A model generated the notes under the pieces. That model saw only the letters and a program-made list of their open reading frames with translations. It did no database searches and was not told where the DNA came from. Below are positions 1 through 35,050 of a stretch of 35,050 nucleotides of DNA, piece by piece; the first letter of the stretch is position 1, and every line of letters begins with the position of its first letter. Source of the stretch: Candidatus Dormiibacterota bacterium (GTDB lineage Bacteria > Chloroflexota > Dormibacteria > Aeolococcales > Aeolococcaceae); contig PKYW01000011.1 in assembly GCA_003132805.1 (NCBI GenBank), forward strand, positions 1,662 through 36,711, read 5' to 3'. The position numbers and the translations under genes were made by a program.

Positions 1-822
1 CCGGTGCAGACGCTGATCCAGGCCGCAAGCATCTGGTCCGCGGCGACGGTTGCGGCGGGTCGCGTCCTCACCGTGCTGCGACTCGACGCGGACCTCGCCT
101 CACCGGCAGATCCGGCAGAACCGATCGATGGCGACCTTGTCGATGAGGAGTCGGGGTTGAGCGCGCCTCGCGGACTCCTGACCGCGGTGGTGATCGCGGA
201 TCCCGACGTCGCCAGCGCGACCGCCGCACGACTCGGGCGCCTCATGGATCCATCCGGCAATGCAAGGGTGACCCTGGGAGGAGTCGCGCTCGATCGTCTA
301 ATGGTTGACGAGGTGCGGCGCCGCATCCTCGTCGTCGATCGCGATCCGCAACTGCTGGTCGGCTCGCTGCGCGACGCTGTCGATACGCCGAGCGCTCGAC
401 CGGACGCGGCGGACCCGCGGCCGAGCGTTGATGAAGCGATCGCTGCGGCATCCGGTGCCGACATCGTGGCGGGGCTTGGCCACGGGCTCGACTCGCAGGT
501 CTCCGAGCGTGGCCGATCGCTCTCGGGTGGTCAACGACAGCGCATCGCGCTTGCCGCGGCGCTCCGCGCCGACCCGGACGTTCTGGTCCTCGATGAGCCG
601 ACGAGCGCCGTCGACGCGCACACCGAGGCGATCATCGGTGAGCGGCTCGGCGCCCTCCGAAGTGGGCGCACGACGGTCATCTTCACCACCAGCCCGCTGC
701 TGCTCGCGCGCGCGGATCGGGTCGCCTTCCTCGATAACGGCACGGTCGCAACCGGAACGCATACCCAGTTGATGGCCACGAACGCGCGCTACCGCCTGGT
801 GGTCACCAGGGGCGGCGAATGA
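1..822 (+). CDS. ABC exporter half with degenerate NBD (5' partial)
   Basis: This is the C-terminal part of an ABC exporter subunit; its transmembrane domain lies mostly beyond the left edge, and the reading frame is open from base 1. In the NBD the signature LSGGQRQR (about 520-543) and Walker B with its glutamate (VLVLDEPTS, about 583-609) are intact. The Walker A place reads ADPDVASAT (about 190-220), without the glycines or the catalytic lysine, and the switch histidine is replaced in VIFTTSPLLL. The usual A-loop stretch is also shortened. This NBD therefore cannot form a normal ATP site itself but can lend its signature to a partner. The stop overlaps the next gene's ATG by 4 bases, and that gene's NBD has the complementary defects, so the two very probably form a heterodimer. 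The substrate is unknown. Confidence 0.9.
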   Translation, partial: PVQTLIQAASIWSAATVAAGRVLTVLRLDADLASPADPAEPIDGDLVDEESGLSAPRGLLTAVVIADPDVASATAARLGRLMDPSGNARVTLGGVALDRLMVDEVRRRILVVDRDPQLLVGSLRDAVDTPSARPDAADPRPSVDEAIAAASGADIVAGLGHGLDSQVSERGRSLSGGQRQRIALAAALRADPDVLVLDEPTSAVDAHTEAIIGERLGALRSGRTTVIFTTSPLLLARADRVAFLDNGTVATGTHTQLMATNARYRLVVTRGGE

Positions 823-2660
823 GCCGCGACATGGCGTCCATCCTCCCCGTGGCCGGCGGCCGCGCGGCGTGGCGCAGCCTGCGGTCGAGCCTCGCGGAGC
901 GCCGCGGACTCATCGCCGGCGCCATTGCGTTGCAGATGGCGGCGAGCGCCGCCGGTCTGGTGGGACCGCAACTCCTCGAGCGAATCATCAACAGCTCCGG
1001 TGCACTCACCGACGCGACCATCGACCGCACCGCGCTGCTGTTCACCATCGCGCTGCTCGTCCAGACGGTGTTCACCGCGGGGGCCCGCGCCTGCGGTGCG
1101 CTCACCGGCGAGTACGTCCTCGCCCGCCTCCGTGAGCGGTTCATCTCCACTGTGCTCGCACTACCCATCGGCATCGTGGAGCGCGCCGGAACGGGGGATC
1201 TGATGACCCGTGCGTCCACTGATGTCGACGACATGTCGCAGGCGGTGCGCCGAGGACTGCCGGAGCTGCTCGTGGCTGGCGTCACCGGCGTCCTTGCGAT
1301 CGTCGCGCTCGTCGTCACTGCTCCGATTCTCGGCCTCGTCGTGGTGCCGGTCATTCCGCCACTCGTGCTCGCCACGCGTTGGTACCTGCACCGCGCGCGG
1401 CCCGCGTACCAGCAGCAGGCCGCGGCCGAAGCCGTGGTGAATGCCGACCTCCAGGAAACCGTCAACGCTGCGCGAACCATCGAATCGTTGCGCCTCGGCG
1501 CGCGCCGCATCGCCCAGACCGACGACGACATTCGCGATTGGATCGCATGGGAACGGCGGACCCTGCGCCTGCGCACCGTGTTCTTCGGATCCTGCGAGGC
1601 CGCGTACATCGTGCCTTTGGTGCTGTGCCTCCTTTTCGGCGGCCTCCTGGTGATCCATGGCCAGCTGTCGATCGGTGCCGTCGCCGCCGCTGCCCTGTAT
1701 ACGCAACAGCTCGTGTCTCCGGTCGACACCCTGCTCGCCTGGCAGGATGAGGTGCAGCTTGCGTCTGCGTCGCTCTCGCGCGTGGTCGGCGTTTCCGAGG
1801 TGCCGGCTGCGGAGATCACCGAGCGCATCCCGTCGGACCAGCGATTGGTTGCGGACCAAGTGCATTTCGCCTACAACGAAGATGCCGACGTGCTGCATGG
1901 CATCGACCTCTCACCCGACGTGGGCGCGCGACTTGCGGTGGTCGGCCCCAGTGGGGCGGGGAAGAGCACGCTCGCACTGCTCCTCGCCGGCGTTCATGCG
2001 CCGCGGACAGGATCGGTGGAGTTCGGCGGCGTGGAACCGCACCTGCTGCCGCCTGAACGGCTCCGCCGCGAGGTGGCGCTCGTCACCCAGGAGCATCACC
2101 TGTTCGCCTGCTCACTGCGTGACAACCTCCGCCTCGCCCGGGCCAACGTGAACGACGAGCAGTTGCTTGCGGTCCTCGAAGCCGTCGATGCGATGCAGGC
2201 TTTCGGTGCCCTTCCGGCAGGGTTGGACACCATCATCGGGTCGGGCGGAACGTCGATCAGTCCTGGATTCGCTCAGCAGATCGCGGTCGCGCGTCTGTTG
2301 CTCGCCGATCCGCACACGCTCGTGCTCGACGAAGCCACCTCTCTGCTCGACTCGCGCGCGGCCCGGCACCTCGAGCGCTCGGTCGCCGTGCTGCTCGAGG
2401 GCCGCACGGTCATCGCGATATCCCATCGGCTGCACGCGGCACACGACGCGGAGATCGTCGTGGTGGTGGAGGACGGTCGTATCAGTGAGTACGGGACTCA
2501 CGCAGCGCTGCTGAGCGCCGGTGGTGCCTACGCCCGCCTGTGGAGCACGTGGCGGCAGGAGTCGGCGGAACCTGGCTCTCAGGAGAGCGTCGGTCCAAGT
2601 GCTTCGACCGCCGACTGGACCGGAAGCACAGATATCTTGCCGTCCGAGCAGAAGACCTGA
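819..2660 (+). CDS. ABC exporter subunit, TMD-NBD, partner of the upstream half
   Basis: A full half-transporter of 613 residues with an exporter membrane domain (about residues 20-320, hydrophobic helices) and a C-terminal NBD. Walker A GPSGAGKST (about residue 376), the Q-loop (VTQEHHLF), Walker B with glutamate (LVLDEATS, about 503) and the H-loop (ISHRL, about 536) are intact. The signature is lost: ISPGFAQQ replaces LSGGQ (about residue 482). The upstream gene has the reverse pattern, so a heterodimer would have one composite working site (Walker A here, signature there) and one dead site. The ATG overlaps the upstream stop, suggesting coupled translation. The last 82 bases overlap the convergent lipoprotein gene, and the tail after about residue 575 is low-complexity and probably unstructured. 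The substrate cannot be told. Confidence 0.93.
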   Translation: MSRDMASILPVAGGRAAWRSLRSSLAERRGLIAGAIALQMAASAAGLVGPQLLERIINSSGALTDATIDRTALLFTIALLVQTVFTAGARACGALTGEYVLARLRERFISTVLALPIGIVERAGTGDLMTRASTDVDDMSQAVRRGLPELLVAGVTGVLAIVALVVTAPILGLVVVPVIPPLVLATRWYLHRARPAYQQQAAAEAVVNADLQETVNAARTIESLRLGARRIAQTDDDIRDWIAWERRTLRLRTVFFGSCEAAYIVPLVLCLLFGGLLVIHGQLSIGAVAAAALYTQQLVSPVDTLLAWQDEVQLASASLSRVVGVSEVPAAEITERIPSDQRLVADQVHFAYNEDADVLHGIDLSPDVGARLAVVGPSGAGKSTLALLLAGVHAPRTGSVEFGGVEPHLLPPERLRREVALVTQEHHLFACSLRDNLRLARANVNDEQLLAVLEAVDAMQAFGALPAGLDTIIGSGGTSISPGFAQQIAVARLLLADPHTLVLDEATSLLDSRAARHLERSVAVLLEGRTVIAISHRLHAAHDAEIVVVVEDGRISEYGTHAALLSAGGAYARLWSTWRQESAEPGSQESVGPSASTADWTGSTDILPSEQKT

Positions 2661-3325
2661 CCGTCGGTGTAACCCTGAACGCTCAGGTTGGCGACGACAG
2701 GAATTGACGTGCCGGGTGTAAGCACGCGGACCCTCGCCGCGGTCACACATGGCTCGATGACGTCGTCACCGAAGAAGTTGATGAAAGCTGCCGGCGCTAC
2801 CCCGGAAGGGCAGCCGTTCGACTCACCGCAAGGAAGGAGACTGATTGCTTCGAGGCGTGCCCTGCCTCCAAAGGTTGCCGTGGTCTCCACCCAGCGAGTG
2901 GACACGAGGCCGCCAGCGGGATTCAGGAATTGCAGCGTTGCCCAGCCATGAATCCTGCACGGCCGCGTGCCGCGGTTCCAGATCGCCAGTGACACCGCGA
3001 CGCTCCCCGCACCGCCGCCGCTGAGTGCCGGCCAGAATGCGATCTGCAGTTGTGATCCCGTGCAGGTGAGTTCCCCGGCTGTGACGATCGGTGCGGTGGG
3101 CGAGGGCGTTGGCGGCGCAGTCGGGGAGATCGTCGGCGTCGCGGTGGGCGCAATCGAGGGCGCTATTGGAGGTTGCGTGTTGAGTGGCGCGTTCGATGCG
3201 GTTGGGACCAGAGGCGAACTCGTGCATGATACGAGCGTCGCAGTCAGGGCGCTCGCAACAAGGAGGCCGTAACGGGCCATCCGTTGCGATGCTCCCGCGA
3301 AGAAGCGTTGATCTGGCGCCGACAT
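2579..3325 (-). CDS. DUF4232-type secreted lipoprotein
   Basis: A 248-residue protein with a hydrophobic N-terminal signal ending in a lipobox (LVSC), then a Pro/Thr/Ser-rich linker of about 45 residues, then a globular domain. That domain has an NRGTRPCRIHGWATL-like strand and conserved cysteines, as expected for DUF4232 proteins of Gram-positive-type bacteria. It is probably anchored outside the membrane; its function is unknown. The ATG at 3280 (MARYGLL, preceded by GGGAG at suitable distance) is a good alternative start that places the signal peptide at the very N-terminus. The 3' end overlaps the convergent ABC gene by 82 bases, which is unusual and means both C-termini are read from the same DNA. 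Confidence 0.8.
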   Translation of the reverse strand: MSAPDQRFFAGASQRMARYGLLVASALTATLVSCTSSPLVPTASNAPLNTQPPIAPSIAPTATPTISPTAPPTPSPTAPIVTAGELTCTGSQLQIAFWPALSGGGAGSVAVSLAIWNRGTRPCRIHGWATLQFLNPAGGLVSTRWVETTATFGGRARLEAISLLPCGESNGCPSGVAPAAFINFFGDDVIEPCVTAARVRVLTPGTSIPVVANLSVQGYTDGQVFCSDGKISVLPVQSAVEALGPTLS

Positions 3326-3378
3326 CGTCGCCTTGATAACGCGCTCGTTGCGCGTGCGGTTCCGTCCGCGTGTCGCTG

Positions 3379-3822
3379 TCAGAAGGTGCCGACGACGACG
3401 AACCCGACGATCAGCGCGGCAATCGCGGCGGCCGCCCCTGACACCGGCCAGACCCAGGCGTTGGGTCGTCGGATCGGCGGGATCGTCGCGGCGGCGATCG
3501 AGAGCAGGGCCGCAGTGATCAGTAGCGCTATGCCGATGCTGAGGATCCCAATGACGCCTAATGCGGCGCTTCCCGCCGCAGCCGACAGGAACACGGTTTT
3601 CGCCGCCGCAGATCTACCGCCCAGTACGCATGCCGTCCCCAGGACCGAGGCGGCTGCGATCGCGGCGATGTACCCGGTGATGAACGGTACGATCCCGGGT
3701 AGGGGCGGAGGCCCGTTCTGACTATGGACGGCGACCGTGAGGTACGCCCAGTCGCTGGCGACGGCCACGACCGCGGCGAGCAGTCCCGCAGTCAACTGCC
3801 TCTGTCGATGTGCTCCTTCCAT
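3379..3822 (-). CDS. Small integral membrane protein, four predicted helices
   Basis: A 147-residue hydrophobic protein of no family I recognise. About four membrane spans are visible: near residues 10-32, 42-68, 74-108 (possibly two) and 122-146, separated by short polar loops such as IRRPN. It has no signal peptide and no catalytic motif. It is followed on the same strand, after 53 bases, by the lipoprotein gene, so the two may be co-transcribed. The divergent sigma factor gene lies 97 bases away on the other side. Confidence 0.6.
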   Translation of the reverse strand: MEGAHRQRQLTAGLLAAVVAVASDWAYLTVAVHSQNGPPPLPGIVPFITGYIAAIAAASVLGTACVLGGRSAAAKTVFLSAAAGSAALGVIGILSIGIALLITAALLSIAAATIPPIRRPNAWVWPVSGAAAAIAALIVGFVVVGTF

Positions 3823-3919
3823 CCCGGTGACGCCACTTTAGTACGCGCCGTCCGGTCCAATGACACTTTCCTCGCAGCCCGCCCGTATTAAGCCGTGACC
3901 ACGTTGGCAAGGAGGGTCA

Positions 3920-4456
3920 GTGACGTCGCTGGAGGGCCGCTCGGGCGCGGTGGATGTCGTGCCCTCACGCGATGCCGAGGCCGATGCCTTCGAGGCGGAG
4001 CTGCGCCCTTTGCTCCAAGAGGCAGTGCGTCTCGCGACAGGAATGCTCCTGAGCGCAGTTGAGGCAGAGGACGCCGTGCAGGAGGCGTGTGTGCGTGCCT
4101 GGGGCCGTCGCGCCAACCGCCGCCAAGGGACAGACCTGCGCCCGTGGTTCCTGGGCATCGTTGCCAATCAATGCCGCGAGGTGCGCAGAGGACGCTGGTG
4201 GCGAGTTGTGCGGAGCGACAAGCCCGGTGATAGCAGCGACGCGCATGACGGCGACACCTCCGCGTTGATCGATCTGCGGGATGCGATTGCGCAACTGCCT
4301 TATCGGCGCCGCCTGATCATCGTGCTGCGCTACTACCTCGACCTGCCGTTCGAGGAGGTCGCCGCGGCCGCCGGTTGCTCGGTCGACGCGGCCAAAGCGC
4401 TGGCGCAGCGTGGGACGGCCGACCTGCAACGCGCGCTGACGGGAGAGCCCCGCTGA
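3920..4456 (+). CDS. ECF-type RNA polymerase sigma factor
   Basis: A 178-residue sigma-70 family factor with only regions 2 and 4. Region 2 is about residues 25-90 (AEDAVQEACVRAWGRR, then LRPWFLGIVANQCREVRR). Region 4 is about 115-170 (LPYRRRLIIVLRYYLDLPFEEVAAAAGCSVDAAKALAQRG), including the helix-turn-helix that reads the -35 element. The start is GTG, preceded by AAGGAGGG with a short spacer. The stop overlaps the ATG of the next gene by one base (TGATG). That neighbour is a single-pass membrane protein with a large outer domain, so this is most likely an ECF sigma held by a membrane anti-sigma. Its target promoters are unknown. Confidence 0.92.
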   Translation: MTSLEGRSGAVDVVPSRDAEADAFEAELRPLLQEAVRLATGMLLSAVEAEDAVQEACVRAWGRRANRRQGTDLRPWFLGIVANQCREVRRGRWWRVVRSDKPGDSSDAHDGDTSALIDLRDAIAQLPYRRRLIIVLRYYLDLPFEEVAAAAGCSVDAAKALAQRGTADLQRALTGEPR

Positions 4457-5862
4457 TGGCTGTCAACACCGAGGAGGAGTTGCACCGCCGCGTCCATGAG
4501 GCAATCAACTCGACGCTCCCACGGGCCGGTGTCGAGCAGCGGGTGCTGCAGCACGCTCGCGAGCAGATCGTGCGAGCATCCGCACCGCGGATCTCGTGGA
4601 TGCCGCTCGGGAGAGGAGTGGGAGGTGCATTCATCGCCCTCGCGGTCATCGCGCTGATCGGCGGTGCTCTTGGTCTGACGCTGAGCCTGCGGAATCACGC
4701 GACGTCTGCCCCGGCGAAAGCTCCACAGCAGATCCTCACGACGAGCCCACCGGCGACCCCCCCGGTGGTCGCGGTACCAACGACGGCACCGTCCACGGCG
4801 CTCGTCTTCAGCCCAACCGCGGTGAGCTTCGCCACTGCGTCTGACGGTTGGACCATCGGACAGGTCTGTAATCCATCGAGCTGCGCGCTCGCTGTCTACC
4901 GGACAACCGATGCCGGCACACGGTGGACACCGGTGCACTTCTCGGTGAAGGTCGACATAGGCAATAGCACCCTCAACATTCGCGCCGCGTCGACCGCGGA
5001 CGCATGGATCTGGGGTATGTCCGATGGCCGCGGACTTCTCGTGGCAACGCACAACGGTGGCGTGAGCTGGCAGTCAATGGCGGTCGGCAATGCGCTCGTC
5101 GCAGATGTCGAGCTCGCGCAGGGAACGGCGTGGGCGGTGACCACCTGCTCGATTCCCAAGCCGTGCACGGCAAGCCTGTTCTCGCAATCTGTCGGCGGTG
5201 GGACATGGTCTGATCTCGGCACATTGCCCGCTGCGGTACGGGCGCCGATCGACAACAACTCGACCATCCCACTGGCGCAACTCATACGCGTTGGCGACGA
5301 GGTCTGGATCCTTGATGCCAACCAGCAGGGGCCCGCACTCGTACGCAGCCAGAACAATGGCCGCACATGGTCATCCCTTCCGCTCCCATGCACCGTCGGT
5401 GCCACCGCGATCCTCGGGGCGTCGTCTGCCGATCACCTGATGCTTGCCTGCGGAAATGAAGGGGCGTTTCCGGCACCGCAAGAGGTATGGACGTCCAGCG
5501 ATGGCGGCTCCAAGTGGGTCCTGCGCAGCCGAGAGGGATACGACTCCGGCTTCTCACCGCCTGCGGCGAATGTCGGATCCATCAACAGTGGTGGCGCGCC
5601 CATCGGTCTCGCCGTCCTGAGCACCACGACGGCCTGGATGGCGAATGACCGCGAGGACGATCTCGTGACTCATGACGGAGGAGTCGTCTGGACCCATGGC
5701 GCGCTACCTCCGGACTCCTTTGGTGGCGCCGGCGGCGCTGAAGGGATCGGGTTCGAGGACTCGGAACATGGCTGGACGTTCGTCCCAGGGGGGATCTGGA
5801 CAACCAGCGACGGCGGTACCACGTGGCACCAGCTCCCGAGCATCAACGTGCCGGCAGCGTGA
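4456..5862 (+). CDS. Membrane protein with seven Asp-box repeats; likely anti-sigma sensor
   Basis: A 468-residue protein from the ATG that overlaps the sigma gene stop; the in-frame start at 4375 lies inside the sigma gene and is rejected. It has about 50 cytoplasmic residues, one membrane helix (about 55-76), a Pro/Thr/Ala-rich linker, then an extracytoplasmic domain. I count seven Asp-box/BNR-like motifs: TTDAGTRW, THNGGVSW, QSVGGGTW, SQNNGRTW, SSDGGSKW, THDGGVVW and TSDGGTTW. This suits a seven-bladed beta-propeller of the Ycf48/sialidase-like type. Co-translation with an ECF factor suggests that the cytoplasmic tail binds the sigma and the propeller senses something outside. No HxxxCxxC zinc anti-sigma motif is visible in the short tail, so the binding mode is open. 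Confidence 0.8.
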   Translation: MAVNTEEELHRRVHEAINSTLPRAGVEQRVLQHAREQIVRASAPRISWMPLGRGVGGAFIALAVIALIGGALGLTLSLRNHATSAPAKAPQQILTTSPPATPPVVAVPTTAPSTALVFSPTAVSFATASDGWTIGQVCNPSSCALAVYRTTDAGTRWTPVHFSVKVDIGNSTLNIRAASTADAWIWGMSDGRGLLVATHNGGVSWQSMAVGNALVADVELAQGTAWAVTTCSIPKPCTASLFSQSVGGGTWSDLGTLPAAVRAPIDNNSTIPLAQLIRVGDEVWILDANQQGPALVRSQNNGRTWSSLPLPCTVGATAILGASSADHLMLACGNEGAFPAPQEVWTSSDGGSKWVLRSREGYDSGFSPPAANVGSINSGGAPIGLAVLSTTTAWMANDREDDLVTHDGGVVWTHGALPPDSFGGAGGAEGIGFEDSEHGWTFVPGGIWTTSDGGTTWHQLPSINVPAA

Positions 5863-5885
5863 CCAATCGCAACAGAGCGATCGAC

Positions 5886-6239
5886 TCAGCCCCCCGACTT
5901 GTCGATCACGTCGAAGAGGTTGCCCTCGGGATCCTGGAGGGTCACGAAGTCGTCGCCGGGTTCCGGCGTACGCGGAAAGCGCACCGCCCCGAGCTCGAGC
6001 AGGCGCGCCACCTCACCCGCCGGATCGGCCGTGTACAGATCGAGGTGCAGGCGGTTTTTGCCGATGCGCGGCTCGGGCACCCGCTGGAGCGACACGTTGA
6101 CGTGGTCTCCATCTGGGTCCCGGAGCACGGCCCATCCATCCTCTGGCGGATCGCGAGGCACGTAGCGGAGCGCCGCCGTCCAGAACCCGTACATGGCCGG
6201 GAAGTCGTTGCAGTCGATCACCACTGATCCGACGTACAT
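5886..6239 (-). CDS. VOC family (glyoxalase/bleomycin-resistance fold) protein
   Basis: A 117-residue single VOC-domain protein. It has the typical start (VGSVVIDCNDFPAMYGFWTAAL), a central strand with NRLHLDLYTADP and the closing motif VTLQDPEGNLFDVID, which carries the usual metal-ligand glutamate region. The length matches single-domain VOC proteins that dimerise. The ATG at 6239 has AGAGGG about 8 bases upstream; the in-frame extension to 6461 has shadow-like composition and is rejected. Such proteins may be isomerases, dioxygenases or drug-binding proteins, and the substrate cannot be read from the sequence. It is convergent with the propeller gene, with a 23-base gap. Confidence 0.85.
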   Translation of the reverse strand: MYVGSVVIDCNDFPAMYGFWTAALRYVPRDPPEDGWAVLRDPDGDHVNVSLQRVPEPRIGKNRLHLDLYTADPAGEVARLLELGAVRFPRTPEPGDDFVTLQDPEGNLFDVIDKSGG

Positions 6240-6330
6240 ATGGAATCCCTCTGAGACAGGTTGCTCACGGAGTCGACAGGATGCCGTGTCCATGATTCGA
6301 CCGTGATCCAACCGCGATAGGGGATGAGCA

Positions 6331-6573
6331 ATGCTCGCGATCGACGTCAGGGACAGCGACATCATGGAGACAACGCAGCACCGCCCGGGCGGCGTCACGC
6401 GCATGCTGGCCGCGCTGCAGGAGGCCGGTCTCCGGGTGATTCGCATTGAACCGCGGATCAATGAAACCGGGCTCTATCGCGTGACATTCGTCGACAGCCC
6501 CGAGCTTGCGGTTCGGATCCTCAACGCGATCGGTCGCCGGGTGAGCCCCTCGGTCTCCACAGCCGCGGGCTAG
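6331..6573 (+). CDS. Small protein, possibly ACT-like fold
   Basis: An 80-residue protein with AGGGG about 8 bases before its ATG. The middle (VTRMLAALQEAGLRVIRIEPRINETGLYRVTFVDSP) has a helix followed by two strands, as in ACT or related small regulatory ferredoxin-like folds. The similarity is by pattern only. It lies alone between the VOC gene (divergent) and the large ABC gene (same strand, 83 bases on). No signal peptide or membrane helix is present. It could be a ligand-binding regulator or a hypothetical protein of another fold. Confidence 0.5.
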   Translation: MLAIDVRDSDIMETTQHRPGGVTRMLAALQEAGLRVIRIEPRINETGLYRVTFVDSPELAVRILNAIGRRVSPSVSTAAG

Positions 6574-6656
6574 CGAGCGGCTTTCGAGCGCAGTCGCGCT
6601 ACGCTGACGGCGTCCGTTTGACTGGCTGAGGATCTACGAACGACCAACGAACGCGG

Positions 6657-9600
6657 TTGAGCGAAGCTCGCGACAAGCCCGGGTGGATTCGGCGCCTCTG
6701 GGGCTACATGCTCCGGCACCGGCGGGATGTCGTGCTGTCGGTGGGAGCCGCAGCGCTCGGCAGCGTGACCCAGACGGCCGTCCCGCTGGTCGCACGTCAG
6801 ATCGTGGACGGGGTCATCCTCACCAGGACGTCGGCGTTGTGGCCGTGGCTCGTGCTGCTTGTCGTGCTCGCCGCCGCCAGCTTCGGGTTCGCCTACATCC
6901 GACGCTACCGGGGTGGTCGAGTGGCGCTCGAGGTCCAGTACGACCTGCGCAACGACATGCACGACCATCTGCAGGCCCTGGACTTCGACAATCTCGGCCG
7001 CATGCCGACCGGGCAGCTGGTCGCTCGCGCCAACTCGGACTCGACGCTGGTCCAGGGACTGCTCAGCTTCTTCCCGATCATGAGCAGCAACATCCTTCTG
7101 CTCCTGCTCTCGCTCGGCGTGATGATCTACCTCTCGCCGCTGCTGGCGCTCGTCGCTGTGGTGGTCGCGCCGAGCCTGCTGATCGTGTCCTACCGCATGC
7201 GCTGGCGTGTCTTTCCGGCAACCTGGGACGGACAGCAGCGCGAAGGTGAGCTTGTCCAGATCGTCGACGAGGATGTCAACGGCGTCCGCGTGGTCAAGGC
7301 GTTCGCCCAGGAGCAGCGCGAGCTCGATCGCGTCGCGGATGCCGCCAAGGCGGTGTACGGGTCACAGATGCGGGCCGTTCGCCTGCAGTCGCGGTATCAG
7401 CCGCTGCTCGAGGCGATCCCCTCATTCGCGCAGGTTGCGATCCTCGCTCTTGGCGGATGGCTCGCGCTCCATCACGACATCACGCTCGGCACCTTCCTTG
7501 CGTTCTCGACTTACGTCACCCAGCTCCTGGCGCCGGCCCGACAGCTCGCCGGGGTCCTGACGATCGGCCAGCAGGCTCGGGCAGGCCTGGAGCGCATCTT
7601 CCAGCTCCTCGACCTGCCCGCGGCCATTGCCGACGCACCCGATGCGGTCGAGCTCCCCGAGCTCCGCGGTGACATCCGCTTCTCGAATGTGCATTTCCGC
7701 TACGGGGACGGTGACCCGGTGCTCAAGGGGGTTGACCTGCACGTGGCGCCCGGGGAGCGCGTGGCCATCGTTGGTCCAAGCGGGAGCGGCAAGTCCACCC
7801 TGGCGATGCTCGTCCCGCGCTTCTACGACCCCACCGAGGGGGCGGCTCTCGTGGACGGGTACGACGTGCGCAACGTCACGCTTCGCTCGCTGCGGCGTCA
7901 AGTGGGCGTGGTCTTCGAGGACAGCTTCCTGTTCTCGGACTCGGTTCGCGAGAACATCGCGTACGGGCGGCCGGACGCGACCGACGAGCAGATCGAGGCA
8001 GCCGCGCGCGCCGCGCAAGCACACGAGTTCATCGAGGAGCTGCCCCGCGGTTACGACACCGCGATCGGCGAGCGAGGGCTGACACTCTCCGGGGGGCAAC
8101 GCCAGAGGATCGCGCTCGCACGGGCGATCCTGTATGACCCGCGCATCCTCATTCTCGACGACGCCACCAGCGCGATCGACGCGCGCGTCGAGGCAGCGGT
8201 GCACGACGCACTCCGCGGGATCATGGCCGGCCGCACGACACTGCTCATCGCGCACCGCCGGTCGACCCTGCACCTCGCCGACCGGATCGTCGTGCTCGAT
8301 GGCGGCGTCGTGGTCGAGGAGGGCACGCACGACGAGCTCATCGCGCGCAGCGCGCTGTACAGAACGCTGGTGTCCGGGCTCGAGGAGCTCGACGCGGCGG
8401 AGATCGGCGATTCCATCGAAGCGCTCGCGAGCCTCGCGTCCACTGTCGGGGCCGACGGCACCACCGCGGCCGCGTGGGCGGGCGACAGCCAGCGATCCGG
8501 CAACCGGACGGCCGCGCGCATCATGGGTGCCCCTTCCCTCGGCCCGGGCCTTGGGGGCGGCGGTGGCGGTGGATGGCGCCTCAACCTCGCTCCGACCCCG
8601 GAACTCCTCGCGCGCGTCGCACGCCTCAGACCTGTCCGCGACATCGCGAAGGTCGACCTCGAGCGCGAGTCGCGACCGGACAGGAACTTCAGCCTGTTCC
8701 GGTTGTTGCGTGAGTTCAAGGGGCCATTGGTGCTCGGGCTGCTGTTCGTGGTCGTCGACGGGCTCATGACGCTCGCAGGACCGGTGCTCGTCAAGACGGG
8801 GCTCGACAATGGCGTGGCGAAGGGATCGACATTCGTCCTCTTCGCCGCAGCGGGCGTGTTCCTCGTGGTCACGCTCGTCGACCTCATCGACGAGATCGGC
8901 GAGACGTTTGTGACGGGGCGAGCCGCGCAGCGCATCATGCTGTCGCTGCGCATTCGAATTTGGGCGCAGCTGCAACGCCTTTCGCTCGACTACTACGAGC
9001 GCGAGATGGCCGGTCGAATCATGACCCGGATGACGACCGACGTCGACCAGTTCGAATCGCTCATCGAGAACGGGCTGCTCTCCGCGCTTGTCTCGATCGT
9101 GACGTTTGTCGGTGTCGGCGTGGCGTTGGTCGTCATCAACGCGGAGCTGGGGCTCTGCACGCTCTCGGTGGCGGTCCCGCTCGCGGTCGCGACGGTGATC
9201 TTCCGCCAGAAGGCGGCACGGCTGTACAGCATCTCGCGCGAGCGGATCGCGATCGTCAACGCGGATTTCCAGGAGAGTCTCTCCGGCGTTCGCGAGTCGC
9301 AGGCCTTCGTGCACGAGGGTGCTGCGATGGCGCAGTTTCACCGGCTCGGACGCTCCTATCTCGACACGCGTGTCGCGGCGCAGCGTCTGGTCGCGACGTA
9401 CTTCCCGTTCGTGCAGTTCATGTCCGCGGTGGCCGACGCCATCGTGCTCGGCGTCGGCGCGCACCTGATCGAAACCGGGCATCTCACCTCGGGAGCGCTC
9501 ATCGCGTTCCTGCTCTACATCGACCTCTTCTTCTCACCGATCCAGCAGCTTTCTCAGGTGTTCGACGCGTGGCAGCAGACGCGCGTATCGGTGGGTCGCA

Positions 9601-10526
9601 TCGCCGAGCTGATGCAGCTCGAATCGCTCACGCCGAACCCCGCAGACCCGGAGGAGATCGGCCGCCTGCACGGCAACCTCAGCCTGAACCACGTGCGCTT
9701 CTCGTATCCCGTACCGGCCAATCGCCCCGGCTTCGACGGAGTGCGTCCAGTCGATCGACGTGGACCCCAGGATCCGCGGCTGCTCCAGTCCCGCGACGCC
9801 GCTTGGCGCAAGCCGCCCGAGGCACTGCGCGGTATCGACCTGCGCGTCGCGGCGGGGGAGACGGTCGCGCTCGTCGGTGAGACCGGCGCAGGGAAATCGA
9901 CGGTCATGAAGCTGCTCGCGCGCTTTTACGACGCCGACGAAGGGAGCGTCGAGGTCGACGGCCACGACCTGCGCAGGATAGATCTCCACGACTTCCGCCA
10001 CCAGCTCGGCTACGTCCCGCAGGAAGCGTTCCTCTTCTCGGGGACGATCCGAGACAACGTCGCGTATGGCCGCCCTGAGGCAAGCGACAGCGAGGTGGAG
10101 ACGGCCGCCCGCGCTGTCGGCGCGCACGAGTTCATCGCCCGGCTCTCAGGCGGCTACCACCACGAGCTCACCGAGCGCGGGCGCTCGCTGTCGTCGGGCC
10201 AGCGCCAGCTCATCGCGCTGGCTCGCGCCGAGCTGGTCGATCCGGTGATTCTCCTGCTCGACGAGGCCACCTCGAACCTCGACCTGGTCACTGAAGCGCA
10301 CGTCGCCGCCGCCATGCAGGAGGTGTCCCACGGCCGGACCACCGTGGTCATCGCTCATCGCCTGCAGACAGCCAGGGCCGCGGACCGGATCATCGTGTTG
10401 CACGGTGGGCAGGTGGTGGAGGCGGGAAACCACGACGAGCTGCTTTCGGCTCACGGGCGCTACGCCGCGATGTGGGAGGTCTTCGAGGTCGTCGGCAAGG
10501 CGGCGCCGGTGACGCAACCGGGGTAG
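6657..10526 (+). CDS. Fused two-half ABC exporter (TMD-NBD-TMD-NBD)
   Basis: A 1289-residue polypeptide carrying two complete exporter halves. The first half has a TMD (about 15-330) and an NBD with Walker A GPSGSGKST (about 372), LSGGQRQR (about 477), Walker B LILDDATS (about 500, with Asp in place of the catalytic Glu) and H-loop IAHR (about 533); its Q-loop reads VFEDSFLF, with Glu in place of Gln. A glycine-rich linker follows (about 625-640). The second half has a TMD (about 690-1000) and an NBD with GETGAGKST (about 1074), VPQEAFLF, LSSGQRQL (about 1177), LLLDEATS (about 1200) and IAHRL. The pattern predicts one degenerate and one catalytic ATP site. Some 40 extra residues sit between the A-loop and Walker A of the second NBD. 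The start is TTG without a clear ribosome site; an ATG at 6708 is possible. Probably a multidrug or lipid exporter; the substrate is unknown. Confidence 0.92.
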   Translation: MSEARDKPGWIRRLWGYMLRHRRDVVLSVGAAALGSVTQTAVPLVARQIVDGVILTRTSALWPWLVLLVVLAAASFGFAYIRRYRGGRVALEVQYDLRNDMHDHLQALDFDNLGRMPTGQLVARANSDSTLVQGLLSFFPIMSSNILLLLLSLGVMIYLSPLLALVAVVVAPSLLIVSYRMRWRVFPATWDGQQREGELVQIVDEDVNGVRVVKAFAQEQRELDRVADAAKAVYGSQMRAVRLQSRYQPLLEAIPSFAQVAILALGGWLALHHDITLGTFLAFSTYVTQLLAPARQLAGVLTIGQQARAGLERIFQLLDLPAAIADAPDAVELPELRGDIRFSNVHFRYGDGDPVLKGVDLHVAPGERVAIVGPSGSGKSTLAMLVPRFYDPTEGAALVDGYDVRNVTLRSLRRQVGVVFEDSFLFSDSVRENIAYGRPDATDEQIEAAARAAQAHEFIEELPRGYDTAIGERGLTLSGGQRQRIALARAILYDPRILILDDATSAIDARVEAAVHDALRGIMAGRTTLLIAHRRSTLHLADRIVVLDGGVVVEEGTHDELIARSALYRTLVSGLEELDAAEIGDSIEALASLASTVGADGTTAAAWAGDSQRSGNRTAARIMGAPSLGPGLGGGGGGGWRLNLAPTPELLARVARLRPVRDIAKVDLERESRPDRNFSLFRLLREFKGPLVLGLLFVVVDGLMTLAGPVLVKTGLDNGVAKGSTFVLFAAAGVFLVVTLVDLIDEIGETFVTGRAAQRIMLSLRIRIWAQLQRLSLDYYEREMAGRIMTRMTTDVDQFESLIENGLLSALVSIVTFVGVGVALVVINAELGLCTLSVAVPLAVATVIFRQKAARLYSISRERIAIVNADFQESLSGVRESQAFVHEGAAMAQFHRLGRSYLDTRVAAQRLVATYFPFVQFMSAVADAIVLGVGAHLIETGHLTSGALIAFLLYIDLFFSPIQQLSQVFDAWQQTRVSVGRIAELMQLESLTPNPADPEEIGRLHGNLSLNHVRFSYPVPANRPGFDGVRPVDRRGPQDPRLLQSRDAAWRKPPEALRGIDLRVAAGETVALVGETGAGKSTVMKLLARFYDADEGSVEVDGHDLRRIDLHDFRHQLGYVPQEAFLFSGTIRDNVAYGRPEASDSEVETAARAVGAHEFIARLSGGYHHELTERGRSLSSGQRQLIALARAELVDPVILLLDEATSNLDLVTEAHVAAAMQEVSHGRTTVVIAHRLQTARAADRIIVLHGGQVVEAGNHDELLSAHGRYAAMWEVFEVVGKAAPVTQPG

Positions 10527-10544
10527 CATCGCGCGGGCGATGCT
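10525..10544. terminator. Hairpin between convergent genes
   Basis: A perfect 8-bp stem (AGCATCGC at 10525-10532, GCGATGCT at 10537-10544) with the tetraloop GCGG. It starts on the stop codon of the fused ABC gene and lies just before the stop of the convergent cytochrome-like gene, where a shared terminator is expected. No U-tract follows on either strand, so intrinsic termination is uncertain. Confidence 0.45.
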
Positions 10545-10551
10545 CGCCGGG

Positions 10552-11220
10552 CTAGGGGTGCCAGGTGGGCTCGAGCCCTGTGGCGATTGCGCCGGCGACC
10601 ATCGCCGCCACGAGCGCCCAGACGATCACCTTCTCCGGTCGGTTGATGGCAGTTGCGGCGAGGCTTCTGGCCGACGCCCGGACCGCCTTGCGCATGTACA
10701 CGGCCAGGTGGACGAGGACGATGCCGCCGAGCGCGATGACCGAATCGGTGTGGATGGTGGCCCAGATGCCGTGATCGGTGCCGATGGCCCAGAGCACCAC
10801 ACCGCTGGCAGTGGCCAGGACCGCCGCAGCCGCCAGGGGCAGCGCGATCAGCCGCGGGAGCAACCACGGTGCGCCGGCGGCTCGGTAGGCCCCGCGGTGA
10901 AAGTAGTAGCTGATCGCGCGCCATGCTGTGCTCGCGAGCTTCACCACCAGGATCGGGATCAGCGCGAACCCCAGCGCGAAGTGGACCGGCCGCAGCGGGG
11001 TGAAGGCGAGCCCGCTGAGGTAGAGGAGCACCAGGCCGAAGAGAATGATCAGCCCCGCATGCGAGGTGAGGATCAGGTTACCGATGACCTGTTGCCTGCG
11101 CTTTGGATGGGGACCGTCCTCGAGGACGTCGAGGGCGTGCCCGAAGCCGTGGCGGTCAGGCGGAACCGCGTCGTCAGCCGGCGTCCCCGAGGCGATCCCC
11201 ACCCACAAGACTGTACGCAT
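10552..11220 (-). CDS. Cytochrome b561-like integral membrane protein
   Basis: A 222-residue protein with four main membrane spans (about 47-70, 78-98, 122-147, 158-177) and a fifth hydrophobic stretch at the end (about 198-215). Histidines suited to axial haem ligation sit in or next to the helices: H54, H80, H157 and H171. This is the arrangement of b-type di-haem cytochromes such as b561 or the membrane anchor of oxidoreductases, so an electron-transfer role is likely. The family call is by pattern only. It is the last gene of a leftward set (HTH protein, thioredoxin, this gene), beginning 32 bases after the thioredoxin stop. The ATG has no strong ribosome site, so the start may be further in. 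Confidence 0.65.
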   Translation of the reverse strand: MRTVLWVGIASGTPADDAVPPDRHGFGHALDVLEDGPHPKRRQQVIGNLILTSHAGLIILFGLVLLYLSGLAFTPLRPVHFALGFALIPILVVKLASTAWRAISYYFHRGAYRAAGAPWLLPRLIALPLAAAAVLATASGVVLWAIGTDHGIWATIHTDSVIALGGIVLVHLAVYMRKAVRASARSLAATAINRPEKVIVWALVAAMVAGAIATGLEPTWHP

Positions 11221-11252
11221 AGAGGCGAGGTCGGCGACCGCCGCGAGCTACT

Positions 11253-11582
11253 TCAGGCGGCCGTCTCCAGCGCCTCGTCGATGAACGCCAGCAGGCGTCC
11301 CTTAGACAGGAAGCCGATCGTCTGACGCACCGGTTTGCCGCCGACGAAGAGCAGCAGTGTCGGCAGGGACATCACGCCGTAGCGGCCCTGAGTCACGGGA
11401 TTGGCGTCGACGTCGACGGTGAGAATCCCGATGCTGCCCGACCGCTCTTCCGCGACCTCGTCGAGGATGGGGGCGAGCATGCGGCAGGGCGGGCACCATG
11501 CTGCGCCGAACTCGACGAGCACCGGTGCGGCAGAAGCGAGGACTTCGGTATCGAAGGTTGCATCGTCGACGGTCTTGACCAT
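11253..11582 (-). CDS. trxA: Thioredoxin
   Basis: A 109-residue thioredoxin with the active site WCPPC (residues 29-33), the cis-proline loop MSLPTLLLF and the terminal helix. The length and lack of a signal peptide fit a cytoplasmic disulfide reductase. The CPPC variant, instead of CGPC, is more usual in TlpA/CcmG-type proteins and may shift its redox potential. The ATG at 11582 has AGGAG 7 bases upstream; the extension to 11951 in the same frame runs under the upstream gene and is rejected. It follows an HTH gene by 14 bases and precedes a b561-like cytochrome, giving a redox-themed operon. Confidence 0.9.
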   Translation of the reverse strand: MVKTVDDATFDTEVLASAAPVLVEFGAAWCPPCRMLAPILDEVAEERSGSIGILTVDVDANPVTQGRYGVMSLPTLLLFVGGKPVRQTIGFLSKGRLLAFIDEALETAA

Positions 11583-11596
11583 GTGGGTTCTCCTGA

Positions 11597-11944
11597 TCAC
11601 TGGCGGGGAGTGGTGACCGCCTTGTAGGCGGCGCAGTTCGAGAACGTGTGAGTGGCGCTCCGAGCTCGTGAACGCCGGCCGCGGGCGGGTGGCGGGGGGT
11701 TGTGATCCTCGGCGGCGTAGCGGTCCCACACGGACTGGCGTGACATCCCGAGGCAGCCGGCGATGTCCTGCCAGCTCATCCCCTCTGCGCGAGCCGCCAG
11801 GACCGTGGAGGCGCGCTTGGATCCGAGCAGGACGGCGACCGATCGAAGCGCCACGAGGCGATCCTCGGTTGGGAGGTCGTTGAGGGCGCGCAGCACGCTC
11901 GCCACCGCCGCATCGGCGCCGGGCGTGGACAGCGAGTAGGCCAT
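11597..11944 (-). CDS. HTH transcriptional regulator, first gene of the thioredoxin operon
   Basis: A 115-residue protein with a helical N-terminal half and a sigma-region-4-like helix-turn-helix at about residues 56-77 (MSWQDIAGCLGMSRQSVWDRYA). After the HTH comes a proline run and a basic, Ser/Thr-rich tail with one cysteine; there are two cysteines in all (in AGCLG and SNCAAY). The start codon directly abuts a 7-bp inverted repeat (11944-11965), so self-repression is plausible. With thioredoxin 14 bases downstream, a redox-responsive regulator is a reasonable guess, not shown by sequence. No named family is claimed. Confidence 0.7.
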   Translation of the reverse strand: MAYSLSTPGADAAVASVLRALNDLPTEDRLVALRSVAVLLGSKRASTVLAARAEGMSWQDIAGCLGMSRQSVWDRYAAEDHNPPPPARGRRSRARSATHTFSNCAAYKAVTTPRQ

Positions 11945-11965
11945 ATGTCAACTATACATGACATA
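11944..11965. promoter_or_regulatory. Inverted repeat at the start of the HTH-thioredoxin operon
   Basis: TATGTCA (11944-11950) and TGACATA (11959-11965) form a perfect 7-bp inverted repeat around an 8-base AT-rich spacer in GC-rich surroundings. It overlaps the first base of the HTH gene start codon, read leftward, so a protein bound here would block transcription or initiation. The most likely binder is the HTH protein itself (inference). Confidence 0.5.
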
Positions 11966-11981
11966 ACACCTGACCTCAGAA

Positions 11982-12917
11982 TCAGACGCCGATCCGCCTG
12001 CGCGCATCGAGCGATCGAGGGAGACCCACGCCGCGCGTGACCGCGACGCCCACAAGACAGAGGACGCCCCCGGCCAGCGCCAGCAGCGGCGGCACGGCGC
12101 CGAGGATCAGCCAGCCCAATAGGATCGCCACCGGCGGGACGAGATACCCCATGGCACCCATGCGCCCGCCGCTGGTGCGCGCCAGTGCGTACGCCCAGAA
12201 GCTGAACCCGACTGCGGTGGGAAAGAGGCCGAGATACACCGTCCACGCGATCGTGCCCGCGTCCGCCGTGCCGAGCTCATGCACGAGCTGAGGCGCAAAC
12301 GGCAGGCAGACGACGGCGCCGATGGTGCAGGCGAGCCAGGTGACCGTCAGCGCGGAGTTGCGTGCGAGGAGCGGCTTCTCAGCCGTGACACCCCCCGCGT
12401 AGACGATGGCCGCGGCCACGCACAGCACGGCGCCAAGCCCCGCTTGAAACCCGTGGTTCGACGTGGCGAACCCGATGATCACGGCACCGCCGAAGCCGAT
12501 GATGCAGCCGGCGACGAGGCGCCGCGGGAAGCCCTCCCGCAGGAAGAGCCCGCTGAGGATCGCAACGAACACCGGGCCGGTGTTCACGAGCATGGCCGCC
12601 GTACCGGCGTCGACCGTCCGCTCCGCCTGGTTGAGGATGAGGTTGTAGGCGCCAAACCAGAGCAGCCCGCAGGCAAGCAATCCGGGAATGTCGGAGCGTC
12701 GCGGGAGCGGCTGGTGGCGGACGACGACCATGACGCCGAGGGCGATGGTGCCCACCAGGAGCCGGCCGAGCGCCAGGGAGCCGGGCGAGAGCACGCGATC
12801 TGCCGCTCGAATGCCCACGAATGCGGATGCCCACAGAACGACGGTGGCGAGCGCCGCTGCAAGCGCCAGACCGCGTTCGCTGGGCGCGATCGCCTGGGCC
12901 GTAGGGGCAGGTGTCAC
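11982..12917 (-). CDS. EamA/DMT-family transporter
   Basis: A 311-residue inner-membrane protein with about ten predicted helices in two homologous EamA halves, roughly residues 17-145 and 157-292. Family signs are WASAFVGIRAADRVLSPGSLALGRLL in the first half, AMLVNTGPVFVAILSGLFLREGF closing it, and the matching AMGYLVPPVAILLGWLILGAVP near the end of the second. DMT members export or import small metabolites such as amino acids; the substrate cannot be inferred. The start is GTG at 12917. It is transcribed away from the ArsR remnant/NUDIX genes and ends 38 bases from the HTH operon start. Confidence 0.88.
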   Translation of the reverse strand: MTPAPTAQAIAPSERGLALAAALATVVLWASAFVGIRAADRVLSPGSLALGRLLVGTIALGVMVVVRHQPLPRRSDIPGLLACGLLWFGAYNLILNQAERTVDAGTAAMLVNTGPVFVAILSGLFLREGFPRRLVAGCIIGFGGAVIIGFATSNHGFQAGLGAVLCVAAAIVYAGGVTAEKPLLARNSALTVTWLACTIGAVVCLPFAPQLVHELGTADAGTIAWTVYLGLFPTAVGFSFWAYALARTSGGRMGAMGYLVPPVAILLGWLILGAVPPLLALAGGVLCLVGVAVTRGVGLPRSLDARRRIGV

Positions 12918-12941
12918 GGCGCAAGCCTATCCGCTGAACAC

Positions 12942-12957
12942 TTCGGTGGTGACCGAA
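12942..12957. promoter_or_regulatory. Inverted repeat upstream of the ArsR remnant
   Basis: TTCGGT (12942-12947) and ACCGAA (12952-12957) form a perfect 6-bp inverted repeat with 4 bases between, in the 66-base gap between two divergent genes. ArsR regulators commonly bind such repeats upstream of their own gene, and the remnant downstream is ArsR-like, so this may be a left-over or still-used operator. Confidence 0.35.
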
Positions 12958-12983
12958 CTATCGAGGCTGTACGGTTCTCGGTG

Positions 12984-13082
12984 ATGGGTCCCGATTTTGC
13001 GGCGGTGGGCAGGCTGCTCAGCAGCCCGGCACGCGCTGCAATGCTCGAGGCGCTCCTCGACGGGCGTACGGCGACGTCGTGA
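12984..13082 (+). pseudogene. ArsR-type regulator remnant (N-terminal 32 residues)
   Basis: The reading frame encodes 32 residues beginning MGPDFAAVGRLLSSPARAAM, followed by LEALLDGR. This matches the first helices of ArsR winged-helix regulators (a 'lsdparaamL.aLldGr' type start), but it stops before the DNA-recognition helix. Its TGA overlaps the GTG start of the NUDIX gene by 4 bases. The rest of the regulator is absent in all frames I read downstream, so a deletion fused the start of an arsR gene to a NUDIX gene. It may persist as a translated leader that couples ribosomes to the NUDIX start. The family match is from memory of the motif. Confidence 0.5.
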
Positions 13083-13564
13083 GCGGGGCGGCGCCCCTTC
13101 GTCGCGCCAGTCGCGCGCTCATCGTCGATGCAGACCAACGGGTGCTGCTCTTTCGCGGCGACCTTCCGGACAGGGAGCCCTGGTGGTTTGCGCCAGGCGG
13201 TGCGCTCGAACCAGGCGAGACGTATGAGTCCGCTCTGGTTCGCGAGGTGATGGAGGAAACCGCCTTGTTCGTCGACGTTGCGATGGTCGGGCCGCCGGTC
13301 TGGGCCCGTGACGCTGTCTTCATGTGGCAGGACCGACCGGAGCGGCACGTCGAGCAATTCTTCCTGGTGCGGATCGTCAGTCACGACGTCGATACCAGCC
13401 GCTTCGAGCCCGCGGAGTCCGCGGTGATCAGGAGATTTCGCTGGTGGGGACTCGACGACATCCTTGGCAGCGCCGAGCGCTTCTCCCCGGTTCGCCTCGG
13501 TGAGCACCTGGCAGCTCTGCTACGCGGCGGAGTACCGGAACACCCAGTCGTGGTGGGCGAGTAA
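13079..13564 (+). CDS. NUDIX hydrolase
   Basis: A 161-residue NUDIX-domain protein with the Nudix box at about residues 41-63: G-x5-E-x7-REVMEETAL, carrying the metal-binding glutamates. The final glycine position of the box is alanine (TAL). It hydrolyses a nucleoside diphosphate linked to another group; the substrate cannot be read. The start is GTG, overlapping the stop of the ArsR remnant, so translation may be coupled. It ends 4 bases before the convergent treX stop. Confidence 0.9.
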   Translation: MSGAAPLRRASRALIVDADQRVLLFRGDLPDREPWWFAPGGALEPGETYESALVREVMEETALFVDVAMVGPPVWARDAVFMWQDRPERHVEQFFLVRIVSHDVDTSRFEPAESAVIRRFRWWGLDDILGSAERFSPVRLGEHLAALLRGGVPEHPVVVGE

Positions 13565-13568
13565 GGCT

Positions 13569-15755
13569 CTAGGTTCGGGCGGAATCACCCTGTTCGCGCA
13601 CCGTGTCGATGGGGTGGTTGAGCACGAGCAGTGAACGAGGGTGCATCGGGATCTCATCCCCGGCGTGATGGATGCTGGAGCCGCGATGCCCTTCGGGATC
13701 GTCGGTGTCCATGACGAGAGTCCATCCTCCGCGCCACCCAGACGGCATGGTCCAGGTGATCGGCACGTCGCCGCTGTGGAGCAGGATCATCAGCGAGTCA
13801 CCGACGATGCGGTGGCCGCGTGGATCGCGGTCGGGAATCTCCTCACCGTTGAGGATCATGCCGATAGAGCGCTCGCCGTCGTTATCCCAGTCCGCGTCGG
13901 TGAACTCCTCGCCGTTGGGCAGCAGCCAGATGATGTCCTTTCTTCCCGAGCGCCGCGTTGCCTCACCGGAGAAGAAGCGTTTCCGCCGCAGGACCGGTTG
14001 CTCGCGTCGAAACGCGACGACCCGCTGCACGAAGCGCAGCATCACCTCGTCGACGTTGGTCCAGTCGAGCCAGGAGATCTCGTTGTCCTGGCAGTACGCA
14101 TTGTTGTTGCCCCGCTGGGTCCGGCCGATCTCGTCGCCGCCGCAGATCATCGGGCAGCCCTGCGAGAGCAGCACTGTGGCGATCAGGTTGCGGCGCTGGC
14201 GGTCGCGCAGCGCAATGGTATGAGGATCATCGGTCTCGCCCTCGACGCCGCAGTTCCACGAACGGTTGTCGTTGGCGCCGTCGTCATTGCCTTCGCCGTT
14301 GGCCTCGTTGTGCTTCTCGTTGTACGTGACCAGGTCGCGAAGCGTGAACCCGTCGTGCGCGGTCACGAAGTTGATGCTCGCCCACGGCTGGCGGCCATCC
14401 CACTGATAGAGGCTGCTCGAACCGGTGAGGCAGTTGGCGATGTCGCGCACACCTCCGGCTTCGCCGCGCCAGAAATCGCGCACGGTGTCGCGGTAGGCGC
14501 CGTTCCATTCCGCCCATCGCACCGGGAAGTTGCCGACGTGATAGCCACCCTCGCCGACGTCCCACGGCTCGGCCACGAGCTTCACGCGGGAGAGCACGGG
14601 GTCCTGGTGGATGATGTCGAAGAAAGCCGAGAGTCGGTCGACGTCGTAGAACTGGCGCGCGAGCGCCGCTGCGAGGTCGAACCTGAAGCCGTCGACGTGC
14701 ATCTCGGTCACCCAGTAACGAAGGCTGTCGGTGATCAGCTGCAGCGTGATCGGGCTGCTGACGTTGAGACTGTTGCCCGTCCCGGTGACGTCAAAGTAGA
14801 AGCGCGGTTCGTCCTCGACAAGCCGGTAATAGGACGGATTGTCGATGCCGCGAAAGCTCACCGTCGGGCCGAGATGGTTGCCCTCACCAGTGTGGTTGTA
14901 GACGACGTCGAGGATGACCTCGAGGCCCGCACCATGGAGGGCGCGGACCATCGCTTTGAACTCGCGAACCTGGTCGCCGTTGCCACGGCCCGCGGAGTAG
15001 CGGCTTTCCGGTGAGAAATACCCGATTGAGTCGTAGCCCCAGTAGTTCACCAGGCCGCGATCGACGAGGTGTCCCGCATCGATGAAATGGTGGACGGGCA
15101 TGAGCTCGACGGCGGTGACGCCGAGTTGCTGCAGGTATTCGAGCGAGCTGGGATGTGCCAGCCCGGCATAGGTCCCGCGCAATTCCTCAGGAATATCGGG
15201 ATTGCGTTTCGTGAACCCCTTTACATGCAGCTCGTAGATCACCGTGTCGGCCCACGCGGTGTCCGGTCGACGGTCGTCACCCCATGGGAAGCTCCGATCC
15301 ACGACGACACTCCGGGGCATCGATGAAGCGGAGTCGAGTTGACTCGGGTCGAGATCATCGCCGTCGAACGAGTAGCCGTAGAGCTCAGGTCCGTGCTTGA
15401 ACCGTCCCGATATCGCCCATGCGTAGGGGTCGAGGAGCAACTTGCGCGGGTTGTGACGCAGTCCGTGCAGGGGGTCGTAGGGACCATGGACGCGAAGCCC
15501 GTATCGCTGTCCCGGACCGATCTGGTCGACGTACCCATGCCACACCAGGTCGGTCCGCTCCTGCAGCTCGTACGTGGCGGTCTCGACGCCGTTGTCGTCA
15601 TAGAGCACGACGTCCACGCCATCGGAGGACGCCGAGTACACGGCGAAATTCGTACCCTCTCCATCCCACGTCGCACCAAGCGGTGCCTCGCTTCCAGGCC
15701 ACGCCTGGTGACGGGGAGTGGATCGGCTTCCCGTGCGCCGTCTAGGAGTGGTCAT
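13569..15755 (-). CDS. treX: Glycogen debranching enzyme / isoamylase (TreX/GlgX type)
   Basis: A 728-residue GH13 enzyme that cleaves alpha-1,6 branches of glycogen, giving the linear maltodextrins used by TreY. An N-terminal carbohydrate-binding beta domain (about 20-120) precedes the (beta/alpha)8 barrel. Barrel motifs are DVVYNHTGEG, GFRFDLAAAL (nucleophile Asp), LVAEPWDVG (acid-base Glu) and NFVTAHDGFTLRDLV (third carboxylate), followed by NEKHNEANGE, typical of the GlgX/TreX group. The length agrees with the family. It is divergent from treY-treZ across a 101-base AT-rich gap, which supports the TreX role over general glycogen turnover; the alternative symbol is glgX. Confidence 0.93.
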   Translation of the reverse strand: MTTPRRRTGSRSTPRHQAWPGSEAPLGATWDGEGTNFAVYSASSDGVDVVLYDDNGVETATYELQERTDLVWHGYVDQIGPGQRYGLRVHGPYDPLHGLRHNPRKLLLDPYAWAISGRFKHGPELYGYSFDGDDLDPSQLDSASSMPRSVVVDRSFPWGDDRRPDTAWADTVIYELHVKGFTKRNPDIPEELRGTYAGLAHPSSLEYLQQLGVTAVELMPVHHFIDAGHLVDRGLVNYWGYDSIGYFSPESRYSAGRGNGDQVREFKAMVRALHGAGLEVILDVVYNHTGEGNHLGPTVSFRGIDNPSYYRLVEDEPRFYFDVTGTGNSLNVSSPITLQLITDSLRYWVTEMHVDGFRFDLAAALARQFYDVDRLSAFFDIIHQDPVLSRVKLVAEPWDVGEGGYHVGNFPVRWAEWNGAYRDTVRDFWRGEAGGVRDIANCLTGSSSLYQWDGRQPWASINFVTAHDGFTLRDLVTYNEKHNEANGEGNDDGANDNRSWNCGVEGETDDPHTIALRDRQRRNLIATVLLSQGCPMICGGDEIGRTQRGNNNAYCQDNEISWLDWTNVDEVMLRFVQRVVAFRREQPVLRRKRFFSGEATRRSGRKDIIWLLPNGEEFTDADWDNDGERSIGMILNGEEIPDRDPRGHRIVGDSLMILLHSGDVPITWTMPSGWRGGWTLVMDTDDPEGHRGSSIHHAGDEIPMHPRSLLVLNHPIDTVREQGDSART

Positions 15756-15856
15756 AGCGGAGCAATGATGGCGCAGCTCAGAAAATTGATAGAGTTACCT
15801 TCAGATATGGTTATAGTCCAACTGATATTACAGAAACGCATGGTGCCCGGGCGGCG
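15756..15856. promoter_or_regulatory. Divergent treX/treY promoter region
   Basis: A 101-base gap that is strikingly AT-rich between about 15780 and 15838. It must hold promoters for treX (leftward) and treY (rightward). TTGATA at 15786-15791 is a possible -35 for the rightward direction, and TATAGT lies further on; on the other strand TTGGAC is a possible -35. TGATAG at 15787-15792, 5 bases before CCTTCA, resembles the TGATAG-N5-CTATCA signal of the island downstream (two mismatches in the right half). Neither start codon has a strong ribosome site. Confidence 0.5.
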
Positions 15857-18265
15857 ATGAGGACCAGTCCTCGCGCCACCTACCGGGTGCAGCTTCGCGA
15901 GGAGTTCGATTTCGACGCCGCCACCGCGATCATCCCGTACCTGGAGGAGCTGGGCATCTCCCATCTCTACAGCTCACCCTACATGCAGGCGGCGCGGCAC
16001 AGCCCACACGGATACGACGTTGTCGATCCGACACGCGTGAGCGACACGCTCGGCGGCGACGCCGGGCTGCGCCGGCTCGACGCCGCCCTTCGCGATGCGC
16101 AGATGGGGCAGCTCCTCGACATCGTGCCCAATCACGTGTACATCGGCGAACGCGCCAACACTCGGTGGTGGGACGTCCTGCGCGAAGGACGTGCCGGCGA
16201 TTCTGCGTCGTACTTCGACATCGACTGGGATGCGCTTGGGCTTGGGGAACGTGTGCTCCTCCCTGTGCTGGACGCGCCACGGGACGAGGTGCTGGCTGAA
16301 GGTGGACTCGACGTGGTCGCGACGGCGGATCATGGATTTGAACTCCATTACGGGGACAGCGCTTTCCCGCTCGCGCCGGGCACGGCATCAACGCCCGGTC
16401 CGGTCGCTCTCGAGGCTCTGAGCGCCCAGCACTACATCCTCGACTTCTTCAAGACAGGGTCCGCACTGCTCAACTACCGCCGCTTCTTCGACGTGTCATC
16501 GCTCGCGGGCGTTCGCGTCGAAGACACGGCGGTGTTCGACTGGAGTCTCTCCCGCGCGATCGACCTCGTCGACGACGGCACGGTTGACGGGCTGCGCATC
16601 GACCACATCGACGGGCTGCGCGATCCGGCGGGATTCGCGTCCGAACTGCGGTCGCGGGTTCCGGGCACGTGGCTGGTCGCTGAGAAGATCCTGGCCACGG
16701 GTGAGCAGCTGCCCGTCGACTGGCCCATCGATGGCACAACCGGCTATGAGTTCGGCGCCCTGCTCACGTCGCTGTTCATTCATCCGGGCGGGCTCGAGGC
16801 GCTCTCCGACTGTTACCGGCTGTTCACCGGCGACGCGCGCGACTTTCAGGCGCATTCACATCGGGGTCGCCACGAGGTGGTCGAGTCGTTGTTGAGCGCG
16901 GAGCTCAGCAGGCTCACACGCGTCGCCGAGGGCGCAGGAGTCGCCGGAGCGCGAACCGAGCTCGCCGTCCTCATCGCCGGCATGCCGCAGTATCGAATCT
17001 ATCCGCGGGATGGTGGCGCGTTGTCGCGCGACGACCGGCGAGCACTCGACGCCGCCGAGACATGGGCACGCCAATCCGCTCTGTGCGACGGCAGGCGTCT
17101 TGATGCGATTCTCGCCATCCTCCGCGGCAACCGCAGCGCTTCCGCACCGGCCCGTGAGCTGCGTGAGCGGTTTCAGCAGGTCTCCGGCGCAGTGATGGCC
17201 AAGGGCGTCGAGGACACCGCCTTCTACCGCTTCACGCGCCTGGTCGCGCTCAACGAGGTCGGATCCGATCCCGATCGCATCAGTACGCTCGACGAGTTTC
17301 ACCAAACGTGCGCGCAGACAGCGCGGGACTACCCCTTGACGCTGCTCGCCACGACCACCCACGACACCAAGCGGTCCGAGGATGCACGCCTGCGGGTCGG
17401 ATTGCTCTCGGAGATGCCGCAGCAATGGGGCCACACCCTCGAACGTCTGGACCACCTCGCCGCGCGTCATCGCGGAGCGCATCCCCCGTCGCGTGCCGCC
17501 GAATACCTCTTCTATCAGACGCTTGTGGCGGCACATCCCATCGATGCCGATCGCGCGTGGGCATACATGCGCAAAGCCGCGCGTGAGGCAAAGCTCGACA
17601 CCAACTGGATCGAACCAGATGAGCTGTACGAGACGGATCTCGAGCAGTTCGTGCGAGGCATGGTCGCCGACCCGGACGTTGACGCGGAGATCGAGGCGGT
17701 GGTCGCGTCGATGACCCCGGCATGGCAGATGCTGTCGCTGTCGCAGACGCTGATCAAGCTCACCGCGCCGGGCATTCCCGACATCTATCAGGGGTCCGAG
17801 CTGTGGGATCTTCGCCTCGTCGATCCCGACAACCGCACGCCGGTGGATTACGACACGCGGCGCACCGTGCTCCGCGATGTGACGCGCGCGGACCGCGGCG
17901 ACTTCCTGTCGGATCTTGAATCCGGCGCTCCGAAACTGCGACTCATCGCCAGTGTGCTGGCGGCGCGCGCCCGTCACGCTGAGGCATATGGCAGTGAGTC
18001 GGGTTACGCCCGCGTGATCGCAACTGGTTCACGCGCCGAAAACGTGATCAGCTTCCTGCGATCGGATCCGGATGGGCAGCCGGTCACTGCCACGGTCGCG
18101 TTCCGCTGGCCGTTATTGCTGCGCGACGGCTGGGGGGACACGCTCGTGGAACTCCCTTCCGGACGCTGGCGCGACGCGCTCACCGGTGGTGAAGCTCCAG
18201 GCGGCGAGCAGCGCATCGCAACACTGCTCGACGCAGCCCCGGTTGCGCTCCTCGAGCGCGCGTGA
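15857..18265 (+). CDS. treY: Malto-oligosyltrehalose synthase
   Basis: An 802-residue GH13 enzyme that converts the reducing-end alpha-1,4 bond of maltodextrins to the alpha,alpha-1,1 bond of trehalose. It begins with the typical TYRVQLREEFDFDAATAIIPYLEELGISHLYSSPY and shows HGYDVVDPTRVSDTLGG, GLRIDHIDGLRDP (nucleophile Asp), WLVAEKIL (Glu) and TTHDTKRSEDARLR (Asp, with the family-specific tail). TAPGIPDIYQGSELWDL, near the C-terminus, is also characteristic. The length is normal. The stop overlaps the treZ start by 4 bases. Confidence 0.96.
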   Translation: MRTSPRATYRVQLREEFDFDAATAIIPYLEELGISHLYSSPYMQAARHSPHGYDVVDPTRVSDTLGGDAGLRRLDAALRDAQMGQLLDIVPNHVYIGERANTRWWDVLREGRAGDSASYFDIDWDALGLGERVLLPVLDAPRDEVLAEGGLDVVATADHGFELHYGDSAFPLAPGTASTPGPVALEALSAQHYILDFFKTGSALLNYRRFFDVSSLAGVRVEDTAVFDWSLSRAIDLVDDGTVDGLRIDHIDGLRDPAGFASELRSRVPGTWLVAEKILATGEQLPVDWPIDGTTGYEFGALLTSLFIHPGGLEALSDCYRLFTGDARDFQAHSHRGRHEVVESLLSAELSRLTRVAEGAGVAGARTELAVLIAGMPQYRIYPRDGGALSRDDRRALDAAETWARQSALCDGRRLDAILAILRGNRSASAPARELRERFQQVSGAVMAKGVEDTAFYRFTRLVALNEVGSDPDRISTLDEFHQTCAQTARDYPLTLLATTTHDTKRSEDARLRVGLLSEMPQQWGHTLERLDHLAARHRGAHPPSRAAEYLFYQTLVAAHPIDADRAWAYMRKAAREAKLDTNWIEPDELYETDLEQFVRGMVADPDVDAEIEAVVASMTPAWQMLSLSQTLIKLTAPGIPDIYQGSELWDLRLVDPDNRTPVDYDTRRTVLRDVTRADRGDFLSDLESGAPKLRLIASVLAARARHAEAYGSESGYARVIATGSRAENVISFLRSDPDGQPVTATVAFRWPLLLRDGWGDTLVELPSGRWRDALTGGEAPGGEQRIATLLDAAPVALLERA

Positions 18266-20025
18266 CCGCCAGGAGGATCAGCGTCTGGGCGCCGGCCGCA
18301 GATGCCGTGGGCCTCGTCTCCGGCGATGACACGTCGGCGATGGAGGCGTCGGGCGGTGGGTGGTTCGCGGCCAACGCGGATCTCGGCGCCGGTGATGACT
18401 ATGCGTTCAGCGTCGACGGGAGCGACCCGATGCCGGATCCGCGTTCGGGATGGCAGCCCGAGGGAGTCCATGGACCGTCGCGGCTGGTCGACCACCCGCG
18501 CCGGCGCGCACTCGATGCGTGGCGGGGGTTTCCGCTCAATGAGGCAGTGATCTACGAGTTGCACATCGGGACCTTCACACCGGAGGGCACCTTCGAAGCG
18601 GCGATCACGCGCCTCGACCACCTCAAGGAGCTTGGCATCAACACCATCGAGGTGATGCCGGTCGCCGAATTCCCGGGACGGCGCGGGTGGGGCTACGACG
18701 GCGTCGACCTCTCTGCGCCGCACCATGCATATGGGGGTCCGGACGGGTTGCATCGGCTCATCGAGGCGTGCCATGCCAGCGGCATCGCGGCGATCGTCGA
18801 TGTTGTCTACAACCACGTGGGTCCGGAGGGGGACTACCTCAGCAACTTCGGACCCTATTTCACGAATCGATACGAGACCCCGTGGGGAAGCGCCTTCAAC
18901 TTCGACGGCGAGCACTCCGACGAGGTTCGACGCTTCGTGCTGGACAACGCCGAGATGTGGCTTCGCGACTATGGGTTCGACGGTCTGCGACTCGACGCCG
19001 TGCACGCCATCATCGACACTTCACCGCTGCACATCCTCGAAGCGATCGCGATTCGCGCCGATGAGCTCGCGCAAGAGCTGGGCCGCGAACTCTGGGTCAT
19101 TGCCGAGAGCGACAGCAACGACCCGCGGCTCGTCCGCAATCGCGAGCTCGGGGGATATGGCCTGGACGCGCAGTGGAACGACGACTTCCACCACGCGCTC
19201 CACGCAGTGCTGACGGGGGAGCAGCACGGCTACTACGAGGACTTCGGCACCCCCGAGGAGATGGTGACCGCGCTGCTCGAGACGTTCGTCTATGCGGGCC
19301 AGTACTCGCGACATCGCAAACGCACGGTTGGCCGCTCCGCAGCCGACCTTCCGCGCTCCCGCTTCATCGTCTATTCGCAGAATCACGACCAGGTTGGCAA
19401 TCGCGCCGCCGGCGAGCGTCTCTGCCATCTGGTGAGCGACGGACGGGCGCGGATGGCCGCGGCGCTGACGCTGCTGTCGCCGATGGTGCCGATGCTCTTT
19501 CAGGGAGAGGAATGGGCGGCGAGCACGCCGTTTCAGTACTTCACGGATCTCGGTGACGCGCATCTGCAAAAGGCCGTGACCAACGGCCGGCGGCGCGAGT
19601 TTCGAGCGTTCGGCTGGCCACCTGCTTCAGTCCCCGACCCTCAGGCGGTCACGACCTTCCAGAACTCGATCCTCAAGTGGGACGAGGTCCACGAAGGGAT
19701 CCACGGTTGCATGCTCGACTGGTATCGACGGCTCATCGAATTGCGCCGCGTTCGGCTGATCGCCTCAGATGCTCAGGGCGTCGAAACCAATGCGTGGTAT
19801 GACAGCACGCGCACGCTCCTCGCGTACTCGCACGCGGACCTGCTGGTGTGCTGCAACCTCGGCAGCGAACCCGTCCGCGTCCCCGAGGCGATGGGCGCGA
19901 TGTTGGTGATGGCGTCGGACGGTGCGCTCCGTTCGGATGCAGGCCCGGTCCTCAATCCCGACTCGGTGGCCATCTGGAGCAACGCCGCTGACGTCGGGAC
20001 CGAGTTAGTCGACCGGCTCGCCTGA
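18262..20025 (+). CDS. treZ: Malto-oligosyltrehalose trehalohydrolase
   Basis: A 587-residue GH13 enzyme that releases trehalose from the maltooligosyl-trehalose made by TreY. An N-terminal beta-sandwich (RISVWAPAADAVGLV...) is followed by the barrel with VIYELHIGTFTPEGTFEAA, GYDGVDLSAPHHAYGGP, GLRLDAVHAI (nucleophile Asp), LWVIAESDSNDPR (Glu) and SQNHDQVGNR (Asp). The GTG start overlaps the treY stop (GTGA). The last 21 bases overlap the convergent histidine kinase gene. With treX and treY it completes the TreX-TreY-TreZ route; no treS or otsAB is present in the window. Confidence 0.96.
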   Translation: MTARRISVWAPAADAVGLVSGDDTSAMEASGGGWFAANADLGAGDDYAFSVDGSDPMPDPRSGWQPEGVHGPSRLVDHPRRRALDAWRGFPLNEAVIYELHIGTFTPEGTFEAAITRLDHLKELGINTIEVMPVAEFPGRRGWGYDGVDLSAPHHAYGGPDGLHRLIEACHASGIAAIVDVVYNHVGPEGDYLSNFGPYFTNRYETPWGSAFNFDGEHSDEVRRFVLDNAEMWLRDYGFDGLRLDAVHAIIDTSPLHILEAIAIRADELAQELGRELWVIAESDSNDPRLVRNRELGGYGLDAQWNDDFHHALHAVLTGEQHGYYEDFGTPEEMVTALLETFVYAGQYSRHRKRTVGRSAADLPRSRFIVYSQNHDQVGNRAAGERLCHLVSDGRARMAAALTLLSPMVPMLFQGEEWAASTPFQYFTDLGDAHLQKAVTNGRRREFRAFGWPPASVPDPQAVTTFQNSILKWDEVHEGIHGCMLDWYRRLIELRRVRLIASDAQGVETNAWYDSTRTLLAYSHADLLVCCNLGSEPVRVPEAMGAMLVMASDGALRSDAGPVLNPDSVAIWSNAADVGTELVDRLA

Positions 20026-22392
20026 CCAGATCGGCAGGGTCAGCACGAAGGTCGATCCGCCGCCCGGCGTCGACGTCGCGGTGATGTCACCGCCATGGAG
20101 GCGCGCCAGTTCGCGGGACAGATAGAGGCCAAGCCCCGTCCCCGAGATGTGGCTGTTCTCAGGGGTGACCAGACGGCTGAAGCGCGTGAAGAGACGGTGC
20201 ATCTGTTCCGGCGGGATCCCGAGGCCGTGGTCGATGACGGTGATGCGTGCGAAATCCTGAGCCGCAGTCGTGTGGCAGCCGATCACCCCACCGTCCGGCG
20301 AGAATTTGATTGCGTTGTCGAGAAGATTCCGCACCACGGTCTCGATTCTCCCCGCGTCGACGTTGACGAGCACGGACTCGCCGGGCAGACGCACGTCGAG
20401 CTGGTGTGCACTGCTCAGCTGCGGTTGAATCGCCGACGTCGCGGCGGCAACGATTTCGCGCAGGCTTTGCGGCTGCCGCTCGAGGCGGGTCAGGCCCTCC
20501 TCCAAGCGTGCCGTCTCGAGCATCTCATTGACCAGCGCATTCATCTCGTTGAGCTTGCGCTCGATGACCGGCATCGCATGCTCGAGCGCCTCCGCGTCAA
20601 GCGACTTGTCTTGCATCATCGAGAAATACCCACGTACGACCCCGATCGGGCCGCGCAGCTCGTGCGATGCGAGCTTGAGAAAATCCGAACGCATCTTCTC
20701 CATCGAGCGCGTGCGCTCGATGTGCTCGATGAGCCGCTGAGCCTCGGCGTCACCGAGGGTGCGGATGCGCTCCTCGGAGTCCTTGATCTGCCAGACGAGT
20801 CCGGCCGCGAACGCGGCGAGCTGGAGGGTCCAGGTGTCTTCGTCGCTGAAGCCGTCGGGCTTGATGGGGTCGTGCGCGGCAAGCACCCCGAGCCGCACCG
20901 TCCCGGCGCGCCACGCCACCGCCACCGTGCCGGCCGTGGAGCCCGAAAGGTCGTTGCTTTCCAGGCTCATCCCCAGGTCGGCGGCGCGACCGTGAAAGAC
21001 GGCATCACCAAAGACGACTCGATCGCGGAGAGACGTCCCTTCGGGGTTGCACGGCACGGCTTGTAACTGCGCGAAGTCGCGCGCGGTGACTCCGTGCGCA
21101 GCCGCTGCGGGCATCAACAGTGTGTGGTCGGTGCTGAGCCGCCAGAGCGTTACGCGGCGCGCACCGACGAGCTCCGCGACCGTCCCCGCGAATCGCGCAT
21201 ACAGATCGGCTTCGGAGGCGTTGGAGTCGAGGTGGTCGGAGACGCTGAGGAGGGCGTGTAACGCCTTCTGCTGCGCTTCCTTGGTTTCGGCGAAGAGGCT
21301 GGCATTCTGGAGTGCGAGCGCAGCGGAAAGGGCGATCTGCTCGAGGTTGTCCAGATCGAGCTGCCCAAACGCCTGATCCGTGCGGCGGCTCACGGCGAGG
21401 ACACCGAGCACGCGTCCGGCGGCTCTGAGCGGGAGCATCACCCGCCTGCGCACGTCCGACAGCTGCTCCTGCATGTCGGCGGGCATTCCCGAGACATCGG
21501 AGAAGCCCTCGAAGGCGGATTCGCCGCTGTCGATGGCGCTGCGCAGCTCCGGCGTCAGCTCCCATCTCGCGCCGATCCGTGCCGGCGGGCGACTCCGGTC
21601 GTAGCCGGCGATCGCCTCGATGCTATCCGGCCAGAACTTGGTCACCGTGATGCGGTCAACGTCGACGATTTCCGCGATGCGCTCAACGATGGCCTGGACG
21701 ACGTCAGCGGGGTCAAGCGATGCTGACAGCTCCCGCGTCGCCTCACCGGTGAGGCGCAGTCGATCGACCAGGTGCTGCGTCGACTCTCTCGCATCGTCGC
21801 CGATGACCATGATGCTGATGAGCCGCGTGAAGCGATCCATGATGGCCCGCTCGGTGTCGGTGAACGGCCGGGTCTCGGGCCGCCAGAACCCAACCACTCC
21901 CATGCCGACGCGTCCGTCGGGCAGCGGCGTCCCGGTGGACATCGGTACCAACCGTCCGATCCGGATGTGCGAGCCGAAGACCTCCGGGGCCGCGCTCTCA
22001 TCGGGTGCGTTGGCCGTCTCGACCGCCACGTGATGGAGCATGGCGCGCCCGTGGAGCATGCCTTCGTGCAGCGGCCATTCTTCACCGATCAGCCGCTCCG
22101 CCCAGGGGCCTGAAGCGGCGATCACCTGGAAGATGTCCGGTCGTGACGCGGGCACGACCGAGATCACGCACTCGGTGTCGGGGACGACGTGTGTGCCTTC
22201 GACCGCCATCGTCCTGAGGAGATCGGCAAGCGGGACCGTCGCTCGGGGATCCGTGGGAACGTCATCGAGGAGCCGTCCGACCAGGCGACCGATCGCCTCG
22301 TTGACGTTCCGGGTGTCCTCGTCCCCCTGCGATGGTCTGGACTGAGGGTCGGCGAGACCCGACGCCGAATGCGTCTCTAGCGCTTCGGGCAC
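20005..22392 (-). CDS. Cytoplasmic multi-GAF sensor histidine kinase (HK1)
   Basis: A 795-residue kinase without membrane helices. It has three GAF-like sensor domains (about residues 40-195, 215-375 and 390-545), a short coiled coil, HisKA with the phospho-acceptor His at about 577 (KLASHELRGPIGVVRGYF), and HATPase_c with the N box (VVRNLLDNAIKFSPDGG, about 690), G1 box (VIDHGLGIPPEQMHRLFTRF) and G2 box (GTGLGLYLSRELARLHGGD). The catalytic end closely resembles the kinase at 32407 (both have LFTRF.RLVTPE.SHI.GTGLGLYL). Its probable receiver is the regulator at 23980, beyond the divergent AI-2E gene. The signal is unknown; three GAFs suggest small ligands, light or redox. Confidence 0.93.
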   Translation of the reverse strand: MPEALETHSASGLADPQSRPSQGDEDTRNVNEAIGRLVGRLLDDVPTDPRATVPLADLLRTMAVEGTHVVPDTECVISVVPASRPDIFQVIAASGPWAERLIGEEWPLHEGMLHGRAMLHHVAVETANAPDESAAPEVFGSHIRIGRLVPMSTGTPLPDGRVGMGVVGFWRPETRPFTDTERAIMDRFTRLISIMVIGDDARESTQHLVDRLRLTGEATRELSASLDPADVVQAIVERIAEIVDVDRITVTKFWPDSIEAIAGYDRSRPPARIGARWELTPELRSAIDSGESAFEGFSDVSGMPADMQEQLSDVRRRVMLPLRAAGRVLGVLAVSRRTDQAFGQLDLDNLEQIALSAALALQNASLFAETKEAQQKALHALLSVSDHLDSNASEADLYARFAGTVAELVGARRVTLWRLSTDHTLLMPAAAAHGVTARDFAQLQAVPCNPEGTSLRDRVVFGDAVFHGRAADLGMSLESNDLSGSTAGTVAVAWRAGTVRLGVLAAHDPIKPDGFSDEDTWTLQLAAFAAGLVWQIKDSEERIRTLGDAEAQRLIEHIERTRSMEKMRSDFLKLASHELRGPIGVVRGYFSMMQDKSLDAEALEHAMPVIERKLNEMNALVNEMLETARLEEGLTRLERQPQSLREIVAAATSAIQPQLSSAHQLDVRLPGESVLVNVDAGRIETVVRNLLDNAIKFSPDGGVIGCHTTAAQDFARITVIDHGLGIPPEQMHRLFTRFSRLVTPENSHISGTGLGLYLSRELARLHGGDITATSTPGGGSTFVLTLPIWSGEPVD

Positions 22393-22422
22393 AGCAATAC
22401 GATGCGCAGCAGGACCATTTTA

Positions 22423-22441
22423 GTGATAGCGACTATATCAC
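22423..22441. promoter_or_regulatory. Palindrome in the HK1/AI-2E divergent gap (site A)
   Basis: GTGATA (22423-22428), 7 bases, then TATCAC (22436-22441): a perfect 6-bp inverted repeat 31 bases upstream of the HK1 start. A further half-site, TGATAG, lies at 22524-22529, nearer the AI-2E gene. The 176-base gap 22393-22568 is AT-rich around 22420-22445 and 22500-22525 and must carry divergent promoters. It is related to the CTATCA/TGATAG signal found elsewhere in the island but with different spacing. Confidence 0.45.
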
Positions 22442-22568
22442 TCTTCACCAGCGGGATCGTAGCCCTCGGACACCCGGGCTCAAGCGTCTCCCTCCCATGC
22501 TACACTCATAATATAACGTTGTGTGATAGCCGCGAAGGAAACCTCTGATATGCAAGCCGGCATTCACC

Positions 22569-23837
22569 TTGCCTGCGTCTCCGTCTAGACCCGCCGCATC
22601 CGCGGCGAGCGGTCGAGCGCGCACGGCCAAGGACGGCGTGGCGCCGAAAGCGTCGCCTCGAAGAACGTCCCGGAGCACAGCCGGTGGGTTGTGGGACAGG
22701 CGGCCGGTGAAAGTGCTCGTCTGGCTCGCCATCATCCTCGCGCTCATCTGGATCTTCGAAGGCGCGTCGTTCATCCTCGTGCACGTCTTCAACGTGCTGC
22801 TGCTCTTCATCTTCGCGGGGATCATCGCGCTCATCCTCACCCCGTTCGTCGACTGGATGGAGCGCGTGAGACCATTCCGCGGGCACCGCTCGTTTGCGGT
22901 GCTGCTCATCTACATCGTCGGCATCGCGATCATCGCCGGCGCGATCATCCTCGTCCTCCCGACGGTGATCGCCCAGGCGAAGGGATTACCCGCACTGGCG
23001 CAGACGATTGAGAATCAGCTGCACCGGCATGGCATTTCGTTCTCGTTGACATCGTTGATCAAGGCCGTCAACGGGCAACAGCTCGGCGTTGCGCTCGGTG
23101 TCGCCGCAGCGTTCGTCTCCGGGCTCGTCAGCGTGGTGTTGATCCTGGTCATCTCCATCTATCTGCTCATCGAGGGTCGTGCCGTCGTCGCGACTGCGCG
23201 CAACGTGTTTCCCAGCCGCCAGCGTGAGTTCGACTTCGCCGCGCTCGCCGTCGGGTCGACCGTGGCCGCGTATGTGCGTGGCCAGCTCGTGATGTCCCTG
23301 GTGATCGGGGTCTACACCGGGGTGGGTCTGACTCTCGTCGGCGTCAAGTACGCGTTTCTCCTTGGCATAGCCGCCTTCTTCCTCGAGTTCATCCCCATCG
23401 TCGGCGCCGTGGTCGCGATGGCGCTCGCTGTTGCGGTTGCACTGCTCCAGGGCCCGATCCTCGCGCTCTTCGCTCTCGGCATCGGGTTGGTGGGACACGC
23501 GATCGATGCGTACCTGCTCGGCCCGCGCGTCTATGGACGAGTGACGCGCCTCCATGCGCTGGTGGCCATGGCCGCGCTGCTGGTCGGCGCCGAGCTGGCC
23601 GGGATCCTCGGTGCGCTGTTCGCGGTTCCCATCGCGGCAGTCGCCAACATCTTCCTCGGCGCGCTCTACCGCGCTCGACGGGGAGACACGGCCATGACCA
23701 CCGCCCCGGATGACTCGGTGACCGTCGAGTCCCTCCCACGGCTCGGTGAGGAGGTCAGCGCGGTGGAGGAGGAGGGCGTCGACAAGGAGCCCGTGCCCCA
23801 CGGCGTCAAGGCCGCTGCACGAAACAGTACAGGCTGA
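22569..23837 (+). CDS. AI-2E family (UPF0118) membrane protein
   Basis: A 422-residue integral membrane protein of the AI-2E family (permease/antiporter-like; members have been linked to AI-2 export and Na+/Li+-H+ exchange, with no general function fixed). The N-terminal 45 residues are basic and Ser/Ala-rich; about eight helices follow. Family signs are LILTPFVDWMERVRPFRGHRSFAVLLIY, VRGQLVMSLVIGVYTGVGLTLVGVKYAFLLGIAAFFLEFIPIVGAVVA and GHAIDAYLLGPRVYGRVTRLHALVAMAALLVGAELAGILGALFAVPIAAV. The C-terminus is acidic and cytoplasmic. The TTG start at 22569 is the only plausible early start; a 12-residue frame begins at 22550 behind AAGGAA and overlaps it. It sits between HK1 and its probable receiver gene. 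Confidence 0.88.
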   Translation: MPASPSRPAASAASGRARTAKDGVAPKASPRRTSRSTAGGLWDRRPVKVLVWLAIILALIWIFEGASFILVHVFNVLLLFIFAGIIALILTPFVDWMERVRPFRGHRSFAVLLIYIVGIAIIAGAIILVLPTVIAQAKGLPALAQTIENQLHRHGISFSLTSLIKAVNGQQLGVALGVAAAFVSGLVSVVLILVISIYLLIEGRAVVATARNVFPSRQREFDFAALAVGSTVAAYVRGQLVMSLVIGVYTGVGLTLVGVKYAFLLGIAAFFLEFIPIVGAVVAMALAVAVALLQGPILALFALGIGLVGHAIDAYLLGPRVYGRVTRLHALVAMAALLVGAELAGILGALFAVPIAAVANIFLGALYRARRGDTAMTTAPDDSVTVESLPRLGEEVSAVEEEGVDKEPVPHGVKAAARNSTG

Positions 23838-23856
23838 CTATCATATATATGGATAC
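23838..23856. promoter_or_regulatory. CTATCA-N7-GGATAC element (site F)
   Basis: CTATCA (23838-23843), seven A/T bases, then GGATAC (23851-23856): the CTATCA-N7-TGATAG layout of sites B and C with two mismatches. It starts directly after the AI-2E stop codon, upstream of a 17-codon frame (23867-23920) and a strong hairpin. TATCAT inside it could be a -10 for rightward transcription. Confidence 0.4.
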
Positions 23857-23866
23857 AGAGAGCATC

Positions 23867-23920
23867 ATGATCCGCGACGCGGGTGAGCCTACCCGCTGGC
23901 TTTCTGAAGCATTGTCGTGA
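23867..23920 (+). CDS. Possible 17-residue peptide frame
   Basis: An ATG with GAGAG close upstream opens a 17-residue frame, MIRDAGEPTRWLSEALS, ending in TGA. It lies between site F and a 10-bp GC-rich hairpin, in a 142-base gap between the convergent AI-2E and receiver genes. A 6-bp stem, GCGGGT/ACCCGC (23879-23896), lies within it and is followed by TGGCTTTCT, which could instead be the AI-2E terminator. Coding is speculative. Confidence 0.2.
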   Translation: MIRDAGEPTRWLSEALS

Positions 23921-23923
23921 AGT

Positions 23924-23954
23924 CCGGCGGCCGGTCATTCTGGACGGCCGCCGG
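23924..23954. terminator. GC-rich hairpin between AI-2E and RR1 genes
   Basis: CCGGCGGCCG (23924-23933) and CGGCCGCCGG (23945-23954) form a perfect 10-bp stem with an 11-base loop. It sits between convergent genes, where a shared terminator is expected, but no U-tract follows on either strand. Confidence 0.45.
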
Positions 23955-23979
23955 CACAACGACGGAAACATGGGAATCG

Positions 23980-24387
23980 TTAGAGCGTGGGGTCGGACGG
24001 GCTCGGTGGCTGGGACTGACGTGACCGCTCGACCTTCGTCGACAGCTGCCCTGGAGTCGTGTCCGCCTTGACCAGGAACTCGAGAGCCCCGAGTTTGAGG
24101 CCGCGCTCGCGCAGCTCCGGCTCGCCGTAGTTGCTGAGGATGATCACGGGGATGTGCGTGGTGACGGGATCCGCGCGAAGGCGCTCGAGCACTTCAAATC
24201 CGTCCAGGCCGGGCAGGCGCAGGTCGAGATAGATGAAGTCCGGCGCCTCCTCGACAGCCAGCTGGAGGCCTTCCTCGCCATCCTTCCCGACCACGACGCT
24301 GTAGCCGTCAGCCGCCAGCCGGAGACGATACATCTCCGCGGCAGCCGCGTCATCCTCGATCAACAGAACCCTGACGTCATCGTCCAC
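23980..24387 (-). CDS. Receiver-only response regulator (RR1)
   Basis: A 135-residue CheY-like protein with no output domain. The acidic pair E11-D12-D13 (LLIEDD), phospho-acceptor D55 (IYLDLRLPG), switch residue S85 (IILSNYGEPE) and K107 (FLVKAD) are all present. I place the start at GTG 24387, with AGGAG about 9 bases upstream; the frame continues to 24432 but lacks a ribosome site there. It is very similar to the regulator ending at 32373. HK1 (20005-22392) is the likely kinase, by analogy with the RR3-HK3 pair. Output must pass through protein contacts, possibly the partner-switch proteins encoded next door. Confidence 0.9.
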   Translation of the reverse strand: MDDDVRVLLIEDDAAAAEMYRLRLAADGYSVVVGKDGEEGLQLAVEEAPDFIYLDLRLPGLDGFEVLERLRADPVTTHIPVIILSNYGEPELRERGLKLGALEFLVKADTTPGQLSTKVERSRQSQPPSPSDPTL

Positions 24388-24525
24388 CAAGCTTCTCCTC
24401 TGACCCCCGCCATCGGTGAAACCACCTGGCATCCGGCTCGTTGCGTAGCGCGGATTGTAGCGCTCCTCGACCTGTCGTTTGTCATGAAACCCCCGGGTTC
24501 CACCCCCGCCGACTCTACAAGCTGG

Positions 24526-24567
24526 CTATCAGTTAGGTTGACACTTGCCTTACCAGGCTGGTAACCT
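24526..24567 (+). promoter_or_regulatory. Promoter-like element with dyad in the spacer (site G)
   Basis: CTATCA (24526-24531), seven bases, then TGACAC (24539-24544) match the CTATCA-N7-TGATAG layout with two mismatches in the right half. The same place holds TTGACA (24538-24543), and TAACCT lies 18 bases on (24562-24567), making a rightward promoter. Between them is a perfect dyad, TTACCA-GGC-TGGTAA (24550-24564), which is where MerR-family regulators bind. It points toward the hairpin at 24619 and the STAS gene at 24751. Confidence 0.45.
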
Positions 24568-24618
24568 CGATCCTGGCTCTGGCCAGCCATCCGACACCGA
24601 ATTCCCCTCCCCAAAAGC

Positions 24619-24652
24619 CCACCCCGCCGGGGTTCATACCGCGGCGGGGTGG
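24619..24652. terminator. Strong hairpin in the RR1/STAS gap; terminator or attenuator
   Basis: CCACCCCGCCG (24619-24629) pairs perfectly with CGGCGGGGTGG (24642-24652), an 11-bp stem with a 12-base loop. CTCCTTCTTA follows on the + strand and GCTTTTGGGG on the - strand, so neither U-tract is strong. It lies within the 363-base gap 24388-24750 between divergent genes, where no gene end needs a terminator. It would close a transcript of roughly 85 bases from site G, or attenuate the STAS operon. A similar stem occurs at 33540-33579. Confidence 0.5.
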
Positions 24653-24692
24653 CTCCTTCTTAGTGGCGCTCCCTCGTGTCACTCGGGGCATC

Positions 24693-24741
24693 GCTCAGGG
24701 TATAGACTCGCTATCATGATTGCGCACGCGATACCCTGAGC
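24693..24741. promoter_or_regulatory. 11-bp inverted repeat enclosing site E, before the STAS operon
   Basis: GCTCAGGGTAT (24693-24703) and ATACCCTGAGC (24731-24741) are a perfect 11-bp inverted repeat 27 bases apart. Between them is GTATAG-N5-CTATCA (24700-24716), the TGATAG-N5-CTATCA layout with two mismatches, and TATCAT, a possible -10. The right arm ends 9 bases before the GTG at 24751, so in a read-through RNA the stem would cover the ribosome site; as DNA it may be an operator. Confidence 0.5.
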
Positions 24742-24750
24742 CGGACATTC

Positions 24751-25701
24751 GTGCTGAGCGAGCGTCAATCAACGTCGGCCGCGGTCAACGGGATGACCGC
24801 GCCGGAAGACCGCTGCGGTTTCGGCCTGGCGTTCGAGCGTCCGACCATCGATTGCCCTGCCTTCCAGCGGAGCCAGTTCATCGCCGCAACGTCCTATGGA
24901 AAGCCGCTTGGCACGCACGTCGCATGCGCCCATCTCGCGGTCGGCGAGTTGAGCACGAATCAGTTCTATCCCCGCTGCTCACTCGGCGCCGCGCCCGACA
25001 GGATGCGCTGGCTCGGCATGATGGGACCGGCGCGCCTGGAGGTGCAGCGGGCACTCGGCGCAGAGTTCGAGCGCCAGCACCCGGATGCGCTGAGGAAGCT
25101 GATCGCAGCCAAGGCAGCCGCACTCGCGTCGCCGGACAGCCGATCCAGCCGCCTGGCGCTCGCCGCGGTGGTTCGCGAGTTCGTCGACGAGTTCGGGGCG
25201 TTCGTGAGCACGCATGCGACTCGAATCCAGGAGCTCGGGTTTTCAGCAAGCGATCTCACCGACCGTGCCGCAGTCGTGCTCGCCGAGTGGCAGCGCAGCT
25301 CGCGTCTGGACCTCCCGCGCGGCGACGGACAGCCGCCCCGGCGACCCGATGCGCTGGAACCCCTGACCGATGGTGCTCAGGTGTCTGGCGCGGTCACCAT
25401 CTCGCGCTCCGCAAACCCGGCGTCGTTGACCCTCGTCGGAAGCATCGACCAGACCAACCTCAGCGCTATCGATGCGGCGCTGACGGATGCGATGGCCGCC
25501 GGAGAGGTGGTCAGGATCGACCTCTCCGACGTGACCTTCTGTTCCGTTGCCGGCCTGCGCCTGCTCGTCCGCGCCGCCAAGAGCGGAACGGTCACATTGG
25601 ACGGCATGCAGCCGCAGTTGCAGCGCGCGCTGGCAGCAGCAGGGCTGACGGGCGCCGGCGCGGTTGCGTCGTCAATCACCGATCTCGAGGTGGCAAGTTG
25701 A
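24751..25701 (+). CDS. Cys-containing sensor domain fused to STAS (anti-sigma antagonist-like)
   Basis: A 316-residue protein. The C-terminal domain (about 212-312) is STAS, as in SpoIIAA/RsbV antagonists: LTLVGSIDQTNLSAIDAAL, then VRIDLSDVTFCSVAGLRLLVRAA. The usual DS[ST]G phosphoserine motif reads CSVAG, so normal RsbW-type phosphorylation looks impossible. The N-terminal part (about 20-200) is a domain I do not recognise, with C22, C35, C59, H61 and C76 in conserved-looking contexts (IDCPAF, HVACAHLA, YPRCSLG) and a helical second half; metal or redox sensing is a guess. Its stop overlaps the TTG of the RsbA-like gene, so the two are probably made together and may bind each other. Confidence 0.75.
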   Translation: MLSERQSTSAAVNGMTAPEDRCGFGLAFERPTIDCPAFQRSQFIAATSYGKPLGTHVACAHLAVGELSTNQFYPRCSLGAAPDRMRWLGMMGPARLEVQRALGAEFERQHPDALRKLIAAKAAALASPDSRSSRLALAAVVREFVDEFGAFVSTHATRIQELGFSASDLTDRAAVVLAEWQRSSRLDLPRGDGQPPRRPDALEPLTDGAQVSGAVTISRSANPASLTLVGSIDQTNLSAIDAALTDAMAAGEVVRIDLSDVTFCSVAGLRLLVRAAKSGTVTLDGMQPQLQRALAAAGLTGAGAVASSITDLEVAS

Positions 25702-26675
25702 CGAGCGGTCGCCCAGTCCCGGACTTCAGGCATGAAGCGATGCTGTACGAGGGGCAGGGACAGTTCCTCGAACGCGTCGCTGCCTTTGTCATCGATGGGC
25801 TCACCGCCGGGGAGGCGGCGCTGGTCATGGTGAGTGCCGAGAAGATCGACGCACTCCGTGACCGCATCGGCGCTACTGGCGATGGACTCGTCGAATATCG
25901 CGATATGGGCGTGGTCGGCGCCAACCCGGCACGGATCATTCCCGCATGGGATGAGTTCGCGCTTGCCCAGGAGCGACGGGGAGCCGTTCGCATCCGCGGT
26001 GTGGGCGAGCCGATCTGGCCGGGACGCGTGGCAGCGCAATTGGAAGAGTGCCACTGGCACGAGGCGTTGATCAACACGGCCTTTGCGCACGTGCGGGGCT
26101 TCTGGCTCGTCTGCCCCTATGACGTGGCAGCCCTTGACCCGGATGTCGTTCTCGAGGCCCGATATACCCATCCCCTGGTCAGTGACGGCGCAGCGCCCGA
26201 ATCGCTTCGGGTGAACGCGCTGGCCGCGGAATTTGTCGCACCCACCACGCCGCTGTCCTCATCGCTGCCGCAGCCCGACAGCGCCGCCGTCATCGAGATT
26301 GCCTTCGACGCCGGTACCGTGGGGGAGGTGCGAGCGCTGGTGGCGGCCGAAGGTGCAGGCGCAGGGCTACTGCGCTCCCGGCTCGAGGACCTGATCCTCG
26401 CGGTGAGTGAGGTTGCGACCAACAGCATCGATCATGGCGGGGGCGGCGGTGTCGCGCGCATCTGGATCGACGACGGCGACGTGGTCTGCGAGGTTGCCGA
26501 TCGCGGAGTGATCAATGATCCACTTGTCGATCGGCGGCAGCCGGGCGACGACCTGTCAGGCCCGCGCGGGCTCTGGACGGTGAACCAGCTGTGCGACCTC
26601 GTTCAGGTGCGCTCGTCGCGGGAGAGCGGATCAGTGGTGCGCCTGCGCGTGCATGCGGGTCGCCGTCTGGCATGA
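25698..26675 (+). CDS. RsbA-like MEDS sensor / anti-sigma ATPase
   Basis: A 325-residue protein. The N-terminal half (about 10-165: FRHEAMLYEGQGQFLERVAAFVIDGLTAGEAALVMVS ... WPGRVAAQLEECHWHEALINTAF) is a MEDS (DcmR-type) sensory domain. The C-terminal part (about 195-322) is a GHKL ATPase of the RsbW type: LEDLILAVSEVATNSIDHGGGGG (N box), VCEVADRGVINDP (G1) and GPRGLWTVNQLCDLVQV (G2). This architecture is known as the RsbA-type anti-sigma regulator. The start is TTG at 25698, overlapping the STAS stop; the long in-frame extension upstream lies under the STAS gene and is rejected. It probably binds the STAS protein and a sigma factor encoded elsewhere. Confidence 0.88.
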   Translation: MTSGRPVPDFRHEAMLYEGQGQFLERVAAFVIDGLTAGEAALVMVSAEKIDALRDRIGATGDGLVEYRDMGVVGANPARIIPAWDEFALAQERRGAVRIRGVGEPIWPGRVAAQLEECHWHEALINTAFAHVRGFWLVCPYDVAALDPDVVLEARYTHPLVSDGAAPESLRVNALAAEFVAPTTPLSSSLPQPDSAAVIEIAFDAGTVGEVRALVAAEGAGAGLLRSRLEDLILAVSEVATNSIDHGGGGGVARIWIDDGDVVCEVADRGVINDPLVDRRQPGDDLSGPRGLWTVNQLCDLVQVRSSRESGSVVRLRVHAGRRLA

Positions 26676-26739
26676 CGCCGCGAACGCCGCGACACTCATG
26701 ACTCGCGCGGCCGCAGGCGAGGGCGCCGGTGCGGGCAGG

Positions 26740-27048
26740 ATGCTGAATCTCGACAAACCCCTCTACACGATTGGCATCACCGCGGAAATCCTTGCCACGC
26801 ATACGCGGACGCTCATGATGTATGAGCACCTGGGACTTGTTGTGCCGAGTCGCACGGCCACCAACCGGCGGCTCTACTCACAGCGCGAGATCATCACGCT
26901 CGGTGCGATCCAGCGCTTGACTCGGGGCTACGGCCTCAACCTCATCAGCGCGCGTTCGCTGATCCTCTGTCTGCAGTTGCTCGACGCCCACGGCATCCCG
27001 CGTCCCGCGGAGCTCGTCGACATCGACATCGAGCACGTCAAGATCTGA
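26740..27048 (+). CDS. HspR-like MerR-family regulator (copy 1)
   Basis: A 102-residue protein made almost only of a MerR winged-helix domain: LYTIGITAEILATHTRTLMMYEHLGLVVPSRTATNRRLYSQREIITLGAIQRL, then a short helical tail without a long coiled coil or ligand domain. The motif order resembles HspR. The paralogue at 30868-31176 is roughly 70% identical, and similarity begins exactly at this ATG, so I prefer it to the in-frame ATGs at 26698 and 26653; none has a clear ribosome site. It follows the RsbA-like gene on the same strand. Its 3' end lies 3 bases from the convergent zinc-ribbon gene. It is a candidate binder of the island's palindromes (inference). Confidence 0.82.
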   Translation: MLNLDKPLYTIGITAEILATHTRTLMMYEHLGLVVPSRTATNRRLYSQREIITLGAIQRLTRGYGLNLISARSLILCLQLLDAHGIPRPAELVDIDIEHVKI

Positions 27049-27051
27049 AGC

Positions 27052-27258
27052 TCAGACGATCCTCGCGTTCGCGGTGGCCTTGGGATGACGGAAGAAACGC
27101 ACTCGGCACCGGGCACACCGGAAGAGGAGTCGCAGTCCCATCCGGCCGAGCACCTCGGTCAGGCGCGAGTCGCACTGCGGGCAGGTTGCGGCCTCCTGGA
27201 GCCATTCGTCGGGAACCGGCTTCGCGTCGAGCTGGACCGGCTTGTATCTACGTGGCAC
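27052..27258 (-). CDS. Small zinc-ribbon protein (copy 1)
   Basis: A 68-residue basic protein with a four-cysteine zinc ribbon: CPQC at residues 26-29 and CARC at 48-51, around a GRMGLRLLFRC strand. The N-terminus (RRYKPVQLDAKPV) and ribbon are shared with the paralogue at 31330-31533 (about 70% identical). The GTG start at 27258 has a perfect GGAGGT 6-7 bases upstream. Function unknown; size and charge suit binding to nucleic acid or RNA polymerase. Both copies lie beside an HspR-like MerR gene. Confidence 0.82.
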   Translation of the reverse strand: MPRRYKPVQLDAKPVPDEWLQEAATCPQCDSRLTEVLGRMGLRLLFRCARCRVRFFRHPKATANARIV

Positions 27259-27317
27259 CAGGTCACCTCCGGCTGATCCCGCTCAGGCGACGGATTGCCT
27301 GAGGAACGAGCTGTCAG

Positions 27318-27347
27318 CTATCAGTAAAGTTGATAGTGATACTACCA
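27318..27347. promoter_or_regulatory. Tandem CTATCA/TGATAG operator upstream of zinc-ribbon 1 (site B)
   Basis: Three half-sites in a row: CTATCA (27318-27323), N7, TGATAG (27331-27336), N5, CTACCA (27342-27347). The first two form a perfect 6-bp inverted repeat; the last two give the other layout with one mismatch. It is about 60 bases upstream of the zinc-ribbon 1 start. Read leftward, CACTATCA-N7-TGATAG is identical in layout to the zinc-ribbon 2 upstream region. The 146-base gap 27259-27404 holds no gene. Confidence 0.6.
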
Positions 27348-27404
27348 TACTTTCCCTGACAGCTGGGTCAGCCGGGGATCAGCCGGTCGAAGTGCCGGAC
27401 GCGC

Positions 27405-28154
27405 CTACTGCTCGATCTGATCGGACCGGTCGCGAAAGCGTGCCACCGCCTCGGAGATCGTCTCTTCGAGGTATCGATAGAAGAGCTGACGCTGGGAGAT
27501 GTCGATCGCAGCCTCCACATCCTGACCGTCACGGCGCCGGGCGATCCACGGCGGAACCCCGCCGGCGACCGCCTCGCATCCCACTCGCACGTGGACGAGC
27601 GAGTCGTCGTCCTCGGCGACATGGAGCGTCACGTTGAGGACTGGGCCGGTGTGTTCGACGAGGCGCCAGCTCCGCTCCCACCGGGCATTGCGATGAAAGT
27701 CGTGCGCGCGCCTCGCGACGTTGTCGGAGATCACGCTCTCTCCAGGCCGAGCAGCACGCGCGAGCAGTGTCCGGATGTCCCGGTCGATGTCGCGGCCAAT
27801 CCAATCGACGAGCGACGGCGCACGATCGTCGACGTCCGGATGTCCGCTCGGATCGCGTGAGAGCTCACCGATCGCCTGCACTGTTCCGGCGTGGCGGCGG
27901 CAGTAGGTGTTCCCTCCGAGCGAGATGGCGTGAGCAGGGCAGATCGTCACCGCGCAGGAGCGTTCCCGGCGGTCGCGATACGCGCAGAGCTGCGCGGTCT
28001 GATTGGCGCAGCCGCGCATCGTGCACGCGATACCGGTCGCGACCGGAGCGGGAGGCGCGGCGTGCTCCCTGCGGCGAAACAACGCGGTTGCGGGAAGGGC
28101 GCCAAGCCGCCGGAGCGCGCTCGCATCCTTCTGCGGGGTCTCGACAGTCACCAC
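27405..28154 (-). CDS. Cys/His-rich zinc-finger protein of unknown function
   Basis: A 249-residue protein I do not recognise. Residues 44-88 hold an ordered set of ligands: C44, C49, C57, C67, C72, H75, C85, H88 (C-x4-C-x7-C-x9-C-x4-C-x2-H-x9-C-x2-H), resembling a double-zinc B-box-like finger. A central part (about 105-150) is helical and charged; the last part (about 160-235) looks like an alpha/beta domain (GPVLNVTLHVAEDDDSLVHVRVGCEAV). No signal peptide or membrane helix is present. The start is GTG at 28154 with GGAGG about 10 bases before it. It has the same orientation as zinc-ribbon 1 but is separated from it by site B. Confidence 0.65.
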   Translation of the reverse strand: MVTVETPQKDASALRRLGALPATALFRRREHAAPPAPVATGIACTMRGCANQTAQLCAYRDRRERSCAVTICPAHAISLGGNTYCRRHAGTVQAIGELSRDPSGHPDVDDRAPSLVDWIGRDIDRDIRTLLARAARPGESVISDNVARRAHDFHRNARWERSWRLVEHTGPVLNVTLHVAEDDDSLVHVRVGCEAVAGGVPPWIARRRDGQDVEAAIDISQRQLFYRYLEETISEAVARFRDRSDQIEQ

Positions 28155-28287
28155 AGTGTTCGTCCTCCAGGTCCCACTCTCGACGCGGCCACCCTCGTTC
28201 GCGCGTCCTTGGCTAATCAGACGTCACCGGCGGCATCCTCGTGCTCTCGTGCGACGGTTTGCGATCCAGGCGTTGACGCCCGGTCAC

Positions 28288-28302
28288 GCGGCGCAACGCC
28301 GC
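28288..28302. terminator. Short GC hairpin after the coiled-coil gene
   Basis: GCGGCG (28288-28293), CAA loop, CGCCGC (28297-28302): a perfect 6-bp stem 9 bases beyond the stop of the leftward gene ending at 28311. There is no U-tract. The gap 28155-28310 otherwise holds only the ribosome site of the next leftward gene. Confidence 0.3.
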
Positions 28303-28310
28303 TCCCGCGG

Positions 28311-28688
28311 TTATGCGGAGTCGGTGACGGTACCCGCCGAAAGCTGATCCGTCCGTGTCTTCCAGAACGCCAGGCGGCGCTCGAAGCGCGCTGCTTCGGC
28401 CTTCAGGACCTTGAGATCCGTGTCCTTCACCTCCGACTCCGCCTCACCATCCATCGAGGTCACGCCACGCTCTGCAACGTCGAGCAGCTTGCGTTTGAAG
28501 TCGAGCAGCTCCGCGTAGACCTTGGACCAGTGCAACGCGTCGTCCACATATGCGGTGTCCTCGTTCTCACCGTCGAGCAGACGCTCCGGTTCGACGGCGT
28601 CGAGCGCCGCGTTCTGCGCCTCGACGTGATCAGGGGCCGGCTTCGCGCCCCTCTCCGCCCCTGCATCCTTGTTCATGGTGTCGCTCAT
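28311..28688 (-). CDS. Small acidic coiled-coil protein, last gene of the HK2 operon
   Basis: A 125-residue, highly charged protein, mostly helical; about residues 45-110 (WSKVYAELLDFKRKLLDVAERG ... DTDLKVLKAEAARFERRLAFWKTR) should form a helical hairpin or coiled coil. I recognise no family. Its ATG (28686-28688) overlaps the RR2 stop, with AAGGTGG just upstream. Translational coupling to a receiver-only regulator suggests a binding partner or output of RR2 (inference). Confidence 0.7.
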   Translation of the reverse strand: MSDTMNKDAGAERGAKPAPDHVEAQNAALDAVEPERLLDGENEDTAYVDDALHWSKVYAELLDFKRKLLDVAERGVTSMDGEAESEVKDTDLKVLKAEAARFERRLAFWKTRTDQLSAGTVTDSA

Positions 28689-29068
28689 GAGACCCACCTT
28701 CGGGTGGCCTCAGCGAGAACGGCGGGCGGTGTGTGCGCTTTGATGAGGTAATGGTGGGCACCGAGCTCGCGGCCGCGTTCCATCAGCTCGGGTTCGCTGT
28801 AGTTCGTGAGGATGACGACCGGGATGCGGGCCGTGGCCGGCGCGGCGCGGAGTTGTCGCAGGACATCGAACCCGTGCATCTCGGGCAGCCCGAGGTCGAG
28901 ATAGATGAGATCCGGCGAGTCGGCCCCGGCACGGGCGATGGCCTCGGCACCGGAGTGCGCCGTGATGACGTGGAAGCCGTGGGCCGTCAGCTGCATCTCG
29001 TACATCGTGGCCACATCGACATCGTCGTCGACGAGCAGCAGCAGAATTCCCATTGACCCATCATTCAT
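28685..29068 (-). CDS. Receiver-only response regulator (RR2)
   Basis: A 127-residue CheY-like protein with the acidic cluster D14-D15-D16 (LLLVDDD), phospho-acceptor D58 (IYLDLGLPEMHG), switch threonine (VVILTNYSEPEL) and lysine (YLIKAH). There is no output domain. The ATG at 29068 has GGGAG 6-7 bases upstream and overlaps the HK2 stop by 8 bases; an ATG at 29053 is an alternative. It is more divergent from RR1 and RR3 than they are from each other. HK2, upstream in the same operon, is its likely kinase. Confidence 0.92.
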   Translation of the reverse strand: MNDGSMGILLLLVDDDVDVATMYEMQLTAHGFHVITAHSGAEAIARAGADSPDLIYLDLGLPEMHGFDVLRQLRAAPATARIPVVILTNYSEPELMERGRELGAHHYLIKAHTPPAVLAEATRRWVS

Positions 29069-30893
29069 GGTCTCTCCCCGCTGGCCGTTTGCGTCCGCGC
29101 GGCAGCCGCAGGGTGAATGTACTCCCTTCGCCAGGTCGGGACGTGACCTCGATTTCTCCGCCCTGGGCCTGAGCGAGACCCCGCGACAGGTGGAGGCCGA
29201 GGCCGGTGCCCTGAATGCCGGCCGCGATGGCGCCCTGCAGACGGCCGAAGGGTTGAAACAACTTCGAGAGGTCCTCCTTCGCGATGCCATCACCCTGGTC
29301 GGTCACGTCCACCGCGACCCATCCGGGCTCGTCGCGCACGGTCACCGTGACGTGCGCGGAGCCCGTCGAGTACTTCAGCGCGTTGGAGATGAGGTTGCGA
29401 AGGATGGTCTCGACCTGCTCGGGGTCGGCCCGCAAACGAATGCGCCGCGACGATTTGACGCTGACGATACGGGGCGCCTGGCCGGTGGCTGTGGCGGCGG
29501 CCGAGGCGGCCACCGCGCGCGCCAGCGCCACCAGGTCCACGTCGGTGGCGTGTTGACCCCGAGTGCGGATCTCCATGCGACTGGTGGTCAGCATGCGGTC
29601 GACGAGCTCGCTCATGTGACGCATCCGCCCCGTCATCAAAGGCACGACCTTGGCTGCGGGGCCGGGCAACTCGCCGAGTGAGCCCTCCTCCAGCATGGAG
29701 AGATAACCGCTCACCAGCGTGATCGGCGCACGGAGCTCGTGCGACGCGAGCTGCAGGAACTCGGACTTCTGCCGGTCCAGTGCTGCCATCCGTTGCGCGT
29801 GCGCCTCGAGCCGGTCGAGCTCGGCAGCCTGGAGGCCCTGAGCGCGCTGTTCCGCCGCATACCCCTGCCAGACCAGGGCTGACGAGCGCGCGGCGAGACG
29901 CATGATCCACTCGTCCTGGTCGCTGAAGCGTGTCTGCGAATTCCACGCGGCCAGGATTCCCAGCGGCACTGCGGCGGTGCGCCAAGGCACGGCGAGGAGG
30001 TCGCGAGCCTCGAGCCGCGCGAGCATCGAGCCGGGGTCGAGCGCGACGTGTGGCTCGGACCGGCCTAATCGCAACGCCTCGCCTGCGAAGAGAAGCTGAG
30101 ACAGATCCGGGTCGCTCTTGGAATCCAGCACCCTGGCCGGGGCCGCGCTCGCCGCGTCGGTGGCGAGTGGGCGTTGGAGCGGTACCAGTTCAGTGCCCGT
30201 CAGCTGCCAGAAGCCGGCGCGCTCGGCTGCTACCAGACCTGCCACGGTTTCGCTCATCTTCTCGAAGAACGTCGCGGGATCGAGGCTCGAGGCGACGTGC
30301 CGGGACATCTGAGTCAGTGAGTCGACACCTCGGCGCTGCGCGTTGCGCACCTGCTCGACGAGACGGGCGTTGCGCAGCGCGAGGACTGCGAGCAATCCGA
30401 CCTGTTGGAGCCCTTCCAGCTCCCCCGGCACGAACGGTCGGTCGCTCCTCCGGCTCAGGATCAGCACCGCCCCGACCGTGTCGCCGAGGGAGAGCGGAAC
30501 GATGGCGGTGTGATGCATCACCAGCAGTGCTGGAGCGAGGCTGGGATCCGCAGCACCGGATTCACCGAGACTCCCGCCAAGTTGGATCTGTCCCGTCTTC
30601 ACCGCTTGGTCGAGCAGCGGCTGCCGGCTCAGCCAGGTCAGCGGGTACTCCTGCCCGACGAAGTCCGGTGGTCCACCGCGCTGGTAGCTGGCCTCGACGC
30701 GCAGCACGTCCTGGTCAAGGCTCGTGAGCGTGCAGCGATCGACATCGATGTTCTCTGCGGCGAAGCGCACGAGGCGCTCCATGATCTGATGCGCGTCACC
30801 GCGCGAGACGAGATCCGGCTCGATCGACCCGGCGAAATTGGCCGTCTCCGGCGGGCCCGGGCCCAGGTCAGAGTCGAACGTGGTCGATGTCAA
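29061..30893 (-). CDS. Cytoplasmic two-GAF sensor histidine kinase (HK2)
   Basis: About 610 residues without membrane helices. There are two GAF domains (about 20-185 and 205-355), a helical linker, HisKA with the phospho-acceptor His near 385 (QLASHELRAPITLVSGYLSML) and HATPase_c with LRNLISNALKYSTGSAH, VDVTDQGDGIAKEDLSKLFQPF and GTGLGLHLSRGLAQAQGGE. I chose TTG 30893, with GGAG about 10 bases upstream, because the frame opens at 30974 deep inside the MerR gene; TTG 30902 is also possible. It overlaps the end of MerR copy 2 by about 26 bases and the start of RR2 by 8, so MerR2-HK2-RR2-coiled coil form one leftward operon. Confidence 0.9.
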   Translation of the reverse strand: MTSTTFDSDLGPGPPETANFAGSIEPDLVSRGDAHQIMERLVRFAAENIDVDRCTLTSLDQDVLRVEASYQRGGPPDFVGQEYPLTWLSRQPLLDQAVKTGQIQLGGSLGESGAADPSLAPALLVMHHTAIVPLSLGDTVGAVLILSRRSDRPFVPGELEGLQQVGLLAVLALRNARLVEQVRNAQRRGVDSLTQMSRHVASSLDPATFFEKMSETVAGLVAAERAGFWQLTGTELVPLQRPLATDAASAAPARVLDSKSDPDLSQLLFAGEALRLGRSEPHVALDPGSMLARLEARDLLAVPWRTAAVPLGILAAWNSQTRFSDQDEWIMRLAARSSALVWQGYAAEQRAQGLQAAELDRLEAHAQRMAALDRQKSEFLQLASHELRAPITLVSGYLSMLEEGSLGELPGPAAKVVPLMTGRMRHMSELVDRMLTTSRMEIRTRGQHATDVDLVALARAVAASAAATATGQAPRIVSVKSSRRIRLRADPEQVETILRNLISNALKYSTGSAHVTVTVRDEPGWVAVDVTDQGDGIAKEDLSKLFQPFGRLQGAIAAGIQGTGLGLHLSRGLAQAQGGEIEVTSRPGEGSTFTLRLPRGRKRPAGRDHE

Positions 30894-31176
30894 TGTCGGC
30901 AAGCTCCGGCGGCCGGGGAATGCCGTGTGCGTCGAGGAGTTGCAGGCACTTGATGACGTATCGCGCTCCCGCAATATTCAATCCATGCTGACGCGTGAGG
31001 CGTTGAATTGCGCCGAGCGTCAGAACGTCGCGCTGCGAATAGCGGCGCCGATTTGTTGCCGTCCGCTCCGGCACCCCGAGCCCCATGGTCTCGTACATCA
31101 TCAGTGTGCGCGGATGACTCGCGAGGATCTCGGCGGCGACACTGATCGTGTAGAGCGGCTTGTCAAGGTCGAGCAT
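30868..31176 (-). CDS. HspR-like MerR-family regulator (copy 2)
   Basis: A 102-residue MerR-type winged-helix protein (LYTISVAAEILASHPRTLMMYETMGLGVPERTATNRRRYSQRDVLTLGAIQRL), roughly 70% identical over its whole length to copy 1 at 26740-27048. Similarity starts at the ATG at 31176 in both; a longer frame to 31245 is possible. It has no effector domain. It follows zinc-ribbon 2 on the same strand and overlaps HK2, so this copy is tied by operon structure to a two-component system, whereas copy 1 follows the partner-switch genes. Confidence 0.85.
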   Translation of the reverse strand: MLDLDKPLYTISVAAEILASHPRTLMMYETMGLGVPERTATNRRRYSQRDVLTLGAIQRLTRQHGLNIAGARYVIKCLQLLDAHGIPRPPELADIDIDHVRL

Positions 31177-31329
31177 CCGCTCGGACGTGGGGACGGTGGT
31201 CTCAGCAGGCAACCGATCGACCCGGCGCTGTACCTCGACGAGCACAGCGCTCTAGCGTGCGTAAACGACTGACGTGGCTCTCCAACGTGAGAGCGATTTT
31301 ACCGGTCAACCGGCGCAGCGTTCGACGCG

Positions 31330-31533
31330 TCAGACCAGACCTGCGCTCGCCGCCGTGCGCTGGCGGAAGAACTGGACGCGGCACCGGTCGCAACGAAAGA
31401 CGAGCCGGAGTCCCATCCGCCCGAGCACCTGCGTGATCCTGGAACTGCACTGAGGGCATGTCGCTGCCTCCGCCAGATATGGTCCCTCGACGGGTTTGAC
31501 ATCGAGCTGGATCGGCTTGTATTTGCGAGCCAT
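31330..31533 (-). CDS. Small zinc-ribbon protein (copy 2)
   Basis: A 67-residue paralogue of the protein at 27052-27258, with CPQC (26-29) and CDRC (48-51) and the same basic N-terminus (KYKPIQLDVKPV). The ATG at 31533 is preceded by a perfect GGAGGT with a 5-base spacer, a strong ribosome site. It is first in the leftward operon zinc-ribbon 2, MerR2, HK2, RR2, coiled coil; site C lies upstream. Function unknown. Confidence 0.82.
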   Translation of the reverse strand: MARKYKPIQLDVKPVEGPYLAEAATCPQCSSRITQVLGRMGLRLVFRCDRCRVQFFRQRTAASAGLV

Positions 31534-31602
31534 CGAGTACCTCCAAGTGGTGCGGCGGCGGGTCGCTCGGGGAGACTCTCGTGAACCCCTGCTTGGAAGA
31601 TC

Positions 31603-31638
31603 CTATCACAAAACGTGATAGTGCTGATATTGCTATCA
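31603..31638. promoter_or_regulatory. Divergent operator cluster upstream of zinc-ribbon 2 (site C)
   Basis: CTATCA (31603-31608), N7, TGATAG (31616-31621): a perfect inverted repeat, 7 bp if the C/G next to the spacer is counted. A second CTATCA follows at 31633-31638. It serves a divergent gap: zinc-ribbon 2 starts at 31533 leftward and the small membrane protein at 31646 rightward. TATCAT (31634-31639) ends 6 bases before that ATG, which would suit a -10 for a leaderless message. Confidence 0.6.
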
Positions 31639-31645
31639 TGGTGCC

Positions 31646-31816
31646 ATGCCTGAGTTGGTCACCCCGAGGCACGATCAGATGGGTCGATCGCGGATCGCGC
31701 CGCGCGCGTTGCGCCGTCGCCGGAGGCTCGATCTTCGAAGGCTGGCGACCGGCGCCGCGCTGTTCATCGCTGTCGCCTGGACCATCTTCTTCGGAGTGGG
31801 GATCGTTCTCCGCTAG
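31646..31816 (+). CDS. Small single-span membrane protein
   Basis: A 56-residue frame: a basic first part (arginine-rich, ALRRRRRLDLRRL) followed by one hydrophobic helix (about 36-55, TGAALFIAVAWTIFFGVGIVL), a typical N-in single-span small protein. No ribosome site precedes the ATG, but a -10-like TATCAT ends 6 bases upstream, so it may be leaderless. It stands before RR3 and HK3 on the same strand. The charge pattern supports coding; function unknown. The 182 bases after it (31817-31998) show no gene. Confidence 0.5.
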   Translation: MPELVTPRHDQMGRSRIAPRALRRRRRLDLRRLATGAALFIAVAWTIFFGVGIVLR

Positions 31817-31998
31817 TCCAGCCGGGGTCGTCGCGAGACGCGCTTGCCGGATTCGAGCCGATGAATTCGCGTACCAGGCCGGGCTCTTGAACTCCCCCAA
31901 GGTTTGTCTGCTACCGTACCGAATCAGGCGTTCATATTCGATGGGAGCGGAATCCAACGGCCACTGAGCACTACGGAGCGGAGGAGGACGTCAAAGTC

Positions 31999-32373
31999 CT
32001 GCTCATCGAGGACGACGTTGCCGCCGCCGAGATGTACCGGTTGCGTCTGGTGGCCGACGGATACTCGGTCGTGATCGGGCACGACGGTCGTGAAGGCCTG
32101 CGCCTCGCGACCGACGAAGCTCCAGACTTCATCTACCTCGATCTGCGCCTCCCGGGGCTCGACGGCTTCGAAGTCCTCGAGCGCCTCCGCGGCGACGCGG
32201 CGACCAGGCACATCCCGGTGATCATCCTCAGCAACTACGGCGAACCCGAGTTGCGAGAACGCGGCTTGCGGCTCGGCGCTCTCGAGTTCCTCGTCAAGGC
32301 TGACACGAACCCCGCACAGCTCTCCGAGAGCGTCGAACGGTCGATCGGACCGCGCGCACTGCCCTCAGTCTGA
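31999..32373 (+). CDS. Receiver-only response regulator (RR3), start codon unclear
   Basis: A CheY-like protein closely similar to RR1: LIEDDVAAAEMYRLRL, phospho-acceptor in IYLDLRLPGLDGFEVLERL, IILSNYGEPELRERGLRLGALEFLVKAD. The frame has no ATG, GTG or TTG between the in-frame stop at 31888 and ATG 32032, and the latter would cut off strand 1 and the acidic pair. Where RR1 has its GTG, this gene has GCG (31978). I give CTG 31999, 11 bases after GGAGGAGG (31980-31987), as the most plausible start; it may instead be a gene that lost its start codon. HK3 begins 33 bases downstream. Confidence 0.75.
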   Translation: MLIEDDVAAAEMYRLRLVADGYSVVIGHDGREGLRLATDEAPDFIYLDLRLPGLDGFEVLERLRGDAATRHIPVIILSNYGEPELRERGLRLGALEFLVKADTNPAQLSESVERSIGPRALPSV

Positions 32374-32406
32374 GTCGTAGCCGGCGCCGTACCGGACCTG
32401 GCATCC

Positions 32407-33525
32407 GTGTGGGCTGATCCGACCGTCACGGACGGCGCCTCGAACAACCTCATTCTCGAAGCAGTTCGGCTCGCCTCCCGGCTGACGTCGGCTGATGGAC
32501 AGGTCCGCGAAGCGTCGTGCTTCGCCTTGCACAGTGACGTCCTGACCTGCATCGCTGCTTCGGGGCCCGCAGAGACGCAGCCGCGCGGGCCGTACCGCAC
32601 ATCCGAGCAGGCCGCCTTCGACCGTGCGATCACGACCGGGGAGGTCGTCGACGACGACGCTCACGTCGTGGTTCCCGTTGCGGGAGAGGCGGGCGTTGGC
32701 GGGATCATCGTGATCGAGGGCACGGGAGGGCTCGACGAGGGACAGCGGACGGCCTTGGCGGCCATCGCCCGCATCGTCAGCCTCGGAATGCGCCAGGCCG
32801 CGACCGTCACGGAGCTCCAGCTCGAGGCTGAGCGCAGCCGCCGCCTCGAACGTCTCAAGAGCGAGTTCCTGAACATCGCGGCACACGAGCTGCGCAGTCC
32901 ACTTGGGATCATTCGCGGCTACGCGTCGATGCTCGGCGACGGAACGCTGCCCGGGGCGGATAACGGGCTGGCATTGAGCCGGATCAGTGAGAAGACAGAC
33001 GAGATGGCGCGTCTGATCTCCGACATGCTCGAGACGGCCCGCCTCGAGACCCTCGGGCTGGAGCTCGAACTCGAACCAGTTGACCTCCTGGAGATCGTCG
33101 ACAACGCGGTCCTCGCGATGCGTCCGCTGATGGGGCCCAGCCATCATTTCGCTTTGGCGTCGACCCGCGATGACATTGCCGCGGTCGCTGACAAACGACG
33201 GCTCACGACCATGCTGACCAACCTGATCGACAATGCGATCAAGTACTCACCTGCGGGCGGTGAGATCGAGATTTCCTGCGAGCACGACGACCGGGAGGCG
33301 ACGATTCTCGTGCGCGACCACGGGATCGGCATCAACTCCGAGCAGGCGCACCTGCTCTTCACGAGATTCGGGCGCCTGGTGACACCGGAGACGAGCCACA
33401 TCCGTGGGACCGGTCTCGGGCTCTATCTCGCTCGCGAGATCGCCCGGCTCCACGGCGGCGACATCAGCGTCCGGTCGAATCCGGACTCAGGAAGCACCTT
33501 TGTGGTCACGTTGCCACTCGCCTGA
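32407..33525 (+). CDS. Sensor histidine kinase with one GAF-like domain (HK3)
   Basis: A 372-residue soluble kinase with a short GAF-like sensor (about residues 10-130), a coiled-coil linker, HisKA with the phospho-acceptor H160 (NIAAHELRSPLGIIRGYASML) and HATPase_c with LTNLIDNAIKYSPAGGE, LVRDHGIGINSEQAHLLFTRF and GTGLGLYLAREIARLHGGD. The catalytic region is the closest match in the window to HK1. The start is GTG at 32407. It follows RR3, so RR3-HK3 is a pair; the RR1/RR3 and HK1/HK3 likeness suggests one duplicated ancestral pair. Downstream is a hairpin at 33540. Confidence 0.92.
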   Translation: MWADPTVTDGASNNLILEAVRLASRLTSADGQVREASCFALHSDVLTCIAASGPAETQPRGPYRTSEQAAFDRAITTGEVVDDDAHVVVPVAGEAGVGGIIVIEGTGGLDEGQRTALAAIARIVSLGMRQAATVTELQLEAERSRRLERLKSEFLNIAAHELRSPLGIIRGYASMLGDGTLPGADNGLALSRISEKTDEMARLISDMLETARLETLGLELELEPVDLLEIVDNAVLAMRPLMGPSHHFALASTRDDIAAVADKRRLTTMLTNLIDNAIKYSPAGGEIEISCEHDDREATILVRDHGIGINSEQAHLLFTRFGRLVTPETSHIRGTGLGLYLAREIARLHGGDISVRSNPDSGSTFVVTLPLA

Positions 33526-33539
33526 TCGCGGAAACGAAG

Positions 33540-33579
33540 AGTCCACCCGCGCCGTGAACTGGTCTCGGCGGGGTGGACT
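33540..33579. terminator. Hairpin after HK3
   Basis: AGTCCACCC-G-CGCCG (33540-33554) pairs with CGGCG-GGGTGGACT (33566-33579): a 14-bp stem with one bulged G. It is 14 bases after the HK3 stop and should terminate HK3, though the following bases are not a U-run. The stem core (CACCC/CGCCG with CGGCGGGGTGG) is shared with the hairpin at 24619-24652. The rest of the gap to 33698 holds no gene. Confidence 0.55.
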
Positions 33580-33698
33580 CGTTGGGAGGGGTGGGGGACA
33601 GCGATCACCTGACCGCTGACCCGTCGAGCTTAAACAGCGGTACCGATCATGTCAATTTAGGCGCCAGTCAAGCTATACAGTCCTGTCGAGCCTCGCGA

Positions 33699-34205
33699 TC
33701 AGGAGTTGTCCTCGACGTACTCCTCGGGGTCCTTGTCGGCAACACTGATGCCTCGGGCGCCGGCGTGGTCGGTCTCGAAGGACGCGAATGCCGACGCGAG
33801 CTCGGCCTGCTCGTCCGACGACGCTGCATCGTCGAACTCGATGAGCGGCCCCTTTTCCTCCTCGTCCATGTGCTCGGTATTGGCGTGGTCGGTTGCGCGC
33901 ACGGCCTGCCACCAGGCGTCATCTCCGATCCGGTGGCGCTGGGCGTCATGGATCGCGTCACGGATCTCGTTGTGATCCTTGATGGCGTCCTTGGTGTCGT
34001 CGACGGAGTCCGAATCGTCCTTGAGCAGCCGCGGGTAGAAGAGCGCCTCCTCTGCCGCCGCATGGACTTCGAGCCGGGCCGACAGCGCCGCCCAGAGCGA
34101 CGTCAGCGCGTCGGGGTCATCGCGCGCGGTCTCGAGTGCAGCGAATTGACTGCGAAACCAGATGTGGTCCAGGCGGATGAGATCGGTCACGCGGGTGGTC
34201 TGCAT
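33699..34205 (-). CDS. Hemerythrin (HHE-type) domain protein
   Basis: A 168-residue helical protein with the ligand pattern of HHE/hemerythrin domains: H in RLDHIWFRSQF, HAAAEEALFYPRL (H...E), IKDHNEIRDAI and TDHANTEHMDEEEKGPL (H, H, E). These residues bind a di-iron centre that may carry O2, sense redox state or handle peroxide or NO. The C-terminus (ISVADKDPEEYVEDNS) is acidic. The ATG at 34205 has AGGAG 5 bases upstream; the extension to 34313 is rejected. It is expressed leftward from the gap containing site D, the best palindrome of the island. Confidence 0.88.
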   Translation of the reverse strand: MQTTRVTDLIRLDHIWFRSQFAALETARDDPDALTSLWAALSARLEVHAAAEEALFYPRLLKDDSDSVDDTKDAIKDHNEIRDAIHDAQRHRIGDDAWWQAVRATDHANTEHMDEEEKGPLIEFDDAASSDEQAELASAFASFETDHAGARGISVADKDPEEYVEDNS

Positions 34206-34311
34206 GAGTCTCCTTTCATGAGGTGACGTACGCCGGACGCCTCGGCCTCGAACATGATCGCGCCACCGACGTCGTGGCTGTGTCTGGGCGAGCATGAAGA
34301 TGTTGGATTGC

Positions 34312-34330
34312 ATGATAGTAGCACTATCAT
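34312..34330. promoter_or_regulatory. Perfect 8-bp palindrome upstream of hemerythrin (site D)
   Basis: ATGATAGT (34312-34319), AGC, ACTATCAT (34323-34330): a perfect 8-bp inverted repeat and the best example of TGATAG-N5-CTATCA. It lies in the divergent gap between hemerythrin and the small acidic protein. Each arm contains TATCAT in the outward direction, so two -10 elements may be embedded in the operator. Confidence 0.65.
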
Positions 34331-34343
34331 ATAGACCCCCACA

Positions 34344-34529
34344 ATGAGGTACACATGGGGCACACTGGTGGCTATGAACATCCCGATGACGCCTCCGATC
34401 CCGCCCTCACTGCCCGATCCCGAGCCGGAGCCCGAGATCACGGATCCGGATCCGGATCCGGGTCAGCCGGAGGTGCCCGATCCCGATCGCACGGCTGACA
34501 CCCCCGAGACCGTCCCGGGCAACGAATAG
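34344..34529 (+). CDS. Small Pro/Asp/Glu-rich acidic protein
   Basis: A 61-residue frame, or 51 from the ATG at 34374 (MNIPMTPP), which follows GGTGG closely. The product is almost entirely P, D, E, T and V with D-P and E-P repeats; three GGATCC hexamers in tandem (34442-34459) encode part of it. No fold is expected. It starts 13 bases after site D and is divergent from hemerythrin. It may be a disordered small protein; coding is uncertain because low-complexity DNA can leave frames open. Confidence 0.4.
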   Translation: MRYTWGTLVAMNIPMTPPIPPSLPDPEPEPEITDPDPDPGQPEVPDPDRTADTPETVPGNE

Positions 34530-34576
34530 GCGTTAGCCGGCGGCGGCGCCTGGACCGCCGCGCACTCGATCGTGGC

Positions 34577-35050
34577 TCAGACGTCGAGGTTCTTTCGCAG
34601 AAAGGCGAGCATCCGGGGTAACGCGTCCAGGCGATTGGCCCGTTTGGCGAGGCCGTGTCCCTCGTCGTCGTAGACGAGCAGCTCACTTTCGACGCCCCGC
34701 GCGACCAGCGAGGCGTGCAACTGACGTGCCTCGCTGACCGGGACCCTGGGGTCGTTGGCGCCGTGGATCAACATCAGCGGGGCCTGAATCCGGTCGACGT
34801 GGGTCATCGGCGATGCCTCGATGAGAAAGTCGCGATCAGTCTCGAGAAATCCGTACTCCACCTCACGGACCCGGCGCCGGTATGGGGAGGTGTTCTCGAG
34901 GAACGTGACCAGGCTGCTGATCCCAACGGTCGCGATGCCCGCAGCCCACAGGTCGGGATAGAACGCGAGCGCCGCGAGCGTCATGTAGCCGCCGTACGAC
35001 CCGCCGATCACGGCCACGCGAGACGCGTCGACGCCGCGCTCCGCGAGTGA
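34577..35050 (-). CDS. S9 family peptidase, C-terminal part (runs off right edge)
   Basis: The last 157 residues of a prolyl-oligopeptidase-type alpha/beta-hydrolase. The serine nucleophile motif GGSYGGYM, the aspartate in IHGANDPRVP and the histidine in DDEGHGL give the full catalytic triad in the usual order and spacing. The frame is open at the window edge, so the N-terminal propeller and start lie outside. It is probably an acylaminoacyl- or dipeptidyl-peptidase-like enzyme; the subgroup cannot be told. It is convergent with the small acidic gene, with a 47-base gap. Confidence 0.92.
   Translation of the reverse strand, partial: SLAERGVDASRVAVIGGSYGGYMTLAALAFYPDLWAAGIATVGISSLVTFLENTSPYRRRVREVEYGFLETDRDFLIEASPMTHVDRIQAPLMLIHGANDPRVPVSEARQLHASLVARGVESELLVYDDEGHGLAKRANRLDALPRMLAFLRKNLDV

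Follow-up and report, generated by a model that had tools for sequence, protein, structure and literature searches.

The RsbV-RsbW and SpoIIAA-SpoIIAB systems combine a STAS antagonist with a Bergerat-fold ATPase, and the locus described here resembles them in this respect. It differs from them in lacking the acceptor serine, in carrying extra input domains on both proteins, and in having no adjacent sigma factor gene. The RsbA-family (NF041045) pairs of Streptomyces and its relatives (genomes G145, G254, G297, G350 and G452) have the same ATPase family, an adjacent STAS protein and no acceptor serine. The STAS protein of NF041045 pairs elsewhere is either plain or fused to MEDS, whereas here it bears a four-cysteine domain, C4(H), instead. 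Mycobacterial RsfA, an anti-anti-sigma factor, is inactivated by a disulphide (PMC7693655); it relies on two cysteines of its own, whereas the four cysteines of the present protein form part of a distinct domain, and control by redox is only putative. In the LOV-STAS protein YtvA and the oxygen-sensing stressosome, too, an N-terminal sensor feeds a C-terminal STAS domain (PMC10949197, PMC4976288). The STAS domain studied here differs in having an RsbA-type ATPase as its direct partner and a sensor from an unnamed family. Given that sensor-STAS fusions and RsfA are already known, the switch itself is not new in principle, and the initial annotation went too far in proposing a redox-driven STAS switch as a new form of the RsbV/RsbW mechanism, since mycobacterial RsfA is a precedent for redox control (PMC7693655).

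The signalling protein that joins the four-cysteine module to a STAS domain comes from an uncultured soil bacterium. The window, by which we mean the whole stretch of DNA that was analysed (35,050 nucleotides), contains the following features at this locus:

24751-25701, plus strand: STAS protein with N-terminal C4(H) domain, 316 amino acids, GTG start
24799-25020, plus strand: C4(H) core module, residues 17-90, with C22, C35, C59, H61 and C76
25021-25350, plus strand: helical extension, residues 91-200, from the alignment; helices in a low-confidence model; missing in the mini forms
25384-25668, plus strand: STAS domain, residues 212-306 (profile boundaries), Pfam STAS_2 at 3.4e-13
25537-25554, plus strand: FCSVAG motif, residues 263-268, with V266 at the acceptor-serine position
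25698-26675, plus strand: RsbA-family MEDS+HATPase protein, 325 amino acids, TTG start
about 25728-26174 and about 26307-26648, plus strand: MEDS and HATPase_c_2, respectively, both in the RsbA-family protein
26740-27048, plus strand: HspR-like MerR regulator, downstream of the pair and syntenic in the genus

Both genes, for a STAS protein and for a partner ATPase with its own MEDS domain, lie where the initial annotation had them. The genes overlap by 4 bp (24751-25701 and 25698-26675), and the GTG start of the first is conserved across six genus genomes. The Pfam match to STAS_2 in the 316-residue protein spans residues 226-299 (3.4e-13). The 325-residue protein matches MEDS (8.1e-29) and HATPase_c_2 (3.8e-14), is a member of the NCBIfam 'RsbA family' NF041045 (4e-93, 312 bits against a cut-off of 210 bits), and retains the N-box residues E238 and N242. 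The only cysteines of the STAS protein are residues 22, 35, 59, 76 and 264, of which the last is the sole cysteine within the STAS domain; the first four, with the histidine H61, occupy exactly the positions given earlier. No sigma factor gene adjoins the pair. The product of the downstream gene matches MerR_1 (1e-10) and HspR (5.5e-18, under the HspR cut-off). G003 and G006 have a further HspR-like MerR gene a few genes off (L074:12611-12955 and L076:13088-13432), with about 70% identity to the one at 26740-27048. On the minus strand, positions 27405-28154 encode a 249-residue protein with a Cys/His-rich N-terminus and no Pfam match; it is found in synteny in those genus relatives that were compared, at 82-93% identity. 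Also on the minus strand near the pair, positions 28311-28697 encode a 128-residue protein whose relative in another family (L172:3214-3786; 33% identity, 4e-16) lies beside a gene for a receiver+C4(H) protein.

Searches of Pfam, NCBIfam and PDB sequences with the N-terminal domain, either singly or as an alignment, gave no match; a PDB profile search with the domain gave weak matches only, the best of them (E 0.11) over the helical part. The core of about 75 residues is nevertheless a real unit, as the initial annotation had supposed, with cysteines and histidine conserved in 61 non-redundant homologues. Cysteine conservation had been set beforehand as the test on which that proposal should fall, and all four cysteines are near-invariant: Cys22 is kept in 59 of 60 homologues, Cys35 and Cys59 in 61 of 61 each, and Cys76 in 60 of 60. 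Asp20 (58/59), Tyr73 (60/60) and Gly79 (60/60) are kept as well, so that the near-invariant positions are D20, C22, F28, C35, C59, Y73, C76 and G79. His61 is not strictly conserved; 55 of the 61 homologues have it, and the remainder have mostly Asn. When 14 of the 61 were aligned separately, identity fell to 22-23%. Judged from these alignments, the conservation of C4(H) is far beyond chance, and the family is absent from the libraries searched and previously undescribed. Two known kinds of iron-sulphur site were considered and rejected. Rieske-type [2Fe-2S] proteins have the motif CxH ... CxxH, which we compared with the CxH-x14-C of the module, but the position of the second histidine is Gly79 in 60 of 60 homologues. 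The WhiB-like Fe-S motif is C-x2-C-x5-C, and the spacing of the module, C-x12-C-x23-C-x16-C, does not match it.

Relatives of the domain occur in 34 of 110 genomes of the source class. In a sample across the phylum, 17 of 400 genomes contain the domain, and all 17 belong to the source class. A relative in the 'Candidatus Dormiibacterota' MAG palsa_859 is 83% identical. A scan of genome contigs matched only the close sister record, a tblastn search of plasmids with two domain queries gave no convincing match, and the domain was not found in viral contigs.

Disulphides among the cysteines, free of metal, might control the STAS domain as in mycobacterial RsfA. The RsfA precedent (PMC7693655), the even number of near-invariant cysteines and the conservation of C264 among STAS domains attached to a C4(H) domain are in keeping with such a thiol switch, which we consider improbable, as four strictly kept cysteines with D, H, Y and G residues nearby suggest a site rather than a simple pair.

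We looked for the N-terminal domain in other architectures, as had been proposed, and found it alone or combined with a LuxR HTH, a receiver, a weakly scoring PAS region, STAS, or STAS and ATPase together. Automatic sorting of the 61 members gave 28 with the cysteine core alone, mostly in reading frames of about 100 residues, and 21 in a form of about 210 residues that includes the helical part; in 8 the domain is C-terminal to a LuxR/GerE HTH (several confirmed by Pfam), and 4 are STAS fusions. A receiver-like region precedes the core in three genomes, two of them with Pfam confirmation, and one member is C-terminal to a PAS region with a weak score (PAS_9 2.8e-4, under the cut-off). G426 encodes the domain, STAS and HATPase in a single frame of 473 residues that ends at the contig edge. 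As far as our searches reach, C4(H) is a signalling module reused within one class, and probably represents a sensor or docking domain of a new kind. The genomic neighbours of the stand-alone and LuxR forms vary by subfamily and indicate no single process; some genus-20 genomes have a mini cysteine protein beside a thiolase gene, while others there have the STAS fusion. Genes for LuxR+C4(H) fusions also have in their vicinity, in opposite orientation, a gene that on visual inspection resembles an ECF-type sigma factor (L086, L092, L096, L099, L102, L110 and L185).

These architectures speak to a second alternative, in which C4(H) is a structural docking domain of the zinc type and not a sensor, the true input being a ligand of MEDS on the ATPase. 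Four strictly kept cysteines would suit a structural site, and the stand-alone mini forms adjoin varied genes; its recurrent fusion to receivers and signalling outputs, however, is more typical of input modules. We regard a docking role as a serious contender, if on the unlikely side.

The FCSVAG motif was aligned to the YMDSTG of RsbV and to other solved STAS antagonists; the STAS domain has detectable similarity to solved RsbV (6m36) and RsfB. The acceptor of a DSSG-type motif is its first serine (alignment to RsbV, counted to S56), and V266 falls in this column. The nearby serine, at which phosphorylation was to have refuted the initial annotation, is S265 and aligns with the aspartate of the RsbV motif. 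The protein thus has the STAS domain of an RsbV/SpoIIAA-type phosphorylatable antagonist and Val266 in place of Ser/Thr at the acceptor, so its motif is indeed non-canonical and phosphorylation at the canonical site is impossible. The nine STAS domains linked to C4(H) read FCSVAG, FCSVAA, FCDLGG, YCDLGG or FCDLAG; their acceptor column is V or L in 9 of 9, and never Ser or Thr. STAS domains without the cysteine domain that are adjacent or fused to RsbA read FWDVSG, FSDVSG, FCDVSG, FVDVSG, FIDASG or FCDISG in the source class, and FVDVAG, LMDVAG or HLDVAA in relatives of Streptomyces, two of which carry a MEDS-type region on the STAS protein (one confirmed by Pfam). On two Streptomyces plasmids, STAS proteins encoded away from RsbA have FMDSSG. 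In this small sample, all RsbA-linked or ATPase-fused STAS domains that we examined lack the acceptor serine (among them the paired or fused loci L222, L224, L225, L231-L236, L245 and L246). Since RsbA-linked STAS domains without the cysteine domain lack it too, loss of the acceptor travels with the RsbA-type partner and not with the cysteines, and the suggestion that a cysteine switch had taken the place of phosphorylation is not upheld. Among STAS proteins that are partners of RsbA-type ATPases or joined to them in one chain, a branch independent of phosphorylation may be widespread.

The coupling of STAS to an RsbA-like ATPase, as first annotated, is borne out in other genomes. G050, from another family, has a full RsbA gene downstream of a Cys-STAS gene, with an identical 4-bp overlap. 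G437 and G449 encode STAS-HATPase fusions without the cysteine domain. The recurrence of the overlapping pair in two families, together with these fusions and the one-chain fusion in G426, is good evidence for joint action of STAS and ATPase. A tree of the ATPases was mostly unresolved.

Searches with PF13466 and PF01740 found no second STAS protein in G000 (81.6% complete), and in the seven genus genomes the gene for the 316-residue protein accounts for the only matches above cut-off. A SigB/F/G-type sigma factor is matched in 7 of 7 genus genomes, above cut-off in 6. In G000 and G001 the sigma gene is preceded by an RsbW-like gene with no adjacent rsbV; the two genes overlap in G000 (L140:4470-5923, contig C101), and G001 has the same layout. 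The sole match to the SpoIIE profile in G000 is a generic PP2C, which we rejected as an RsbU-like phosphatase. The absence of a second STAS protein and of a phosphatase fits a switch that works without a phosphorylation cycle, bearing in mind that the genomes are incomplete. Control by phosphorylation might persist at another Ser or Thr of the STAS domain, given that E238 and N242 are present in the ATPase and that the DVSG of some RsbA-linked STAS domains has a serine one position later. That serine, however, is Ala or Gly in all STAS domains with a cysteine domain and in the Streptomyces pairs, and no RsbU-like phosphatase was seen in G000, which makes this explanation distinctly improbable.

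Among the genus genomes, only G000 and G001 have an undamaged ATPase gene. Deletions have removed it from G006 and, along with STAS, from G003; a deletion has taken part of it in G002; and in G004 it is damaged and STAS has a frameshift. Four of six genus relatives have thus lost or damaged the ATPase partner while retaining the cysteine module; G005 has no match to the STAS protein. The reading frame of the N-terminal core is open in all six genus genomes that have it. Between G000 and G001, the core has a dN/dS (NG86) of about 0.09, against 0.15 in RsbA and 0.32 in STAS; between G003 and G004 the core gives 0.17, from few changes. The core seems to be useful to some degree without the STAS output. 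The distinct deletions in G002, G003 and G006, the double damage in G004 and the failure to find STAS in G003 or G005 could mean that the pair is vestigial in the genus and that the cysteine module alone keeps a role. We consider such decay very improbable, as all parts are intact and under purifying selection in G000 and G001, and assembly errors could lie behind single breaks and explain some of the losses.

In our best reading, the locus encodes a phosphorylation-independent partner switch with a swappable sensor and a new C4(H) input module. More specifically, it would be a two-gene switch of the RsbA type, with an unphosphorylatable STAS antagonist, an undescribed C4(H)+helical input and an anti-sigma-like MEDS+HATPase partner, a proposal to which we give slightly less than an even chance. 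STAS would bind the ATPase as RsbV and SpoIIAA bind theirs, and so free a sigma factor or another client. With a hydrophobic residue at the acceptor position, binding would be set by C4(H) and MEDS sensing and not by a kinase/phosphatase cycle: C4(H) on STAS and MEDS on the ATPase would gate the affinity between the two proteins directly. The four cysteines most likely hold a metal or an Fe-S cluster, whose state we infer to alter STAS; the sigma factor as client and the direction of gating are likewise inferred. The near-invariant cysteines, the reuse of the module, the overlap or fusion of STAS and RsbA genes, and V or L at the acceptor argue for a partner switch. So do the lack of another clear STAS protein in the seven genus genomes and of an RsbU-like phosphatase in G000, and the presence in G000 and G001 of a sigma gene and an RsbW-like gene without rsbV. 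The sensor looks swappable because STAS proteins from Streptomyces relatives carry a MEDS-type region in the place of the C4(H) domain. The case is weakened by the lack of a sigma gene beside the pair, the loss or damage of the ATPase in four of six relatives, the non-strict His61, and the loss of the acceptor independently of the cysteine domain. It is also weakened by the model of the cysteine region: structure prediction from a two-sequence alignment gave a mean pLDDT of 45 and about 25 in this region, a value at which the model cannot tell whether the cysteines meet.

A more far-reaching version is possible, though the balance is against it: C4(H) would be a new family of metal- or Fe-S-binding sensors that arose in one class and became part of HTH regulators, response regulators and partner switches, and on an unphosphorylatable STAS protein it would control a sigma factor directly, without kinase or phosphatase. 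For the wider family, RsbA-linked STAS proteins, including those of Streptomyces, seem to operate as switches in the absence of the canonical phosphorylation site. The unnamed four-cysteine domain of about 75 residues has at least 61 distinct members and makes a good candidate for a new metal or redox sensor; as it also exists as a small stand-alone protein, it should be easy to study.
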